Assembly: GCF_020150455.1 (NCBI RefSeq)
Contig: NZ_CP083740.1
Coordinates: forward strand, 4,402,001 to 4,466,000
Source: Bremerella sp. TYQ1
GTDB lineage: Bacteria > Planctomycetota > Planctomycetia > Pirellulales > Pirellulaceae
Direction: 5' to 3'
DNA length: 64,000 nt
A program made the position numbers and the translations under genes. Below, in pieces: positions 1 through 64,000 of the stretch. The notes beneath the pieces are model-generated. The model ran no database searches. It was not told where the DNA came from and was given only the letters and a program-made list of their open reading frames with translations. Each line of letters opens with the position of its first letter. Positions within the stretch are counted from its first letter, which is position 1.

Positions 1-68
1 CTTGGCTCGGCCGGCGATTGCACTTCACCGGCCTGACGCGGGTTCAACCACTCGACGTGATGCGATAA
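1..68 (+). CDS. C-terminal end of an upstream gene (partial)
   Basis: An open frame enters from the left edge in frame 3 and ends with TAA at 66-68. Its last residues read LTRVQPLDVMR. The stop lies 11 bases before the ATG of the next gene and overlaps that gene's AAGGAA ribosome-binding site, which is the tight packing expected inside an operon. The visible tail is too short to assign a function. From context it is probably another member of the phage-like block that follows. Confidence 0.5.
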   Translation, partial: WLGRRLHFTGLTRVQPLDVMR

Positions 69-79
69 GGAACCGATCG

Positions 80-610
80 ATGCCGCACGCAACTTTCGCC
101 ACGGGAATCTACCTGGCCAGTTACAACGCCGACGGAGCCGAAGCCGCCGCCGTCGGTAAAGGCCTCGGACCGCGCAGCTTGGGCGTCGTCGAAGATGTCA
201 TTCATTGGCGACGCACGCTGAAAGCGGACAAAGTTGTCAGCTCGCTGTATGGCAGCGCGACGCTCGATGGCGTGCTGAGCGGGGCTGAGTTCTATTGCCG
301 CTTCACGCTCAAGGAATGGAGCCCCGCGGTCAAAGCGATGCTGTTTCCCTGGTCGGAAGACTTGGGACTTGTCGGACCGCTGGGGCAACGGATGGGCCGC
401 TATGCCGGCGAACTGCTATTAACCGCGAAAGAAGGAACCCTCGCCGCCGACAACGGCCCAACGACGATCCGCTTCGGCAAAGTTTGCGTTGCCCCGGACA
501 TGCCGATCGACATTCCGCTGGGGCCTTCGCCGCGCGATATCGAAGTCACGCTGCAATGCCTTCCCTATCAAGATACCAGCGACGCGTGGCGCTGGTTCGA
601 GACCACTTAG
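80..610 (+). CDS. phage tail-tube-like protein
   Basis: This is a 176-residue protein. The ATG at 80 is preferred because AAGGAA lies about 8 bases upstream; the frame stays open to the window edge, but that extension overlaps the previous gene. The composition is beta-rich with no signal peptide or membrane segment. The middle (SGAEFYCRFTLKEW, then a Leu/Gly-rich stretch, then a basic strand-rich C-terminus ending near VTLQCLPYQD) resembles tail-tube proteins of contractile or long-tailed phages, in which a region about additive contributions and a final strand that predicts monomer contact recur. That match is by pattern only. The neighbours (portal-like and hub-like genes on the same strand) support a tail role. 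It could also be an unrelated domesticated protein. Confidence 0.5.
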   Translation: MPHATFATGIYLASYNADGAEAAAVGKGLGPRSLGVVEDVIHWRRTLKADKVVSSLYGSATLDGVLSGAEFYCRFTLKEWSPAVKAMLFPWSEDLGLVGPLGQRMGRYAGELLLTAKEGTLAADNGPTTIRFGKVCVAPDMPIDIPLGPSPRDIEVTLQCLPYQDTSDAWRWFETT

Positions 611-627
611 CATAAGGAACCGCTGCG

Positions 628-810
628 ATGCGTAACGAAGTGATTCAAACCGGACCACCGGTCGAAGAGGCAACGCCCTCGCGGCAAGGTCGTTCCATCA
701 GCCAGTGGCTGAGCGACATCGAAAGCCGCGTCGAAGCGATGGAAGCCCGTCTGCAAGCCAAACTCCGCCGCAAGCTGGAAGGAATGAAGCGTGAACGATC
801 TGCTGGTTAA
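628..810 (+). CDS. small coiled-coil protein of the phage-like block
   Basis: This is a 60-residue protein with AAGGAAC about 8 bases before the ATG. The N-terminal half is polar and the C-terminal half (ISQWLSDIESRVEAMEARL and onward) is a charged amphipathic helix rich in Glu, Arg and Leu, likely a coiled coil. Its last 20 bases overlap the start of the next gene, so the two are probably translationally coupled. A small gene directly after a tail-tube gene recalls tail assembly chaperones, but I see no slippery frameshift site and no sequence match. The function is unknown. Confidence 0.5.
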   Translation: MRNEVIQTGPPVEEATPSRQGRSISQWLSDIESRVEAMEARLQAKLRRKLEGMKRERSAG

Positions 811-2416
811 CACTCCCCTGCCTGGCACGTTGAGCTACGGCGACTTTACCTTCGGCCCCGACGGCACAACGCCTCCGCAGCTTAGTGTTTCGTCAACGGT
901 TCGCTACGACGAAGCGGCCAGAGTTGTGATCGGCATTGAGTATCTGTTAGAGGTCGAAGCGATCATCGTCGACATAACCGAAACCGCCACGGCCGACCGC
1001 CTGGAAACGCTTCGGCAGCAACTTCAACGCCCAGGGCAATCGCTACAGATCACTGGGCTGGGGTTCGGCGATTTGCAGATCGATGGCGACACGCAATTTG
1101 GCCCGAAACCACAAAGCGTACAGCTCGTCCCGATCGCAGGGACCACCAGTTGGCAGCTGCGGTGGAAGGTCGCTTTCACGGTGATTGAAGGGGCAGAAAC
1201 GGCATCCGGCGATTGGCTGGCGATCAACTTTCGCAGCCAATACACGATCGACCAGCGCGGTTTCACCACACGAACCATTCGTGGACATGTGCAGATTGTC
1301 AGCAAGCGGGACGGGCTCGGTGGAATCGAAACGACCGCCGATTCGGTTCGCGATGCGATCACCATGGCCCTGCCGACTGGCTTCCGCCGCGAACGAAGCA
1401 CGTGGACCGAAGACGAAAGCAAAACGCGGCTCGAGTTTGAAATGGTCGACCGCGAACTGGACCACCTCCCCTTCCCTGTTGGCATTGTCGATGGCGAAGT
1501 CGACGTCACGACCCAGCAGCAGACCATTCCCCAAACAAAAGCGGTGGCGCGGCTCGAAGGTTGGCTCGAAGCGTCGCCCGAGTATCCGCATCATCACGCC
1601 GCCGAGCGATTGCTGTTGATCGCCGCCGATCGCGCCGCGAAGCTCAACGCCGCCGCGAGTGGTTTGGTGTGGCCGACACGCATCGAAGTCCGACAGCCAA
1701 TGTTCAAGCGGAAGGCGTTTGTCATCTGCCAGTGGGAACGGCTGGGTTGTTTGTGGGACGTGCTTGCGACCAGTGGCGTATGGGATCCGCTGGAAGGAAC
1801 CAGCTACGCGACATGGAAGCCTTCGGTCGAAGCGTTGTGGGGCAATCGGGGCACGGCGAACCTGGCCAGCCGATTGGCCGACGGAGTGATTGTCGATCTG
1901 GTCGAGCATCCGCACAGCGCGCTGGAAATTGGTTCCAGTGGTGGTTCGATCAGTTCGCCGGTCGAAACGTGGGAGCTGCCGGCGTTAATCCCCACGGTGA
2001 CCGAGACGACCAGCTGGCGAGACTATGCGGCGAAACTGGAAGTGGTTCGCGAAGAACAGACCACGATGCATTACCCGGCCCAAGCGGTGACCGATGGCGA
2101 AGTGACCAGCGGCGTTGGCACTTCTTACACGGTGGCGCATCCCGCTTTACGAGAACGACATGGCGAACCAAAGCATGTCGTCAAGTTCAGCGGACACGCG
2201 GAGCGGATCGGATTCGTCCCCAGCGTGCCGAGCTTGGTAAGCGTCGGCAATCAACCGCTGCTGGAACGCGAGCGGAAAGAGTCGCGGCAACAACTCAGTA
2301 CCCTTTGCGGCCAGCCACTCTACCGCACCGAGTGGACAATCACCTACGACGCGGCCGGGTACATCGAACAACACGACCCGCCTCCGATTCCCGCGGAGTT
2401 GACCGAGATTGAATAG
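791..2416 (+). CDS. large beta-rich protein of the phage-like block, function unknown
   Basis: This is a 541-residue protein starting with GTG. The start overlaps the previous gene by 20 bases and has AAGGAATG about 7 bases upstream. There is no signal peptide or transmembrane helix. The sequence alternates Val/Thr/Glu-rich strands throughout, with runs of GTT, VTSG and TTSW type. I do not recognise a family. Its position between tail-tube-like and portal-like genes suggests a structural particle protein such as a baseplate or tail accessory component. That rests on context alone. The C-terminus ends in an acidic PPPIPAELTEIE tail. Confidence 0.5.
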   Translation: MNDLLVNTPLPGTLSYGDFTFGPDGTTPPQLSVSSTVRYDEAARVVIGIEYLLEVEAIIVDITETATADRLETLRQQLQRPGQSLQITGLGFGDLQIDGDTQFGPKPQSVQLVPIAGTTSWQLRWKVAFTVIEGAETASGDWLAINFRSQYTIDQRGFTTRTIRGHVQIVSKRDGLGGIETTADSVRDAITMALPTGFRRERSTWTEDESKTRLEFEMVDRELDHLPFPVGIVDGEVDVTTQQQTIPQTKAVARLEGWLEASPEYPHHHAAERLLLIAADRAAKLNAAASGLVWPTRIEVRQPMFKRKAFVICQWERLGCLWDVLATSGVWDPLEGTSYATWKPSVEALWGNRGTANLASRLADGVIVDLVEHPHSALEIGSSGGSISSPVETWELPALIPTVTETTSWRDYAAKLEVVREEQTTMHYPAQAVTDGEVTSGVGTSYTVAHPALRERHGEPKHVVKFSGHAERIGFVPSVPSLVSVGNQPLLERERKESRQQLSTLCGQPLYRTEWTITYDAAGYIEQHDPPPIPAELTEIE

Positions 2417-2461
2417 GCCTGGGCGACCTTCTCCGGTCCCCTCGCCCCCGTGGGTTACGCT

Positions 2462-2496
2462 GCCTGCTTTTTAACGACCAAGGCAGGCGAAATTTT
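2462..2496 (+). terminator. possible hairpin terminator after the beta-rich gene
   Basis: GCCTGC at 2462-2467 pairs with GCAGGC at 2483-2488, with a 15-base loop, and is followed by GAAATTTTTA. The loop is long and the stem only six pairs, so termination would be weak. It lies in the 130-base gap before the portal-like gene. Confidence 0.3.
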
Positions 2497-2546
2497 TATC
2501 AACGCACTCAAACTTCGATCGCCATTTCCAACGCAAGGAATTTGAA

Positions 2547-3653
2547 ATGAAAATGCTTGATAAGCTTCGCGAGATGCTGCTGGGCAAGACCCCTTTGACG
2601 GCGGAGAACACGCCGCCTCATTCTAGCAGCGTGGCGGCTCGCGTTGATGAGATTCCACCGTTCTCGCTGCCTACGGCCGACTTGATGCGGTTTGATCCTC
2701 AGGTGCGGATTGGTCTCGGGGCACGCAACGGGATGCTGTTGCAAGGCAAAGTCAACTTCACCGCCGAGCGACCCGAGGTACAAGTTTGGCTGCAGCGTCA
2801 ATGGCAACGCTTGTGGTCGCAGCATGGACATCAGCTGATCAAAGCGAAGCTGTACGGCTATCTTCCGTTGGAAGTGATGTACGAGGAAACGGATGCCAAG
2901 GGGACGATCGAAGTGGCGAGCCTCCGCGATCAACATCCTCGGAGCGTCAATCTGCTGACGGCGGACGGACGTGTTGTTGGTTTCGAGACGAAAACGGCCG
3001 CCAAAGACAAACCGGTGAAAGTGCTTGCCCCGAAGGCTTTAGTGTGCACGTTTGATGCGGAGTTTGGCAATCCGTATGGCTGTTCGCTTTTGGAACGGGC
3101 CTACCCGGCCTGGTTCGAGAAATGGACCGACGGTGGAGCGAAGAAGGCGCTGCGACTGCGCATGATGAAAGATGCCTACATCGGCGACATCTTGTGGTAT
3201 CCGGCCGGGCGAACGATTCATTACGCCGACGGTCGCGAGGTGAGTTGGCGCCAAGTGGCCAAAGAGATTCTCGATCATCGCATGACCGGCAGCGCGATGA
3301 CACTGCCGATGATGTTCGACGATCAAGGGCGAAAGCTGGTCGACTACACGCCGCCGCAAGAAGTGAAAGGAGGCACGCAGATCTTCGCATGGAAGCAAGA
3401 TGTCGATCACGAAATTTGGAAAGCCCTGGAGATGCCGCCGGAAGTGATTGAAGCGTCGACGAGCGGCAGCGGTTATTCCGGACGATGGATTCCGTTGACG
3501 ATCGCGCTGGGTGCGGTGCAAGCGGAGTTCAATGAACTGCTGGCCTGTGTTGATCGAGACATCCTTCGCCCAATCGCTCAGTGGAACTTCGGCAACGTGA
3601 AATACGACGTACAGCCGGCGTCGTTCGTGGAACTGTTTTCCGAGATGAACTGA
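2547..3653 (+). CDS. DUF935 / phage Mu gp29-like portal protein
   Basis: This is a 368-residue protein with AAGGAATTTGAA upstream of the ATG. Portal proteins form the dodecameric DNA channel at one capsid vertex. Features that fit the DUF935 family are an early segment on binding mode (LGARNGMLLQGKVNFTAE), an LIKAKLYGYLPLEVMYEE stretch near residues 98-116, and a central FGNPYGCSLLERAYPAWFEKW motif near residues 170-190, which matches the family's GxPyG...LlraaYp.W pattern. A helical C-terminus follows. The protein is shorter than many Mu-type portals (about 500), so it may lack a C-terminal extension. The family call is by recalled motif, not by search. Portal and tail-like genes together argue for a prophage remnant or a domesticated particle. 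Confidence 0.65.
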   Translation: MKMLDKLREMLLGKTPLTAENTPPHSSSVAARVDEIPPFSLPTADLMRFDPQVRIGLGARNGMLLQGKVNFTAERPEVQVWLQRQWQRLWSQHGHQLIKAKLYGYLPLEVMYEETDAKGTIEVASLRDQHPRSVNLLTADGRVVGFETKTAAKDKPVKVLAPKALVCTFDAEFGNPYGCSLLERAYPAWFEKWTDGGAKKALRLRMMKDAYIGDILWYPAGRTIHYADGREVSWRQVAKEILDHRMTGSAMTLPMMFDDQGRKLVDYTPPQEVKGGTQIFAWKQDVDHEIWKALEMPPEVIEASTSGSGYSGRWIPLTIALGAVQAEFNELLACVDRDILRPIAQWNFGNVKYDVQPASFVELFSEMN

Positions 3654-3660
3654 CCTCGGT

Positions 3661-3725
3661 TTGGCTTCGCCTCCCCAAGGTTGCAAGCAACCTGGGCTAC
3701 CCGGTTGGGGACGGCGGAACCGGGA
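3661..3725 (+). repeat. REP-like palindromic intergenic repeat
   Basis: Three nested palindromes lie in 65 bases: AGGTTGC-AA-GCAACCT at 3678-3693, GGG-CTA-CCC at 3694-3702, and CCGGTT...AACCGG at 3701-3723. Such units with CCCAAGGTTGC/GGGCTACCC cores are, to my knowledge, common between genes in planctomycete genomes. The downstream reading frame stays open through this repeat back to a TTG at 3661, but the repeat is unlikely to be coding. Confidence 0.5.
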
Positions 3726-3792
3726 ACCTTTTCTAGCTCAACGTATTTCATCCGCATTGGTCCGTAAGCCGTTATCGACAGGAATTAGCTTC

Positions 3793-6699
3793 ATGGTTAC
3801 GAACTTTACGACGCAGATCACCTTGGATGGTCGCCCTGCTTTACTGCCGACTGGTGGGGTGACGAGTCGGGTCGTTTGCCCGCGCGGGAAGCGGCCAGGG
3901 ATGGCGACGGTCCTGCTCAGTCGCGCGGATGTCGATGCGATTTTGAGTGAAGGGGAAACGTTTCATTCCCTCAGCTTGAGCACAACCGGAGACGTTACCA
4001 ACTCGGTCACGCTGCCGGGGCTGATCTGGCTTTCAGCGAAGCGGCTACATCCGGGGAAGCCGAACGACGCGGAAGCGGCTTACGTTGTGCGTTTGACCGA
4101 TCGGCGGCATTTGCTTTCTCGCTTCAGCGATACCGGGAAGCTGCGATTCAACCTCCGCAGTTTCGCCCAGGAAGAGGACTTTCTGCCGGAAACGGCCGGA
4201 CATAGTTGGTCTTCCGCGATCGGAACGGTTTGGCAAAGTATGGGTTCGCTGCTGGGTAGTTTTCCAGGACTGCCTGCCGGCGTCGCGCCAGCGTCGGCCC
4301 CGGAGAACTTGCACTTTCTGGGAACGAGTGCCTGGGATGCGCTGCATACGCTGTTGCAGCAGATCGGTTGCGATACGGTCTACGATCCGATCAACGATGC
4401 CGTTCAAATTGTGAACCTGTCCGCGGCGCAAACAGGCCTGCCGACCGCTACCAACGTACTGTTCGACGACGAACCGCAGTCGCCGGAGATGGTACCCGAA
4501 ACGATCCGCGTTTACTTTCATACGCATTACAAAAGCCATGGGCAGCAGCGTGATACGCAGCTGAACGCCAACTTTGTGGAAGGGGCTCATTCCGCTTATC
4601 GCGAAGTGCCCACGAATGTTGCGGACGCGGTGCCGGGTACGGTGTTGAGCTTGTGGGACGACTTGCCTCAGGTGCTCGACGAAGACAACCTTCTGGTGAA
4701 CGATGCCGCGCTGACCTCCAAGGCCGCGGCGAGAGCGGCTCGATGGTTGGCGGAACATTCCAGCGGCACGACGCGCCGGCGAATCTATCCTGGCATTTTA
4801 TCGGTTATGCCAGGTAGCGAAGTCGCCTCGGTCACGTGGAGTGCCTCGGGACCTGGCCGCGAAGGAACGACGACCGAGCTTGTGTTCCAGCGCCGCGTGA
4901 TGGATGACATGGGGGACGGGAACGATGCTTCGAAGGATGAGAACTTTCGGTCGCCCGACGTGGCTCGACGATCGACGCCAGGATTTCCGAGTTTGATCAA
5001 CGGCGTCCAGGTATGGGTCGAGGGTGTCCCGCCAGGCGAATCGATTTCGCCAAACGACGACGGGCTGATCCCAGGCCGCGTCGTTCGCTGGGTGGCGGGG
5101 CAATTAGTAACGCTGGAAGCATGCTGGCTGCGGCCCTTCTCGTTGCCGACGACCTCGGACGACCCGGAACAGATTCTTTCGCTACGAAACGCCGACCGGT
5201 TCATCGCGCGGCTGTCTGGGATTGAAACTTCGACCGGCGAAACGAAGCCGCTTTACCTGGTGCAGTCGGATCAGCCACGACCGGCAGGGGAAGTCTTGTG
5301 GGGTGCCTGTCTGGCCGACAAAACCGTGTGGGACCCCAGCGACTGCACGAAGGTCAACGTCGAGCCTGTCGACGGGTGTCATGCTGTGGCGACGCTGGAA
5401 GGAGGCGTCGTAGAAGTGGTGCTGCCAAGGATTGCCGATGTTTTACCGAATTTGCACGCCGGCGATGTGATCGCGTTTAGCGAAGCGAAAGATACCGAAG
5501 GTCAGCCGGCCGGCTACGTTTGCGTGAGCGACTATACCAAAAGCCCCGGCAGCGAGTCGTTCGCGGCACTATGGGGTAAAGTCGTAGAAGGAATCGGCGA
5601 TTGGAACGGCGCCGGCTGCACTTCAGTGGAGGTGATTCGTGTGGCCGACTGTGCCGGTACCGCGCTGCCTGGCGGACCGATCAGCTACGAAGTACTTCTG
5701 CCCAAGGTGCCTGGCCGGGTTCCTTACCTGGTGCCGGGAGACGTGATTGCATTCATCCCTGCCCCGGCAGAGGAGCTGGGGGCACCGGAGCATGTCATCG
5801 TCAGCGACTATACGATCAGTTTCGGCGAGAGTGGACCACGCTGGGGCGTCTGCGTTAGTGATTCGCAAGAAGGCGGCGCGGCAACGGACGAGGTCGTGGT
5901 GCAGCCGACGCTCGATCGATCGGGTGCGGTGGCCGATCCGAACTCGCTTCCGGTGACGGTCTATCTGCCGCGGCGGGAACTGTTCGGCCATTCGCTGAAG
6001 GCCGGTCAGGTCGTCGCGTTTGAAGAAGCGGCCGACGGAAGCTATGTGATCCAAGCCGACTATTCAGCTGGGCCACGGGTCGAAGACGCATGCCTGACGA
6101 CGGAACCGAGTGGCGGCGGTATCAATGGCCCGGAACGTGTGCAGTTCGATCAGCGTGTCGGGTTTCGCGTCGGCCCAGGCTTAGCTGGTGCGCAAAGTGT
6201 CGCTGTATCGATCATTGGCGGCGCGAACGATCGACTTTGGCAAGCGGAAACGACCGCGAAATCACCTCAATGGACCGATACGGTAAAGCTGGCTCGGCTG
6301 CTTGCCTTAGGTGCGACAGAACAGCCAGGGGCAATCGCTTTCGATGGAAACGCTGGCCTGGCAGGACCTGATAGCCCGGCCGGCAAGTATCTACTGCTTC
6401 TACCAGATGAACTTCCGGATGCGGCCGGCCGGGTCATGTATATCACCGATTGGAATTCAAGCGGCGGGACCTGCGACGAGCTGGGCGGGACGGTCGGTGT
6501 TGGGAAACTCCGCTTTTCCAAGTCAGGGATCAGCGGAAGCGAATCGGTTTCCGTCGGCGATACGCTGGAATTCGAGGCTGGCATTTGCGTGAAGTGGGAA
6601 ACGGCCGGCGGGACCGACAAGCTGAACCCTCCAGAAGCGGAAGGCGAGGTAGAAGCCGACCTGGGAATGGCCTCGCGTGGGTACTTGTGCTCGGAATAG
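3793..6699 (+). CDS. tail-hub-like protein with three C-terminal repeats
   Basis: This is a 968-residue protein. The ATG at 3793 is chosen because CAGGAATTAG lies 9 bases upstream and because an earlier TTG at 3661 would translate a palindromic repeat. Residues 1 to about 400 alternate beta strands with an AWDALHTLLQQIGC helix and a later PGILSVMPGSEV turn. This resembles the fold order of tail hub (gpD/gp27-like) proteins, but only as inference. From about 5290 to 6066 the protein carries three tandem units of about 80 residues. Each starts LWG or RWG, has V.LP[RK] in the middle, a GDVIAF or GQVVAF strand, and ends SDYT or ADYS. The last 200 residues are a separate Gly/Ser-rich beta region. 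No signal peptide or membrane segment is seen. It may be a hub fused to a fibre or spike. Confidence 0.5.
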   Translation: MVTNFTTQITLDGRPALLPTGGVTSRVVCPRGKRPGMATVLLSRADVDAILSEGETFHSLSLSTTGDVTNSVTLPGLIWLSAKRLHPGKPNDAEAAYVVRLTDRRHLLSRFSDTGKLRFNLRSFAQEEDFLPETAGHSWSSAIGTVWQSMGSLLGSFPGLPAGVAPASAPENLHFLGTSAWDALHTLLQQIGCDTVYDPINDAVQIVNLSAAQTGLPTATNVLFDDEPQSPEMVPETIRVYFHTHYKSHGQQRDTQLNANFVEGAHSAYREVPTNVADAVPGTVLSLWDDLPQVLDEDNLLVNDAALTSKAAARAARWLAEHSSGTTRRRIYPGILSVMPGSEVASVTWSASGPGREGTTTELVFQRRVMDDMGDGNDASKDENFRSPDVARRSTPGFPSLINGVQVWVEGVPPGESISPNDDGLIPGRVVRWVAGQLVTLEACWLRPFSLPTTSDDPEQILSLRNADRFIARLSGIETSTGETKPLYLVQSDQPRPAGEVLWGACLADKTVWDPSDCTKVNVEPVDGCHAVATLEGGVVEVVLPRIADVLPNLHAGDVIAFSEAKDTEGQPAGYVCVSDYTKSPGSESFAALWGKVVEGIGDWNGAGCTSVEVIRVADCAGTALPGGPISYEVLLPKVPGRVPYLVPGDVIAFIPAPAEELGAPEHVIVSDYTISFGESGPRWGVCVSDSQEGGAATDEVVVQPTLDRSGAVADPNSLPVTVYLPRRELFGHSLKAGQVVAFEEAADGSYVIQADYSAGPRVEDACLTTEPSGGGINGPERVQFDQRVGFRVGPGLAGAQSVAVSIIGGANDRLWQAETTAKSPQWTDTVKLARLLALGATEQPGAIAFDGNAGLAGPDSPAGKYLLLLPDELPDAAGRVMYITDWNSSGGTCDELGGTVGVGKLRFSKSGISGSESVSVGDTLEFEAGICVKWETAGGTDKLNPPEAEGEVEADLGMASRGYLCSE

Positions 6700-7134
6700 A
6701 TCAGCGAATGATCGCTGAAAGTCGTCTGCAAAGGTTATGCGAGAGTGAATTTTTAACTGTTTCGAACAAACAGGGCCAAACCGAACGTTTTCCCATTGAC
6801 GCCACTTCTCGGGGGTCGATACATTCACAATTGAATCTAAGCACGGCCGTCAGCCTGCCTGCAAAGTTCGACCTGTTAGATGTGTTTTTTGAGAGACGTA
6901 ATGGCGGATGGGGCCTTCTCGCCCTGGTTCGTCCGTTTGTTCGGATGCTGTATTAGCATCGCTCGAGCCACCTACTAGTTGACGATTTTGGCAACGGAAA
7001 GACGCGGTGGGCCCAGACGCCACTGCATAGATGATGTGAATGGCGCACCAAGCCTCAGGGTGACGGTGTGACGCCCGATCGAGCGAATCGATCATTTCCG
7101 ATTTTCTGTCTCTCTTGCTAGTAGGTTAAGATCT
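6700..7134. other. 435-base intergenic region
   Basis: No convincing gene lies here. A small hairpin TCAGCG-AATGAT-CGCTGA at 6701-6718 follows the hub-like gene without a T-run. The rest includes the leader of the RNA-binding-protein gene, with a GATCGA...ATCGATC palindrome near 7076-7092. No clear sigma-70 promoter pair was found. The start of the leader transcript is unknown. Confidence 0.4.
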
Positions 7135-7467
7135 GTGAAGAAGAAATTGTACGTAGGGAATCTCCCTTACAGCTACACCGGTACCGATTTGGAAAACCTC
7201 TTCGGTGAGTATGGCCCAGTCGCTTACGTGAGCGTTATCTCCGATCGCGAAACCGGCCGTTCGCGCGGTTTTGGTTTCGTTGAAATGGACAACGACCAAG
7301 ACGCTTCGGCTGCCATCGACGCCCTGAACGGTTTCGACGTCGACGGTCGTAAGCTGGTCGTCAACGAAGCTCGCGAACGTGAACAACGTCCCGGCGGCCC
7401 ACGTGGTGGCGGCGGCGGTGGTCACCGTGGCGGTGGCGGCGGCGGTGGATACCGCGGCGGTCGCTAA
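7135..7467 (+). CDS. RRM-domain RNA-binding protein with Gly/Arg-rich tail
   Basis: This is a 110-residue protein with a GTG start. Residues 2-80 are one RNA recognition motif: RNP2 is KLYVGNL at 4-10 and RNP1 is RGFGFVEM at about 44-51, with the aromatic residues that stack on RNA. The tail is Arg/Gly-rich (GGPRGGGGGG and similar). This layout matches bacterial glycine-rich RRM proteins of the cyanobacterial Rbp type, which bind single-stranded RNA and are often cold-induced. The gene stands alone, has a long leader and ends at a strong terminator, so it is monocistronic. Cold regulation is an inference from the family, not visible here. Confidence 0.93.
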   Translation: MKKKLYVGNLPYSYTGTDLENLFGEYGPVAYVSVISDRETGRSRGFGFVEMDNDQDASAAIDALNGFDVDGRKLVVNEAREREQRPGGPRGGGGGGHRGGGGGGGYRGGR

Positions 7468-7520
7468 ACCATAGCGGCTTCGATTGGGGGCCACCCCAAA
7501 CGAGCAACCAAAACAACGAA

Positions 7521-7557
7521 GCGGCCCGAGAGAGTTTTCTCTCGGGCCGCTTTTTTT
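7521..7557 (+). terminator. rho-independent terminator of the RRM gene
   Basis: A perfect 13-pair stem (GCGGCCCGAGAGA / TCTCTCGGGCCGC) with a 4-base loop at 7521-7550 is followed by seven T residues. It ends the RRM transcript and separates it from the convergent gene. Confidence 0.95.
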
Positions 7558-7579
7558 GTCTACGGTCTCTTACCGCTTT

Positions 7580-8758
7580 CTAGTATGACTCAACGAACAT
7601 AATCACCACATCTGGGTAACGCTGGTTCAGCTCTTGCTGTTGCTCGTAGGATACCGACGAATCGAAGATAGTAACTTGCTCTATGCCGGGAAACGTTGCG
7701 ACGATCTCAACATCCTTTGCTTCAATGGCCTCACCACGAAGGCCGATTCTCTTTAAAGCTAGATCTCGCAGCTTTGACAAGTGTTCGACCCGAAATAAAG
7801 GATCGTCCGTACCAGCAATTATGGCCGGGTCAATGAGCCGCAATCTTGGTAATAAAACCGTTTTCAAACGGGGGCAGTTCCTAATTTGCTCAAGCGCTTC
7901 AAGTGGAAGGCCATCACGTATATCGAGCGTTTGAAGATAAGGAAACGTTGGCAATAAACCATACATGGCTCGCCAGTTATCATTCAGCCTTACGGTGGCT
8001 TGCGTGTTATGTCGGAAGATCTCTAGATAGGTATCGCCACCTAGCAAGCATCGCAGCCAAACCGGACCACAGTAACGTTGCAACGGGCGAGGTTCACTTG
8101 GGAGGTAGGAGCCAATCACGGAATGATTAGGCGGTAAGAAGAATTCTTGGTACATCAACTGATCTTCGCGTTGCGAAACGCGCCAATGGTACGTCACATA
8201 GCCGAGAACAACACCAACGATTGTCAGCCCAACCAAAAGATCGGCCAGGTTGAACTTCCATAGTTTTCCGCGACGATAGATTCGCCACTCGACAAGTCCG
8301 CCGGCACCACCGATCAGTGTCGCCGCCACGCATAGATCGAACATCAGCGCCCAGGGGTAGAAGAGCCATCGCTCGGCACCAAGCGGCCAGCTATTGTAGT
8401 GACACCACGAGATATAATTGAGTGTCTCTGGCCAGTTTGAAGCCGGCGGCGTCAGTTTTTCCACTTGAACGCGCGCAAGATAAACATGGGGCCAGCCATG
8501 CTCGTATGTCCGAACATGTTGTCTCTTATTGGGAGGCAAAAGGAAAGCCTGCCTCATGATGCCGAGCCGCTGATCGGTTTCGCTTTCTAGCGCGAAACAA
8601 GTATTGATCCAATTTGCCGAATCTTCTCGGGGACTGTCAAAAAACCATTCCCCCGGGACGATGATCAGCACCAACGGTACCGCCATCAGCAGCATCGCGC
8701 ACCAGGTTGCCTTGTGCAGACGTTTGAAGAGAGACACAGGGCCGAGCCGGTTGGACAT
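7580..8758 (-). CDS. membrane protein with leucine-rich C-terminus, function unknown
   Basis: This is a 392-residue protein. The ATG at 8758 is chosen because it lies five bases after the stop of the upstream gene with GAGGCG as a ribosome-binding site; the open frame extends ten codons further. It has three probable transmembrane helices: near residues 20-37 (AMLLMAVPLVLIIV), near 135-160 (WALMFDLCVAATLIGGAGG), and near 175-195 (LADLLVGLTIVGVVLGYV). The C-terminal 180 residues contain LQTLDIRDGLPLEAL, LKTVLLPRLRLID and LRDLALKRIGLRG, which look like degenerate leucine-rich repeats. Planctomycetes have many such membrane-anchored LRR-like proteins. It is in an operon with the unknown gene at 8764-9495. 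Confidence 0.7.
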   Translation of the reverse strand: MSNRLGPVSLFKRLHKATWCAMLLMAVPLVLIIVPGEWFFDSPREDSANWINTCFALESETDQRLGIMRQAFLLPPNKRQHVRTYEHGWPHVYLARVQVEKLTPPASNWPETLNYISWCHYNSWPLGAERWLFYPWALMFDLCVAATLIGGAGGLVEWRIYRRGKLWKFNLADLLVGLTIVGVVLGYVTYHWRVSQREDQLMYQEFFLPPNHSVIGSYLPSEPRPLQRYCGPVWLRCLLGGDTYLEIFRHNTQATVRLNDNWRAMYGLLPTFPYLQTLDIRDGLPLEALEQIRNCPRLKTVLLPRLRLIDPAIIAGTDDPLFRVEHLSKLRDLALKRIGLRGEAIEAKDVEIVATFPGIEQVTIFDSSVSYEQQQELNQRYPDVVIMFVESY

Positions 8759-8763
8759 GGTGC

Positions 8764-9495
8764 TTACGCCTCGACCGTTAATAGCCACGTGGCGAAGTTC
8801 TCGAACTTTTTGAGTGTGTGGCCGTTTTGGTGGTGGGTGTTGTTGCCTTTAGAGAGCCATGCGAAGCCGGGGCCGATCAGGGCGTTGGGGCTCCGCATGT
8901 GCAGTGCGATGCAAAGGGCACGGAAGTTCATCTCGCGGTTGGTGTGCATCTTCAGTCCGGTCGATTTATAGCGAAAAAGGTTGCGATCGATTCGCATCCG
9001 CAAGACCGGATTGGAACAGACGATTTCCAGAAAGACGCTGACGTCGAAGTGGGCTTTGCGTTCGGTCTTCTTACGGTGTGACTCGCCGTCGCTTTCTGTC
9101 ACGGCGATGATCTCGACTTTCTCTTGAACGTCTTGCACGATGTCCAACAGGCGAATGTTTTCCCAAGGGACATACCCTTCCCACTCGGTGCTGCGAAAGA
9201 CAAGTTGCGTCTGCTCGAACGCCATCGAGCGAATCGTCGAGCGTGGCATGTCTGGCACGACGACCAGGTGATCTTCATGCACGACGCGACATGGCATGCC
9301 GGCGGATATGAGGGCTTTAGCCGTTTCCCGGGCAGCATCGTAAGAGACGTTCTCAGCCAACAGGCCTGGCCGGTCGTGCAGCGTTTGCAGCATTTCCGCT
9401 TTCACGATTCCCAGCGAAGCCCCCATGATTGCGGAGGCTCGGTCGAGATCGAGTCGGCAGTCAGCTTCGCGAAGAATGGCGTAAGTATCGGGCAT
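8764..9495 (-). CDS. hypothetical protein, first gene of a two-gene operon
   Basis: This is a 243-residue protein beginning MPDTYAILREADCRLD. It has no signal peptide or clear membrane helix. The N-terminal 75 residues (LDLDRASAIMGASLGIVKAEML...ALISAGMPCRVV) look like a helical domain followed by a strand, as in small regulatory or binding domains in which a residue position is tracked along a repeated pair of helices. The centre has EWEGYVPWENIRLLDIV, a strand-rich PH-like segment. I do not recognise a family. The downstream membrane protein starts five bases after its stop, so the two are very likely co-transcribed. Confidence 0.6.
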   Translation of the reverse strand: MPDTYAILREADCRLDLDRASAIMGASLGIVKAEMLQTLHDRPGLLAENVSYDAARETAKALISAGMPCRVVHEDHLVVVPDMPRSTIRSMAFEQTQLVFRSTEWEGYVPWENIRLLDIVQDVQEKVEIIAVTESDGESHRKKTERKAHFDVSVFLEIVCSNPVLRMRIDRNLFRYKSTGLKMHTNREMNFRALCIALHMRSPNALIGPGFAWLSKGNNTHHQNGHTLKKFENFATWLLTVEA

Positions 9496-9642
9496 GAAGG
9501 TTCCTGGACGCAGAGACTGGACTGGTTCGTTGTACCAGCGTTCGGCGAATTGGGCAAAGCTTTCTGCACCATGTGGCGAACGAGGCGGAGATCGAACTAG
9601 AATGAAAGCGACATTCCTTTCCGCTTACGAGGATCCCTTCCG

Positions 9643-10389
9643 ATGAAACTTCTGCAACTGTCTTGTTCTGCTTTACTGATGATGTTGATGCTGGGAGCCA
9701 CTTTGCCGGCCGCCGAGAAAGAAACCGAAGAGAAGCCTGCCGCTCAATCGGAAGAGACGTTTGACCTGCCTAACGGCAAAGAAATGGACTTCCTGCTGTA
9801 CTTGCCCAAAGGTTACGAAAAGCAAGAGAAATGGCCGCTGGTGTTGTTCATGCATGGTGCCGGCGAACGAGGTGACGATCTTTCCTTGGTCAAGAAGCAT
9901 GGTCCACCGAAGCTGATCGAGAATGGAAAAGAGTTTCCCTTCATCGTCGTTTCGCCGCAGTGTCCGAAGGATACCTGGTGGATCACGGAAGATGTCGTGG
10001 CATTGATGCGACACATTATGCAAATCCACAATGTCGACAAGAACCGCGTTTACGTCACCGGACTAAGCATGGGAGGCCGAGGTACCTGGCAAGTCGCTGG
10101 TGCGATGGGAGACGAACTGGCAGCAATCGCCCCGGTTTGTGGACCGTCGCATAAGGAAGGCCTCGAGAAGATTGCGTTGCTGCCGATCTGGGTTTTTCAT
10201 GGTGCGAAGGATCCTGTCGTGAAGATCTCGCACTCCGAAGAGATGGTCAAGCTGTTGAAGGATAAGGGGAACGAAGCCAAGTTCACCATCTATCCCGAAG
10301 CAAAGCATGACAGCTGGACCGAAACTTACGACAACGAAGAGCTGTACGAATGGCTCCTCTCGCATGAACTGAAGAAGTCGAGCGAGTAA
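9643..10389 (+). CDS. secreted alpha/beta-hydrolase, prolyl oligopeptidase/esterase type
   Basis: This is a 248-residue protein with a signal peptide (residues 1-23, hydrophobic core LLMMLMLGA, cleavage near PAA). It has an alpha/beta-hydrolase fold: the oxyanion region is FMHGAGERGDD, the nucleophile elbow is GLSMGG (Ser near 136), the acid is Asp in HGAKDPVV, and the base is His in AKHDSW. This is the arrangement of the small secreted phospholipase/carboxylesterase (LpqC-like, dienelactone-hydrolase-related) family. These proteins hydrolyse esters, often of polysaccharide substituents such as feruloyl or acetyl groups. The substrate here is unknown. A TAGAAT -10-like box lies at 9598-9603, without a good -35. 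Confidence 0.85.
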   Translation: MKLLQLSCSALLMMLMLGATLPAAEKETEEKPAAQSEETFDLPNGKEMDFLLYLPKGYEKQEKWPLVLFMHGAGERGDDLSLVKKHGPPKLIENGKEFPFIVVSPQCPKDTWWITEDVVALMRHIMQIHNVDKNRVYVTGLSMGGRGTWQVAGAMGDELAAIAPVCGPSHKEGLEKIALLPIWVFHGAKDPVVKISHSEEMVKLLKDKGNEAKFTIYPEAKHDSWTETYDNEELYEWLLSHELKKSSE

Positions 10390-10417
10390 TCGCTATCAAC
10401 AGTTTTCTGAACGACAA

Positions 10418-10448
10418 AGGGTGGTCCAAGTTCTGAAGTGACCACCCT
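10418..10448. terminator. hairpin between convergent genes
   Basis: AGGGTGGTC at 10418-10426 pairs perfectly with GACCACCCT at 10440-10448. No T-run follows on either strand. It sits between two convergent genes, so it may act as a shared 3' end stabiliser or weak terminator. Confidence 0.4.
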
Positions 10449-10471
10449 GGTCAGGCGATTTGCTGCAAGAG

Positions 10472-11380
10472 TTACGTGCTGAACGCGGCGTTCGGCCCGC
10501 CAACGACCCAGCGAGCCGCTGGCAAGATCTTGAACTTCATTGAATCGAACGTGGCTTTCTCGCCATCGAGACTGCAGGGAATTTCTGGCGACGACTCGAA
10601 CGCGACTTCTTTGGCATTGTAAGTCACAATACGGCGTTCGGCGTCTTCGTTGGTCAAGACGAAGTTGAGTCCCGACTCGAACATCTCGATGGTTGAAATG
10701 GCCGGCAACAAGGTGACGTGGATCTTGCCATCGTCGAGCTTTGCTTCCGGAGCGATCACAAATCCACCGCCGGCGCATCGGCCATTGGCGACACAGAATG
10801 CGTAGACTTCTTTTTCAATGATCTCCTGCTCGTCCAGCTTCAACTGCACGCGAAAGACAGGAGGGTCGGAAAGCACCGACAATGCCGACATCCAGTAGGC
10901 GAGTGCCCCGTACGTTTGCTTGGTTTCCGATTGAATCTCTTCGGCGACGACTCCCCCGATTCCTGCTGTTACGGCGTTCATCAACAGCTTCGGTTCGTCG
11001 ACAGACGTTTGGACTAAGTCCATCGGTTTGGCTTCGCCATCGATGGCCAGATTCCATGCGGCTTCCACGTCGCCTAGCGGTATGTCCAGGGAACGGGCCA
11101 AATCGTTTCCGGTGCCTGTCGGAACGATGCCAAACTGAAGATCGCTCGGCGAGTCGAGCGTGGCGAGAGAACGCGAAACGGTTCCGTCGCCACCGACAAG
11201 AATAACACGATCAGGCTTTTCGGCCTGAACGATATCGACCAACCCCTGATCGCTGGGGAGTTGGTCGATGGGAATCCAGCACGCCGCATCCCGTTCGGCA
11301 AGTTGCTTTACTTGAGGGCCGATCGCTTGGGCTCCGCCAGATCGGCCGTTGAAGAGCGTGCAAATTTTCATCGATTCCAT
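10472..11380 (-). CDS. diacylglycerol/sphingosine kinase family lipid kinase (YegS/DagK type)
   Basis: This is a 302-residue cytoplasmic protein. It has a DAGK catalytic domain with the nucleotide-binding GGDGTVSRSL motif near residues 64-73 and GIVPTGTGNDLARSL near 85-99. It then has the second beta-sandwich domain with ANGRCAGGGFVIAPEAKLDDGKI, in which the Asp-Gly pair is typical. These enzymes phosphorylate lipid alcohols such as diacylglycerol using ATP and recycle lipid at the membrane. Start: GGGAG is 4 bases before the ATG at 11380; an ATG three codons in (11371) is the alternative. The gene lies 13 bases after the secreted DUF1080 gene on the same strand, so they may share a transcript. 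Confidence 0.88.
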   Translation of the reverse strand: MESMKICTLFNGRSGGAQAIGPQVKQLAERDAACWIPIDQLPSDQGLVDIVQAEKPDRVILVGGDGTVSRSLATLDSPSDLQFGIVPTGTGNDLARSLDIPLGDVEAAWNLAIDGEAKPMDLVQTSVDEPKLLMNAVTAGIGGVVAEEIQSETKQTYGALAYWMSALSVLSDPPVFRVQLKLDEQEIIEKEVYAFCVANGRCAGGGFVIAPEAKLDDGKIHVTLLPAISTIEMFESGLNFVLTNEDAERRIVTYNAKEVAFESSPEIPCSLDGEKATFDSMKFKILPAARWVVGGPNAAFST

Positions 11381-11393
11381 TCACTCCCGGAGA

Positions 11394-12224
11394 CTATTCG
11401 TCCAGCAGCATGATTTCCACTTTACGGAATTGAACCGGATGGCTTTCCGATTGCAGCGAGATCGTCCCGCCGGAGAGCATCACGTCGCCGCCATTCTTTT
11501 CGATCAGCGCCTTGGTGTGAGCTTCTTCCGAGATCGAACCGTTGCCCGGGTCGAGCTGAGCTTTCTCGTATTCTAAAACGGTCTTGCCATCCATGATGTG
11601 CTTAATCGTACCGTTGCCGTGAACTTCGATCTCGCAGGTCACCCATTGATCGCCACGGTAGGTTTCCGACGAGCTGTTGATGCAGTGAGGCTTGAACAGC
11701 TTGTCGTTCATCACGACGTGCGTGCCTGGCGTGCAGAGGTTTGCCGTAGGACGCGATCCTTGTTCGCGGCCGCCGAGCAGTTGCACTTCGATGGAAGCGG
11801 GGAAGTTCTGGTCTTTGCCCATGTCTTCGGCCGACTCGCCATGGATCATTACGCCGCTGTTACGGAATGCCCAGCCGGGGCCATCTTTGCATTGATCGCC
11901 AATGAAGCGGTATTCGAGACGCAGGCGGTAGTTGCTGAACGGCTTTTCGTAGAACAAGTGGCCGAACGTTTCGTTGAAACCATCTTCATAGCCATCGGCG
12001 TAGGAGACGGTCAGCAGACCATCTTCCACGCGGAACGTCTTGGCCGGATCTTCACCAGCTTCCTGATAGCGGATTTTAGGAATCCATCCGGTCAGGTCTT
12101 TGCCGTTGAACAGCTGAATCCATTCCCCCTTCTTCTCAGTTGCTTCTTTTTCCTCAGCAGGCAATGCGACCACGCACGTCAGCAAGAGCAACAACGACAG
12201 ACCAAACAAGCGATGCAATTTCAT
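11394..12224 (-). CDS. secreted DUF1080 (3-keto-disaccharide hydrolase type) protein
   Basis: This is a 276-residue protein with a signal peptide (residues 1-24, LFGLSLLLLLTCVVALPAEE). The domain begins WIQLFNGKDLTGWIPK, the hallmark opening of DUF1080, a concanavalin-like jelly roll. It continues through FYEKPFSNYRLRLEYRF, NSGVMIHG and GDQWVTCEIEVHGNGTIKHIMDGK, then a final ISLQSESHPVQFRKVEIMLL strand. All these are standard family landmarks. Planctomycetes and Bacteroidetes encode many copies; some members hydrolyse 3-keto-glycosides, others have no known activity. It is probably periplasmic or extracellular and linked to polysaccharide use. It precedes the lipid kinase by 13 bases. Confidence 0.9.
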   Translation of the reverse strand: MKLHRLFGLSLLLLLTCVVALPAEEKEATEKKGEWIQLFNGKDLTGWIPKIRYQEAGEDPAKTFRVEDGLLTVSYADGYEDGFNETFGHLFYEKPFSNYRLRLEYRFIGDQCKDGPGWAFRNSGVMIHGESAEDMGKDQNFPASIEVQLLGGREQGSRPTANLCTPGTHVVMNDKLFKPHCINSSSETYRGDQWVTCEIEVHGNGTIKHIMDGKTVLEYEKAQLDPGNGSISEEAHTKALIEKNGGDVMLSGGTISLQSESHPVQFRKVEIMLLDE

Positions 12225-12365
12225 GGGGGAACCTCTTGGAAATCTCGGAGCCGACTCGGAACGGCACTCGCGGCGATGGATGCCCGACGTGGGGCGTTGA
12301 ATGGAGTCCTTCCAGTGTAGTCGACGGCAAAACGCATCTAAAGTCGGCTATCGCTTTTCCAACCA

Positions 12366-12399
12366 CGAAAAACTGCCCACCAAAAAATGGAGGGCAGTT
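12366..12399 (-). terminator. terminator after the Tyr/Thr repeat gene
   Basis: AACTGCCC at 12371-12378 pairs with GGGCAGTT at 12392-12399, and on the minus strand it is followed by T residues (12366-12370 region). On the plus strand a T-run also follows after five bases, so it may work in both directions. Confidence 0.65.
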
Positions 12400-12425
12400 C
12401 GAAGTTTTTTGTGCTTGCACGAGGA

Positions 12426-12884
12426 CTAGTAGCCGATGATAGGCATCCCGACCGATCGTGGAACAGGCGCGGGGGTGCTGTACCAGTACGTCTTGGGATA
12501 GTAATTCACCGTCGTGGGAACAGGAGTTGTTACCGTAGCGGGAACCACATTGGAAGTCGGTGCGTAATAGGTCGTAGTCGCTGGAGGAGCGTAGTACGAC
12601 GTGGTCACTTCCGGCGTGTAATAAGTCGTCGTCGGAGGAGCGTAGTAGGTGGTCGTCGGCGCGTAGTTAGTCGTCACCACAGGACGATTCACTACCGTTG
12701 TGGCCGCTCCCGGAACGACAACCGGCTGTAGTTCCGACCGAAGTCCAAACAGGCCGCGACGTACGGGGATGTAACCCACCGCAGTTGGTGGCGAAACCGT
12801 GGTGTACGTCTGCGCTTCTACAGCGCTTACTGCAAACAGCGGAGCAAGGGCGACGGCCCCCGCAAATAGAAGTGTGCGAAACAT
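12426..12884 (-). CDS. small secreted Tyr/Pro/Thr repeat protein
   Basis: This is a 152-residue protein with a signal peptide (residues 1-24, ending AVEAQ). Residues 60-125 are a low-complexity tract of seven or so short units of TTYYAPP, TTYYTPE, TSYYAPP and TTYYAP type, all variations of YYAPxxTT. There is no catalytic motif. Such Tyr/Pro-rich secreted proteins are frequent in planctomycetes and are thought to belong to the cell envelope, perhaps cross-linked through tyrosines. That is an inference. It is divergent from the large Arg/Asp repeat gene at 13411 across a 526-base gap. Confidence 0.75.
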   Translation of the reverse strand: MFRTLLFAGAVALAPLFAVSAVEAQTYTTVSPPTAVGYIPVRRGLFGLRSELQPVVVPGAATTVVNRPVVTTNYAPTTTYYAPPTTTYYTPEVTTSYYAPPATTTYYAPTSNVVPATVTTPVPTTVNYYPKTYWYSTPAPVPRSVGMPIIGY

Positions 12885-13410
12885 GACGATCCCCTTAGGG
12901 TATGGAAAGTTGTGTCGGTGATTGCATCAGGGAACAACACAAACGTATTGTTCCGCGGCTCGTGTTACAGACAAGGCAAAACGGATGCCAATGCCTGAAC
13001 GTGGAATGATTCTTCACCAGTTTAGGACACGGTTGGTCGCAAACCCGTCAGATTGATCGCACGAATGCAGTCCTTTTGAGCCAACGTCCCTAATTTTCTG
13101 GGCTGGGACGTCAAAATGAAACAATTGTTATCAATTTGATCTCCAAACTTCATGAGCCGTCACAGGCTGAATCGTTGTAATCGCTATAACTTCCCTTGGG
13201 CTTTGATCTTTGGGCGATTCAGGCAGTTTGCTGTTGGTTGGCATGTCGGGTGCTCATTCAGTATTTGCGCTTCGTCCATTAAACGTACGCAACGATCGGA
13301 AGGTGCCATCGATAATGGCACTGACGCCATGCACCGCAGCGAGATCCAGTGCGGTGATCCCCCCCTGCCATTCTCCGATCATGGTTGCAAGACACCCAAG
13401 GAGTTTTGAT
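12885..13410. other. 526-base divergent intergenic region
   Basis: It separates the minus-strand Tyr/Thr gene from the plus-strand Arg/Asp repeat gene and must hold both promoters. I see an AT-rich stretch near 13110-13150 but no convincing -35/-10 pair. A frame is open back from 13411 to 13210, but only the ATG at 13411 has a ribosome-binding site followed by a signal peptide. No RNA gene was recognised. Confidence 0.4.
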
Positions 13411-15678
13411 ATGTACACCCGCTCAGTCTGGCTCGCAGGTCTGATGATCTGCCTGATCGGACTCCCCGAACTCGGCCAAGCCCAAGACAAGGGCAACGGC
13501 AAGTCGAAAGGGTCCGAAGGCCGCAGCAGTGCTCGATCAGAACGTTCTCGACCCACACCAAGTGTGAATCGCAGTCGAGGACGTTCGCCTGAAGCACGGC
13601 CGTCGCCAAGCCGTACGCCATCGTCCAGTAGCCGAAACCTACAGCGACCGACGCGGTCTGCCCCGACCCCTTCGTCGTCGCGAAGCACGCCATCGATCAT
13701 TCCCGATCGAAAAACACCAGAAATGACTCGACCAGGTCGAATCGATAGTGCGCGACCCAGCTCGCCGTCGTCAAATCGCACTCCGTCGATTGATCGCGGT
13801 CGTACTCCTTCCTCGCTCGAATCGCTGCGTAATCGCTTACAGCAGTCTCGACCAGCCGACACGGCTCAGCGTTCTAACGACCGCACGCCTCCGGCCAACC
13901 GAGATGGCAATCGTGGCTCGTCGAGTTCGATTCGTGATCTGATCAACGGTCGTTCGCCGGCCAACCGAACGGAAGTCAATCGACCTGACTTGAATCGAGA
14001 GAACCGACCGTCGACACGACCCGATGCCAATCCTGGTTCGCGTCGACCTGATGGTGCCCAACCGAGTCGTGACTTCCGCGACATGTTCAATCGCATGAAT
14101 CGACCTGATACCAATCCAAACGCGCGACCAGGGACGCCTTCGACCGAACGTGGCCCAGGAGCAACTCCAGATCGTACGCCTGGCTCGTCGATCCGAGACC
14201 GATTCCGTCCCGGCGATGCAAGCGACATTCGTGATCGATTGCGAGACATGAATCGCGGAAACACCGATGCTCGTCCATCGATTCCTGGCCGTGGCGACCA
14301 AGACCGTCCTGATCCGAGTCAGCGCGACCGTCGTCCTGGTATCGACCGAGATTCGATTCGAGACCGATTAAATCCAGGTGCTAGTCGCCCTGACGTGAAC
14401 CGTCCAGAAATTGCCCGACCGGAGATCGATCGACCAGGACGCGATCGTCCTGACGGGGAACGCCCCAACGGAAATCGCCCTGACATGAATCGTCCCGATC
14501 GAGACCGCCCAGGTGCCGACCGACCAGGGCCACGTCCCGGAACGCCTAACGATGCCGATCGAAACCGTCCTGATCGTGGTGACCGAGATCGTGGAGATCA
14601 AAACCGAGGAGATCGTGACCGTGTTGTGAATCGCCCAGAAGTCCGACCAGACTTCGACTGGCGAGACCGCGTGAACCGTGATCCTCAGTTCCGTGAACGC
14701 CTGGAAGACGTACGTCAACGAGGTTCGTTAGATCGTGACTCGATCCGAGATCGACTTGCGAACGTTGAGAACCGTTTCCGCGATGGCGACGGCGATCGTG
14801 ATCGTGGACCGAATCGTGGTGATCGAGGCCCTGATGGAGATCGCGACCGTGACGGAAACCGAGACCGAGATCGTGATGGCGATCGACGCCGAGGTGATTG
14901 GGATCGTGACCGTGACTGGGACGGACGTTGGGACGACCGCCATCGTCGCCACGTGCCGGATAACTGGTATCGCCATGCACACGACGTTCGCCGCCATGGA
15001 CACAACCATTTCCGATATGGGTGGAACGATCGTTGGTATCCACGACATCAGTACTTAGGTAACTGGTACTTCCATCGCTATCGACCACGCCCTGGTTATT
15101 GGTGGTCGTGGGCGACCCCGTATCGCCTAAGCACTTGGAGCTTCTGGGGAACCTATCCGACGTACCCTGTCTATTACGACTACGGTTCGACGATCGTGTA
15201 CGACACCCAGTACGTGTATGTCGAGGAAGAACCGATCGCGACGCGTGAGCAATACGCACTCGAAGCGATTGCACTAGCCAATGAAGGTCGCAAGATCTTG
15301 CAGAGTCGTCCACCTGTGGAAGGCAACGGTAACCCAGAGGATTGGTTGCCAATGGGTGTCTTCGTGCTGACCGATACCGAGTCAGGCGAAGGAGATATCT
15401 ATCTGCAGCTGGCTGTCGATAAGGAAGGCTTGATCGCAGGAACGTACTTCAACGCTACGACCGAAACGTCGCTGCCGGTTTGGGGTAAAGTCGATCCGCA
15501 GTCGCAACGTGCGGCTTGGCTCATCGGCGAACGTTCGGCCACGGTCATGGAAACGGGTATCTATAACTTGTCGCAGGAAGCTGCCTCGGTGCTGGTGCAC
15601 TACGGTACCGATCGCGACGAGACGTGGATGCTGGTTCGTCTTCCCGAAGACGAAGTAACCGAAACTGGCAATTTGTAA
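13411..15678 (+). CDS. large secreted Arg/Asp/Pro/Ser repeat protein
   Basis: This is a 755-residue protein. The ATG at 13411 has AAGGAG about 7 bases upstream and begins a signal peptide (MYTRSVWLAGLMICLIGL, cleavage near GQAQ). From about residue 30 to 180 it is Ser/Arg/Pro-rich; from 180 to 520 it is dominated by NRPD, DRPG, RDRD, GDRD and IRDRL units, with a near-balanced mixture of Arg and Asp. A Trp/Tyr/His-rich segment follows (DNWYRHAHDVRRHGHNHF, then GNWYFHRYRPRPGYWW). The last 160 residues are ordered, acidic and strand-rich, ending in LVRLPEDEVTETGNL. The protein is likely extracytoplasmic. The repeat tract is an extended polyampholyte. I know no function; a cell-wall or mineral/polyanion-binding role would be speculation. 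Confidence 0.75.
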   Translation: MYTRSVWLAGLMICLIGLPELGQAQDKGNGKSKGSEGRSSARSERSRPTPSVNRSRGRSPEARPSPSRTPSSSSRNLQRPTRSAPTPSSSRSTPSIIPDRKTPEMTRPGRIDSARPSSPSSNRTPSIDRGRTPSSLESLRNRLQQSRPADTAQRSNDRTPPANRDGNRGSSSSIRDLINGRSPANRTEVNRPDLNRENRPSTRPDANPGSRRPDGAQPSRDFRDMFNRMNRPDTNPNARPGTPSTERGPGATPDRTPGSSIRDRFRPGDASDIRDRLRDMNRGNTDARPSIPGRGDQDRPDPSQRDRRPGIDRDSIRDRLNPGASRPDVNRPEIARPEIDRPGRDRPDGERPNGNRPDMNRPDRDRPGADRPGPRPGTPNDADRNRPDRGDRDRGDQNRGDRDRVVNRPEVRPDFDWRDRVNRDPQFRERLEDVRQRGSLDRDSIRDRLANVENRFRDGDGDRDRGPNRGDRGPDGDRDRDGNRDRDRDGDRRRGDWDRDRDWDGRWDDRHRRHVPDNWYRHAHDVRRHGHNHFRYGWNDRWYPRHQYLGNWYFHRYRPRPGYWWSWATPYRLSTWSFWGTYPTYPVYYDYGSTIVYDTQYVYVEEEPIATREQYALEAIALANEGRKILQSRPPVEGNGNPEDWLPMGVFVLTDTESGEGDIYLQLAVDKEGLIAGTYFNATTETSLPVWGKVDPQSQRAAWLIGERSATVMETGIYNLSQEAASVLVHYGTDRDETWMLVRLPEDEVTETGNL

Positions 15679-15712
15679 CCTAACGATAAGGTTACGAATC
15701 GTAGCAAACGAG

Positions 15713-15742
15713 CTCCTGGGTCTTTGACCCAGGAGTTTTTTT
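15713..15742 (+). terminator. rho-independent terminator of the Arg/Asp repeat gene
   Basis: CTCCTGGGTC-TTT-GACCCAGGAG, a perfect 10-pair stem at 15713-15735, is followed by seven T residues. A second palindrome GTAACC...GGTTAC lies just after the stop codon. Confidence 0.95.
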
Positions 15743-16444
15743 ATGCGCGTTTCGCGTAAAAACGAGACATTGTTTCGTCGGTTTCGAGAAAGAAAGTTTG
15801 CAGAAAAGCAGCGGACTCCCGCATTTTTTGCTTGGGTTCGTCAGCAATATTCCTCAAAAATTAAGATTGAATACAGCAACTCGCCTACTCGATTCTCATC
15901 TTAGTCCGCGATAAGTTGCGTAAGCGCAACATGCTGATTCAGCAAGCCATTCTGGAAAAAATTGGACCTGGAAAGGATTACGTCCAAGACGAAGTAGAAA
16001 TGGAACCTATATTTACGATGGGCCGGAAATCTCCAGTGGGAAGACTTTAATGGTTGCGGGCCAAGCGCAGAACGAGGCTTAGTTTGCCTGTTTTGTGCAG
16101 CTTTTCCTGTCAAAACAGGAATGAGATTGCTTTTATTTGAGGCGATTTCGCTCGTGACCGATGACAGTTCTGGAAGTACGATCTGGCTCAACAATCGTTA
16201 AGGTTTTAGTGACACTGGCAAAAACTAACGACCGTTCTAAAATCGCTCGTTTGGTTCTTCCCGGTTCACAGCATTAACGTGCCGTAAGAAGTTCTGACCA
16301 AGATCTCGCTGGAAGTTGTCGCGAAGGTGGCACTTCATGGGGCAGCGAGACCCACCATCTTGGCAACGAACTGGATCAAGGGCAGCAACATGACTAGGGG
16401 TAAAACAGGCATGACCGTTTTCCTGGGTAGACAGTTTGCATCCC
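15743..16444. other. 702-base intergenic region
   Basis: No gene is supported. Open frames here have no ribosome-binding site or recognisable composition. A hairpin GTTGCG-TAAG-CGCAAC lies at about 15913-15928 next to GCTGATTCAGC. The promoter of the response-regulator gene must lie in the right part, but no clear box pair was seen. Confidence 0.4.
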
Positions 16445-17104
16445 ATGACCTCAGAATCGATTGTTTATTTTGTCGACGATGATCCCGCCGCGCGCGAATC
16501 GCTCCTGCAACTGGCAAGGTCGGTCGGGCTGACTGCCTACGCCTATGCCTCCGGCGAAGAGTTCCTCGACCAAGTACCACCGGATCAGCCTGGCTGTGCT
16601 GTGCTCGATATCCGTTTGCCAGGTATTTCTGGGCTGGAAGTACATCGTCGCGTGAATCAGGCGAACTTGCCGCTGATCACCATCTATCTATCAGCGCATG
16701 CCGATGTACCAACAACGGTTCAAGCGATGAAGCTGGGTGCGTTCGAACTATTCCAGAAGCCGTGCAACACAAGCCGTTTGATCGACGCCATTCGTCAGGC
16801 GATCGAAAAGAACCAGCAGACGTTCCGCAAGCACGTCAAGCGACAAGAAGCGGATCAACTTCTCAGCGAGCTTTCGGCGGAAGAGACGAAGGTGTTGGAA
16901 CTGATGTTCCTCGGTCGTACCAATCAAGAGATTGCCGATCGCTTGCAATTGAGCCTCCGAACGGTGCAGTTCCGACGCTCCAGCATTTTCCGCAAGACGA
17001 ACGTCAACTCGAAGGCCCGATTGTTCGACATGCTATTCGATGCCGGCTGGAGTCCCAAATCGGAAATTCCTCGTCCTCAAGAAGCAGGACGGCAGAGCGA
17101 GTAA
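16445..17104 (+). CDS. FixJ-family response regulator (REC-LuxR), orphan
   Basis: This is a 219-residue protein. Residues 5-120 form a receiver domain: acidic pair VDDDPAA near 8-12, phosphoacceptor Asp in AVLDIRLPG (about 54), Ser in IYLSAHADV, and the conserved Lys in LFQKPCN. Residues 145-200 form a LuxR-type helix-turn-helix (LSAEETKVLELMFLGRTNQEIADRLQLSLRTVQFRRSSI). The order and the FQKP motif are those of FixJ/TtrR regulators. An adjacent histidine kinase would be expected, but none is within this window. Start: ATG at 16445; an in-frame TTG three codons earlier (16436) is the alternative, and neither has a strong ribosome-binding site. Confidence 0.9.
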   Translation: MTSESIVYFVDDDPAARESLLQLARSVGLTAYAYASGEEFLDQVPPDQPGCAVLDIRLPGISGLEVHRRVNQANLPLITIYLSAHADVPTTVQAMKLGAFELFQKPCNTSRLIDAIRQAIEKNQQTFRKHVKRQEADQLLSELSAEETKVLELMFLGRTNQEIADRLQLSLRTVQFRRSSIFRKTNVNSKARLFDMLFDAGWSPKSEIPRPQEAGRQSE

Positions 17105-17129
17105 GTCACGTTTCGTGCATTAAATTCTC

Positions 17130-17153
17130 AGCCCTTCTATAATAAGAGGGGCT
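17130..17153 (+). promoter_or_regulatory. hairpin that pairs with the ribosome-binding site of the next gene
   Basis: AGCCCTTCT at 17130-17138 can pair with AGAGGGGCT at 17145-17153, with one G-T wobble and a 6-base loop. The 3' arm contains GAGGGG, the best ribosome-binding site for the GTG at 17161. A TATAAT box also overlaps the loop at 17138-17143. It could be a translational switch, a weak terminator of the regulator gene, or chance. Confidence 0.35.
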
Positions 17154-17160
17154 GATACCT

Positions 17161-17616
17161 GTGCACGAGAACGTCATGGACACGCTTAACCCTTATCGCT
17201 CGCCGGTATCTCAATCGCCGGCAGCGGTTTACCTTCGCAGCGAAATCTTCCGCGGCACAACGCTCTCATGGTTTGTCGATCGGTACGAATTCTTCGTTCC
17301 CGAGATCGCGGAAGTCATGCCGCAGGCGATCGCGTTTTATGAAACACGTAATGCGCGTGTTGTCTCTCGAGACCCGCTTACGTTCTGGCGGGGCAATTGG
17401 TGGTCGACACTGCTGGGACCGGAGCGACGTGCCCGACAACGAATTGTTGTGCGAATGGATGTCCCGCAGCGGCGGGTAAACATTGAGTATCAGATCAACA
17501 TGATCTTACCGACGAGGGTTTACTACAGCAGCCAACGGGAAGCGACTCAATTGGCGACCGATCTCGGCGCCGTACATCCCGACGTTCTCGCCGATGCGGC
17601 CAAAGAGAACTCGTGA
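17161..17616 (+). CDS. hypothetical protein with N-terminal NPYRSP motif
   Basis: This is a 151-residue protein without membrane helix or signal peptide. It begins with a GTG after GAGGGG; an ATG five codons on (17176, MDTLNPYRSP) is an alternative. The NPYRSP motif at residues 10-15 is the same N-terminal signature that opens several unrelated planctomycete proteins in this window. The rest (TTLSWFVDRYEFFVPEIAEVM, then FWRGNWWSTLLGPERRARQRIVVRMDV) looks like a globular alpha/beta fold of unknown role. It stands alone between the response regulator and a bidirectional hairpin. Confidence 0.65.
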   Translation: MHENVMDTLNPYRSPVSQSPAAVYLRSEIFRGTTLSWFVDRYEFFVPEIAEVMPQAIAFYETRNARVVSRDPLTFWRGNWWSTLLGPERRARQRIVVRMDVPQRRVNIEYQINMILPTRVYYSSQREATQLATDLGAVHPDVLADAAKENS

Positions 17617-17633
17617 AAATAGATTGACCTCAT

Positions 17634-17663
17634 AAAAAAAGGCGAAGCCGTGTGGGCTTCGCC
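17634..17663 (-). terminator. terminator for the coiled-coil/51-residue operon
   Basis: GGCGAAGCC-GTGTG-GGCTTCGCC, a perfect 9-pair stem at 17641-17663, has seven A residues at 17634-17640, giving a T-run on the minus strand. It ends the minus-strand operon. On the plus strand only three T residues follow. Confidence 0.85.
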
Positions 17664-17695
17664 TTTGCGTTGATCTGGTTGGCAGGTAGCAGCCG

Positions 17696-17851
17696 TTAGG
17701 TGTTCCACTGAGGCCAGCTACCGAAGCGTTGTAGTTCCATGAACAGCAAGATTGCGCCAGTCGTCAGGGCGATGAACGACAGAATCAGCATCATGGTATA
17801 AACGTTGAGGTTGGACTTACGTCCCGATTTATCCGAGCTTTGTGGAGACAT
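17696..17851 (-). CDS. 51-residue single-span membrane protein
   Basis: This short gene encodes MSPQSSDKSGRKSNLN..., then a transmembrane helix (VYTMMLILSFIALTTGAILL), then LFMELQRFGSWPQWNT. The start overlaps the last 23 bases of the upstream coiled-coil gene in another frame, with AAGGGTGAC as a well-placed ribosome-binding site. That strongly suggests translational coupling. A terminator follows about 33 bases after the stop. The hydrophilic basic N-terminus and the single helix predict N-in topology. The function is unknown. It probably partners the upstream membrane coiled-coil protein, as the pairing and shared terminator suggest. Confidence 0.75.
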   Translation of the reverse strand: MSPQSSDKSGRKSNLNVYTMMLILSFIALTTGAILLFMELQRFGSWPQWNT

Positions 17852-18671
17852 AGTCACCCTTCTTAATCAGGCCGCGGCGATATTCCCGAATGATTTCCCC
17901 AACCGCACGATCTGGAGCGGTTTCTTTGATGATGATGCGGCCGAGGTAAGTGTCGCCGCGGAACACATCTAGCGTGTTCCCTCGACTGATGCCGTCGTCA
18001 GCACCGACCGAGATTTCCACCATGTTGTTGTCGTTGACCGCGGTGACAACCGCTTCCAAAGCTGGCGGGATGCCATCGACAGGGGTGAACTCATCCATTC
18101 CGTGTGCCGTCAGAACGCGCTTCTGGCGAGCGATCTGTGTCGCCAATTGCTGTTCGCGTTCACTCAGGCGATCTTTCTCGACTTTCAACTGTTGTAGCTT
18201 GTCGGTCAGCTGAACCACTTCCTGGAAGTTGGTATCACGATCGGACTGAGCCGTCTTGATATCGGTCCGCAGCTGCGAGACTTCTTGCTTCAGGTTTTTC
18301 GAGTTCGTTTCGGCAAGTTCCAGCAGAACCTTCATGTCGGCTTCGGACTTGACCAAGCGTTCGTTCTCTTGATCCAAACGCGTCAGTTCTGCTTCTTGCA
18401 ACTTGGTGCGAGCTTGCAGAGCGGCCAAAGCGTAAACGCGAGCCGCACGTTCCTGCTCGAGCTTCATCTTCAGATTGCTGATGTCGTCTTCCAGCGACGA
18501 GGCGGTTTGTTTTTGCTCTTGGATGGTTGCTTCCATGCCTTGGTTGCTGCCATCCCCTTTCACGACATCACGCCAATTTTTGTGCGTGGCATAAACCATC
18601 ATCGCCACGGTCATAAAGACCAAGCTCATGATGAGAATGAGGACGGTAAAGATCTTTCCGATCAATGTCAT
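17829..18671 (-). CDS. membrane-anchored coiled-coil protein with C-terminal beta domain
   Basis: This is a 280-residue protein. The ATG at 18671 is chosen because GAAGGAG lies 8 bases upstream; the frame stays open ten codons further. Residues 1-30 form one transmembrane helix (LIGKIFTVLILIMSLVFMTVAMMV). Residues 45-190 are a long coiled coil rich in Glu, Lys, Gln and Leu. Residues 205-280 form a small beta domain (VEISVGADDGISRGNTLDVFRG, YLGRIIIK, KGDYVSTKLG), as seen in many planctomycete envelope proteins and FlgT/MreC-like C-termini. It has a good sigma-70 promoter about 215 bases upstream. The 51-residue gene overlaps its 3' end. The function is unknown; an envelope scaffold is plausible. 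Confidence 0.75.
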   Translation of the reverse strand: MTLIGKIFTVLILIMSLVFMTVAMMVYATHKNWRDVVKGDGSNQGMEATIQEQKQTASSLEDDISNLKMKLEQERAARVYALAALQARTKLQEAELTRLDQENERLVKSEADMKVLLELAETNSKNLKQEVSQLRTDIKTAQSDRDTNFQEVVQLTDKLQQLKVEKDRLSEREQQLATQIARQKRVLTAHGMDEFTPVDGIPPALEAVVTAVNDNNMVEISVGADDGISRGNTLDVFRGDTYLGRIIIKETAPDRAVGEIIREYRRGLIKKGDYVSTKLG

Positions 18672-18884
18672 GGATGTGACTCCTTCAATGGCTTTCGCCA
18701 AGGCCTTGCCTGGGGGTCGGTTTCTCGTCGCTTGCGACTAACGTGACAGAACGATCACGCATTGATGGCAAGCCGCGTCCATGCAGATTGACGGATCCAA
18801 CAACCGAAAAGGGGTTCGCCTCAGACCACGCTCGAAGCAAACCGGGTGCTAGTTAAGGGACAAGATGTGTGAGTATTTACGGCC

Positions 18885-18914
18885 AGTATAATTCTGGGCT
18901 TTCGACAGTGTCAA
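18885..18914 (-). promoter_or_regulatory. sigma-70 promoter for the coiled-coil operon
   Basis: On the minus strand TTGACA (18914-18909) is followed 17-18 bases later by TTATAC/TATACT (18891-18885). The predicted start is near 18878, leaving a leader of about 205 bases to the ATG at 18671. Confidence 0.7.
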
Positions 18915-19114
18915 CAAAACGGACAAATTAGTTTGGGGGTTCTGGGAAATGTGGCTGCATAACCGGAACTTGCTCCGCAGCTTGCCCAGCCCCTGATCTA
19001 ATATAAACGACAATAACGCTTTACGACGGATTCACACGAAGATTTTTGCCAGGGTTCTTCGGCCTATACGTCCAGCGGGGGAGCTAAGTTCCGTTTCTGC
19101 GGATACCCGGTGCA

Positions 19115-20899
19115 TCAAACATCGCTTACGTCCCCCTTGCTTTGAGATTGATTGCCTCCTTGCAGAGGGGGTCGGCGTCTGGTGTAACGAATCGCGACGC
19201 CAATTGACGCCCCGATAATCGTTAAAACCAGACACGCGGCGGCGAACCAATCGCCGTATCGCGTGTACAGTGACAAAGATCGCTTGGTAGGAAACATATC
19301 CGTCACGACGAAGCTTGTCTGTCGAACCGGCGCGAATTGGACGAGCTGACCTGTGGAATCAATCTGGGCCGTAATGCCGGTGTTGGCTGCGACTAACATC
19401 GGCCGGCGGTTTTCCACCGCGCGAAAGCGGGCACATGTTAAGTGCAAATCTAAGATGCTCGAACCCCAGAACCAGCCATCGTTGGTCAACGTGACAAGGG
19501 CATCGACTTTCTGACCTTGTTCGTGAAGTTCGCGTACTTGGGCGGCGACCAACTGCGGAACGGTGTTCTCAAAACAGATGCAGGGAACCAGCGAGACTCC
19601 TTTGACATCGACAGCAATTGGCCCCTGACCTGGCGTCAATCCACCACCGATCGGCAGCCAATCGTAGACGAATGGAAAATAGTCGCCCAGCGGGACGTAT
19701 TCGCCGAACATCACCGGGTGCATTTTGTCGTACTTGGTCTCGATCGTTCCTTCTGGTCCGACGTAGATGGCTGTGTTGAAGTGATCCAATCGCTGGTTGC
19801 CGAAACGCAGCGTCGAGGTACCCAACAGCAATGGGGCCTGCCATCGATTCACGGCCAGGTCTTTCAAGAATCGTTGGAAGCCGCTGGAACGATCGGTGAT
19901 TCGCTTACGATGCTCGTTCGCATCGATCGGCAAGTCGGCCGGCGGTGCGTAGTCGCTCCCAAGCTCGAAGACCATGTGATCGCCCATGGTGGTTTCGGGC
20001 CAAATGATCAAATCGAGATTGGGATGATCTTTCACTAGTTGATCGGTAATGGCCGAGTATTGCTCGAAGGTTCGCGACGACTGAGTCGGATCGCCGAAGA
20101 CGGTGTCGATGGAACCTTGGACGAGACCAATGCGAGCGACTTTTCCACCCTCTGCGGAATCTTCTCGTTCTAGTTTCTCAGCGATGTTTGTATTGCCATA
20201 CAAGTAAACGCCGTAGAAATTCGCTGCCGTTACGACCGCAAGACCAACGAGAAGCCAAGTTAACCGGACTTTTCGACTTGTCTGACTTGATGCGGTGGTG
20301 TGCCAATTCTTTTCTGCGACCAACATGGCGCCGCACGATGCCGAAACCATCACCACGAAGGATACCCCGTACGCACCGACGATTTCGGAGATCTGAATAA
20401 ACCCGATGAGCTCCACTTGGGTATGACCCAGCATGGCCATTGAAAAGCCGGTGGCGAAGTAAGCGCGAACATATTCGAGTGCCGTCCAGACAATCGGCGC
20501 GACAATCGGCAGGGGCACGTTGGCACGATGGACGATTGTTCGACTGATCGCCACGAACAGCGGCGTATAACAAGCCAGGTATCCGCACAGCACCGGCCAA
20601 CCGAATAAGCGCGTCGCCCAGTGAGCATTGCCGACGCCGAAAAGGACGGTCAGCCAGAACATGAACCCAGACAGGTAGATAATCCTATACGATCGTTGCG
20701 GAAGCAACGGAGTCCGTACAAGCAACAGCCAGCCAATGGGGGCGATCCAGCCGAGCAGCGAAAGATTGAACGGGGGAAACGCCAGCGCGAGTAACAGGGC
20801 ACTGGTAACAGAATATCCCAGCACGGCTCGCCGAGTAATTGTGGGTTGCTGGGATGTTTCAGCTGCGGGCGTCTCTGGCGAGGACTGGGAAGCGTGCAC
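19115..20899 (-). CDS. lnt: apolipoprotein N-acyltransferase
   Basis: This is a 594-residue integral membrane enzyme that transfers an acyl chain from phospholipid to the N-terminal cysteine of lipoproteins, the last step of lipoprotein maturation. About seven hydrophobic segments lie in residues 25-230. The nitrilase-like periplasmic domain starts near residue 255, with the Glu-Lys-Cys triad: Glu302 in IIWPETT, Lys392 in [14 protein letters not shown], and Cys442 in PCICFEN. A last transmembrane helix is near 560-580. It is somewhat longer than the E. coli enzyme (512), mainly through an insert around residues 305-345. It is a monocistronic minus-strand gene. The single outer-membrane-type lipoprotein pathway implied fits a planctomycete envelope. 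Confidence 0.95.
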
Positions 20900-20982
20900 G
20901 TCGAAAACTCACGTCAATCGTTGGGCGATAGTGAGCCCATAATTTACGTGGTTTTGTATCTACGTCCTAGGTCGACTTCTCG

Positions 20983-21426
20983 CTAGGCATCCTCTTCGTC
21001 AGGACCAGGAGCCCCTTGGGCAGCACCAACGAAGATCTGCATCATTCGCCCTTGGTTCCAGCAGTCCCAGCCTTCGACAAACTTGTTGTTCTCGTCGACA
21101 CGCAGCCAAGTCATGCCACGAATGGAAACGCGAGAGCGTGTCGGCGGAAAGCCAAAGCCATCGCCGGTATGCGTACCGGTTAGAAACCACCGCACGGCAA
21201 CATCGGGATGCTGCTCGATGATCCCTTCAACTTCGATTTGAAGGTCGGGCATCGCGGCGAGGACGTTGTCGCGAAACTGCTTGAATGCATCCATGCTGAA
21301 ATAGCGGACGTCCGACTCAGCATAGCCTCGCGCGTTCTTGCCTGAGAGATCGTAAATGGCGGCATCGTTTCGCTGGTTCCATACCTCTTCGAACCAGGTC
21401 GCAGCCAATTCGGTCAGTTGACTCAC
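20983..21426 (-). CDS. SnoaL-like/NTF2-fold ester cyclase family protein
   Basis: This is about 147 residues if the GTG at 21426 (VSQLTELAATWFEEVWNQ) is the start. The frame remains open to 21528 but the extra residues do not resemble the family. The fold markers of SnoaL-like proteins are present: an N-terminal helix with FEEVWNQRND, GYAESDVRYFSMDAFKQFRDNVLAAMPDLQ, then the strands IIEQHPDVAVRWFLTGTHTGD and a final FVEGWDCWNQGRMMQIF. These small barrels bind hydrophobic ligands and sometimes catalyse cyclisation or isomerisation. The substrate is unknown. The ribosome-binding site is weak. Confidence 0.75.
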   Translation of the reverse strand: MSQLTELAATWFEEVWNQRNDAAIYDLSGKNARGYAESDVRYFSMDAFKQFRDNVLAAMPDLQIEVEGIIEQHPDVAVRWFLTGTHTGDGFGFPPTRSRVSIRGMTWLRVDENNKFVEGWDCWNQGRMMQIFVGAAQGAPGPDEEDA

Positions 21427-21545
21427 GTTGTGTTCCGACTGTGAATGCCCTTTGATCCGATCGAGGAACCCCCTTTTGGTACCTCGTCCGGTTCGCAGGA
21501 GTGTAACCCAACAGCGGACGTTTCCCAACGCCCTAAAAGGGCTAA

Positions 21546-22757
21546 TTACACCATCACAGCCGAGATGAATTGTCCAGCTTCGTACTGGCTATTGGCATCG
21601 AAACAGGCCAGTGCATTGGCTTTAGCTAACGTCGCCAAGTCGGCGGAGCCCTTCCAATCGAGTGGAGCAATTGTTGCTCCGGCGCCTTCTTTTCGGCAAG
21701 CGAACGCCGGAAAGAAGACCGGTCGGTTGCCTGGATTTACGAAATCCCGCGTCAGCAGGAATCCAGGAACAAATGGAGAGTCGCTCGTTCGGCCAACCAA
21801 CGCGCTCATCGCACTGCGGACAAACAAGTGAAAACAGACCAGACTACTGACCGGATTGCCTGGAAGACCAAACACGAGTGTCGGGCTCTCGCCACTTGCC
21901 TGCTTGCCGAACCAAAGCGGCTTTCCAGGCTTCAATTGGACTTTATGAAAGACCTTCTCGACCCCCTGCTCTGCCAGCAACGTAGGGCCAAAGTCCTTCA
22001 CGCCGACCGACATTCCGCCGGAGATTAGCAGGATGTCTGCTTTCAGACCTTCGGTGATGGCTTCGGTCAGCGCTTCTCGGTTGTCGCGGACGATGCCAAG
22101 TCGAATTGCTTTGCCGCCTGCTTCTTCAACCATGGCAGCCAGCATGGGACCATTTGTGTTGCGGATTTGGCCAGGGCCAGGTTCTTCGTGCGCTTCGACA
22201 AGCTCATCTCCAGTCGAGATGATCGCTACGGTCGGTCGACGACGAACTTTGGCTTTTCCGCCAGCAAGATCCGCCAAGATACCCACTTCAATCGGGCGAA
22301 TAATCGATCCGGCCGGGATGACGACTTGCCCTTTGGAAAGAAGTCCGCCTCGCTTGAGAACATGACTTCCTTGCTTGACCGATTGAAGCACATGTACGCG
22401 GTCGACATTTTCCGAGTCGATCTGCGTCTCTTCGACCATCACCACGCTATCGGCACCGTCCGGCATGGGGGCGCCAGTCATAATGCGGGCCGCCATTCCC
22501 GATTGAATGGCTTCCTTCGAAGTGTTGCCGGCGGTGATTTCTTCGACAATCTCGAGATTTGTGTTGCCCCCTGCTGTATCAGCGGCGATTAGGGCAAAGC
22601 CATCCATCATGGCTTTATCGAAGGCGGGAGATTCGACGGGGCTGATCAAATCCTCGGCGAGGGCCGCACCAAGGGCTTCCATCGCGGGGCATTCGTGGGT
22701 GGGAAGTTGAAACGCGTGGCGAGCGACTTCTGCGAGTGCCTCAGTGACGGAAAGCAT
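21546..22757 (-). CDS. moeA: molybdopterin molybdenumtransferase
   Basis: This is a 403-residue cytoplasmic enzyme that inserts molybdenum into adenylylated molybdopterin. The N-terminal domain has SPAFDKAMMDGFAL, ITAGNTSKEAIQSGMAARIMTGAPMPDGAD and VPAGSIIRPIEVGILADLAG. The MogA-like core has AIISTGDELVE, GQIRNTNGPMLAAM, LLISGGMSVGVKDF and FGLPGNPVSSLV; the last region carries the substrate loop. The C-terminal domain is 75 residues. The length matches the family. It starts 13 bases after the stop of the amidotransferase gene, so both are probably one transcript. No other molybdenum cofactor genes are in the window. Confidence 0.95.
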   Translation of the reverse strand: MLSVTEALAEVARHAFQLPTHECPAMEALGAALAEDLISPVESPAFDKAMMDGFALIAADTAGGNTNLEIVEEITAGNTSKEAIQSGMAARIMTGAPMPDGADSVVMVEETQIDSENVDRVHVLQSVKQGSHVLKRGGLLSKGQVVIPAGSIIRPIEVGILADLAGGKAKVRRRPTVAIISTGDELVEAHEEPGPGQIRNTNGPMLAAMVEEAGGKAIRLGIVRDNREALTEAITEGLKADILLISGGMSVGVKDFGPTLLAEQGVEKVFHKVQLKPGKPLWFGKQASGESPTLVFGLPGNPVSSLVCFHLFVRSAMSALVGRTSDSPFVPGFLLTRDFVNPGNRPVFFPAFACRKEGAGATIAPLDWKGSADLATLAKANALACFDANSQYEAGQFISAVMV

Positions 22758-22770
22758 CGTTCAGATTCCT

Positions 22771-23370
22771 TTACGAACTCGTAGCGGGTTGAATCTCCAG
22801 AAAGCGGCGGAGCATGTCGGTTCCCGTTTCGCTGAGAAAACTTTCGGGATGGAACTGCAGTCCCAGAAGCGGCAACGATTTGTGCCGGATCGACATGATC
22901 TCTTTTTCCCCATTGGGCATCACACTCCACGCAGCGACTTCAAAACCATCCGGCAAAGTATCAGGCTTAATCACCAGGCTGTGGTATCGCGTTGCGATGA
23001 AAGGATTCGGCATCCCTTCGAACAGCCCTTTGCCGTCGTGATGGATTTCGTCCGTTTTGCCATGCATGAGTCGTTCGGCACGAACGATTGTTCCTCCGAA
23101 GGCCTGACCCATCGATTGATGGCCAAGGCAAACCCCCAGAATCGGCAGCTTCTCAGCAAAGTGACTGATCGCTTCGACCGAGATGCCGGCCTCGTTGGGC
23201 GTACAAGGGCCAGGCGACACGATCAGATGCGTCGGCGCCAGCTTTTCGATCGTCGCACAGTCGATCTGGTCGTTGCGATAAACTTGGAGATCAAGGGTCG
23301 GATCGATCTCGCCGAGTCGCTGAACCAGGTTGTACGTGAACGAGTCGTAGTTGTCGATCAGCAGAATCAT
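22771..23370 (-). CDS. trpG: anthranilate/4-amino-4-deoxychorismate synthase glutamine amidotransferase subunit
   Basis: This is a 199-residue class I glutamine amidotransferase. The start at 23370 gives the classic MILLIDNYDSFTYNLVQ opening; the frame stays open 19 codons further without family similarity. The catalytic Cys is in GVCLGHQSMGQAFGG, and the His and Glu are in GLQFHPESFLSE. The oxyanion-strand motif LIVSPGPCTPNEAG is present. It supplies ammonia to TrpE or PabB, and in many bacteria one subunit serves both tryptophan and folate synthesis, so pabA is equally possible. Neither partner gene is in this window. moeA follows after 13 bases. Confidence 0.92.
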   Translation of the reverse strand: MILLIDNYDSFTYNLVQRLGEIDPTLDLQVYRNDQIDCATIEKLAPTHLIVSPGPCTPNEAGISVEAISHFAEKLPILGVCLGHQSMGQAFGGTIVRAERLMHGKTDEIHHDGKGLFEGMPNPFIATRYHSLVIKPDTLPDGFEVAAWSVMPNGEKEIMSIRHKSLPLLGLQFHPESFLSETGTDMLRRFLEIQPATSS

Positions 23371-23490
23371 GCGGCAATTCAGCGGGGCTAGTCGTGATGC
23401 GAAGGGGTTATTGCTATCTTCCCTCAATCCGCCCTGGGGGACAACATCGGTCGGGAAAGAGTTCGCACTTCCCTTAAGAACGGAATGCCG

Positions 23491-24408
23491 CTACGGCTCC
23501 GATTTGTCTTCTGTAGAAGCATTCCCGCTGCTGGAATCGTCGACTGACTTCTTCTTCTGGCCACGTGCCATCGCCAGAATGTCCGCCGTACTTGGCTTTT
23601 TAGGGGTTGGTTCGTCGCTGGACTTATCGACTGCTGCCGCTTCTGTCTTCTTTTCCCCACGCAGGAGGGCCAGCTTCTCAGCCGTGGTCAACTCTTTATC
23701 TTTCGCCGAAGAAGACTCTTCCTTTTTTGTTTCGGTCGTCTTCTTTCCGCGAGCCATCGCCAAAATATCGGCCGTACTGGGCTTCTTCTTCTCCGTCGGC
23801 TGGGCTGGTGGATTAGCCGGAGTATCGGCTTTCTTTTCGCCACGAAGCATGGCCAATTTGTCGGCGGTTGAAAGCGACTTCTCGTCCTTTTTCTCTTCCT
23901 TGGCTTCTGACTTGCCCCGCGCCATGGCCAAGATATCGGAAGTACTTGGTTTTTTGGAATCAGACTTTGGCTTGTCCGACTTCTTTTCACCACGTGCCGC
24001 CGCGAGGATATCAGACGTGCTTTGCTTTTTGGGCTTTGACTCGGCCGGCTTCTTACCCCGCGCCATCGCTAGAATGTCTGCGGTGCTGCTGCCGGTCTTG
24101 GGTTGAGGCTTCTTAGCGGTGGCTGGCTTTTTGGGGGCATCGTTGCCAGGGGGAGCTTTTTTAGCGGATTGCTTTTCAGCGACGGGTTCCGGCGGCTTCT
24201 CAACGATTTTGAGATAGTCGATATCGATGTCGTACCACGAGATGTCCGATGTCCCCAGGAATTCGACCAGGGCACGACCACTCATGTTCACTGTCCGAAC
24301 GATACCCGTGCGTCCTGCAAAACGCTTCAGTTCCGGAACCATGTGCGCAATGGCGACGTACTTGTCGGTATACTCTCGTTTGAGCTTCTCGATGTGTTCG
24401 AAGACCAT
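23491..24408 (-). CDS. protein with seven STADILAMARG-type repeats
   Basis: This is a 305-residue protein without signal peptide or membrane helix. Residues 1-72 form an ordered domain (FEHIEKLKREYTDKYVAIA, KRFAGRTGIVRTVNMSGRALVEFLG, WYDIDIDYLKIVEK), with a short SH3-like strand pattern. Residues 73-305 are Lys/Glu/Pro/Ser-rich linker carrying seven 11-12-residue motifs: STADILAMARG (three exact copies), STSDILAMARG, STSDILAAARG, STADKLAMLRG and TTAEKLALLRG, spaced 12-33 residues apart. Each could form a short amphipathic helix. The layout resembles a multivalent scaffold in which each motif binds one partner. I do not know the family's function. Confidence 0.75.
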   Translation of the reverse strand: MVFEHIEKLKREYTDKYVAIAHMVPELKRFAGRTGIVRTVNMSGRALVEFLGTSDISWYDIDIDYLKIVEKPPEPVAEKQSAKKAPPGNDAPKKPATAKKPQPKTGSSTADILAMARGKKPAESKPKKQSTSDILAAARGEKKSDKPKSDSKKPSTSDILAMARGKSEAKEEKKDEKSLSTADKLAMLRGEKKADTPANPPAQPTEKKKPSTADILAMARGKKTTETKKEESSSAKDKELTTAEKLALLRGEKKTEAAAVDKSSDEPTPKKPSTADILAMARGQKKKSVDDSSSGNASTEDKSEP

Positions 24409-24521
24409 ACGCGGCTCAGGCTGCGGCTTTATTCAATAGACATAGGCTGGCAGAATTACTGCTCTGTCCATCATACGGAAAGCCATCTGCCGCGGAAAGT
24501 GAACCGTTGCCCCGTTTTCGG

Positions 24522-26822
24522 TTATCGAGAAACCGATCCGTCACCCAGTGTTTGACGTAATTTTTGGGCGGAAGCGGTGAACTGGGCACTCTTTTGAGCG
24601 TCTCCCAATTCGCGATACATCTCGGCCAGGTTGTCCAGCGGAACGATCAGCTTCGGCTTGATGGCCTGATTCTGTGCGACCGCCGACTCGATGAGTGACT
24701 TCCCTGTTTCGGTCAGTTGGATTCCTTTTTCTCGCTGGCCGGTGGACCAGTAGGAAACGCCCATGCTGACGAGCGATTCGCCACGGCGGTCGAGCATCAC
24801 GCTTTGCAGCGAAGGCTCAGTCAAATGCGTGTTGGCAAGTTCATACCAACGCACGGCTGCCGTATGATCCTGCTTTTGAACCGCACAGATTGCTCCTGCC
24901 CGAAAGTAAAGATTCCCCAGCAACAGATGATCGGCAATACTGACCTCTCGGCCGACAACGCCCCCTTTCAGGAACGTATGTGCCTGATCGGCAAGCTTTA
25001 GCGCTGCATCATGTTTGTCGCGAGAGTGCTGGATGAAAACGGCCTGCGATAACGCTTGGCCCGTTTCCCATTCCAATGCCCGATGAAAGAATGCATCGTC
25101 CGTTTGGCTGACAAGCTCTCGATACTGTCCCAGGATTTGGTCGACCGAATCGCCAGGATCGAACGGAGCATTATAGAAGCTGTGGGCCATCAACGATTTC
25201 GTGAGCCAGGCCATCCGCAGTTCGCCGGTTGCTTCTTCGTTGGTCACCATGTCGTCAATGTAGATCTTGCCGCGCTGAAGCCACTGGGTGACGGTCTCTT
25301 CTTTTTTCTCCCAGTCGCCGGTCGCAATATCGATCGCCAACGCCAGATGAGCATCGACAAGGACTCGCTTGGCGGCTCGACGAACTTGTTGGTTGGTGTC
25401 GTTCACCAAAGGCGAAGCAAGTTCGATCGCTTTCACGTGATGGTTCACCGCGTCACGATTCTTTTGCGGTCCTGCCATTTGCAGTAGATCACCCCACTGG
25501 CAATGAGCCTTCGCACGAACATGATCGGCGACATTGGTATCTTCCGCAATCTCTTGAGTGCTACGAATACCTGTGGCCAAATTGCCTTGCACGACATTAA
25601 GCAGCGTTCGGTGCAAACGATGTTCGGCAGAAGAACCAACACCAGCGGTCGCCTTGCGTGCGGCCTCAAACGCTTCGGTATCTCGGCCTAGGCGATGGAG
25701 GACTAAGGACATCTCGTGCCACGCCACGGCATGATGCGGTTCATGCTCGAGGGCCATTTGATAATCGTTCAGACGATCGCGGAACTCCAAGGCCGGTCGG
25801 CTAGCGGCGCGAATCATGAATGCTTCGGCCGAAGGGGCCTGAACAATGATGCGATCTACCTGCTGAGGGTTGCCATCTTCGGACTGAGGCAACATGATGC
25901 CACGCTCGGGATAGATGACGCCCAAGTGACGACCAGTCGTATCACGAACCGTTGCCGGTGCGATTTGGGTCAGCTCGAATTTTGCCTCAACCACATCGCG
26001 CGAAATAGGTGTTTGTGGAATGAGAAAAACGGAAATGATTTGATCGTTGTCGACCGCGATTTCCAGCTGAGCGAACTCACCTTGGTTTCGATATAGGCGA
26101 ACATGCTTGTCCTGATCGACCCGACGACGCTTGATCGGTTCGCCCCACTCAGCTTCGACCTGCCCAAGAGGCGTCTTGCCGGGGGTTATCTGCCAGGCCG
26201 TGAATGGTGCAGCTTCCAGTTCAATCTTCGGCTGAGGCGATGGTTGAACTGGCGCCGCCGGCGTTTCGACGGGAGTCTGGCTGGGCGTCTGAGTTGGAGG
26301 TGGTTCCGCGATTTGTACTTGAGGTGTGATCGAGAATCGCGAACGAGGCTGCTGGGCAGGAGCCTCCGGTTCGACTTGTAACGGCTGCGTCGCCATCGTC
26401 GGTGGGACTGACTCGCTGAACTTCGACGTCCCTTGCTCTGCCGCGGGATTGTCGATCTTTTGCTCGTGGATGCGATAAATACGAAGAGGACCATTGGCGG
26501 TCGGCGGAGCGACTCGGGCCCCTTCCGGAGCGCGGACAGAAACGCTTGTTTCTTTGTTGGGAGCTGGCGGTTCTTCGGCCGAGACTTGGCGGATGGCTGG
26601 ATTTTCCAGCGGCTCGCCATCGGCGGTAAGCGATAGCGTCAAGGGACGCTGGAGCGATCGCTCGGCCGGCAATACGTACTGAGCCGGTTGAACTTGTCTT
26701 TCAGCGACCGGCTGATCCGACTCGTCCAACATCAAACGAATCGGCTCGGCTGTTGTCTCGCGGCTAGTGGCGACGACACAGATCGTGAAAAGTATCAGAT
26801 TTTGGATCGTTGAAATACGCAT
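24522..26822 (-). CDS. secreted TPR-repeat protein with proline-rich linker
   Basis: This is a 766-residue protein with a signal peptide (residues 1-26, LILFTICVVATSRETTA). Residues 60-205 are a Pro/Glu/Gln-rich low-complexity linker (QTPSQTPVETPAAPVQPSP type). Residues 205-340 form a strand-rich domain beginning ITPGKTPLGQVEAEWGEP, which recalls the SmpA/OmlA-like opening in which Gly precedes a helix and a GEP turn. Residues 345-760 are helical hairpins of TPR type (YQMALEHEPHHAVAWHEMSLVLHRLGRDTEAFEAARKA, and YRELGDAQKSAQFTASAQKL near the end). It is probably periplasmic and a protein-interaction scaffold. Specific partners cannot be read from the sequence. Confidence 0.75.
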   Translation of the reverse strand: MRISTIQNLILFTICVVATSRETTAEPIRLMLDESDQPVAERQVQPAQYVLPAERSLQRPLTLSLTADGEPLENPAIRQVSAEEPPAPNKETSVSVRAPEGARVAPPTANGPLRIYRIHEQKIDNPAAEQGTSKFSESVPPTMATQPLQVEPEAPAQQPRSRFSITPQVQIAEPPPTQTPSQTPVETPAAPVQPSPQPKIELEAAPFTAWQITPGKTPLGQVEAEWGEPIKRRRVDQDKHVRLYRNQGEFAQLEIAVDNDQIISVFLIPQTPISRDVVEAKFELTQIAPATVRDTTGRHLGVIYPERGIMLPQSEDGNPQQVDRIIVQAPSAEAFMIRAASRPALEFRDRLNDYQMALEHEPHHAVAWHEMSLVLHRLGRDTEAFEAARKATAGVGSSAEHRLHRTLLNVVQGNLATGIRSTQEIAEDTNVADHVRAKAHCQWGDLLQMAGPQKNRDAVNHHVKAIELASPLVNDTNQQVRRAAKRVLVDAHLALAIDIATGDWEKKEETVTQWLQRGKIYIDDMVTNEEATGELRMAWLTKSLMAHSFYNAPFDPGDSVDQILGQYRELVSQTDDAFFHRALEWETGQALSQAVFIQHSRDKHDAALKLADQAHTFLKGGVVGREVSIADHLLLGNLYFRAGAICAVQKQDHTAAVRWYELANTHLTEPSLQSVMLDRRGESLVSMGVSYWSTGQREKGIQLTETGKSLIESAVAQNQAIKPKLIVPLDNLAEMYRELGDAQKSAQFTASAQKLRQTLGDGSVSR

Positions 26823-26953
26823 GATTCCCTCGGCCAGGCCACTCTGTCCCGTGCTTCCTTGCCGTTTGTGACAGTTTCAGGCGGGCGAGAGTATAGCGAT
26901 GCACCGAATCGATCCAAGATCAATTTATGCTAGCACGAGGCGTGATTTTAGAA

Positions 26954-27844
26954 TTAAGCCGTATTAGATGCATCTTCGCGGCGAAGAATGTCCATCAATA
27001 GATTCTGTGGTGGGGTAATCGTGCGGTGGCGATTCCAAGCGGCTGCGATTGTCCGATAGGGCTGAATCTTTCGAATCGGCAGATAGACACACTGGTCGTC
27101 GTTAGGGTCGATCGCCATTTCTGGAATCAGCGAAATACCGACTCCCAGTCGGATCAACTCCTGAATCGTCGAGATCTGAGCACTTTCGCAAACCACGTGC
27201 GGCTGAAACTCTTGCTGCCGGCAAAAACCAATGATCTGTTCACCCAGACAATGGACTTCATGCAGCAGGACAAATGGTTCCTGGCGAACCTGGTTGAAGG
27301 AGAGCGATGGCTTATCGGCCAGCGGATGATCTGGTGGCAATGCAACCATCAACGCTTCGCGAAACAATGGTTCGACTTGCAGGCGAGTGTCTTCGATCGG
27401 CAACGCCAATATCGCGACATCAAGCGTTCCTTTAAAAAGCCGGTCCAGCAAATGGTCGGTGTAGTCTTCGACCAGTGTCAGAGTGACTTGGGGCATCTCT
27501 TGGCGGAAATGCTGGATGATGTGCGGCAGCTGAAAGGGAGCAATTGTCGGCAGTGCGCCCACGCGTAAGCTGACCGCTTCCGGTCCTTCCGGTTTCTTGA
27601 ACCAACCTTCGGCGGAATCGACTTCCTTCAGAATTCGTCGAGCACGCGGCAGAAGTTCTTTGCCAGAATCTGTCAGTACCACGGTGCGACCTAGGCGATC
27701 GAGCAAACGGGTACCTAGTTCGCGTTCCAGCTTCGCGATCTGTTGACTGAGCGATGGTTGCGTAACGTGGCACTGCTCGGCGGCGCGAGTAAAGTTCTCT
27801 AATTCGGCAACGGCAACGAAGTATCGCAGCTGGTGGATTTCCAT
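26954..27844 (-). CDS. oxyR: LysR-family hydrogen peroxide sensor OxyR
   Basis: This is a 296-residue protein from the ATG at 27844 (MEIHQLRYFVAVAELENFTRAAE). A GTG three codons earlier is an alternative start. The winged helix-turn-helix is at residues 1-60 (AAEQCHVTQPSLSQQIAKLERELGTRLLDR) and the substrate-binding domain is at 90-290. Cys199 and Cys208 lie in HCLGEQIIGFC, the same spacing and numbering as the redox pair of E. coli OxyR that forms a disulfide under peroxide. It therefore probably activates antioxidant genes; no catalase or peroxiredoxin gene is next to it here. A 7-bp inverted repeat lies 15 bases upstream of the start and may be an autoregulatory operator. Confidence 0.93.
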   Translation of the reverse strand: MEIHQLRYFVAVAELENFTRAAEQCHVTQPSLSQQIAKLERELGTRLLDRLGRTVVLTDSGKELLPRARRILKEVDSAEGWFKKPEGPEAVSLRVGALPTIAPFQLPHIIQHFRQEMPQVTLTLVEDYTDHLLDRLFKGTLDVAILALPIEDTRLQVEPLFREALMVALPPDHPLADKPSLSFNQVRQEPFVLLHEVHCLGEQIIGFCRQQEFQPHVVCESAQISTIQELIRLGVGISLIPEMAIDPNDDQCVYLPIRKIQPYRTIAAAWNRHRTITPPQNLLMDILRREDASNTA

Positions 27845-27858
27845 AGGTAGCACTTATC

Positions 27859-27886
27859 AACGGAATAGGAAGAGCGAATTTCCGTT
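27859..27886 (-). promoter_or_regulatory. inverted repeat upstream of oxyR, candidate LysR-type operator
   Basis: AACGGAA at 27859-27865 and TTCCGTT at 27880-27886 form a perfect inverted repeat with a 14-base spacer; ATCAACGGAA and TTCCGTTAT extend it partly. It lies 15 to 42 bases before the oxyR ATG, where LysR-type regulators bind to control themselves. It is an inference from position and symmetry. Confidence 0.4.
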
Positions 27887-28034
27887 ATACCTAGAGGGGC
27901 GTTATTCTGGAAGCAACGAAAGCAGGGTTTTTGCCCTGGAAGGACGCGTCGCCCGGCATTGTCGATGTGTGGGAACGGTGACTAAAGTTCGGTCGACGCG
28001 TTCTTCGCTTCGTTTCTTAGAGGCCGGAGATAAC

Positions 28035-30077
28035 CTACTTCTGATCGAGTAGCCAGACAGGATGCTCGGTTCCGACCAGGCTTGGGTTCTGCAGTAGACG
28101 CAATGCCCGATCGCGAAGGCATTTCGACGGTCCATCGGTGTGGCAGTCTTCGACTTTGGCAATAACATCCAGCGTGTTAAGAGCATCTAAGAAGTTTCGC
28201 TGCTCGAACTGTTGATAGGCCTTCTCGTAGTTCTGCCGTAGTTGGTTCCATGTATTCGACCGCCGGGCTGCGAGTTCGTGGACTTTGATCGGTTCCAGAA
28301 TGTTGACGACTTTGATCGATCCAAGGAAACGCATGGCCATGCTTGTGCCGAGTGCCAATCGGGTTTCTTCCGTGATCAAAATTTCTGGCGGATAGAAGAC
28401 ACCATCCGATTCGCGGTCATCCCCTTTCGGACAAAATTGTTTGGTCGCTCCTTGAACGCGGCTGGCCACGTTGACCGTGGGACCGAGTGGCCCCCACATG
28501 TATTTGTACTCGGTTCCTTTTTTGCCCACGACACAATCGCCGGTGTTGATGCCGATGGTCACACCGAACGGCATAAGATGGTCGGGGATGCGATCGGACC
28601 AGGCTTGATTGAGACGGTCGAGCTTGCCCACCATATCAATCGCCGCCAGGCAGGCCAGATCGGCATGGTCTGGCTGCTCGTCGGGTGCGCCCCACATGGC
28701 GACCAACTCGTCGCCGACATACTCCAGCAGAACACCATGATGACGAATAACACTTTCCGACAGTTCGCCAAGGACTTCGCGGAGCCATTTCAATGTTTGC
28801 ACCGAACCAAGTGCGGAACTAATCGTGCTAAAACCGCGAATGTCGCAGAACAAGACCGTGATGTTCTCTTCACGCGTTTCCAATAGCGTTTCATCATAAA
28901 TGATCCGCTCGGCAATGCCTGGTGGAAAGAACTGAGCCAGGCAAACTTGATGCTTCGCCGCCTCTTGTTCTTTTTTGAGTCGTTCTAGTCCGACCGTTAA
29001 GCAGTCGCGGATGACCTCGACAAACTTGACTTCGCATTCCGCCATGGCGTCATCACCCAAACGCCCCGGTCGTTTCGAGGCATACAACGCACCCACAACG
29101 CTGTCATGGGAGACGACCGGAGTAACGACGACACGTTCGGGAAGTTTCGATTCGCCAACGGTCGGCGGTGTCGACCAGGTTTTGCGATTGGTCCAGATGT
29201 ATTCCAATGCCTGGCTATTGAAGTTGGGTGTTTGAGGCTCTTTCACTTCAGCTGAAGGCCATGTCGCTTCGCATTGCCATTGGTTGGCCATTGCGTCGAG
29301 GCCCAAGTAAGAACAAGAATCGAAGTTTCCCAGTTTGCAAACATTCTCGGCAGCCGACGAAAAGAAGTCAGGCGAGCTGGCTGCTTTTTCCAACACGGTA
29401 CTTACGGCGCTGAGAATGCGTTCGACATCCGCACTCGACGGTCCGATCGGCGTTGCGTAACCGTCTGCCATGCGACTTTGTCGCATCATCAGCGCGACAT
29501 CAGCCACGCTTTGGGAGATCTTGTTGGGGTTCTCTTCTGGAAATTCGTGTTGAGAGGGTCCACCAACTCCGCTGAGCTGTACGGCAACGTTATGCCCAAT
29601 CAACAATCGAATCGGCTGCTGGGTTAGTTGGTCGGTAACAAGTGTGCGAACTTGCTGATGGGCTATGCCCCCTTCGGCGGATGGAGAAAGTTGAACTTCA
29701 TGCGTACCAATGTTCGCCACACGCAGATAGTGTCCGCTTGTGTCAGGCATCAAATCGAGAGAACGACGCGACACTTCGCGCTGTTGGTAACGCGTGACAA
29801 TCAGCTTCCGATGGTCGGTGTACGAAACCATGCGGAACGGGGTGGGATCGCCCTTGGTGACATCTTGCCGCCCAATGATCAGCCGATCTTTGATGGGCAG
29901 CTCAAATACCTCTTGTCCCAATTGATCGTCGAAGATCGGCTGCTGCTTACCGCCGACGAAGATACTCAGCAAAACACCTGGTGGCGTTTGAGAATCGTTT
30001 GGTTTGGATTGAGGATCTTGCATTACCGGCAGACGAAGCTTCTCAAAGTGTCGATCGATGGATCCGCCCCTGGCCAT
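28035..30077 (-). CDS. FHA-GAF-adenylate/guanylate cyclase (class III)
   Basis: This is a 680-residue cytoplasmic protein. Residues about 35-150 resemble an FHA domain (LIIGRQD, then REVSRRSLDL, then LRVANIGTHEVQL), which reads phosphothreonine. Residues about 215-370 fit a GAF domain (MAECEVKFVEVIRDCLTVGLERLK at its end). The class III nucleotidyl cyclase domain spans residues 395-600. Metal-binding Asp residues are in ITVLFCDIRGFS and GDELVAMWG, and GDCVVGKKGTEYKYMWGPLGPTVNVASR carries the transition-state region. It would make cAMP or cGMP in answer to a GAF ligand or FHA partner. The start is uncertain: ATG 30077 or ATG 30023 (MQDPQSKPN); neither has a clear ribosome-binding site. Confidence 0.9.
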   Translation of the reverse strand: MARGGSIDRHFEKLRLPVMQDPQSKPNDSQTPPGVLLSIFVGGKQQPIFDDQLGQEVFELPIKDRLIIGRQDVTKGDPTPFRMVSYTDHRKLIVTRYQQREVSRRSLDLMPDTSGHYLRVANIGTHEVQLSPSAEGGIAHQQVRTLVTDQLTQQPIRLLIGHNVAVQLSGVGGPSQHEFPEENPNKISQSVADVALMMRQSRMADGYATPIGPSSADVERILSAVSTVLEKAASSPDFFSSAAENVCKLGNFDSCSYLGLDAMANQWQCEATWPSAEVKEPQTPNFNSQALEYIWTNRKTWSTPPTVGESKLPERVVVTPVVSHDSVVGALYASKRPGRLGDDAMAECEVKFVEVIRDCLTVGLERLKKEQEAAKHQVCLAQFFPPGIAERIIYDETLLETREENITVLFCDIRGFSTISSALGSVQTLKWLREVLGELSESVIRHHGVLLEYVGDELVAMWGAPDEQPDHADLACLAAIDMVGKLDRLNQAWSDRIPDHLMPFGVTIGINTGDCVVGKKGTEYKYMWGPLGPTVNVASRVQGATKQFCPKGDDRESDGVFYPPEILITEETRLALGTSMAMRFLGSIKVVNILEPIKVHELAARRSNTWNQLRQNYEKAYQQFEQRNFLDALNTLDVIAKVEDCHTDGPSKCLRDRALRLLQNPSLVGTEHPVWLLDQK

Positions 30078-30240
30078 TTCAATCGTCAGGTGAACTTATC
30101 ATCGTAGTGAATCTAGGTCGTACGCCAAGAACACCTGAGTTCCTCAAGAATAACTCAAAGTTACCTAGCGTACCAACGCCCCGGCACGTGTTTACCGAGG
30201 GGGGAATCAAAGTGTTGCTACCTCCAAAAGGTGATTTTCG

Positions 30241-30269
30241 TTGGTTCTTAACTTGCAAACCGATAGAAT
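30241..30269 (+). promoter_or_regulatory. sigma-70 promoter for the DUF1444 gene
   Basis: TTGGTT at 30241-30246 and TAGAAT at 30264-30269 are separated by 17 bases. The predicted transcription start near 30276 leaves a leader of about 48 bases before the ATG at 30324. Confidence 0.65.
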
Positions 30270-30323
30270 GACACCTAGTGGCCATCGCACCGATTTACCT
30301 CCTAAATTTTTACCGCATGTGCC

Positions 30324-31547
30324 ATGGATTTACTCGGCTACCTTTTCGGCAACTCAAAACGGGATCAGTTTGCCCAGCAGCTGATGCGTCGGGTGAAGGA
30401 TGCGGGCGAGAGTCGCGAAATCCGCTACGAGCGTGATGCCTATCAATTCACTTTCTTTGATCAGGGGGAATTGGCCGGCGTAGCGAATTTGGGAAATATT
30501 TTTAGCGAATACGACCAACTTCCGCAGGATAAACGCGAAGCTTATCTCGGCCAGATTACCCGAGCCATTCTTGCTCATCACAAGTCGATTCCTGATGAAT
30601 TCCCTGACGCAGCCCCCGACATATTGCCGATTGTCCGCAATCGAGCCTACTTGGAAATCGGTAGCTTAGAGCAGCGACTACGAGGGGAGGACTCCTGGGA
30701 AGTAAGCTCGATCGCCGTGGGAGATCACCTCTTGGCGATGCCGATCTTCGACCTTCCAGAAGCCATGCGAACGATCGATTCGGCACGTATGGAACAGTGG
30801 GGACGAACGACCTACGAGTTGATGGAGCTGGCCCTCAACAACCTCCGCGACTTGAATGCTTCGTTCACGACAATAGACGATCGTGTTTGCGTATTTCAAA
30901 ACGGCGATCATTACGACGCTTCGCGCATTTTGTTGACCGAACGAATTCGCCAGCTGGATGTCCGGGGACTTCCCGTCGCATTAATTCCAACGCGCGACTG
31001 CCTAATTGTAACCGGCGATGAAGATGCGATTGGCCTGGAATTGCTAGGCGAGCTGGCGCGTCGTTCGCTTCAAGATCCAAGACCGATCAGTTTGACTCCT
31101 TGTCGATTGGTCGAAGACGAATGGGAGACTTGGTTACCACCCCGTCATCATTCCCAGCATGCATCGCTGACTGAATTGCATTTGCATGGCGTGTCGAACG
31201 AGTATCGCGAACAGCATGAAGCGATCGAAGCGGGTTTTGCTCAGTCAGGACAAGAAGGGTTCATCGCGAACTATTACTTGTACCGAGATCTCAAGACACG
31301 CGAGCTTCATTCCTATTGTGTTTGGCCAGATTGTCCGCATGCGCTTCTGCCGAAAGCAGACGTTGTGGTGTTCATGGATTCAACGCATATGAAACCATTG
31401 GCAAGTGGTTCATGGGATGCGGTCGAAGCGCAATTGGGCTCGAAGATGGAGGACTTGAATACCTTCCCGCCACGCTATCGCGTACTCGGTTTTCCGACGG
31501 CTGAAGAGTTGAGGCAAATCGGTTCAATTCCACGTTTCCGACTATGA
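30324..31547 (+). CDS. DUF1444 (YtpQ/UPF0354) family protein
   Basis: This is a 407-residue cytoplasmic protein, longer than B. subtilis YtpQ (about 270). The first 270 residues follow the family: DAPDILPIVRNRAYLE near residue 95-110 corresponds to the PVIRS region, NGDHYDASRILL near 190 corresponds to NDGYDASRIL, and LPVALIPTRDCLIV near 215 corresponds to the IPxRD strand. The extra C-terminal 135 residues (HHSQHASLTELHLHGVSNEYREQHEAIEAGFAQ and on) are a second module that resembles a start-up domain repeat and is not typical. The biochemical role of the family is unknown. It lies 156 bases before the stressosome operon on the same strand but probably has its own promoter. Confidence 0.8.
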   Translation: MDLLGYLFGNSKRDQFAQQLMRRVKDAGESREIRYERDAYQFTFFDQGELAGVANLGNIFSEYDQLPQDKREAYLGQITRAILAHHKSIPDEFPDAAPDILPIVRNRAYLEIGSLEQRLRGEDSWEVSSIAVGDHLLAMPIFDLPEAMRTIDSARMEQWGRTTYELMELALNNLRDLNASFTTIDDRVCVFQNGDHYDASRILLTERIRQLDVRGLPVALIPTRDCLIVTGDEDAIGLELLGELARRSLQDPRPISLTPCRLVEDEWETWLPPRHHSQHASLTELHLHGVSNEYREQHEAIEAGFAQSGQEGFIANYYLYRDLKTRELHSYCVWPDCPHALLPKADVVVFMDSTHMKPLASGSWDAVEAQLGSKMEDLNTFPPRYRVLGFPTAEELRQIGSIPRFRL

Positions 31548-31703
31548 ATTAAGGAGGATCGCAGGAAGAGGATAACGGCCAGAATGCTCGACTTTGCGAA
31601 AGGGGCGAACTACGATGAGTTCACCTCTTCTCGCATGGCTTCGTTGATTTTGACGCATCTGGATTCCCAACCGTAAAGCCACCCAACCCCAATAGCCAGA
31701 CCC

Positions 31704-32615
31704 ATGAATTCACATCGTGATCTCGGGAATTTATCGGCGAACGAACTTCGAGAACTCTACCACGTGACGGAAGAGGACCTCGAACTGATTCTGGAATACG
31801 GCCAGATTGTCTTACCGCAGCTCGAAGCTTTTATCGAAGAGTTCTACGAGTGGCTTCGTACCCAGCCAGAATTTGAACTTTACTTCTCCGACAGCGCGAC
31901 GATGCACCGAGTGCAAGGTCAGCAGCGACGCTACTGGCAAGATTTTTTCTCCGCGCAGATCGACGAGTCTTACGTTCACAAACGCAAGTCGGTTGGTGCG
32001 AATCATGCGCGGATCGGCTTGCCGCTGCCGACATACGTTTCCTCGATGTATCGCTCGCTCCGAATCTGGACCGACGTGCTGTACGACCAAACGTTGACGC
32101 ACGAACGCTATGCACGATCGCTCAAAGCGGTGACAAAGCAGATCATGCTCGACACGGCGATTGTCGTTGATACTTACATGCGGCAAACCAATTGCATTAT
32201 TGCGGAGCAGCACGATTCCTTAATGCAAATGTCGACGCCGGTGACGGAAGTCTGGGACGATATTCTGATGCTGCCCATTGTGGGAATCATCGACTCGAAA
32301 CGTGCCCAAGACATCATGACCGCGGTGCTGCATAAGATCGCCGATACGCACTCGCGCTCGTTGATTCTCGACATTAGTGGCGTCGCGGTTGTTGATACGG
32401 CGGTCGCGAATCACTTAATCAAAATTACTAAAGCGACGCGACTGATGGGATGCACGTGCACCATTTCAGGTGTCTCTCCGGCAATCGCTCAGACGATTGT
32501 CGAACTGGGAATCAATGTCGGAGACATTCGCACCACGGCAACGCTAAAAGACGCGCTTCGAGATGCCTTTGGTGATATGAAAACGGTCATGCACAACAAC
32601 GGAACTCCTTCATGA
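31704..32615 (+). CDS. rsbR: RsbR stressosome sensor with N-terminal globin domain
   Basis: This is a 303-residue protein. Residues 10-165 are a globin-coupled-sensor domain: YHVTEEDLELI opens it, and KRKSVGANHARIGLPLPTYVSSM carries His101 at the proximal haem ligand position, as in HemAT-type sensors (H.RIGL). It is therefore probably haem-binding, unlike the haem-free globin of B. subtilis RsbRA. Residues 180-290 form a STAS domain. Ser198 in VGIIDSKRA corresponds to the first RsbT phosphosite (Thr171 of RsbRA) and Thr232 in VAVVDTAVAN to the second (Thr205). It would form the stressosome with RsbS and sense oxygen or redox. It is the first gene of a five-gene operon; its stop overlaps the next ATG (ATGA). 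Confidence 0.93.
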   Translation: MNSHRDLGNLSANELRELYHVTEEDLELILEYGQIVLPQLEAFIEEFYEWLRTQPEFELYFSDSATMHRVQGQQRRYWQDFFSAQIDESYVHKRKSVGANHARIGLPLPTYVSSMYRSLRIWTDVLYDQTLTHERYARSLKAVTKQIMLDTAIVVDTYMRQTNCIIAEQHDSLMQMSTPVTEVWDDILMLPIVGIIDSKRAQDIMTAVLHKIADTHSRSLILDISGVAVVDTAVANHLIKITKATRLMGCTCTISGVSPAIAQTIVELGINVGDIRTTATLKDALRDAFGDMKTVMHNNGTPS

Positions 32616-33019
32616 ATTACGACCGAACAGAAGTGCCGAGAATTCCAATGCAGCTAACCGCAGGCTGCCTGGTCGCTTCGATTCAGGTCGACTTGAACGA
32701 TGAAGTATTGTTTCGTTTCAAAAGGGACCTTCTGGAAAAGATTCGCCAGACACAAACCCGAGCCGTTCTGTTGGATGTTTCGGGAGTCGACATCTTAGAT
32801 CGCGTCGAGTTCGAGTCGGTGCGACAAATCATGCAGATGGCGCGACTGATGGGAGCTCATGCCATTTTGGTTGGCATGAAAGCCGAGATCGCATGCTCGT
32901 TGATGGATTTTGATCTCGACTTACGCGGACTTGAATCGACGCTGACGCTCGATCAAGCGTTTCAGCGATTGGAAAATCGAGGAGCCAAAAGTGGAGGCCA
33001 CAACGCGTCGAACCGATGA
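32612..33019 (+). CDS. rsbS: RsbS stressosome scaffold (STAS) with altered phosphosite
   Basis: This is a 135-residue STAS-only protein that overlaps rsbR by ATGA. The core matches RsbS: RIPMQLTAGCLVASIQVDLND, FKRDLLEKIRQTQTRAVLLDVSGVDILD, and ARLMGAHAILVGMKAEIA. In B. subtilis RsbS the segment VDMIDSF holds Ser59, the residue RsbT phosphorylates to release itself. Here the matching segment is VDILDRVEFES, with Arg64 (codon CGC) in place of the serine. The next hydroxyl is Ser69, five residues on. All else looks intact, so this is not decay. The C-terminus has a 20-residue polar extension (NRGAKSGGHNASNR). Either switching uses another site, or this copy is locked. Confidence 0.9.
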   Translation: MNYDRTEVPRIPMQLTAGCLVASIQVDLNDEVLFRFKRDLLEKIRQTQTRAVLLDVSGVDILDRVEFESVRQIMQMARLMGAHAILVGMKAEIACSLMDFDLDLRGLESTLTLDQAFQRLENRGAKSGGHNASNR

Positions 33020-33417
33020 ACCTTCCGGAGATCAGGATCTGGATCAATACCGAGGCCAGCGTAGCCAGAGTGATCATGGCATCTCGCAAGATGGCCGAGT
33101 CGTCTGGACTACAAGGGAACCAAGTGGCACTGGTCGCAACCGCTGTTTCCGAGTTGGCTCGCAACATAATGAAGTATGCCAACCATGGCGAAGTCATACT
33201 TCGCACGGTTGTTCGAGGAACAAAGCAAGGAGTCGAGGTGGTCGCTTGGGATCATGGGCCGGGGATTGAATGCATCGATTCCGCCATGTGCGATCATCAC
33301 AGCACGGGAGGAACGCTGGGACTTGGATTGCCCGGTGTTAAACGCCTCATGGATGACTTTGAAATCGAGTCGGAAGTCGACAAAGGAACCAGGATTACGG
33401 TGAGGAAATGGAAGTAA
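33016..33417 (+). CDS. rsbT: RsbT switch kinase
   Basis: This is a 133-residue GHKL-type serine/threonine kinase, overlapping rsbS by ATGA. The N-box is VSELARNIMKYA near residues 42-53, the G1 box is AWDHGPGIE near 77-85, and the G2 region is TLGLGLPGVKRLMDDF near 102-117, followed by GTRITVRKW. The order, size and near-identical ELARNI and GLPGVKRLMD motifs make the RsbT call firm. In the classical system it phosphorylates RsbR and RsbS in the stressosome, then leaves to activate the RsbU phosphatase. The downstream phosphatase at 34004 is the likely target. Confidence 0.94.
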   Translation: MNLPEIRIWINTEASVARVIMASRKMAESSGLQGNQVALVATAVSELARNIMKYANHGEVILRTVVRGTKQGVEVVAWDHGPGIECIDSAMCDHHSTGGTLGLGLPGVKRLMDDFEIESEVDKGTRITVRKWK

Positions 33418-34007
33418 TGACACCTCGCAAGCTGGAAGCTGGTCGCTTTGTTCGTTCCGCGGCCGGACATTTTGTCGGGGGCGACCTGGCCATCGTTCAG
33501 TCTCACTCCGAGTTTTGTTTTATTGCTCTGGTCGATGTTTTGGGACATGGACCTCAGGCCTATTCAACGGCACTGCAGTTGGAAGAAGAGATTGAAAACT
33601 GGGCCGACAAGTTCGACCTGCTTTCGCTCATGAAGTCACTGCATCGTCATCAGCAAAATGGTCGAGGCGCGGCCATCGGCTTGGCAACCGTCGAACCGCG
33701 ATCAGGTCAGGTACGATACGTCGGAATTGGCAATGCGACTTGCCGTACGCTGGGCGAAGCCCCTCATCACATGCTGACGCGAGAAGGTGTCGTGGGGCAA
33801 ACATTGCGAACGCCCTCGCTGGAGATCCATAAGCTGACGCCTCATGACGTGCTGTTGTTGTACAGCGACGGAGTCACCAGTCATTTTGATGTGGAAGATC
33901 GTTTTCAGCTTTTCTTTGAACCGATTGACCGAGTGGCCAGGTATGTCGTCGAAGCGTTTGGTCGAAGCCATGACGACGCTTCGTGCATTGCGGTGAGGTT
34001 CGCATGA
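33408..34007 (+). CDS. rsbX: RsbX-like PP2C phosphatase
   Basis: This is a 199-residue SpoIIE/PP2C-type phosphatase with only a catalytic domain. Metal ligands lie in FVGGDLAIVQ and LVDVLGHGPQA; YSDGVTSHFD and SHDDASCIAVRF near the end complete the active site. RsbX removes phosphate from RsbS and RsbR to reset the stressosome. The start may be ATG 33408 (10-base overlap with rsbT) or ATG 33417 (TAATG coupling). Gene order RST-X, followed by another phosphatase, is the arrangement seen in several non-Bacillus stressosome operons, where a downstream output replaces sigB. Confidence 0.88.
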   Translation: MEVMTPRKLEAGRFVRSAAGHFVGGDLAIVQSHSEFCFIALVDVLGHGPQAYSTALQLEEEIENWADKFDLLSLMKSLHRHQQNGRGAAIGLATVEPRSGQVRYVGIGNATCRTLGEAPHHMLTREGVVGQTLRTPSLEIHKLTPHDVLLLYSDGVTSHFDVEDRFQLFFEPIDRVARYVVEAFGRSHDDASCIAVRFA

Positions 34008-35305
34008 AAACGCACCTTGGAGACGTTCGGATATTTGATCAATCGGCGGTCGTCGAAGTACGTACGAAGGTTTACGGACTCGCATCGGCTTTTGGTTTCG
34101 GCTCGTCCATGGCAACGCGAATGGCTTCGACGCTCTCCGATTTAGTGCGACAGCTGCTCGACAACCAAGATCCTGGCGCGCTCTATGTCGACTTGGAAGA
34201 CGCTCAAGGACATCTCGTTTTGGATCTACGCTTTTTGACCTCGGAAGGTGTCTTGCTTTCCAGTGGCATACGCGAAGTTTTCGACGACGTCTGGCAGTCC
34301 ACCAACGGAAGTGCGGTGAAAGAGATCAAGTTGCGAAAAACGATTCGTAACCTGCCAGGCTCGCTTACCCCAGAGTTTCTTGATCGGCAACGCAATCGTA
34401 TTTGTCTTAAGTCGCGTGCCGCGTTATTGGAAGAGCTTCGTGAGAAGAACCAGCAACTAGAGAAGTACAACGCTCATCTGGAAGAGTTGGTTCGTGAGCG
34501 GACCAACGAACTGGAACTGACCAATCAGCGAATGCAACGTGACTTGGACGCCGGCGCTGCCTACGTCGCTCGCTTGATTCCCGAACCGATTACCGGACCG
34601 ATTTCCATCGATTGGCGCTACGTTCCTTCCGAAGAGCTGGGTGGTGACGCGATGGGTTATCACTGGATCGATCCTGATCACATGGCCATCTACTTGCTGG
34701 ACGTGACAGGGCATGGAATTGATTCGGCGCTGCTTGCTGTCAGCATCATCAATGTGATTCGCGGAGCGTCGCTGCCTGGGGCCGACTTTCGCAATCCGAG
34801 CGAAGTTCTCAAGCGATTGAACCAGTCGTTCACCATGGAGCGACATGACAACAAGCTTTACACCATGTGGTACGGAGTCTTTCATCGTCCGTCGAGGACG
34901 CTCACTTGGGGCGGTGGTGGGCATCCTGATGCGCTGCTTTATGAAAAGGGATCGAGCGAGCCGATTCGTCTTTCGTCAGGCGGTCCTTTGATGGGAATGA
35001 TCGATTGGCCTCATTTCGAAACTCAGTCGATGGTCATTCAGTCTCCGTCCAGTCTGTATCTGTACAGCGACGGTGTCTTCGAGATCCACAAAGAGGATGG
35101 CATGGAATGGACATTCGAGGAATTCGTCCAGTTCATGAACGCACCGATTCCTAAGGGCGATACGAAGATGGACGACTTATTCCGCTACGTCCGTGAGTTG
35201 TGCGGATGTGAACAACTGGCCGACGACTTCTCGATCCTCGAAATCCGATTCAATTTGCCGCACGAACATGGCGTTGTTATCGGGGATGCCGGAGCAGCTA
35301 TTTGA
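34004..35305 (+). CDS. RsbU-like PP2C phosphatase with N-terminal GHKL-like domain
   Basis: This is a 433-residue protein from ATG 34004, which overlaps the rsbX stop by ATGA. Residues 10-125 look like a GHKL ATPase-type fold (VEVRTKVYGLASAFGFGSSMATRMASTLSDLVRQLLDN) but the N-box Glu and Asn are not evident, so ATP binding is doubtful. Residues 130-185 are a coiled coil (LLEELREKNQQLEKYNAHLEE). Residues 190-425 are a SpoIIE-type PP2C phosphatase: SEELGGDAMGYHWID and LLDVTGHGIDSALL carry metal-binding Asp residues, and LADDFSILEI is near the end. It takes the place of RsbU, probably activated by RsbT, and would dephosphorylate an anti-anti-sigma factor that is not in this window. The last 8 bases overlap the convergent CYTH gene. 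Confidence 0.85.
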   Translation: MKTHLGDVRIFDQSAVVEVRTKVYGLASAFGFGSSMATRMASTLSDLVRQLLDNQDPGALYVDLEDAQGHLVLDLRFLTSEGVLLSSGIREVFDDVWQSTNGSAVKEIKLRKTIRNLPGSLTPEFLDRQRNRICLKSRAALLEELREKNQQLEKYNAHLEELVRERTNELELTNQRMQRDLDAGAAYVARLIPEPITGPISIDWRYVPSEELGGDAMGYHWIDPDHMAIYLLDVTGHGIDSALLAVSIINVIRGASLPGADFRNPSEVLKRLNQSFTMERHDNKLYTMWYGVFHRPSRTLTWGGGGHPDALLYEKGSSEPIRLSSGGPLMGMIDWPHFETQSMVIQSPSSLYLYSDGVFEIHKEDGMEWTFEEFVQFMNAPIPKGDTKMDDLFRYVRELCGCEQLADDFSILEIRFNLPHEHGVVIGDAGAAI

Positions 35306-35807
35306 GGAGATGATCGAGATAGGCTCCTTCAACTAAGTCGTCATCAGAGATCGCCAACTGTTGCATCAAATGATGAGCAACCGCTTCGCCCTCGGCTTCT
35401 GACTGAGAGTCTTCGAGAACCACTTCGAGTTCAAGATACGTGCCGAGGTCTTCGACTTCGTCCAAGTGAATCCTCGTTTGGCCAATCAAATAGAGCGTGC
35501 GAGTCTTCTTGACGGTTCCCACGACTTCCAATGCGTCGGTCAGTAAGCTGCCTAATTCGGTTGGGTGAGAAACGGGCACGCGTGAATAGTTGGAAGTCTT
35601 GGGGCCGGCCGTGTCGCCACGTTGATAGAAAATCAGCTCGGCATGTTCGCCGTTGATCTCTCGTAACTTGAGACGTCCAGCAGGGACGCGATAGAAGTGA
35701 TCGGTTTGCTGGAGAACGATTGGCCCGGAATCAGCGAGCGAGACGATGCGGTCTTCGATCTCGCTTCGCTGAGAAATTCGGGCTTTGATTTCGATATTCC
35801 GAGGCAA
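35298..35807 (-). CDS. CYTH-domain protein, class IV adenylate cyclase (CyaB) type
   Basis: This is a 169-residue protein. The N-terminus MPRNIEIKARI is the CYTH signature (ExK on the first strand), followed by TDHFYRVPAGRLKLREI, ELIFYQRGDTAGPKTSNYSRVPV, KKTRTLYLIGQTRIHLDEVEDLGTYLELEVVL and a terminal helical segment. These charged strands form the eight-stranded triphosphate tunnel. The match is to class IV adenylate cyclase/CyaB-like proteins; the same fold also gives thiamine or inorganic triphosphatases, so the reaction is unproven. It lies 17 bases after lysA on the same strand, so they may share a transcript. Confidence 0.85.
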   Translation of the reverse strand: MPRNIEIKARISQRSEIEDRIVSLADSGPIVLQQTDHFYRVPAGRLKLREINGEHAELIFYQRGDTAGPKTSNYSRVPVSHPTELGSLLTDALEVVGTVKKTRTLYLIGQTRIHLDEVEDLGTYLELEVVLEDSQSEAEGEAVAHHLMQQLAISDDDLVEGAYLDHLLK

Positions 35808-35824
35808 TCGTCGCTCCTCGTCGT

Positions 35825-37087
35825 TTAGACCATTTCGTCTGCGATGAAGCCTTCAAACGTTTGTCGACGTCGGATGACACGAGCGTTGCCGTCTTCGATC
35901 ATCACCTCCGCTGCCATCGGCTTCGAATTGTAGTTGGAGCTCATGCAATAGCCGTAAGCTCCGGCACATTCGATGATCAGAAGGTCGCCCACCGTTGCCG
36001 GTGGTAACTTTCGAGCGCTGACAAAGCCTCCTTCTTCCTGCGTGAAGATGTCGCCAGATTCACAAAGCGGGCCACCCACAATCACGTCATGTTCTTCACC
36101 AACGGTTTGCCCATCGAGCCGAGCGACCGAGATCGGATGATAGGCACCATACATGATCGGTCGAGCCAGATTATTGAAACCAGCATCGGCCACGTAGAAG
36201 AGATTGTCTCCCATCTGCTTGACCGCACGAATTTCGGTAACCAGGTAACCTGCCTCCGCGGAGAGGTAGCGACCAGGTTCGATCTCTAGCGAGATGCTGT
36301 GATCGAAGGCCTTCTCCAAGTTCTTACGCGTTGCATCCCACAGCTCGAAGTACTTGTCGAGATCGACGTAGGTTTGCTCGCTGTTGTAAGGAATCGGCAG
36401 TCCGCCGCCGGCGCTGATGGTCTTGATGCTGCGGCCCACTTCCAGTGCCGCTTTCTCCATCGAATCGCAAACCTGTGAAAGATGGTGCAAGTCGGTTCCA
36501 CTTCCAATGTGCATGTGCAAACCGGTGATTTGCAGGCCATTGGCATCGGCCAGCAGCAAACAGTCGTTCAGTTGTTCATGCCAGATGCCATGCTTCGACT
36601 GTTGTCCGCCGGTGTTGGTTTTCTGGCTGTGCCCATGTCCGAATCCAGGATTGATTCGCAGGGTGATTTCGCGACCAGGAGCCAATTCGCCTAGTTGGCG
36701 AATCATGTCTGGCGAACCACAGTTCACATGCAGGCCATGTTCGACGCACAGTTCCAATGCTTCACGGTCGAAGATATCCGCCGTATAGACGATCGGAGGC
36801 GGATCGCCATGCACGTCGTATCCGGCGGCCAGGGCTCGGCGAATTTCCCAGGCACTCACGGCGTCGACAACGACGTTGTTCTCTCGAGCCAGTTTCAAGA
36901 TCGCCAAATTCGAGCAAGCCTTTTGGGCATAGCGGACGACATCGAAAGCGGCGAGATCTTGGATCCGTTCCACAATTTTGGCGGCGTCGTAAACATAGGT
37001 TGGCGTGCCAAATTCAGTAGCGATCTGCTTAACGGGAACTCCGGCAATTTCCTGACGGGAAGTAGAGAACGTGGGGACTTGTGGCAT
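35825..37087 (-). CDS. lysA: diaminopimelate decarboxylase
   Basis: This is a 420-residue PLP enzyme that decarboxylates meso-diaminopimelate to lysine. The ATG at 37087 gives a family-sized protein; the frame is open 27 codons further. The PLP lysine is in VVRYAQKACSNLAILK, the phosphate-binding region is HMHIGSGTD and SAGGGLPIPY, the catalytic Cys is in GPLCESGDIF, and ECAGAYGYCMSSNYNSKP is the C-terminal active-site segment. The 5' end lies just before a terminator that belongs to the next upstream gene, so lysA has its own promoter. It is followed by the CYTH gene. Confidence 0.95.
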   Translation of the reverse strand: MPQVPTFSTSRQEIAGVPVKQIATEFGTPTYVYDAAKIVERIQDLAAFDVVRYAQKACSNLAILKLARENNVVVDAVSAWEIRRALAAGYDVHGDPPPIVYTADIFDREALELCVEHGLHVNCGSPDMIRQLGELAPGREITLRINPGFGHGHSQKTNTGGQQSKHGIWHEQLNDCLLLADANGLQITGLHMHIGSGTDLHHLSQVCDSMEKAALEVGRSIKTISAGGGLPIPYNSEQTYVDLDKYFELWDATRKNLEKAFDHSISLEIEPGRYLSAEAGYLVTEIRAVKQMGDNLFYVADAGFNNLARPIMYGAYHPISVARLDGQTVGEEHDVIVGGPLCESGDIFTQEEGGFVSARKLPPATVGDLLIIECAGAYGYCMSSNYNSKPMAAEVMIEDGNARVIRRRQTFEGFIADEMV

Positions 37088-37165
37088 GTCTTGCACCAAA
37101 CCGTAAAAAAGGGCTGAAACCGTAATCTTTATTGTAGTGAGACACGCGAATTCGCCCACCGGGCG

Positions 37166-37200
37166 CAAAAAAAAGAGGCCTCTCGCAGGGAAAGGCCTCT
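37166..37200 (-). terminator. terminator of the secreted 560-residue protein gene
   Basis: AGAGGCCT at 37174-37181 pairs with AGGCCTCT at 37193-37200; on the minus strand eight T residues follow (37166-37173). On the plus strand TTTTC follows, so it may also act weakly there. Confidence 0.85.
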
Positions 37201-37236
37201 TTTCGTGAATTCAGCAAATGTTGCGTTTGCCGGGAA

Positions 37237-38919
37237 TTAGAAGGCCGGAGCTTCTTCAAATTCGGCATTGGCACCGGCGGCATTCTGAGCGGCAACCCCA
37301 GCACCGATGGCTTTGATGACACCTTCCTGCAGCATCAGGCGAACACGCAGGTAACGTTCCTGAATGTTAACAGTCATCAGGAACTTGTCGCTTCCGCCGG
37401 TAAGGGCATCGGCTGCAGCGTCAACGCCAGGGACCGGCTGCGGGCTGTTCTTCTGAATCATCTGCAAGATTGGCAATGCGGCAATGTGCATTTCCATCAG
37501 TTCGACTTTGGCGTCGGTACCAGCGATCGATGCGTCGATAGCCTTCTTCAGGCGGGCCATCGCATCGTTACCACCAGCCATGTAGACGCTCTTTTCACCG
37601 ATGCCCAGGATGAACTCAGGCGAATCGCCGAGGATTTCCTTCGCTTCTGGAGGTGCGTCATCCATTGGGATCTGCATCACGTGCAGACGGATGGCTTGAT
37701 AGGTGTCGGCGTCCCACTTCACAGGAGGCACGCCTTCGTCGGCGGCCAGCTTGACCATTTCCTTGAAGCCATCTTCCACTCGTCGACCGTCGGCAACGTG
37801 AGCGGCAGCCAGGAAGGTTGCTTTGTTGTCGGCCAGGTCAACCATCATGGCACCATCCAGTGAGCCAGTTCGAGCCGTTTCGATCAGTGTATCGATGGCC
37901 AGGTCGATGACCTTCTTGGCCGACTCAAGGTCTTCACCTTCTAGTTCGCCTTCCGATTCCAACTGGCGAATGCCTTGGTCGCGAAGGTCGTTCATTTGCT
38001 TTTCCATTCGAGCGACGTCGACTTCGGAAAGCTTTTCGGTGATCTGAAGATTAACGGCAGCATCTTTACTGCTGAAGCCTGCGAACTCGGTCGACAGGTC
38101 AGAGTTCAAAGCGATCGTCTTGGCAATTTCGCTGCCTTCGGTTGCAGTATAGGCCAAGTCGAGGTAGGTGCCTTGCTGGGCGGCGTCGACGTTCCAGCCG
38201 ATCGTCATGTCGTCCAGCTCGGTGAACATGCGCTCCATCTCAGCCATTTGGCCGGCGAGCTGTTCCTTACGAGCTTCAAATTCTTCGTTCGTTTCGTCGG
38301 GCTCTTGTTCCAGCGAAAGCTCGATACCGGTCTTCATTTGTTCCATGAAAACGTTGCGGTAGATCTCTGGAATGTTGCCAGGGAACAACTTCAATGCGAG
38401 GTCGTATTCAACGGGCAGGTTCTTCAGCATGGCGGTTGGATCAGCGGCAGGATTAGCCAGCTTCTCTTGATCCATGGCCAGCACAGCCCAATCGCCGACA
38501 TGTTTGACGAAGATCGGCATCTGGCTTGGAGTGAACATCTTGACGTCACCACCGACATCTTGTGGCGGGCCGATCTGTTCGGTCGCGGTCGTGACCAGCT
38601 TGTCGAAGTCGCTTACAGGAATGTAAGCCGTGGGAGCGAACTCTTGACCGTTGGTCATGACGATGACGCCAATCGGACGAGCCTTATCGACCCCTGCGGT
38701 GAACGGAGCCGACATCAATGCGGCCATTCGACCAGCATCGGTTTGGCCTGCGGCATCGGCCAGGTATTGGACGTCAGCCAAAACCTTTTTCACGGGAGCG
38801 ACCGAAATCACGGCGACCGGCTTCGATTCGGCCTCCTGAGCATGAAGTGCGACCATTGGCATGGCGGCAAGCAACAAGCCTGCTACTGCCAGTCGACAAC
38901 GTTGAATCAAACTGTTCAC
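37237..38919 (-). CDS. large secreted protein, planctomycete hypothetical
   Basis: This is a 560-residue protein starting with GTG at 38919, with CAGGAGACG about 9 bases upstream. It begins with a signal peptide (residues 1-28, RLAVAGLLLAAMPMVALHAQE). The frame stays open 42 codons upstream but has no start signal there. The mature part is acidic and mixed alpha/beta, with a Glu/Met-rich central coiled coil (EEFEARKEQLAGQMAEMERMF), and two similar halves are suggested by repeated FVKHVGDWAVLAMDQEKL and GIGEKSVYMAGGNDAM strand patterns. I know such proteins only as planctomycete hypotheticals. It is monocistronic with its own terminator, and is probably a periplasmic protein made in quantity. 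Confidence 0.65.
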   Translation of the reverse strand: MNSLIQRCRLAVAGLLLAAMPMVALHAQEAESKPVAVISVAPVKKVLADVQYLADAAGQTDAGRMAALMSAPFTAGVDKARPIGVIVMTNGQEFAPTAYIPVSDFDKLVTTATEQIGPPQDVGGDVKMFTPSQMPIFVKHVGDWAVLAMDQEKLANPAADPTAMLKNLPVEYDLALKLFPGNIPEIYRNVFMEQMKTGIELSLEQEPDETNEEFEARKEQLAGQMAEMERMFTELDDMTIGWNVDAAQQGTYLDLAYTATEGSEIAKTIALNSDLSTEFAGFSSKDAAVNLQITEKLSEVDVARMEKQMNDLRDQGIRQLESEGELEGEDLESAKKVIDLAIDTLIETARTGSLDGAMMVDLADNKATFLAAAHVADGRRVEDGFKEMVKLAADEGVPPVKWDADTYQAIRLHVMQIPMDDAPPEAKEILGDSPEFILGIGEKSVYMAGGNDAMARLKKAIDASIAGTDAKVELMEMHIAALPILQMIQKNSPQPVPGVDAAADALTGGSDKFLMTVNIQERYLRVRLMLQEGVIKAIGAGVAAQNAAGANAEFEEAPAF

Positions 38920-39325
38920 TGCATCCGTCTCCTGAGAGGTGATATTCAATTGGAACGTGTTCCCCTGCCAACCGTACGCAAGAGAAATCGGTTGGTTGCC
39001 CGACCTTGGGGGGACTTTCCCAAATGTACCGCAGACCGAGGGCATGTTAAAGCCACGGTACGTGGAGGGGTGTCGGCGCGCAAGGATTCCACCAGAACCT
39101 ACCCCGCTAATTACGACTTAGTTTCACGGTAGCCGAGAAAGTTTCATTTCCCGGCAGTAAATCGGAGTCGTTCAGATGGCACGATCGCCGAGACGATCGA
39201 GTTGCCGGAAGCGAAAGGCGTGTCATCCCCCACGCCAGGGAAGCGATCGCGCAAGTCAATGGGCGCAATCATCTAATCCTGGGGGCAACGGGCGAGTCAG
39301 CAGAAGGCTTCTCGCAGCGCGGATA
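38920..39325. other. 406-base intergenic region
   Basis: It lies between the GTG of the secreted protein and the infA stop on the same strand. It should hold the promoter of the secreted protein gene and the 3' end of infA. I saw no clear terminator hairpin, promoter pair or RNA gene. Confidence 0.4.
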
Positions 39326-39547
39326 TTAGCGCTCTCGAAAGACAATTCGTCCCTTGGTCATATCGTAGGGGGACAGTTCCACTCGAACGCGGTCGCCGGG
39401 AACAATACGAATAAAGTGCTTACGCATCTTGCCAGCCACGTGGGCCATAACCGTCGGGCCGACGTCCAACTGGACGCGGAATCGTGTATTGGCCAGTGCT
39501 TGCGTCACTGTGCCTTCTACTTCGAGAGCCTCTTCTTTCTTAGACAT
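39326..39547 (-). CDS. infA: translation initiation factor IF-1
   Basis: This is a 73-residue S1/OB-fold protein that binds the ribosomal A site during initiation. ATG 39547 is preceded by AAGGAG at the right distance. The sequence [25 protein letters not shown], then [44 protein letters not shown], matches IF-1 throughout, including [14 protein letters not shown] and SPYD..KGRI. The length is standard. It is monocistronic with a near-consensus promoter 23 bases upstream. Many planctomycete genomes are known to have more than one IF-1 gene, and this could be one of several. Confidence 0.96.
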
Positions 39548-39569
39548 AACACTCCTTGGGGTTGTTACC

Positions 39570-39598
39570 ATATCAGTGGTGCGCGGGGACAATGTCAA
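39570..39598 (-). promoter_or_regulatory. sigma-70 promoter of infA
   Basis: On the minus strand TTGACA (39598-39593) and TGATAT (39575-39570) are separated by 17 bases. The predicted start is near 39563, giving a leader of about 16 bases with AAGGAG before the ATG. Confidence 0.75.
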
Positions 39599-39778
39599 TC
39601 ATCCCAGCATTAGTATATCGGGAAGCCCACCGAAAGCAAACGCAGATTACGTGCCGAGTTCCGCGAATTCGAGGCCAAAATCGCGTCTCGGAATTACCAG
39701 TTCAGAAAGGGCAAATCGGCTTGAAAACCATTCTGCCCGTTTCGCCCAGAGGAGGATCTCCCCAGGCTGGTACGCATG

Positions 39779-40933
39779 TCAGCTTGCCGCGGGAGTGTCC
39801 GATTTCTCTGTCGGGGCGTAATCGTACATGCGGTAGGTCTTCGATTTCTTTGCTCCACCTCGTTCCAGCGACGCTCGCGAGAGGTGGTTACTTTCCAAGA
39901 CCCAAGAGAACTCAACCTCTTGCACGCCCCACTTGCGAATATCGGGAACAAGCCGTTCCAGAATCACCAAGCCAATGCCCCAACGCTGATACTCAGGAAC
40001 AACGTTGGTGGAAATCAAACGCATGTTTTTGATCGCCTTCTTATTCCACAGAAGGCGCATGAATCCGAACGGGAAAAGCTTCCCGTCGATCTTCTTGATC
40101 CGCGGATTATAGTCCAGCATACCGAACATCGATCCGATCACTTTTCCATCGACTTCACACACCGAGGTCAGCTCGGGAACGAGCAAGTGTTTTAAGTCGG
40201 CGGCCATCTTGTCGACTTCCGATTTATCGATCGGAACAAAACCCCACGTGCCGACGAGCGACTTGTTGTAGTTGTCGAGGAACGTGTAAACGTCCTCTTT
40301 GAACCGTTTGCGATCCATACGACGCAGCTTCAAGTTGAAGCGGCTCTTCGCTTCGTCGACGATAAACTTCAGCTTCGGGTCCAACCCTTCCAGCATGTTG
40401 ATATGTCCCCAAAATGCGAACATATCTTGGGTTTTTTCATATCCATAGTCCGTAATAAGCTTGTCGTAATACGGGGGGTTATAGGTCATCATGAATGCAG
40501 GCGGCGAATCAAAACCCTCAATTAGGGTGCCTACTTCATGATTGAGTGAAGGATTGGCCGGGCCGCGCATTTTGAAGATGCCTTGATCGGCAAACCACTT
40601 TTTGGCGGCATCGAACAGTGCACCACTAACTTCGGTGTCGTCTATCGATTCAAAGAAACCCCAGAATCCTCGCTGCTCTTCATACCGTTCATTGTGCCCC
40701 ACGTTGACGATCGCAGCGATGCGTCCGACCACCTGTCCTGCTCGACGAGCAAGAAAGCACTGAACCCGATTTCGCGCATAGAAGGGATGTGGCACAAAAT
40801 TGACCAGTTCCTTCAGATTCTGCCGTAATGGCGGTATCCAATTGGGATCGTCTTTATATAACTCCCATGGAAACTCAACGAACTCGTTTTGCTGCGAACG
40901 CGTAGTGACTAGTTCAGTAGTGATCGAGGACAT
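39779..40933 (-). CDS. GNAT-like N-acetyltransferase family protein
   Basis: This is a 384-residue cytoplasmic protein. The N-terminal half has WELYKDDPNWIPPLRQNL, FYARNRVQCFLARRAGQVVGRIAAIVN and GFFESIDDTEVSGALFDAAKKWFADQGI, a first GNAT-like fold with the family's GFFE..D segment. The second half contains ISTNVVPEYQRWGIGLVILERL near residue 310-332, the acetyl-CoA pyrophosphate loop (Q/RxxGxG/A), and VEFSWVLESNHLSRASLERGGA, the last strand-helix. It is a tandem GNAT of the long uncharacterised type found in many bacteria. The substrate is unknown. It is isolated on the minus strand. Confidence 0.8.
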   Translation of the reverse strand: MSSITTELVTTRSQQNEFVEFPWELYKDDPNWIPPLRQNLKELVNFVPHPFYARNRVQCFLARRAGQVVGRIAAIVNVGHNERYEEQRGFWGFFESIDDTEVSGALFDAAKKWFADQGIFKMRGPANPSLNHEVGTLIEGFDSPPAFMMTYNPPYYDKLITDYGYEKTQDMFAFWGHINMLEGLDPKLKFIVDEAKSRFNLKLRRMDRKRFKEDVYTFLDNYNKSLVGTWGFVPIDKSEVDKMAADLKHLLVPELTSVCEVDGKVIGSMFGMLDYNPRIKKIDGKLFPFGFMRLLWNKKAIKNMRLISTNVVPEYQRWGIGLVILERLVPDIRKWGVQEVEFSWVLESNHLSRASLERGGAKKSKTYRMYDYAPTEKSDTPAAS

Positions 40934-41154
40934 TCGTCTCCGCTTTGGGCAAGGTGAGTGACGATCAGTTCATGGCCATGTGAGTCCGCCGAGCCATCAT
41001 CGCAACCGTGTTCAGGCAGCGGGGCGAAAACATCGTCAACAATACTCCGATGACGCAGGACTCGCAAACCCAGCATTGCTAGCGACGAGGGCCCCCAAAA
41101 TGCCTTGTGGACGGGGCAATATGAAAAAGATATGAAATTTTCGTGATCGGACTG

Positions 41155-41182
41155 TTGGAACTGCCGAAATTTGCAATAATCT
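41155..41182 (+). promoter_or_regulatory. candidate promoter of an orphan small transcript
   Basis: TTGGAA at 41155-41160 and TAATCT at 41177-41182 are separated by 16 bases on the plus strand. No plus-strand gene follows before the terminator at 41319-41352. Confidence 0.45.
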
Positions 41183-41188
41183 TATTTT

Positions 41189-41352
41189 CGTATGAATAAA
41201 CCGATAGAGTACACACCTTCTGTCTATCTCGCTCGTTAATCGACAGGGAAAGTGCCGAACTCTTGTTTCTAGATACATAACGAAATGAAGTCGGTCGCGC
41301 TTGCGTGACCGACATCGGCCCCACAGGCTCTGCCCCGTCTGTGGGGTTTTTT
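41189..41352 (+). ncRNA. candidate small RNA with double-hairpin terminator
   Basis: The predicted transcript of about 164 bases runs from the promoter at 41155-41182 to a strong plus-strand terminator. It ends with hairpin GTCGGTC/GACCGAC (41290-41313) and hairpin CCCCACAG/CTGTGGGG (41319-41346), followed by six T residues. Both neighbouring genes are on the minus strand, and the T-run is only on the plus strand, so the terminator does not belong to either. A 15-codon frame (41192-41239, MNKPIEYTPSVYLAR) begins almost at the predicted start and might be a leaderless peptide. The RNA family is not recognised. Confidence 0.45.
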
Positions 41353-42730
41353 ATGCGCTGTCCCCAGCCATGCCCATTTCGACCGGCGTTACTTTCGCAC
41401 CATCGGTCAACGAAGCCTCAGGCGAGATCAGAACTTGCTCACCTGATTGGATTCCTTTCAGAACCTCGACACTTAGATCGTTCATCAAGCCAAGCGTGAT
41501 GTTTCTTCGCTCCAGTCGATTGCCGACCGCAACGTATGCTTGCCAATTGCCGGCAACGTCTCGGAAGATCGCCGAACGCGGGATTACAAGTGCCTGCGGT
41601 TTCTCTTCGGTGTAGATGCGGACTTGAACGCGATAATCGACGCCGAGTCCATGTTCTTCCAGAATCGAAGCGATTTGGGTGGAATCAAATCGTAAGATCA
41701 CCAGCACGCGTTGCTGTTCGACACCAAGCGAACTCACCTTCGTGAACCCGGCTGGGTAGACCCGCTGTACTTTCATCGGGATCCCCTGCCCTGCTTCGTT
41801 GCCGAGCGACGGTCCATAAATCTCAGCGCGATCGCCGGGCTTGATGCGTGTTGCGTCCTGGCTCAAGATTTCTGCTTCGACTTCCAACTGCGAAAGCTGA
41901 CCGATCTCCAGCAATGTTGTGCCCGCGGCAACTTGCTGTTCGCTGGTCAGCTCCTTGGCAAGCACAATTCCATTCACGGGGCTCTTCATCGTCGAACGTT
42001 CCATCCGAAGCTCGGCGGTTCGCAGTCGAGCCTCTGCTTCCGCTTTCTGCTGCTGCAGCACGGCGACCGATAAATCTTTACGATCGATGTACTGAGTAAC
42101 CATATTCGGCAACAGCTTAGTTGCCGCGTCGATTGAAAGAATGGCCTGATAGGTCAACGCGTCGGTTTGATATTCCGTTTCACTTTCGACTTTCTGAAGT
42201 TGAGCACGGTCCAGATCATCTTCTGTCTTCGCTCCCTTTTCGATCAACTGCTGCACACGCTGCAGAAATGTGGTCGCGTACTCAAAGCGAGATCGACTCG
42301 CATTCATTTGCGTCTTGGCCGAGGCGACCGTGTTGACCATCGACTCAACAAAGTAGTCGGCTTGCTGCTTGGTGGTGCGTTCGACCGTTTTATCGCCGGT
42401 CTCGCGGATTGAAGCGTCGAGCTGCTCGACGGCGGCTTTCGCTTCGGCATAGTTGGCTTCCACGTCTTCCTGCACAATCTTCGCGACCACTTCTCCTTGG
42501 GTCACCTCGTCCCCTTCTTCCAAGGTGATCTCGCCCAGCCGAGCATCGAACGGCATCGAGATCACGTACGTACGCGGCAGGCGAGTCTTGCCTTGTTCGT
42601 CGACATATTCCTGAATCGGCTGATCGGTCGCGGTGATCACATCCACCTTCGGCCCGCCAGACTGCATGAAGTAGACCAGCCCGCCAACGACAGCAATCGC
42701 ACCGACGATTATGGCAATAGTTTTGTACAT
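41351..42730 (-). CDS. HlyD/MacA-type membrane fusion protein
   Basis: This is a 459-residue periplasmic adaptor. ATG 42730 is chosen because AAGGATAAC lies upstream; the frame is open 54 codons further. It has a transmembrane helix at residues 4-22 (IAIIVGAIAVVGGLVYFMQ). A beta-barrel and lipoyl part follows (LGEITLEEGDEVTQGEVVAKI near 65-85; MKSPVNGIVLAKELTSEQQVAAGTTLLEI near 245-273). Between them is a long alpha-hairpin (EANYAEAKAAVEQLDASIRE to about 240), and a membrane-proximal C-terminal domain ends it. It is the third gene of an ABC efflux operon and would link the permease to an outer-membrane channel. The stop codon overlaps the T-run of the small-RNA terminator on the other strand. 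Confidence 0.88.
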   Translation of the reverse strand: MYKTIAIIVGAIAVVGGLVYFMQSGGPKVDVITATDQPIQEYVDEQGKTRLPRTYVISMPFDARLGEITLEEGDEVTQGEVVAKIVQEDVEANYAEAKAAVEQLDASIRETGDKTVERTTKQQADYFVESMVNTVASAKTQMNASRSRFEYATTFLQRVQQLIEKGAKTEDDLDRAQLQKVESETEYQTDALTYQAILSIDAATKLLPNMVTQYIDRKDLSVAVLQQQKAEAEARLRTAELRMERSTMKSPVNGIVLAKELTSEQQVAAGTTLLEIGQLSQLEVEAEILSQDATRIKPGDRAEIYGPSLGNEAGQGIPMKVQRVYPAGFTKVSSLGVEQQRVLVILRFDSTQIASILEEHGLGVDYRVQVRIYTEEKPQALVIPRSAIFRDVAGNWQAYVAVGNRLERRNITLGLMNDLSVEVLKGIQSGEQVLISPEASLTDGAKVTPVEMGMAGDSA

Positions 42731-42774
42731 GGGGTTATCCTTTCGCTTGTCTTCCGGCCGACAAGCGGGGCCGG

Positions 42775-45153
42775 TTATTCGCGAACTTTGAGCGATTCGA
42801 GCCAGTTCATCTGATGGATGCGCCATTGCACGACAGCATGGGCCAGCAGCGTAAATGTCAGCGCCGTGATAAACGCGCTGAGGTAAATCCACGGAGCGGT
42901 TACGATCGGAAAGCGAACCAGGTCTTGATCGATCATCTTGGTCATCAATTGAATCAGCACGTAGCCGACCGGCAAGCCAAGCAATGCTCCAATCAAATTC
43001 AACACCAGGCTTTCACGCAGGAAAAGCAGTCCCACTTCCCACCGCGTATAACCCATCGCACCCATCGTGGCGACTTCGCGTTGTCGCTCGGAAAGATTCA
43101 CGAGCGACGCATTTAACACGTTGCCGAAGAAGATCGTTCCTGCGAAGACAACAATCATTCCAATCGCAACGTTTTGGTTTTGGATGATCGTCTCACGCAT
43201 GTTCTTGATCAGTTCTAACCGCGAGTTGATCGCTTCCATCGCCGGCATCTGTTTGAGCGTGCGATAGAGTTGTCGCTGCGATTCTTCCGTTTGATTGATC
43301 TTTAACTGAGCACCGCTCATGGCGAAGGACTCGTCACGGATGCGGCACAAGTACTCTAAGTCAGCATAGACGTTCAGGCCAAACTGGCTTTCGCTGATTT
43401 TTGCGAGCGGAACTTGCAGCGGATCGCGGCGACCACTCTTGGGACGAACTTCGACTAGATCTCCCACGCTCAAATGCAAATGATCAGCAAGACGACGTTC
43501 CATCACCAAGCCGACCGCAGGGATCGTGATGCGGCGGTTTTCGCTGTCGGTTGGCACTGTTAGCTGCGCGTTGTTGAGGATTCCTTGAATCGATCCTTGC
43601 CGCTGATACGGTCCATTGACGAAGTCGCAAGCCACGCTGAAAAGTGGCTCCGCGCGATCCACGCCGGGGAGATGCGAAAGATCGTACCAGGCCTGACGAT
43701 CGAGCGCGTCCTTAAACGTTAAATCAATATCGCTGCGGTTTCGCAGTTCGAACTCGTCCCGTATGAAGTACTCGGTCGCTTCCATCATCATCAGCCCGCT
43801 CACTAAGATTCCAGCGCCGACGGTTGCTGCGAACAGTGCGATGGCGGTACGCGTGCGGTGCCGAATCATCGAACGCAGCGTGACCCGCCAGCCAGGAGAA
43901 AGCTGGTTCCACAGCAGCGTGAATCGTTCCAGCAAGACGCGACCACCTTGGGCTGGCGGCTCTGGACGCATTGCTTCCGCTGGCCGCAAGAGCAGCATTT
44001 GCCGGGCCCCGTAAACACTGCCGAGCATCGCACAAACGATACTGACGCTCCAGCCAATCATATGGGTTTGCGGATAGAAGTTGTTTCTCAAATCTGGGAA
44101 CTGAAAGAACTGTTGATACTGCGATAGCATTCCTAGCGTGACCAACGTTCCCAAACCACTTGCTAAGATGCCGGCGATCAGTCCAACCGCGCCTCCGAAT
44201 TTCAGGAAGTGAACAAAGATGGTGGCATCGCCATAGCCAAGTGCTTTAAGGGTTCCGACCGTGGTTCGCTGCTGCTTGGCGAGCCGTGTCATCAGTACGT
44301 TTAAGATCAACGCTGCAACCACCAAAAACATCGTCGGCAGAAAGCTCGACATGTTACTCAGCTGGTTGATCTCGTTGCTGACGAAGTAGTTTGACGTGAA
44401 GTCTTTCAGTAGCGTTGCCGAGATGAAGCCTGACGATTCCAGCTTTCGTTCGGCCAGATCGAGAATCGCTTCTCGTTCGTTTTCGACATCTGGAGCGAAG
44501 TGCCCAACGACTTGATTGGCGGCACCTTCAAAATCGAACAGCTCTTCCATTTGCTTCCGCGGCAAATAAAACACGCCGAAGTTTTCCGGGTCAGGCGTTA
44601 AACTGCCAGGGCCAATCAAGTAGGTAAACTCCGCACTGATCGCCGTGCCGACGATCAGGAATTCTTCGCGTCGATTGTTCAGCAGCAGATGGAGTTTTTG
44701 GCCAGGATGAAGACGATTCGCTTCAGCAAATTTGTCGTTGACGATCACTTCGGCTTCGCCACGATCGGAAAAGTAATCGCCACGAATCATTACAATGTCG
44801 TTGGTGACCGGTTGCTTTCGATCCGGCATCGAGATGACGGTGCCGTTAAGAGGACGCATCCGCTGATCGAGATCGACCGTCACGGGAAACTGAATGCGTT
44901 GCCGCCAGTTGCGAATGCCGGAGAGATGGTTCAGCACTTCCAGTTCGGCGAGCGGGGCTTTCTTCAAGTCGATCCAAAAGTCGGCCATGCGGCATTGGCG
45001 ATAGTACCGATCCTTGGCGGCGCGCATGTTGTAAAACGTCGACTGCATACCGATCAGCAACGCCGATCCAAGCATCATGATGCTGATGATCGCGATCAAC
45101 AAACCACGAGCCGCAACCAGGTCTCGCAGCAGCTTGCGGTTGAGGATGTTCAC
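42775..45153 (-). CDS. ABC transporter permease with two FtsX domains
   Basis: This is a 792-residue protein. It starts with GTG at 45153, which overlaps the TGA of the ATPase gene (GTGA); upstream the same frame runs through the ATPase gene but is not coding. The layout is: first helix (LIAIISIMMLGSALLIGMQ), large periplasmic domain, three helices near residues 265-400 (FLVVAALILNVLMT; GGAVGLIAGILASGLGTLV; IGWSVSIVCAMLGSVYGA), then a second helix near 445-465 (TAIALFAATVGAGILVSGLMM), a second periplasmic domain, and three last helices (IGMIVVFAGTIFFGNVLN, LVLNLIGALLGLPVGYVLIQL, PWIYLSAFITALTFTLLAHAV). Duplicated FtsX-type units are typical of MacB-like or LolCE-related exporters. It pairs with the adjacent ATPase and adaptor; the substrate is unknown. 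Confidence 0.88.
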   Translation of the reverse strand: MNILNRKLLRDLVAARGLLIAIISIMMLGSALLIGMQSTFYNMRAAKDRYYRQCRMADFWIDLKKAPLAELEVLNHLSGIRNWRQRIQFPVTVDLDQRMRPLNGTVISMPDRKQPVTNDIVMIRGDYFSDRGEAEVIVNDKFAEANRLHPGQKLHLLLNNRREEFLIVGTAISAEFTYLIGPGSLTPDPENFGVFYLPRKQMEELFDFEGAANQVVGHFAPDVENEREAILDLAERKLESSGFISATLLKDFTSNYFVSNEINQLSNMSSFLPTMFLVVAALILNVLMTRLAKQQRTTVGTLKALGYGDATIFVHFLKFGGAVGLIAGILASGLGTLVTLGMLSQYQQFFQFPDLRNNFYPQTHMIGWSVSIVCAMLGSVYGARQMLLLRPAEAMRPEPPAQGGRVLLERFTLLWNQLSPGWRVTLRSMIRHRTRTAIALFAATVGAGILVSGLMMMEATEYFIRDEFELRNRSDIDLTFKDALDRQAWYDLSHLPGVDRAEPLFSVACDFVNGPYQRQGSIQGILNNAQLTVPTDSENRRITIPAVGLVMERRLADHLHLSVGDLVEVRPKSGRRDPLQVPLAKISESQFGLNVYADLEYLCRIRDESFAMSGAQLKINQTEESQRQLYRTLKQMPAMEAINSRLELIKNMRETIIQNQNVAIGMIVVFAGTIFFGNVLNASLVNLSERQREVATMGAMGYTRWEVGLLFLRESLVLNLIGALLGLPVGYVLIQLMTKMIDQDLVRFPIVTAPWIYLSAFITALTFTLLAHAVVQWRIHQMNWLESLKVRE

Positions 45154-45878
45154 CACACCACCTCCGAAGGCGGCAACGGTTGGGCGTTCTCTTCGACTTT
45201 GACAATCTCGCCACTGCGAAGGTGAATGACGCGGTGCGCAACGTCCGCAAGAGCGTTGTTGTGGGTGATGATCAGGATGGTTGTTCCAAGGTCGCGGTTG
45301 AACTCGAGCAGCAGTTCCAATGCACTGATTCCGGTCTCGAAATCGAGGGCGCCAGTCGGTTCGTCGCACAAAAGGAGCTTGGGGTTTTTGACGACGGCTC
45401 GTGCGATGGCCACGCGTTGTTGTTCGCCGCCGGAAAGCTGCGACGGGAAGTGATCCATCCGCTCGGCCAGCCCTACTTTCGCAAGCATCTCTTGTGCATC
45501 GAGCGGTTGGTCGGCAAGCTCGGCCGCGGACAGAACGTTCTCTAGGGCGGTCAAGTTCGGGACGAGATTGTAGAACTGAAAAACGAACCCGACATGCTTG
45601 CGGCGGTACTTCGTCAGAGCACTGGACGAGACCGTGGCAAGATCGATTCCGTCGAACATCACACTGCCGCGGTTGGGCTGATCGAGACCGCCGATGAGGT
45701 TCAAAATGGTCGACTTGCCGGAGCCGCTCGGGCCAACCATCGCCAGCACTTCGCCATCGTAGACGTCGAGCGTAAGGTCTTTGAGGACTTCGACTTTCAC
45801 TTCGCCCATGGTGAACGTTCGCTCGACGTTGCGAACCTTCAAGACCTCGGTTTTTTCGGCTGACGTGGACGGGCTCAT
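45150..45878 (-). CDS. ABC transporter ATP-binding protein (MacB/LolD type)
   Basis: This is a 242-residue ATPase from ATG 45878 ([22 protein letters not shown]); the frame extends 24 codons upstream without family similarity. Walker A is [19 protein letters not shown], the Q-loop is [18 protein letters not shown], the signature is [16 protein letters not shown], Walker B is [12 protein letters not shown], and the H-loop is [18 protein letters not shown]. The ALDFETG D-loop and short length match MacB/LolD ATPases. It is the first gene of the operon ATPase-permease-adaptor, with a 4-base overlap with the permease. It drives substrate export or envelope lipid/lipoprotein transfer. Confidence 0.95.
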
Positions 45879-46451
45879 GCCACTGTGGGGGACTGTGGTT
45901 TTCGAGATCGGCAAGCAAGCCACGTGGCCGGCCGCCAGACAATAAAGCATAGCCTACGAACAGACATTCCATCATAGTCGAAGGTTCTCCTGCAATCCGC
46001 CAGGGCCCCAGAAAAGGACCCACAAATCGCAAAAGCGGCGGTACGATTTCCGCCACTGGCGCACCACGTGCGCATACGTAGGAGCCGTTTTAGGAAAGAA
46101 CTGTTCAGCTGTCTAAGAATACTTTAGAAGCACCCTTGGGTGCGCCGTCTGATAGACTTTATCAGGCGATCGGTCTTCCCTTAATTCACCCGATATCAGC
46201 CTGCCAAAACGCGCAGACTTCGTGAAGAAATGTGTAGAAATGTTGTACACTTGGTCAATACTTCGTTAGAATGATCGCGTTGTTGCGTTAACCAAGTGTG
46301 ATCCGACGGACTGGCCGAAAATCGTGGATGAATCTTTTCCGTTATCGCCGCCAAATCCGCATAGACAAAAACGGGCCGTTCGGGCAAATTTCTACCAAAA
46401 AATCTTCGATCAGTTCGCCGAAGAGCCTTCTTGTTACTGACATTGTCATCA
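45879..46451. other. 573-base gap upstream of the ABC operon
   Basis: It should hold the promoter of the minus-strand ABC operon. A minus-strand TTGACC (near 46252-46257) has TACACA 16 bases on, a weak candidate. No gene was accepted: a 103-codon frame on the minus strand is basic, polar and without similarity. No RNA gene was recognised. Confidence 0.35.
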
Positions 46452-46511
46452 TCAATGTCCTCGCGCAGCCTCCGCAGTGGTCGGCGATGCGAAAGGAGTG
46501 ATGTCATTCAT
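46452..46511 (-). pseudogene. remnant of a third NPFxSP-family copy
   Basis: An ATG at 46511 overlaps the TGA of the gene upstream on the minus strand (ATGA). It opens MNDITPFASPTTAEAARGH and stops at 46452. The first 14 residues match the paralogue start at 48311 (MNEANPFQSPAATE) at M, N, P, F, S, P and E with D for E. After that the frame stops and no membrane-protein sequence follows. It looks like the decayed or truncated start of another tandem copy. Confidence 0.35.
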
Positions 46512-47407
46512 GCGTCGGTCGTTTCGGATGCGACCGGTTTCATGGGAATCTCGACCAGCGACCATCCCCAGCAGCGAAGGACGTAGTCGAGTGGGAAGAG
46601 GATCGCGGCGCAGATTAGCTGGAAGATCGGAACTGTCATGAGCGCGTTTTGCATGGATTCGCTGCCATCCTGCCACAGAACCCAAAGAGAAACAATTGCG
46701 GTGAGAGTGCCCATTGCAAACAGCATTCCCACAAATCGCCATTGCAATAACGAATGTTTTCGTAGCAATAAAGAAACGGTGGGCGGGATGATAAACGCTG
46801 CTAACGTAAGCGAAACCAGAAAGCTGCCCTCAAAGGGACCAACCACATTGTGTCGATAAAAGAGCGGTAGGTAAGTTTCAAAGAGGGCCGGGACAAGCAG
46901 ACATAGTCCTATGCATGTCGTGATTGCTTGCGAAGTGTTCATGCCGAATGATCGTCTGAAGTCTCTTACGGCGAGAGCAATCAACGCGTCGATGATGGCG
47001 GTTAGTCCTGCGGTGCTAAGAATGGAGCAACCAAGCAAGTCTTGCTGGAAGCCAGCCGGTTCCCATCCTATCGTGATCGTCATTAAACGCGTATAGACAA
47101 AGAATAGAAACGCAACGATAGCCATCCGCAGTCCTGCCCAGCCGGATCCTACGCCTAGCCAAACTGCCAGCGGAACAAAGAGGGCCATGCTAGGTACAAA
47201 CGCCCATTCGTTGCTGTCATATTTCATTCGTATGACCACGAACGCCAGCCAAGCCCCGACCCAGATATGAGCCGCAATGCTTGACTTCGACAACAACGCC
47301 GGGCGCGGGACGATCGGCACCATGGCGACGGCCGCTTCTTGTTCGCGAGACTCGGCGGCGGGAGACTGGAATGGGTTGGGTTGCGACAACAGATGTGGCT
47401 CCTGCAA
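46508..47407 (-). CDS. NPFxSP-family multi-pass membrane protein, copy 2
   Basis: This is a 299-residue protein whose only plausible start is TTG at 47407, seven bases after the stop of copy 1. The N-terminus has QPNPFQSPAAESREQE, a proline-rich linker, and PRPALLSKSSIAAHIWVGAWLAFVV. About eight hydrophobic segments follow to residue 285. The end is YVLRCWGWSLVEIPM. It is clearly paralogous to copy 1: AAH[IV]WVGAWL, FVPLAVWLG[VA]G.GWAG.RM, VSLL[LM]RKH[SA]LL[QR]WR.VGML.AMG.LT and DYVLRCWG.SLVEIPMK. The function is unknown. The two genes form an operon, and the end overlaps a probable third-copy remnant. Confidence 0.7.
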   Translation of the reverse strand: MQEPHLLSQPNPFQSPAAESREQEAAVAMVPIVPRPALLSKSSIAAHIWVGAWLAFVVIRMKYDSNEWAFVPSMALFVPLAVWLGVGSGWAGLRMAIVAFLFFVYTRLMTITIGWEPAGFQQDLLGCSILSTAGLTAIIDALIALAVRDFRRSFGMNTSQAITTCIGLCLLVPALFETYLPLFYRHNVVGPFEGSFLVSLTLAAFIIPPTVSLLLRKHSLLQWRFVGMLFAMGTLTAIVSLWVLWQDGSESMQNALMTVPIFQLICAAILFPLDYVLRCWGWSLVEIPMKPVASETTDA

Positions 47408-47414
47408 GTCTTCG

Positions 47415-48311
47415 TCAGGTCGTGGCGTCCGTCTCTTCCATTTCGGTCGAGACCTTCTTCATGGGAATCTCGACCAGCGAGGTTCCCCAGCAGCGAAGGA
47501 CGTAGTCGACTGGGAAGAAGATTGCGGGGCAGATTAGCTGAACGATCAGAACTGTCAGCATAGTCGGTATTACGGAGTTCGCTCCTACGATCAGCAAGTC
47601 GCAAACGCACGCGATTCCCGTAAGGCTTCCCATGGCGATCAGCATGCCGACGAGTCTCCAGCGGAGCAGTGCGTGCTTACGCATCAATAGACTGACCGCA
47701 GGTCCCAGCGTGACGACGGCCATCGAAATAGCGGTAACAAAATAGGTTTCGGGAAACTCGATCTGCTCGAGCCGAATAATGGAAGAGACAAATTTTTCTA
47801 GCAGCACAGCCACCAAGAGGCATACGCCGAAAGCAGCGATGATCGCTTGGGCCGCCGTCATGCTCAGCGCTCGCGCGGCGTCCTTCGCAATGATTGCCAC
47901 CAGCGCATCGGCGAAAGCAACCGCCAGCGCGGAGACAATAATGCTGAGACCGAGAACGTTCTGATCGTGACCGTAGGTATCCCAGTCGAAGAACAGCCCC
48001 ATCAATCGCGAGAAGACAAAAAAGAGTATCGCGGTGACGATCATCCGGATGCCGGCCCAGCCACCCCCGGCCCCCAGCCAAACGGCAACCGGAAGAAACA
48101 GAAGTAGCCCCGTCACGTAAAGGGTTGGACCGTCGTTGTAGATCGTGCGATACGCAATGAACACCAACCAGGCTCCAACCCAGACATGGGCCGCAATGCC
48201 GGCGGTCGATAACAAAGTCGGCCGCGGGACGATTGGCTTGGTCGAGACGTTTGCCTGTGGGTCGCCTGTTTCGGTTGCGGCGGGCGATTGAAAGGGATTG
48301 GCTTCGTTCAA
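47415..48311 (-). CDS. NPFxSP-family multi-pass membrane protein, copy 1
   Basis: This is a 298-residue protein that opens MNEANPFQSPAATETGDPQ, then PRPTLLSTAGIAAHVWVGAWLVFIA. About eight transmembrane segments follow, with the last ending in IFFPVDYVLRCWGTSLVEIPMKKV. No catalytic motif is visible. The Pro-rich N-terminal 40 residues are probably cytoplasmic and disordered. Genes beginning NPYxSP/NPFxSP are common in planctomycetes. It is the first of a tandem pair with copy 2. A more distant member lies at 55871-56776. Confidence 0.72.
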   Translation of the reverse strand: MNEANPFQSPAATETGDPQANVSTKPIVPRPTLLSTAGIAAHVWVGAWLVFIAYRTIYNDGPTLYVTGLLLFLPVAVWLGAGGGWAGIRMIVTAILFFVFSRLMGLFFDWDTYGHDQNVLGLSIIVSALAVAFADALVAIIAKDAARALSMTAAQAIIAAFGVCLLVAVLLEKFVSSIIRLEQIEFPETYFVTAISMAVVTLGPAVSLLMRKHALLRWRLVGMLIAMGSLTGIACVCDLLIVGANSVIPTMLTVLIVQLICPAIFFPVDYVLRCWGTSLVEIPMKKVSTEMEETDATT

Positions 48312-48533
48312 CGCATCGTCCTAGTTGGATGGATCCTTGGTCGGTGGCACTAGTGGATTAACGGTCGAGCATGGGGCAGGCGTAGGAAATCTACCACGAT
48401 TTTGTCAGCAAATCGCCCCACCCCCCGCGAGTACAAGATAGGGTTTCAATGTGCCCGTTCGCTAGCGAAGACAGTTTGATGTCTAGCGGAAAATGGGCCC
48501 TTTTTCGAGACTCTTCAGATTGGAACCGCAACC

Positions 48534-50162
48534 ATGCCCCGCCCCGAGTGTGACTTGCCTGGCGTATCGGACACCCTTGCCTGGGAACTGCCGCCGACCA
48601 TCTATCAGCATATTCAACAGCACATTAACCCAGAACAATTTGGCCTGACCGAAGGGGGTTCGGCGCTGCCGGACGACTGGGCCATTCAGCAGCGCGATGG
48701 CCACCGCTGGGTGCCGGGCGCGTTCGATAGTATGTTGCAGCATGCGCCTGCCGAAGTGATCGGCGAAGTGAATGAAGAGCTTGTCCAATTGATTCTGGAC
48801 GACGTCATGCTCGGAATGCCTGGCCGCCGCGAACGTCTTTACGAAATGGTTCGCAACGATAAAGTGGCCGGCACGCTGAACGAGTTGGTGCAAATGGTCG
48901 GCGACGCGACGATGCCGGAAGATGACACGCTGTTTGAACTGGCCATGTGGTTGGCCACCGAGTCGCGCGATCGAGAACCAGTTAAGCTGGGCTTGGGACT
49001 GCTTAGCTTGTTCCCTCATAAGCCGATCGAAGAGGTTGTGCTCGTACTTGGGCGGCACGACGAATTCACGCGAACGTGCGATCTTACGATGCAGCACTGG
49101 GATGTTGCGCGGCGAACCGAGGTTATTCGTCAGCTGCTGCCGCACCTTTCTGGCTGGGGACTACAAGCGTTGGTACAGCGTGTCGCTGGGACCGAGAACC
49201 GTGAAATCCAGCAGTGGATGATTCAAGACGGTGGGCGACGTTCCGGGTTCTTACGGCAGTACATGGCTCATACGTTGGCCACGACAGGCAACTTGCGCGA
49301 CGCGCTGCTTTCCAGCGAAGTCGACACAGAAGTGCTGCGATCGGCCGGGTACATCTTGTCCGCGCTGATTGAAATCGAACGAGGCACGCGAGGCAAAGAG
49401 CATCGCATTTTGCTAGGCATTCACGACTATGCCGACGGCCCTGTCGTGATGCAGCGATTTATGTTTCATATGCAGAAGCATGCCAGCACGGTGTTCGATT
49501 TGAACTTCGTCGGTTCGGTGCTCGGTTTTCTGGAAGATAGCGAAGCAGACTGGATGCTGCGGGAAGACTTGGGCTGGAACGATTCGCTGGTGGCGGAACT
49601 TCGCACCGCGGCCGATGAACTTCTGGAACGGCCGATGTGGGAGGGTATCGTTCGGCAAGGGTTGGCCAACGACGATGACGATACGTACGTCTACGCGGTC
49701 AGCGCGGTGAACTTGCTTCAGTTGGCGGAAGCGGCGGTCGACATGAATCGTTATCAGCAGATCAACTTGCGTCGTGCTTCGATGATGATCGGCAGCAACG
49801 ACGAGCTGGTCGACGAAGCGCAGCAGTACTTCGAGAAGGTCAAAGATCTGGCTCGCCTGGCCAATACGCCTCGGGTCGATACGCCGATGCGAAGCCCGAA
49901 CGGGTATCGTTATGAAGTACCGTTTCGCCCGGAAGACTTTCAGCGCTATCCCGATCAGGCCGAGGCAATGATCGCGTTTCTGATGGATCGACCGGTAGCT
50001 CAGATGCGGAAGCGAGCCTTAGAGATGCTCGAGATCTGGGGCGAAGCGAACTGGCCGGAATCGATCCAGCAACTGCTTGTTGCCGCGGAGTTCGCCGAGA
50101 AGGATCCGCAGCTGAAACAGATGATGGAGAACTTGAACAACGGTCGCCTACTGAACGACTGA
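48534..50162 (+). CDS. 542-residue hypothetical protein
   Basis: This protein has no signal peptide and no membrane helix. The sequence is mostly helical: repeated patterns such as LNELVQMVGDATMPEDD, RRTEVIRQLLPHLSGWGLQALVQRV and AELRTAADELLERPMWEGIV suggest helical hairpins, perhaps HEAT/ARM-like. A few conserved Trp and His residues give no clear active site. It ends LKQMMENLNNGRLLND. I do not recognise it. It stands alone between the membrane-protein paralogues and the convergent peptidase gene. Confidence 0.6.
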   Translation: MPRPECDLPGVSDTLAWELPPTIYQHIQQHINPEQFGLTEGGSALPDDWAIQQRDGHRWVPGAFDSMLQHAPAEVIGEVNEELVQLILDDVMLGMPGRRERLYEMVRNDKVAGTLNELVQMVGDATMPEDDTLFELAMWLATESRDREPVKLGLGLLSLFPHKPIEEVVLVLGRHDEFTRTCDLTMQHWDVARRTEVIRQLLPHLSGWGLQALVQRVAGTENREIQQWMIQDGGRRSGFLRQYMAHTLATTGNLRDALLSSEVDTEVLRSAGYILSALIEIERGTRGKEHRILLGIHDYADGPVVMQRFMFHMQKHASTVFDLNFVGSVLGFLEDSEADWMLREDLGWNDSLVAELRTAADELLERPMWEGIVRQGLANDDDDTYVYAVSAVNLLQLAEAAVDMNRYQQINLRRASMMIGSNDELVDEAQQYFEKVKDLARLANTPRVDTPMRSPNGYRYEVPFRPEDFQRYPDQAEAMIAFLMDRPVAQMRKRALEMLEIWGEANWPESIQQLLVAAEFAEKDPQLKQMMENLNNGRLLND

Positions 50163-50182
50163 CCTGCGTTTGATGCTTGCTG

Positions 50183-50215
50183 TCCCAGGGTGGTACGCGC
50201 TGTACCATCCTGGGA
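50183..50215. terminator. hairpin between convergent genes
   Basis: TCCCAGGGTGGTAC and GTACCATCCTGGGA (50183-50215) form a 14-base stem with one G-T type mismatch and a 5-base loop. It lies between the ends of the convergent 542-residue and peptidase genes. No T-run follows, so it may be a bidirectional 3' end element. Confidence 0.45.
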
Positions 50216-50225
50216 AATGGGGCGT

Positions 50226-52748
50226 TTATCTTCGCGGCTCGGCACCATGCAGCGTGCGGACGAAGAAGTCTTTGGTGCGTCGCATTCCGTATCGTCCGCT
50301 GCCGATGCCATGCCCGGCGCCGGGAACGACGAGCAAGTCGAAATCTTTATCGGCTTTGATCAACGCGTTCACGACTTGCATGGTGCTGGCAGGATCGACG
50401 TTGGTGTCCATCTCGCCAACGATCAGGAAAAGATTGCCACGCAGTTTGTGGGCGTGGGTCACGTTCGAGTTCTGAGCGTACGACTCGTCAACCGGCCAGC
50501 CCATCCATTGTTCGTTCCACCAGATTTTATCCATCCGATTGTCATGGCAACCACAGTCGGCAACGGCGGCGTCGTAAAAGTCGCCATGCTGCAGCAGTGC
50601 CGAAAGGGCATTCTGTCCACCGGCCGAACCACCATAGATACCGACGCGGCTGAGATCCATCGCGGGGAATTTCTCCGCCGCGGCGTTCATCCAAGCAATA
50701 CGATCCGGGAAGCCGCCGTCGGCCAGGTTCTTCCAGCAGACATCATGAAACGCACGACTGCGGTAATTGGTTCCCATGCCATCGATCTGCACAACGATGA
50801 ATCCTAACTCGGCCATCTCGCGCCGAGCGCTGTGCGATTGAAAGCTCTTCGGAACGAACGCTCCGTGCGGGCCGGCATAAATGTATTCGATCACCGGGTA
50901 CTTCTTAGCGGGATCGTAGTTAGTCGGAAAGTAGATCACCCCGTAGATGTCGGTTTCGCCGTCACGTCCTTTGGCAACAAACGGCTCGGTCATCTTCCAG
51001 CCGGTTTCCAGCAGTGAAGTCGCATCGGCACGTTCGAGCTCGCACACCAACGATCCATCTTCGGCGCTTCGCAGCGTGTGGACTTTCGGCAGATCGACTC
51101 GGCTGTAACGATCGATCAGATAGCGACCGTCTGGCGAGTATTCGATCGAATGCGTACCGTCTCCTTCGGTCAGCATGACGAGATCAGAGCCATCGAAGTT
51201 AACGCGGCAATGGTGTAGGAAGTAAGGATCTTGCCCAGCAGCGATGCCTCCGGCCGTGAACCAGATTTGCCGTTTCTCGGGATCGACTTTCTCGACTTCG
51301 CGCACAACCCACTCGCCTTGCGTGATTGGGTTTTTCACGTCGCCTGTCTTTGTGTCGATGAGATACAAGTGATTCCAACCGCTGCGCTCGGACATCCAGA
51401 TAAGCTCGTCGGTGCCTGGCTGCGGCTCGTAATAAACTTTGTTGGTGTAATCAATGAACGTCTCGCTCGTTTCGTCAACGATCGTACGAACCGTACCGTC
51501 ACGCGTGATAGCCAACAGTCGCAGTGCCTGGTGCCCTCGCTGGTTGTACAGAAAACGGAACTCGCTGCTATCGTCTTGCCAGGCTTCTTCGCTGACGGCG
51601 TACGGGTTCTCGAACAAGCTCCGGTCGAGCGTAATCTCTTCCATCGTTTCCAAGTCGAACAGCCGCGGCCAGGTTTGGCGGATCTTGTCGCCAGGCTTGT
51701 CGTAGCGGAAGGTGTGCACTTTGGGCTGCAGTTGATCTTCCGGCGACGACTCGACGAACGTTACCTCGCGCCCCTGCCCTGGCGTTACTTCCATGACGAT
51801 CAAACGCTTGGAATCGGCCGACCAGCGGAAGCGGCCGTCGAGGAACTTCTCGGCGGTGCCGTCGGTCGTTAAACGAATCGTTTCATCCGATCCCTCTTTG
51901 CGGACGACCAGGTTGTGGTTTTCGATCGAAGCGGTCCACTGCTTATCCGGCGAGGTATTTCGCGAACGCGAGGGTTCACGATCGCGCCCACGTCGGCGAC
52001 GGCGGGGCATGTCGCGGGCATTCTTGCCGTCGACTTTCAGCAGGCTAATCGGGTCGGTCGCTTCATAAACGGCAAGCAATTGGCCCCGGCGATTCAGGAC
52101 CATCCAGACATGCCCGGCAAAGGTACGTTGTTGTGCTTCCTGATTGGCTTGGATGTCTTCGTAATGTTTCGGCCGACCGTCGCGATCGATCCAGAACAGG
52201 CGAATCATTTCAGGCAAAACGTTCATCACTTTCAGTTGAACTTCGCCCCCTTTGTCTGCCGACGGATAGGGCTTTCGCTGGCTGGCATCGTTCACCATTT
52301 GATCGGCCGTGGGATCGTCGATCTTCGTCAGTTCAGATTTATGGCGATCGAACTGAAAGAGCTGACCCTGCACTTCGAACGTAATCGCGGCAAGATCTTC
52401 AGCAAAGCGGATTGCTTGAAACGGCAGTTTGCCGGCAGTGAAGTTCTCAGAAAGCTGCTCGCTAAGTTGCCGGGCCAGCTCGGCATGATCGAACGCCACG
52501 TCCCGTTTCCCCTGCACGGCGTCGACAAGCACGAACTCGTGTTGGCCAGGGCCGGTCTTTACGCGGTACCAAAGCTGATCGCCACTGGGCAGCCACTGCG
52601 GCACGACTTCATCGCGAAAGACTTTCCCGGCCGTCATTCGTCCCAGTTGATCCATCCGCTGATAGTCGGCCGCGGTTCCCTGGGCGAAGAGCGAAGAAGC
52701 CGAGACGAACAACAACGTGCAAACCGAAAGAAAGCGAAGCGGCAACAT
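50226..52748 (-). CDS. secreted S9 family peptidase (dipeptidyl peptidase IV type)
   Basis: This is an 840-residue protein from ATG 52748 with a signal peptide (residues 1-23, LPLRFLSVCTLLFVSASSLFAQ). The N-terminal DPPIV beta-propeller spans about residues 60-560 (SPDKQWTASIENHNLVVR, FRWSADSKRLIVME, IEYSPDGRYLIDRYS). The C-terminal alpha/beta-hydrolase domain has the nucleophile in GIYGGSAGGQNAL (GGSAGG instead of the common GWSYGG), the acid in IVGEMDTNVDP, and the His in VPGAGHGIG. S9B peptidases cleave Xaa-Pro or Xaa-Ala dipeptides from N-termini. It is likely periplasmic and part of peptide use. The altered elbow (Ala for Tyr) is worth noting but occurs in bacterial members. Confidence 0.9.
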   Translation of the reverse strand: MLPLRFLSVCTLLFVSASSLFAQGTAADYQRMDQLGRMTAGKVFRDEVVPQWLPSGDQLWYRVKTGPGQHEFVLVDAVQGKRDVAFDHAELARQLSEQLSENFTAGKLPFQAIRFAEDLAAITFEVQGQLFQFDRHKSELTKIDDPTADQMVNDASQRKPYPSADKGGEVQLKVMNVLPEMIRLFWIDRDGRPKHYEDIQANQEAQQRTFAGHVWMVLNRRGQLLAVYEATDPISLLKVDGKNARDMPRRRRRGRDREPSRSRNTSPDKQWTASIENHNLVVRKEGSDETIRLTTDGTAEKFLDGRFRWSADSKRLIVMEVTPGQGREVTFVESSPEDQLQPKVHTFRYDKPGDKIRQTWPRLFDLETMEEITLDRSLFENPYAVSEEAWQDDSSEFRFLYNQRGHQALRLLAITRDGTVRTIVDETSETFIDYTNKVYYEPQPGTDELIWMSERSGWNHLYLIDTKTGDVKNPITQGEWVVREVEKVDPEKRQIWFTAGGIAAGQDPYFLHHCRVNFDGSDLVMLTEGDGTHSIEYSPDGRYLIDRYSRVDLPKVHTLRSAEDGSLVCELERADATSLLETGWKMTEPFVAKGRDGETDIYGVIYFPTNYDPAKKYPVIEYIYAGPHGAFVPKSFQSHSARREMAELGFIVVQIDGMGTNYRSRAFHDVCWKNLADGGFPDRIAWMNAAAEKFPAMDLSRVGIYGGSAGGQNALSALLQHGDFYDAAVADCGCHDNRMDKIWWNEQWMGWPVDESYAQNSNVTHAHKLRGNLFLIVGEMDTNVDPASTMQVVNALIKADKDFDLLVVPGAGHGIGSGRYGMRRTKDFFVRTLHGAEPRR

Positions 52749-52952
52749 AAGCAAGTTCTGGCTAGAAAGTTCAGGTGGGGGCTTTCGGGGGTAAGTCCAT
52801 GATAGATCCAATCCGAACCACGGCAACAGGAATCTTGAGCATCGGGATGGCCTGATTTACGTTCCAGCAAATTTTCGAGTTCGCGCTGGAATTTGCGCAC
52901 AGAGTCAGCCATGCTGGGGGCACTTTCCTGGAACTATGGGGGCGAACAAACC

Positions 52953-53675
52953 ATGCATGACGAAACGAACGCGGATCAAACGAAGCTGACGCTGGTTGAT
53001 TTAATTGTCTGGATCATTTGCTGCACTCTGCTGTGCTGCATCGGCTTTGTAAGTTTTCAGTCGAATCTGTCGGTGAATATCCGATTCGTTCAGGTCTTCT
53101 TTTTCGTACCGATTTTGTTGATCTATCCCGTCGGCATGACCGCCGCGATTCACTTCGGGCTGCGTTGGCTGAAGCAGGAGCCGATCGACTTTCAGCCAGG
53201 GCATTGGCTGTTGTGTTTGATCGCGGTGATGGGTGTTTCGTATCTCGTGTCGCAGCCCATCATGATGGTCATCGACGCGATGGACTCGGCGATGATCGCC
53301 TCGCGGTCGCTCGGATCGTGGTATTACGGGTTGTCACAGTTTGTCTTCGTCGGCGTGTTTGTGGCGGTTGGTTTTCTTTTGCCGGTCGTCAATTATTGGC
53401 GTCTGGCGTTGTTGCCGCGCTCGCTGATGAGCATGATGCTTGGTCTGATGTGGCTGATCGCTCCTGTCTTAGGCGGCCTTCGAGTGCTCAACGTTGTTCA
53501 GCCGTTGCTGTTGATCAGCGAGATGACGCTGCTGGTTGTGTTGACGGTGGTCGATGGCATTTCCAGCGACAAGCCTCGCGACTGGCTGCACTGGGTCGGC
53601 GTGATCGCAACGTTTTGTCTGGTGCCCCCGACGCTGTTTTTGCTGCTGGCGAGATTTTTTGGGTTTCAAGGATGA
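52953..53675 (+). CDS. QPGHW-family membrane protein, copy 1
   Basis: This is a 240-residue protein from ATG 52953 (MHDETNADQTKLTLVDLIVWIICC); an upstream ATG at 52893 is possible. It has six to seven predicted transmembrane helices. The family marks are LTLVDLIVW.[IV].CC at the first helix, EPIDFQPGHWLLCLIAVMG near residue 85-100 after a cytoplasmic or periplasmic turn, and KPRDWLHWVGVIATF near the C-terminus. It is the first of four consecutive paralogues with 1-6-base spacing, so they form an operon. There is no known function. The shared QPGHW and LHWxG blocks contain conserved His and Trp residues. Confidence 0.7.
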   Translation: MHDETNADQTKLTLVDLIVWIICCTLLCCIGFVSFQSNLSVNIRFVQVFFFVPILLIYPVGMTAAIHFGLRWLKQEPIDFQPGHWLLCLIAVMGVSYLVSQPIMMVIDAMDSAMIASRSLGSWYYGLSQFVFVGVFVAVGFLLPVVNYWRLALLPRSLMSMMLGLMWLIAPVLGGLRVLNVVQPLLLISEMTLLVVLTVVDGISSDKPRDWLHWVGVIATFCLVPPTLFLLLARFFGFQG

Positions 53676-53681
53676 GATGTC

Positions 53682-54413
53682 ATGGAAGAGAATGTCGAGA
53701 TGTCCCAAACTAAGCTGAGTCTTTTCGATCTCATCGTCTGGGTTACGTGCTGTGGTTTGTTTTGTGGCTTGCGATTCTGGAGAGACGATCCGGGGCTTCC
53801 GGAACGTGTGCGAACGGCCCAACTGATTTTTTTCGTTTCGCATCTGCTGGTATACCCGATCGGAATGACCGCTTTCGTTCACTTCGCGCGACGTTGGTTC
53901 ACGCGACAGCCAATCGACTTTCAGCCGGGGCATTGGCTGTTATGTTTAATCGGAACGATGGGGTTCTATTATCTACTTTCCAGTCCCACGATCATGATCG
54001 TCAGCTGGTTGGAAGAGGCCAACGGCGTCGATACGTTTCCATATCGTAATTGGATGCTGGGCTTGTCCCAGTTTCTCTATATCGGGGTCTATCTGGCGGC
54101 AGGCTTTCTCATGCCGGTAGCTGCGATTTGGCGATTGGCACTGATTCCGAAATCGCTTGTCTGCCTGATCGTCGGTATCACGATTATTGGAATTGCGTTG
54201 GGGATGAACTTCCATAAGTACGGAGTCTTCACGTGGATGCAGCCACTGCTGCTGGGAAGCGAAATGATTCTGATTACCCTGCTTGCCATTATTGATACGG
54301 TGAAGTGCCCACGGCCTCGCGATGGACTGCACTGGTTGGGCGTCTCGATGGCAATCTTCGTGTCGGCCCCGCATCTTGTCGTTTGGATTGGTCAAGAGAT
54401 TGGGGTGTTGTGA
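53682..54413 (+). CDS. QPGHW-family membrane protein, copy 2
   Basis: This is a 243-residue protein. It starts six bases after copy 1 (AAGGATG ribosome-binding site) and ends in a TGA that overlaps the next ATG by one base. It opens MSQTKLSLFDLIVWVTCC after six residues, has QPIDFQPGHWLLCLIGTMG near residue 75-90 and RPRDGLHWLGVSMAIF near the end, and about six hydrophobic segments. It is the closest relative of copy 1. The function is unknown. Confidence 0.7.
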   Translation: MEENVEMSQTKLSLFDLIVWVTCCGLFCGLRFWRDDPGLPERVRTAQLIFFVSHLLVYPIGMTAFVHFARRWFTRQPIDFQPGHWLLCLIGTMGFYYLLSSPTIMIVSWLEEANGVDTFPYRNWMLGLSQFLYIGVYLAAGFLMPVAAIWRLALIPKSLVCLIVGITIIGIALGMNFHKYGVFTWMQPLLLGSEMILITLLAIIDTVKCPRPRDGLHWLGVSMAIFVSAPHLVVWIGQEIGVL

Positions 54414-55162
54414 TGGCGTCGGCCGAAGAATCATCCGAGCAGGATGTCGGTGTTGCCGAGAACGCCCACGCGCGGGTTTCGTTGATGGACATCATGGTAG
54501 GTGTCGCGTTTGCGGCGATGTGGTGCGGTGTCTTGAACCCTTCGTTGGAAGGCTTCAATTTCGGACAGCAGCTTGCCGCTGGGATGGCGTTTCTTATTCA
54601 ATTGTTGATTGTTTTCTCAGGGACAACGGGACTGTTTCTATTTGCTCGTCGCTGGGTGAGAATGCGACCAATCGACTTTCAGCCGGGGCATTGGTGGCTC
54701 TGTCTGCTGGGATGTTTTGCTTGTTTCCTTCTGCTGACACATGGGACGGAACGGACCGCCAAAGAGTTTATCGATTGGCAGCGGGATCGACAGCTCGCAT
54801 TTGGAATTGCCGTTCTCATCGGAAACATTGTCTTGTGGTGGGGCGTGGGGCTTCTGCTTCCGGTACGAAAAGTATGGTGGCTCACGTTGATTCCGCAGAC
54901 GATTCTGGGCTTGGCCACGATCGGTCTGTTCGGGGCTGTGTTGGCTGGCTATCAGGCACATGGATCGTATTACTTCGAGCTGTTTAAACCTTGGATGTTA
55001 ATGTTCGATATGTTGGTTCTGGTGGTGATCGGTGTGTGGGATCGATGGACAACCAACGATCGCCGCGATTGGTTGCACTGGTGGGGCGTTATTACCGCGA
55101 TGCTGCTCAGCGGTGGCGATCTTCTGCTTCGTACTATTTATGGGTTAGGTTGGGTCCGTTGA
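54413..55162 (+). CDS. QPGHW-family membrane protein, copy 3
   Basis: This is a 249-residue protein. The ATG at 54413 overlaps the preceding stop (TGATG); the frame is open upstream to 54305 but that part shadows copy 2. An acidic N-terminus (ASAEESSEQDVGVAENAHARV) precedes LMDIMVGVAFAAMWCG, then RPIDFQPGHWWLCLLGCF, six helices in total, and DRRDWLHWWGVITAM at the C-terminus. It is more divergent than copies 1 and 2. The next gene again overlaps its stop by one base. Confidence 0.7.
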   Translation: MASAEESSEQDVGVAENAHARVSLMDIMVGVAFAAMWCGVLNPSLEGFNFGQQLAAGMAFLIQLLIVFSGTTGLFLFARRWVRMRPIDFQPGHWWLCLLGCFACFLLLTHGTERTAKEFIDWQRDRQLAFGIAVLIGNIVLWWGVGLLLPVRKVWWLTLIPQTILGLATIGLFGAVLAGYQAHGSYYFELFKPWMLMFDMLVLVVIGVWDRWTTNDRRDWLHWWGVITAMLLSGGDLLLRTIYGLGWVR

Positions 55163-55914
55163 TGGATGAACAGCACACCGAAGACGCTTCGGTCAGGTCA
55201 CCGGTGATTCAACTGATGGACCTTTTCGTGTGGACGGCGATTTGTGGCGTGATGGTGGCGCTGTGCAAAGCGTATTACGACGTCACGCCGATCAAAGTTG
55301 CCTGGGCGGAAGTGTGGCTTGTGCTGCTGGGTGGCGGTAGCGCTACGGTGCTGACAGGAACGCTTCTACTGATTCGGCACGCGCTGCGTTTCGGAAGATT
55401 TTCGCTGCAGCCAGGCCATTGGCTGATGTGCGTGTGGAGCTTTTGGGCCCTGGGATATATCGCGACGATGGTCAATTTTCTGATCTTCTGGTCGAAGCTG
55501 CCGCCGGGAAGCGACCCTGGCGAGATGGTTAATCATTTGGAGTATCGATCTGAGGGATACTTCTTTGCCGAGATGTGGATAGATGGCGTGGTGTTGCTAC
55601 TGATGACCGCAGCGGCTTGCTTTCTGCGCGTGAGGCCGATCTGGTATCTCGTCCTTATACCGGAGTTTTTCCAGGCGATGAAAAGTTTGTCTCGTAAAGT
55701 CGCCAATGTGACCGAGTTGGAATCGCTCAGTCTATCGGATTGGATCGCATTCAATGGTTTTGCGTCGATGGTCTTCGCATTGATTATGGGCCTGGCGATT
55801 TACGATGGGCTCAGCGCGAAAGAGAAGCGAGATCAGCTGCACTGGATCGGTGTCGTTAGTGTCGCCGCGATTATTTTTCCGCGGGCTTTTCATGCGTTGC
55901 TGCGACTTCTGTAG
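55162..55914 (+). CDS. QPGHW-family membrane protein, copy 4
   Basis: This is a 250-residue protein. The ATG at 55162 overlaps the stop of copy 3 by one base. It is the most divergent copy: LMDLFVWTAICG near the N-terminus, FSLQPGHWLMCVWSFW near residue 78-93, and KRDQLHWIGVVSVAAI near the end. About six hydrophobic segments. The last 44 bases overlap the convergent NPYxSP gene. The four-gene array points to repeated duplication in place rather than to dispersed copies. Confidence 0.7.
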   Translation: MDEQHTEDASVRSPVIQLMDLFVWTAICGVMVALCKAYYDVTPIKVAWAEVWLVLLGGGSATVLTGTLLLIRHALRFGRFSLQPGHWLMCVWSFWALGYIATMVNFLIFWSKLPPGSDPGEMVNHLEYRSEGYFFAEMWIDGVVLLLMTAAACFLRVRPIWYLVLIPEFFQAMKSLSRKVANVTELESLSLSDWIAFNGFASMVFALIMGLAIYDGLSAKEKRDQLHWIGVVSVAAIIFPRAFHALLRLL

Positions 55915-56776
55915 AGGCATTTGCCGGAGGAACGCTTACCAGGGCCAGGCCCCAACTGCGAAGCATCTGCTGGCTGGCGTGCAGTGTCAGTGCGGCGATC
56001 GATACGGCGAGGAACAGGACGATTCCCGTAAACAGGGCTTGATCGGTGGAAAGCCCTGAGAGGACTGATAAGACAGTAACGACCAAGGGTGCCAGCAGGA
56101 AGATACCGAAACCGACGATAACCCAACGCCGGCCGAGTCCATGTTTGCGGACCAATAGCAACACCCCGGCAGCGGCGATCAAAGCACCCAGCGTCAGGGA
56201 GGCGAGCCCATGGTCCTCCATCGACATCGTGCTGGTTCCCAGGGTGTTTCCATAGCGAAGCGATCGCAAGACGTCGACGAGAACCACAAATACAACCGAA
56301 GCAAACCCAAGTTTCACAAGAAGCCCGAGCAAAGCCCGTCCTACGTTCTTGCCTCGGAACAAGGAAAGGAAAAAGTCGAACGCCGCGGTGACTGCGATGC
56401 CCCCGGCGAACCCATTGGAGATGTCATCGACCATAAACAAACCGAAAAGATGTGCTTGAAGATAGATGCCAGAGAACAATAACACTCCCAAACACATGCG
56501 TACGAGAATCGGCCCGTACCCTGCCGCGACCCAAAAGCCGAGGATCAAACCTTGTAGGACAAGCATGGTCCGAAACAGGATATACGGAATCTCGCCAAGG
56601 CCCATTAAGATTCCTAAGCGCAGCCCGGCAATGATCGCAATCGAAGTAAGTACCATCCCAATAACCCACACCGTACTCAGCAAACTCAACGGCGAAGTAG
56701 GACTCGGCCGCGCCGCAGGCATGGCATTAGCGGGATCTTCTTTAGTGGCGGAAGGCGACGCGTAAGGGTTGGTCAT
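55871..56776 (-). CDS. NPYxSP-family membrane protein, distant member
   Basis: This is a 301-residue protein from ATG 56776 (MTNPYASPSATKEDPANAM); a TTG one codon earlier is not needed. After a Pro/Ala-rich linker come about eight transmembrane segments (VWVIGMVLTSIAIIAGLRLGIL to VLFLAVSIAALTLHASQQ). The C-terminal QMLRSWGLALVSVPP matches VLRCWG.SLVEIP of the pair at 46.5-48.3 kb in position and pattern, so I place it in the same loose family. There is no functional motif. Its 3' end overlaps the convergent QPGHW copy 4 by 44 bases. Confidence 0.68.
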   Translation of the reverse strand: MTNPYASPSATKEDPANAMPAARPSPTSPLSLLSTVWVIGMVLTSIAIIAGLRLGILMGLGEIPYILFRTMLVLQGLILGFWVAAGYGPILVRMCLGVLLFSGIYLQAHLFGLFMVDDISNGFAGGIAVTAAFDFFLSLFRGKNVGRALLGLLVKLGFASVVFVVLVDVLRSLRYGNTLGTSTMSMEDHGLASLTLGALIAAAGVLLLVRKHGLGRRWVIVGFGIFLLAPLVVTVLSVLSGLSTDQALFTGIVLFLAVSIAALTLHASQQMLRSWGLALVSVPPANASTEVAATHEKPAEK

Positions 56777-56810
56777 CAATGGGGAGACGCTTGATTGAAA
56801 GTTCAGGAAT

Positions 56811-56934
56811 GTAGGGCCCGCGTGTCGCGGGTCGGATAGAGGGAACTCGCTTCCTACTTCGTCAGGTGCTACTGCTACACGATGATGGAATTGCCTGGGT
56901 TCTGGTGCAATGCCCCGCGATACGCGGGCCCTAC
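56811..56934. repeat. MITE-like element with 21-base terminal inverted repeats
   Basis: The left end at 56811-56831 begins GTAGGGCCCGCGTGTCGC; the right end at 56914-56934 is its reverse complement except for one base. The ends enclose about 80 bases without a coding frame. GC-rich inverted repeats of this TAGGGCCCGCG type are scattered in planctomycete genomes to my knowledge. The right arm provides the TAG stop codon of the thioredoxin-domain gene. Confidence 0.6.
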
Positions 56935-58814
56935 TGTTCGACTAGTTCCGCGGCCATGCGGGCGGTGCTGTTGGGGTGGTCGTTGAGCAATTGGGCGCTA
57001 GACTCGATCGTTTGCTGGGCCCATTGGTTGTACTGCTCGGCCTGATCGGGGACTTGCTGGGCCAGTTTTTTTAAGTTGCTCACCGCGATCGCGTTTCCGC
57101 TGGGTAACGCTCCGTCGGTGAACAGTTTGCCGCGGACAATCAAGTTCGAGTGATCGTCCGGCGTGAAGAAGTACCCGCCGGCTGCTTCGTCCCAAAAGTG
57201 CTTTTGCTGGGTTGCTTGAAGTTTGACAGCTTCTGCAAGCCAGCGTTCTTCGCCGGTGGCCTCGTGCAGCGCCAGTAATCCGTCGATCAGCATTGCATAG
57301 TCGTCCAGATAGGCACTCGGTTGGTCCTGCTTGGTTTCCGGCGTGCGGCGAAGTCGTCCGTGGTTGCTTTCGGCCGTTTTCAGCAAGTGGTCGGCGGCGT
57401 TGGCTGCCGCTTCGATGTATCGCGGCTCGTTTAAGATTCGACCGGCATCGGCGAGACCGCGAATCATGAGCCCGTTCCAACTGGTGATGACCTTCTTGTC
57501 GAGAAACGGCTTGGTCCGTTGATTGCGGATGGCCAGCAGCGACGTCTTCAGCTCGGCCAGCTTGTCCGCTTCCGGGGCACCATGGAACTGTGGGACATAG
57601 TATGCCTCTTCGAAGTTGGGTTGGCCGGTCATGCCGAATGCTTGTTCCGCAAGACGCAGCTGATCGGCCGACAGTTTCTCTTGCAGTTCCTCTGGCGAGA
57701 AGCGGTAGTAGGCCCCTTCTTCCCCGTCCGAGTCGGCATCCATCGCGCTATAGAACTGCCCTTCTGGTCCGGTCATTTCCGCAAGGATGAAATCGGCGAT
57801 GCCACGGGCGACGTCCGCAAACTGCGGTTGATCGAGCGACTTCGACGCGGCGGCATAGATCGGCAGCAATTGGGCGTTGTCGTACAGCATCTTCTCGAAG
57901 TGAGGAATCTTCCAATGCCGATCGGTACTATAGCGGTGAAAGCCGCCGCCGACTTGATCGTAGATGCCACCGTGAGCCATCTTCTCGAGCGTCAGTTGAA
58001 GCATGTTGCCGGCGGTCGCGTGTCCGGCGTCGCTACGTTTCAACAGATAGACGAGGTAAGAGGGCTGTGGAAACTTCGGAAGATGATCGTTCCCTTCTTC
58101 AAATTCGAACCCACCGAAACGTGGATCGAACTCTTGCTCGAGTGTCCGATCGAACGTGCGAAAGATACTGTCTGCGTCGGCCAATTCAGGCGGAAGCAGA
58201 GGACGACCGAGGACTTGTTTCAAAGCTCTGGTGACGTTGTCGCCCACTTCGGTTAGCTGCTGAGGTTGTTCGTTCCAAACGAGCGCGACCCGTTTGGCGA
58301 GCGTCATGAAGCCTGGTTGCACGCCGACGGCCTGGCCATCGGCAAGCGGCACTTCACGATCTTCGGCCGGCAGATACGTGGTTCCGATAAACGGTTTGCC
58401 GTCCGGCGTCAGGAAGACATTCAACGGCCAACCGCCGTTGTTGGCCATGATCTGGGTGGCGAGCATGTAAACGGCATCGATGTCAGGCCGTTCTTCGCGG
58501 TCGACTTTGATGCAGACGAAATGCTTGTTCAGATAGGCGGCAATCTCGGGATCGGAAAAGCTTTCCTTCTCCATCACGTGGCACCAATGGCAGCTGGCAT
58601 AGCCGATGGAAAGAAAGATCGGCTTGTTCTCTTCTTTCGCTTTGTTGAGTGCTTCATCTCCCCAGGGAAACCAATCGACAGGGTTCTCAGCATGCATCTG
58701 CAGGTACGCGGAAGGCTCGAGGTGCAGGCGATTCTTCTTCGTGCCCTCTTCCGCCGAAGCGAAATGCGCCGCGATTATCACTAAGATTGGCGCCGACAAA
58801 GCGAAGTATTTCAT
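56931..58814 (-). CDS. thioredoxin-domain protein of the YyaL/DUF255 (SSP411) family, secreted
   Basis: This is a 627-residue protein with a signal peptide (residues 1-21, [20 protein letters not shown]). The DUF255 thioredoxin-like domain at about 28-190 opens [25 protein letters not shown] and has [18 protein letters not shown], the family's active-site-like CxxC, then [15 protein letters not shown]. The rest is an (alpha/alpha)6 barrel of the six-hairpin type ([32 protein letters not shown], and [18 protein letters not shown]). The family's role is uncertain; a sugar-epimerase-like or redox function has been discussed. Most members are cytoplasmic, so the signal peptide is notable. The last codons and TAG stop lie in the MITE-like repeat. 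Confidence 0.9.
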
Positions 58815-58891
58815 GAGATTGGCCTTAAGGTGGGATGCCGATGGGAAGCGATTCCCCTGAGGATAGGCGATGGAAGGAGAGAAAGCGAGCG

Positions 58892-59113
58892 ATGACTGAC
58901 GTGAAATGTCCTGACTGCGATGTCACCATGGAGCGAGGGTTTGTGCCGGACCAAGGCTACGGCCACGTTACGCAATCGAAATGGTTGTCTGGCCTGGCCA
59001 CGTTCAAACGACTGGTTTGGATTTACTTCACCGAACCGAAGGAACTGCTGTTGGTCACTTCGTTTCGCTGTCCACAATGTGGACTGCTGCGTGAATATGC
59101 TCAGCCCAAATAG
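58892..59113 (+). CDS. zinc-ribbon small protein, copy 1
   Basis: This is a 73-residue protein from ATG 58892 (GGAGAG ribosome-binding region). It has two CPxC knuckles: [16 protein letters not shown] at the start and [16 protein letters not shown] at the end, forming one zinc-ribbon around a 35-residue hydrophobic insert ([17 protein letters not shown]). It is paired with a tandem copy 107 bases downstream. Zinc ribbons of this short kind (CPxCG..ME.G) are widespread and of unknown function. Confidence 0.7.
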
Positions 59114-59219
59114 AATCCTTGATCGGCGTCCGAATAGACTCGGGAAAGATGGCCCGATATTGTGTGAGTTCGGAACGAGAGTTTTTAGATCTCCGATGAA
59201 AGTCAAAAAAGAGCGAACG

Positions 59220-59447
59220 ATGACAGAATACAAGTGTCCTGATTGTGAGGTGCTGATGGAGCAAGGCTTCATTCCCGATCGCGTAAATACCGGATACGAC
59301 ATGACGTATTGGATGAACGGTCAGTTTACGTCGATGACGGCCATGGGTTTCGCCCGCGGTACCGGCGGTGTTTCGATGTTGGTGGCGACGTTTCGTTGCC
59401 CGGAATGCGGACTGCTACGCGAGTACGCTCTACCTGAGAATCGGTAG
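59220..59447 (+). CDS. zinc-ribbon small protein, copy 2
   Basis: This is a 75-residue paralogue of the previous gene. It shares MT[DE].KCPDC[DE]V.ME.GF[IV]PD and FRCP[QE]CGLLREYA with copy 1, while the middle (NTGYDMTYWMNGQFTSMTAMG) has diverged. ATG 59220 follows AGAGCGAACG; an ATG at 59196 is possible. It is a tandem duplication whose metal-binding ends are conserved and whose middle part is not, which suggests different partners. The function is unknown. Confidence 0.68.
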   Translation: MTEYKCPDCEVLMEQGFIPDRVNTGYDMTYWMNGQFTSMTAMGFARGTGGVSMLVATFRCPECGLLREYALPENR

Positions 59448-59567
59448 AAATATCGGACGTGTCGAAATAGAAATGCGGTGAAACTCGCGTTGTCTCCATC
59501 AGGCAATTCAGGGTAGGTTGATCGTCGCTGCGACTGCCAAATGGAATGCCTTCACAGGAGTACGGAT

Positions 59568-59933
59568 ATGATTCGATGCATGGGAACCGGCGTGTTGTTG
59601 AGCCTCTTTCTGCTGCCGATGGCGTTTGCTGACGAGCAGCCGAAGCCGATGACTATTTCCGAGTTTCTTGACATGGATCGAAGCAAACTACCCAGCGTGC
59701 TGCGTGACAACGGAGTGAGCTTGAAGATTTACCGAGAAGGCCGAGCCGCTTCTGCTTTGCCGGCCTGGTGGCATCACCCTGCTTCCATGATCTCGTTCAC
59801 GGAGGTTGTTCACCAAGATCGACTCGGCCAACAGGGGATTATCAGGGTTGGCACTTCTCTGCCAGAGTATAAATATCTGGGGCCGCGCGGGCCAATCATC
59901 GACGAGGAAGAAGAAGCGCTGCTAGGGTTCTAG
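59568..59933 (+). CDS. small secreted hypothetical protein
   Basis: This is a 121-residue protein with AGGAG about 8 bases before ATG 59568. The signal peptide is residues 1-21 (GTGVLLSLFLLPMAFADE). The mature part (MTISEFLDMDRSKLPSVLRDNG, then KIYREGRAASALPAWWHH and VVHQDRLGQQGIIRVGTS) is compact and mixed alpha/beta, ending in an acidic DEEEEALLGF. I do not recognise a family. It may be in the same transcript as the DUF3307 gene 25 bases downstream. Confidence 0.6.
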   Translation: MIRCMGTGVLLSLFLLPMAFADEQPKPMTISEFLDMDRSKLPSVLRDNGVSLKIYREGRAASALPAWWHHPASMISFTEVVHQDRLGQQGIIRVGTSLPEYKYLGPRGPIIDEEEEALLGF

Positions 59934-59958
59934 CGCTGAGCTCGATTGAGACTAAGTC

Positions 59959-60309
59959 ATGCCGTACATCATGCTGATCCACTGGATCGCCGACTTTCTG
60001 TGTCAAAGCCGGTGGATGGCCGAAAACAAAAGTAAAAGCCTGGCCGCATTGTCGGCCCATGTTGGTGTTTACCTGGCAGTGCTGGGAGTGGCGAGCATTC
60101 CGATGCTGGGCCTGGTACCGAGCCTGAAGTTTGTCCTACTTAACGGCGTGCTGCACTTCGTCGTCGACTTCTGCACCAGCCGGGCGACGTCGTACTTCTA
60201 TCAAAAGCAAAACACGTACGCATTCTTCGCCACCGTTGGATTCGACCAATATCTGCACTTCTTGTGCTTGTGGTGGACGCTGGATTGGATTCGTCTTGCA
60301 GCCGATTGA
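59959..60309 (+). CDS. DUF3307 membrane protein
   Basis: This is a 116-residue protein with three to four transmembrane helices. The opening MLIHWIADFLCQSRWMAENKSKS fits the DUF3307 pattern, H..aDf.lQ..wm...K, in which a His and Asp in the first helix are conserved, and the second part has LNGVLHFVVDFCTSR, the repeated H..vD motif. The family is found in phages and bacteria and has no known reaction; the His/Asp pairs hint at metal binding in the membrane. It follows the small secreted protein gene by 25 bases. Confidence 0.8.
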   Translation: MPYIMLIHWIADFLCQSRWMAENKSKSLAALSAHVGVYLAVLGVASIPMLGLVPSLKFVLLNGVLHFVVDFCTSRATSYFYQKQNTYAFFATVGFDQYLHFLCLWWTLDWIRLAAD

Positions 60310-60327
60310 CCGGTGGTGCTAGGTTAA

Positions 60328-60365
60328 CCCTCCGTTGGGGATTTACGAGTTCAATCTTCGGAGGG
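60328..60365 (+). promoter_or_regulatory. inverted repeat that includes a ribosome-binding site
   Basis: CCCTCCG at 60328-60334 can pair with CGGAGGG at 60359-60365 across a 24-base loop. The 3' arm contains GGAGGG, the ribosome-binding site of the ATG at 60373. Pairing would block translation, so this may be a regulatory hairpin. The long loop makes it moderate in strength. Confidence 0.35.
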
Positions 60366-60372
60366 ATCGGCG

Positions 60373-60888
60373 ATGATAGCAGTACGAAGCGGATTAGTTG
60401 CGATTTTACTCTGCTGTTCCACCTGGGCAGTTGGTGCCGCCGAATTGCCTGAGAAAGCACCCATCGGCGATAACGTGCTCCGCGCGTTTCACGGTGCATT
60501 GGATCAGAAGCAGTACGACCTGGCAGAAATCATTGCCCGAGGCGTTCTGGCCAAGCATGGGGAAGAGAATGAATTTGGCCAGGTGATGCTTACGGAAATT
60601 GACGCTGTCGAAAAGCATAACGAAGGCCCCCGACTGACGTCGAAGTATTTAACGGAAACCAAGGTTTACAACGTCGCCGACGAGTTAGGTGTCGAGGATT
60701 TCAACACCAAAGCGAAGAAGCTGATACAAGACGCCACCAAGGAAATTGGCCCACGCTGGCAGATTCACAACTGCTCGGCGGCACCGTTTACAACCAACCT
60801 ATCTCTGGTGGTCTCTGCTCCAGGCTTTCTACATCAAGAGTTTGCTGAATACATTCGGCGTCCCGCTGTGAAGGCGGAACTAAAGTAG
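60373..60888 (+). CDS. secreted hypothetical protein
   Basis: This is a 171-residue protein with a signal peptide (residues 1-22, SGLVAILLCCSTWAVGAAE) and a strong GGAGGG ribosome-binding site. The mature protein has an early helical TPR-like segment (RAFHGALDQKQYDLAEIIARGVLAKHG) and a later mixed region with NCSAAPFTTNLSLVVSAPGF. It contains one cysteine in the mature part. There is no family I recognise. The downstream REP-like palindrome may serve as its 3' end. Confidence 0.6.
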   Translation: MIAVRSGLVAILLCCSTWAVGAAELPEKAPIGDNVLRAFHGALDQKQYDLAEIIARGVLAKHGEENEFGQVMLTEIDAVEKHNEGPRLTSKYLTETKVYNVADELGVEDFNTKAKKLIQDATKEIGPRWQIHNCSAAPFTTNLSLVVSAPGFLHQEFAEYIRRPAVKAELK

Positions 60889-60898
60889 AAAGACATCG

Positions 60899-60980
60899 GT
60901 CGCCCTTCCAGGGCTAACCGTTTCTGATGGCAACCAACCCAGGGCTTTCGCCCTGGGCTATTTTCTGCCGCCCCTGTCGG
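60899..60980. repeat. REP-like palindromic repeat
   Basis: The stretch CGCCCTTCCAGGGC, AACCAACC and the stem CCCAGGGC-TTTC-GCCCTGGG (about 60939-60958), followed by CTATTTTCTGCC, is a GC-rich palindromic unit of a kind I know from planctomycete intergenic regions. The perfect 8-pair stem followed by TTTT may also end the upstream gene's transcript. Confidence 0.55.
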
Positions 60981-61078
60981 AGCTTAAGAGTTGCTATGGG
61001 GCACCCGGCGTATTGGCAACCGGGTGCCGGCTTCGTGGCTTGGGATACGGGAGTCGTATCCAGTTCTAACAGGATGCT

Positions 61079-62020
61079 TTAGTAAGCATCGCCCGGAACC
61101 ACTTCGCCGCCAGAGCGGGTGGCGAGAGCTCGGTAGATGTCGAGGTCGATCGTTTCGGTGATCAGGTGGGCCGAACCGTCGGCGAAGACAAAGTTGGTAC
61201 CAGCTGGGTGGCGGCTACCGAAGTCGTCGAGGTGGTGTTCTTCGTGGCCATGTCCGTGATCGTCGTGATCTTCTTCGTACTGGCTGTTCGGAGCGTGATC
61301 GGCGACACCCAGGATCCGGGCAATCGCTTCTTCCCCTTCACTAACCGCACCCACCCAAGTGCTGAAGAGCAGTTCGTCCGAACCGCCGAGCGAAGTCGCT
61401 CGTTCGCCGACCATCAGCGTGTGGCTGGTTCCATCGGTGACGTCTCGCATGGCTCGCTTGCTGTTGTGACCGAGCATGCCGTCGCCGTCGCAGCGCTGCC
61501 CGGCGGCGAGACCTTCGCAGTCGTGCAGTTCGATGGTACCGAACGAACCGACGTAGTTGGCCGAAGCGATGTCGAACAATTCGTTTTCGTCGTGGTCGTG
61601 CATCTCGAACAGCTGCGGTGCTTGATCGCTAGGGCAGGCGTAGGCCTGAATGATGGTTTCCCGCGCGGCTTGGTTGGTACCGTTGTGAATGCTCAAACGG
61701 AAATCGATCAGGCCATCGGAGATGTTGCCTTGTTCCATCTGCGGCAAGATCATCGAGGCCCAGCCCCAGCCAGGTTCGCCCTCGGCAAGTGGAGTTCGCG
61801 TATCGGAACCCGTGGCGATGTAACCGCTGGGGAACGAGCCGAACGTATCGTGATAGTTGTGCATGGCCAAGCCGATTTGCTTCAAGTTGTTGAAGCAGGA
61901 AGTTCGGCGAGCCGCTTCGCGAGCTTGTTGAACGGCAGGAAGCAACAGGGCAATCAACACACCGATGATGGCGATGACAACTAGAAGTTCGACGAGGGTG
62001 AAACCTTTGCGTGCGGACAT
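61079..62020 (-). CDS. DUF1559 prepilin-like protein with His/Asp-rich insert
   Basis: This is a 313-residue protein from ATG 62020. The N-terminal type IV pilin-like segment ARKGFTLVELLVVIAIIGVLIALLLP is cleaved before Phe and methylated in this class; it continues AVQQAREAARRTSCFNNLKQIGLAMHNYHD, the DUF1559 (SBP_bac_10) signature. The end HPAGTNFVFADGSAHLITETID is also typical. Planctomycetes have many such secreted proteins. Near residues 250-280 it carries an unusual insert, EEDHDDHGHGHEEHHLDD, a likely metal-binding stretch. The neighbouring gene upstream on the same strand is also very His-rich. Confidence 0.88.
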   Translation of the reverse strand: MSARKGFTLVELLVVIAIIGVLIALLLPAVQQAREAARRTSCFNNLKQIGLAMHNYHDTFGSFPSGYIATGSDTRTPLAEGEPGWGWASMILPQMEQGNISDGLIDFRLSIHNGTNQAARETIIQAYACPSDQAPQLFEMHDHDENELFDIASANYVGSFGTIELHDCEGLAAGQRCDGDGMLGHNSKRAMRDVTDGTSHTLMVGERATSLGGSDELLFSTWVGAVSEGEEAIARILGVADHAPNSQYEEDHDDHGHGHEEHHLDDFGSRHPAGTNFVFADGSAHLITETIDLDIYRALATRSGGEVVPGDAY

Positions 62021-62251
62021 GTCTCGAATTCTCTTTCGTATGGGCAGCCCAATACACACCGTAGGCGTGCGGGACCTTGAATGTTTCGGTTAGCGTAGAA
62101 GGTGCTAGCTGCGCGGCTTTGAGCGAAGCTGTAGCTGGATGAACCGTTTTGTTGGACAGTGAAGGACGCAGGAGTGCCCAGGCACCGTACACCGCTTCCC
62201 CAAGTAAACAGGGAATCGGAAAACGAGAGCGCAGAAAGATGCGCTAGAGAG

Positions 62252-62671
62252 TTACGCTACCGGAGGAGCCCGGGGAGAATTCGGACCGAGCCATTTTGCG
62301 GTGACCAAGCCACTCGATCGTGGAAAGACTTGATCCACCGCGACGCGATCGATGGTCGCATCTAACTGAGTTGGTGCGATCTGGCCAAGTGCCAGGTGCT
62401 GACAGAGCAAACAGCCATCGACCGCAATGGCGTGCATGTGATCGCCGGAATGCCAACCGGCGACGTCGTGCGAAACGGTTTCGGCTTGTTCGTGATGATG
62501 ATCATGACCGTGGTGATGGTGGTCGTGCCCATGATCGTGGGCCACCACGTGGCGATGCGAATGTCCCGGCAAATGCGCGTGCTCGCAGCCGGACCAGGCA
62601 TGGATTGCCTGACCGAAAAGCTGGATCACCAGATAGCTGGCGACTAGCGCATAACAACCGACACGATGCAT
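62252..62671 (-). CDS. His-rich membrane protein with CxxC motif
   Basis: This is a 139-residue protein from ATG 62671 (MHRVGCYALVASYLVIQLFGQAIHAW); the frame is open 18 codons further. It has an N-terminal hydrophobic segment or signal peptide, then a very His-rich stretch (HAHLPGHSHRHVVAHDHGHD, then HHHHGHDHHHEQ), and then DGCLLCQHLALGQ. His-rich N-terminal regions plus CxxC near a short tail resemble DUF2946-like small envelope proteins linked to copper or other metal handling, but the match is loose. It is probably part of a metal-binding unit with the adjacent His-rich DUF1559 protein. Confidence 0.6.
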   Translation of the reverse strand: MHRVGCYALVASYLVIQLFGQAIHAWSGCEHAHLPGHSHRHVVAHDHGHDHHHHGHDHHHEQAETVSHDVAGWHSGDHMHAIAVDGCLLCQHLALGQIAPTQLDATIDRVAVDQVFPRSSGLVTAKWLGPNSPRAPPVA

Positions 62672-62810
62672 GAAATGCGTATACCGAAAAAGAGAACCTT
62701 TGCGTAGTCCCTTTATTCTAAGCACAGCAAAGCGAAATGCTCAACGCATTCATCGACACTTAATGGGAATTCGCGGTATTTACGGCCACCATGAGAGGGG
62801 GCCGAAAAGC

Positions 62811-62838
62811 TTGACAGCGGGGCCGATTGCGGTAGGCT
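62811..62838 (+). promoter_or_regulatory. sigma-70 promoter of the beta-lactamase-family gene
   Basis: TTGACA at 62811-62816 and TAGGCT at 62833-62838 are 16 bases apart. The predicted start near 62845 leaves a leader of about 39 bases to ATG 62884. Confidence 0.6.
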
Positions 62839-62883
62839 GCCAGCTTTCCGCCCCAATCCGATCTGTTTCAAAGGCTACGCACG

Positions 62884-64000
62884 ATGCACTCACGTCTCTG
62901 GACACTTTGCCGCGTCACCATTTCTCTTACGCTGCTGGCACTCGCGATTCCGGTAGTGGCTCAGGATGCGGCCCGGAACGTTCCGGTTCTGGAAGCAGTA
63001 GACGAAGTCGTAGCCAAGCATGTCAACGACGACTTCGTTTCCGGGGCGGTTGCGTTGGTGGCGGAAGATGGCAAGATCGTGCATTTGAGTGCGGTCGGCC
63101 AGGCCGATATCGAAGCCAATAAGCCGATGACACGTGACACGATGTTCGCGATCGCTTCGATGACCAAGCCGATTACGGCAACCGCATTGATGATTTTGGT
63201 CGAAGAAGGGAAAGTCGACTTGGACGATCCGGTTTCTAAATACATTCCCGAATTCGCCGACGTCACGTTGGAAGGAAAGCCACTGGAGAAACCGATCACG
63301 CTGCGTCAGGTGCTGACTCATACGGCCGGCATGGGTGGCGATCAACGTGTGGTGAAGTCGTTGGAGAACCAAGGGAAGATTCTTGCCAAGCGTCCGTTGC
63401 ACAGCCAGCCAGGCACCAAGTGGCAATACAGTCCAGGCCTGAACGTTGCCGGTCGCGTGATTGAAGTCGCCTCAGGCAAATCGTATGGCGACTTCCTGCA
63501 AGAGAAGATCTTCGATCCGCTGCAAATGAAGGACACGACCTTCCTGCCAAGCGAGAAGCAGAAGAGCCGTGTCGCGACGTTGTACGCGAAAGACAAAGAC
63601 AGTGGTGAGCTCAAGCCAAGCAGCAGTTGGATTGGCAACGTCAAGACCGACCCTTACCCGAATCCGAGTGCGGGGCTGTATTCAACCGCCAAAGATCTGT
63701 CGCGGTTCTACCAAATGATGCTCAATGGTGGGTTTCTCGAGGACGCGAAGATCTTATCGCGTGACTCGGTCAAGCAACTGACGTCGGTTCAAACAGCCGA
63801 CGACATCGTCACCGGATTCACGCCTGGCAACGGCTGGGGGCTCGGCTACTGCGTGGTTCGCCAACCGCAAGGAGTGACCGAATCGTTGAGTCCTGGGACG
63901 TTTGGCCATGGTGGCGCTTTTGGTACTCAAAGCTGGGGCGATCCGGAAAAGAAACGTGTCTATATCTTATTGGTGCAACGCTCGAACATCGGCAACAGCG
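62884..64000 (+). CDS. secreted beta-lactamase-family serine hydrolase (3' end beyond the window)
   Basis: At least 372 residues, open at the right edge. The signal peptide is residues 1-27 (VTISLTLLALAIPVVAQD). The fold is class C beta-lactamase/esterase: the SxxK motif is Ser92-Met-Thr-Lys95 in FAIASMTKPIT, the Tyr of YxN is Tyr182 in WQYSPGLN (YSP variant), and the HxG triad is His342 in FGHGGAFGTQSW. YSP in place of YAN and HGG in place of KTG are common in EstB-type esterases and D-aminopeptidases rather than true beta-lactamases. It is probably a periplasmic esterase or peptidase. It lies downstream of a likely promoter and diverges from the His-rich gene. Confidence 0.88.
   Translation, partial: MHSRLWTLCRVTISLTLLALAIPVVAQDAARNVPVLEAVDEVVAKHVNDDFVSGAVALVAEDGKIVHLSAVGQADIEANKPMTRDTMFAIASMTKPITATALMILVEEGKVDLDDPVSKYIPEFADVTLEGKPLEKPITLRQVLTHTAGMGGDQRVVKSLENQGKILAKRPLHSQPGTKWQYSPGLNVAGRVIEVASGKSYGDFLQEKIFDPLQMKDTTFLPSEKQKSRVATLYAKDKDSGELKPSSSWIGNVKTDPYPNPSAGLYSTAKDLSRFYQMMLNGGFLEDAKILSRDSVKQLTSVQTADDIVTGFTPGNGWGLGYCVVRQPQGVTESLSPGTFGHGGAFGTQSWGDPEKKRVYILLVQRSNIGNS

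Follow-up and report, generated by a model that had tools for sequence, protein, structure and literature searches.

Relaxed requirement for the switch serine of RsbS in a clade of stressosomes with haem-type globin sensors

Models of the stressosome centre on the phosphorylation of RsbS at Ser59, and structures of Listeria phosphomutants support this classical role where the serine exists (PMC12154155). Genetics in Bacillus subtilis has revealed partial signalling without Ser59 (Gaidenko and Price 2014, PMC3944199). In a strain carrying RsbRA only, the strong-ethanol response falls to about 60% in an S59A mutant and to 21% in a T171A S59A double mutant; with all four RsbR proteins present, S59A retains 13% and the response to mild stress is almost nil, and in a setting other than RsbRA-only with strong ethanol 0.2% is left in the double mutant (PMC3944199). 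In the same study it was proposed that phosphorylation at Ser59 may have been added onto a primordial mechanism (PMC3944199). The stressosomes of Vibrio brasiliensis and Vibrio vulnificus are globin-coupled (Jia 2016, PMC4976288; Heinz 2022, PMC9237108), and the absence of the Bacillus phosphosites from V. brasiliensis RsbS was published in 2016 (PMC4976288). That protein is weakly thiophosphorylated in the presence of Fe(II) RsbR, at an unmapped residue (PMC4976288). As far as these two papers show, O2- or redox-dependent control of RsbT has been demonstrated only for Vibrio (PMC4976288, PMC9237108), and the RsbU_N domain went undetected on the majority of the proteins downstream of globin modules (Heinz 2022, PMC9237108).

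The locus we investigated lies in a window of 64,000 nucleotides from Bremerella sp. TYQ1, the window being the whole stretch of DNA that was analysed (Table 1). Five genes follow one another in the order rsbR, rsbS, rsbT, rsbX and output gene, with rsbX immediately 3' of the first three. The rsbS reading frame (32612-33019, forward strand) encodes a protein that contains SGVDILDRVEFESVRQ. In a phmmer comparison it matches RsbS of B. subtilis (6jhk) with an E-value of 1.5e-18, and Arg64 faces the serine of VDMIDSF. The gene sits between rsbR and rsbT and overlaps both by four bases, its start codon (32612-32614) with the rsbR stop (32613-32615) and its stop codon (33017-33019) with the rsbT start (33016-33018). 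The first-pass annotation had described an arginine codon, CGC, in place of the phosphoserine in a gene overlapped on both sides, and the translation and alignment bear this description out. The closest match of the STAS fold is the solved RsbS structure, which, together with the gene's position, supports its assignment as the STAS-only partner of RsbR and RsbT. A search of the genome at E <= 10 yielded no second RsbS, the sole other match being the STAS domain of RsbR, and one at E <= 1e-5 yielded no second RsbT. Two further genes lie upstream: a reading frame of the DUF1444 family (30324-31547; 2.4e-10) stands directly before rsbR on the same strand, and the opposite strand (28035-30077) encodes a protein of 680 aa that has an adenylate/guanylate cyclase domain (8e-17) and a GAF match short of the cut-off.

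Table 1. Features of the Bremerella sp. TYQ1 stressosome operon, in positions of the window
Feature	Positions	Strand	Description
rsbR	31704-32615	+	Protoglobin sensor domain and STAS domain; Pfam Protoglobin 5e-33, STAS 1.6e-15
RsbR His101 (of HARIGL)	32004-32006	+	Protoglobin domain
RsbR Thr232	32397-32399	+	T171-equivalent, STAS domain
RsbR Thr264	32493-32495	+	T205-equivalent, STAS domain
rsbS	32612-33019	+	Putative STAS-only RsbT antagonist, 135 aa, without the phosphoserine
RsbS Arg64 (CGC)	32801-32803	+	Position of B. subtilis Ser59; opens predicted helix 64-79 (model)
RsbS Glu66-Phe67	32807-32812	+	Signature of the globin-coupled RsbS class
RsbS Ser69	32816-32818	+	Substitute site proposed by the first-pass annotation; not conserved
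RsbS Ser96	32897-32899	+	In predicted helix 91-99, at the RsbR T205-type place; candidate alternative phosphosite
rsbT	33016-33417	+	Switch kinase; Pfam HATPase_c_2 1.3e-14; ATPase motifs intact
RsbT Lys53	33172-33174	+	Class-specific; three residues past the N-box Asn
rsbX	33408-34007	+	PP2C feedback phosphatase type; Pfam SpoIIE 1.2e-11
Output protein	34004-35305	+	RsbT-like domain, linker, SpoIIE phosphatase (residues 224-416)
Output RsbT-like domain	34004-34438		Residues 1-145, without the N-box Asn

The Bremerella RsbS departs from the classical type at two positions, with arginine instead of serine at 64 and serine instead of threonine at 96, and carries the motif Asp63-x-x-Asp/Glu66-Phe67 of the class described below in the form DRVEF. 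Its partners were said in the first-pass annotation to be intact, and this holds: RsbT retains SELARN, DHGPGI and GLGLPG, RsbX retains DVLGHG, SDG and the final DD, and RsbR keeps HARIGL and both threonine sites. The RsbT-like domain at the start of the output phosphatase is probably dead. These features suggest that the protein is a subunit of a globin-coupled RSTX stressosome, with a haem-binding, O2-type sensor predicted. In the order of its genes, its globin RsbR and an RsbS without the Bacillus phosphosite, the system resembles that of V. brasiliensis and V. vulnificus; however, site 64 is Gly in V. vulnificus RsbS (7o0i), position 96 is Gly or Ala in three Vibrio sequences, and the Vibrio outputs are two-component or c-di-GMP proteins, whereas the Bremerella output combines an RsbT-like domain with a SpoIIE phosphatase. 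The B. subtilis stressosome differs further in that its RsbR globin is of the non-haem type, whereas the Bremerella RsbR has a haem-type motif, and rsbV, rsbW and a sigma gene are absent from the five-gene Bremerella operon. The B. subtilis S59A mutant likewise has an unphosphorylatable site within an RsbR-RsbS-RsbT system, but it is a laboratory mutant of reduced sensitivity, whereas the Bremerella type of RsbS is a natural state widespread in its clade.

An RsbS without the known switch residue could be locked, leaving a complex unable to switch and an operon that is a remnant or plays a purely structural part. The missing serine is what speaks for this reading; the retention of the kinase and phosphatase motifs speaks against it, as does the conservation of the gene. 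RsbS was found in six of eight other congeners (one of the two genomes without a match is only 68% complete), and in all seven genus genomes with a match, Bremerella sp. TYQ1 included, the genes stand in the order R-S-T-X-output. Between rsbS and its six congeneric counterparts dN is 0.12-0.15 and dS at least 1.2, one comparison being saturated; because many of these comparisons put dS close to saturation or past it, we use only the contrast between the two rates. The contrast indicates that rsbS is under purifying selection, and decay, which the first-pass annotation had already thought unlikely, is rejected on this ground. We regard a locked RsbS as quite improbable.

The same genomes reveal that arginine itself is not what is conserved. 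Site 64 is Arg in five of the seven, Cys in one and Leu in one (codons CGC, CGT, CGT, CGT, CGA, TGC and CTG). Among the 14 nearest proteins, own copy included, there are seven Arg, three Cys, three Ala, one Leu and not a single Ser; the nearest proteins with an organism name belong to Bremerella and Blastopirellula. The copy is thus no mutated exception among close relatives that keep the serine. A conserved role for the positive charge was considered and rejected on the occurrence of R, C and L within the genus itself.

Across the class the variation is wider. Our sample of 121 members comprises the best 120 of 1526 matches and one added sequence (P0011), the Bremerella protein included; the search profile was built from nine sequences without Ser at site 64, which may bias the sample towards such members. 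Site 64 is Ser in 34, Ala in 33, Leu in 23, Arg in 12, Cys in five, Gly in four, Val and Thr in three each, Phe in two, and Ile and Pro in one each, which makes 11 residue types, and 84 of these 121 best-match members have neither Ser nor Thr. The residues beside it are nearly fixed in this sample: Asp63 in 121, Asp/Glu66 in 120 and Phe67 in 119. In classical RsbS, represented by 115 of the best 120 sequences listed of 8000 scored (many of the named ones from Bacillaceae), site 64 is Ser in 115/115, Asp/Glu66-Phe67 is absent, and position 66 is Ile in 114/115. Of the first-pass reading, a special arginine, Ser69 as a conserved replacement for the phosphoserine and a state peculiar to this copy find no support; the loss of the phosphoserine, the unlikelihood of decay and a switch through another residue or through RsbR do.

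On a class tree made without column 64, at least 29 residue changes fall on that site and at least nine between Ser/Thr and other residues; with ten classical sequences added the latter count is 11, of which four are forced by well-supported branches, the tree itself resting on about 130 columns and being poorly resolved. Even closely related proteins differ at the site, with C/S pairs at 94.5% and 92.7% identity and an F/S pair at 90.9%. Among 462 pairs more than 80% identical, 175 differ there, compared with a median of 29 for a column, which places the site 14th of 110. In number of changes, site 64 is the fourth highest among the 51 columns from 50 to 100, but only 35th of the 134 columns scored, which counts against calling it exceptional. 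Arginine recurs in P0154/P0193, in P0132-P0134 and in Vibrio sp. THAF191d (L049), a scatter that fits free variation at the site. The Vibrio gene lies at 3389-3754 of L049, from a 1.85 Mb plasmid record; its Arg was probably gained separately, the nearest relative in the set (L027) having Gly. The alignments indicate that in RsbS of the globin clade the position equivalent to Ser59 has been freed from the requirement for serine. Loss of the serine is the simpler reading because the classical outgroup sequences all have Ser, and the tree suggests that the clade lost it rather than never having had it.

That Ser69, five residues further on in the Bremerella copy, took over from Ser59 is very improbable. 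Ser stands there in 15 of the 121 best-match members and in six of the 14 nearest proteins, own copy included, whereas 61 of the 121 and four of the seven genus genomes have Ala, and in the predicted model the residue lies inside helix 64-79.

In this sample the loss is confined to modules with one type of sensor. Ser or Thr occupies site 64 in three of 16 modules with a haem-type-globin RsbR (L021, L023 and L034, all Ser) and in 21 of 21 other modules. Seven of the 16 come from one genus, and with the Bremerella module standing for that genus the count becomes three of ten. Fisher's test gives p = 1.6e-7 over the 37 modules, but the globin modules all belong to one clade; the tree has one change of globin state and offers a single independent pair, for which a sign test gives p = 1. 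The loss of Ser is a property of one clade, and since globin changes only once on the tree, it is not shown to be the cause. Of 38 modules, we left out L025, whose RsbR is cut by the end of the contig (its RsbS has Leu); L055 yielded no rsbS and was left out of the count, and L002, L012-L020, L028-L032 and L046-L048 duplicate modules that were in the count, as second matches or repeat retrievals. With the cut-off for a haem-type globin at 1e-25, L035, L036 and L045 (6e-18, 7e-17 and 1e-10) were counted as not haem-type; their residues at site 64 are S, S and T. The globin clade spans a Myxococcota MAG, a cyanobacterium, Pseudomonadota, Bacteroidota (Flammeovirga, a plasmid record) and Planctomycetota, and Planctomycetota also have Ser-bearing modules with other types of RsbR (L009-L011, L037-L044).

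The globin modules retain the rest of the machinery. HAR[IV]GL and a threonine at both the T171- and T205-equivalents are present in RsbR in 16/16, and the N-box Glu and Asn of RsbT in 16/16, together with a GLG-type box and a D.G box, in which L027 has Thr in place of Pro and L050 has Ser in place of the second Gly. RsbX-like genes come next, with their phosphatase residues retained where readable (L024 is partly masked, and the first motif is unmatched in L050). Given these retained sites and motifs, phosphorylation and dephosphorylation very probably go on, at least on RsbR.

RsbT position 53 is Lys or Arg in 17 of 17 globin-class sequences, L025 included, vs one of 18 others. A salt bridge between RsbT Lys53 and RsbS Glu66 was considered and dropped, as histidine kinases usually have an ATP-contacting lysine three residues past the N-box Asn. 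Position 66 could itself matter, if Asp/Glu66 were a built-in negative charge that permanently weakened the contact of RsbS with RsbT and left RsbR alone to set the balance. The acid in 120 of the 121 best-match members, against the near-invariant classical Ile, fits this idea; however, the acid is present also where Ser64 is retained, and L027 carries Ser at 66, and we find the idea improbable.

The main rival to a release driven by RsbR is that the switch moved within RsbS, RsbT phosphorylating Ser95/96 where helix 3 begins, the T205-type place of RsbR, and being released thereby. One or the other position is Ser in 112 of the 121 best-match members, Bremerella (Ser96) among them, a state that changes four times on the tree vs nine times for Ser/Thr at 64; the unmapped phosphorylation of V. 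brasiliensis RsbS would also suit a moved site (PMC4976288). On the other hand, nine of the 121 have no Ser at either position, nor does the Vibrio-type RsbS of L027 and L049, and classical RsbS already has Thr96 (115/115, from the best 120 of 8000), so the position may be structural. We consider a moved switch unlikely, though still well ahead of the Ser69, locked and acidic-residue readings.

Our best explanation, to which we give about an even chance of being right, is a globin-coupled stressosome in which RsbS would serve as a docking scaffold, not a phosphoswitch, and RsbT would be freed via RsbR. RsbS would dock RsbT with the Ser59 position dispensable, and Arg64 would be best explained as one of many residues tolerated at a spare position. 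The globin domain of RsbR would signal its own ligand state, RsbT would phosphorylate RsbR, and the altered surface between RsbR and RsbS would set RsbT free to bind the RsbT-like domain at the N-terminus of the output phosphatase, with RsbX resetting RsbR. Release would thus run mainly through RsbR, or via a Ser in helix 3. The partial response of the B. subtilis S59A and T171A S59A mutants in the RsbRA-only strain is a precedent for such a route (PMC3944199). Against this explanation stand the 34 of 121 members (best 120 of 1526 plus one) that are still Ser, the 0.2% left in the B. subtilis double mutant in the other setting (PMC3944199), and the finding that V. brasiliensis RsbS is still thiophosphorylated, if weakly, with Fe(II) RsbR, so that the switch may lie on a different residue of RsbS (PMC4976288). 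A broader version, possible but doubtful, has the whole clade dropping RsbS phosphorylation, RsbT being released by the phosphorylation-independent or RsbR-only route that Gaidenko and Price deduced from S59A mutants of B. subtilis (PMC3944199) and received by a dead RsbT-like domain of the output protein.

Neither the class-wide variability of site 64 and its restriction to the globin clade nor the RsbT-like output domain was found in the literature searched, though earlier surveys beyond it could hold parts of either. With the V. brasiliensis case published in 2016, it is the breadth across the class that appears new within that literature. The RsbT-like output domain could fill the RsbU_N gap stated in Heinz 2022 (PMC9237108). 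Judging from its sequences, the branch of RsbS without the serine probably switches in another way. A clade in which this residue varies freely while the kinase, the phosphatase and the RsbR sites are retained is a natural experiment that isolates the Ser59-independent route, and it provides several small systems, with O2 as their defined probable ligand, in which that route could be studied.
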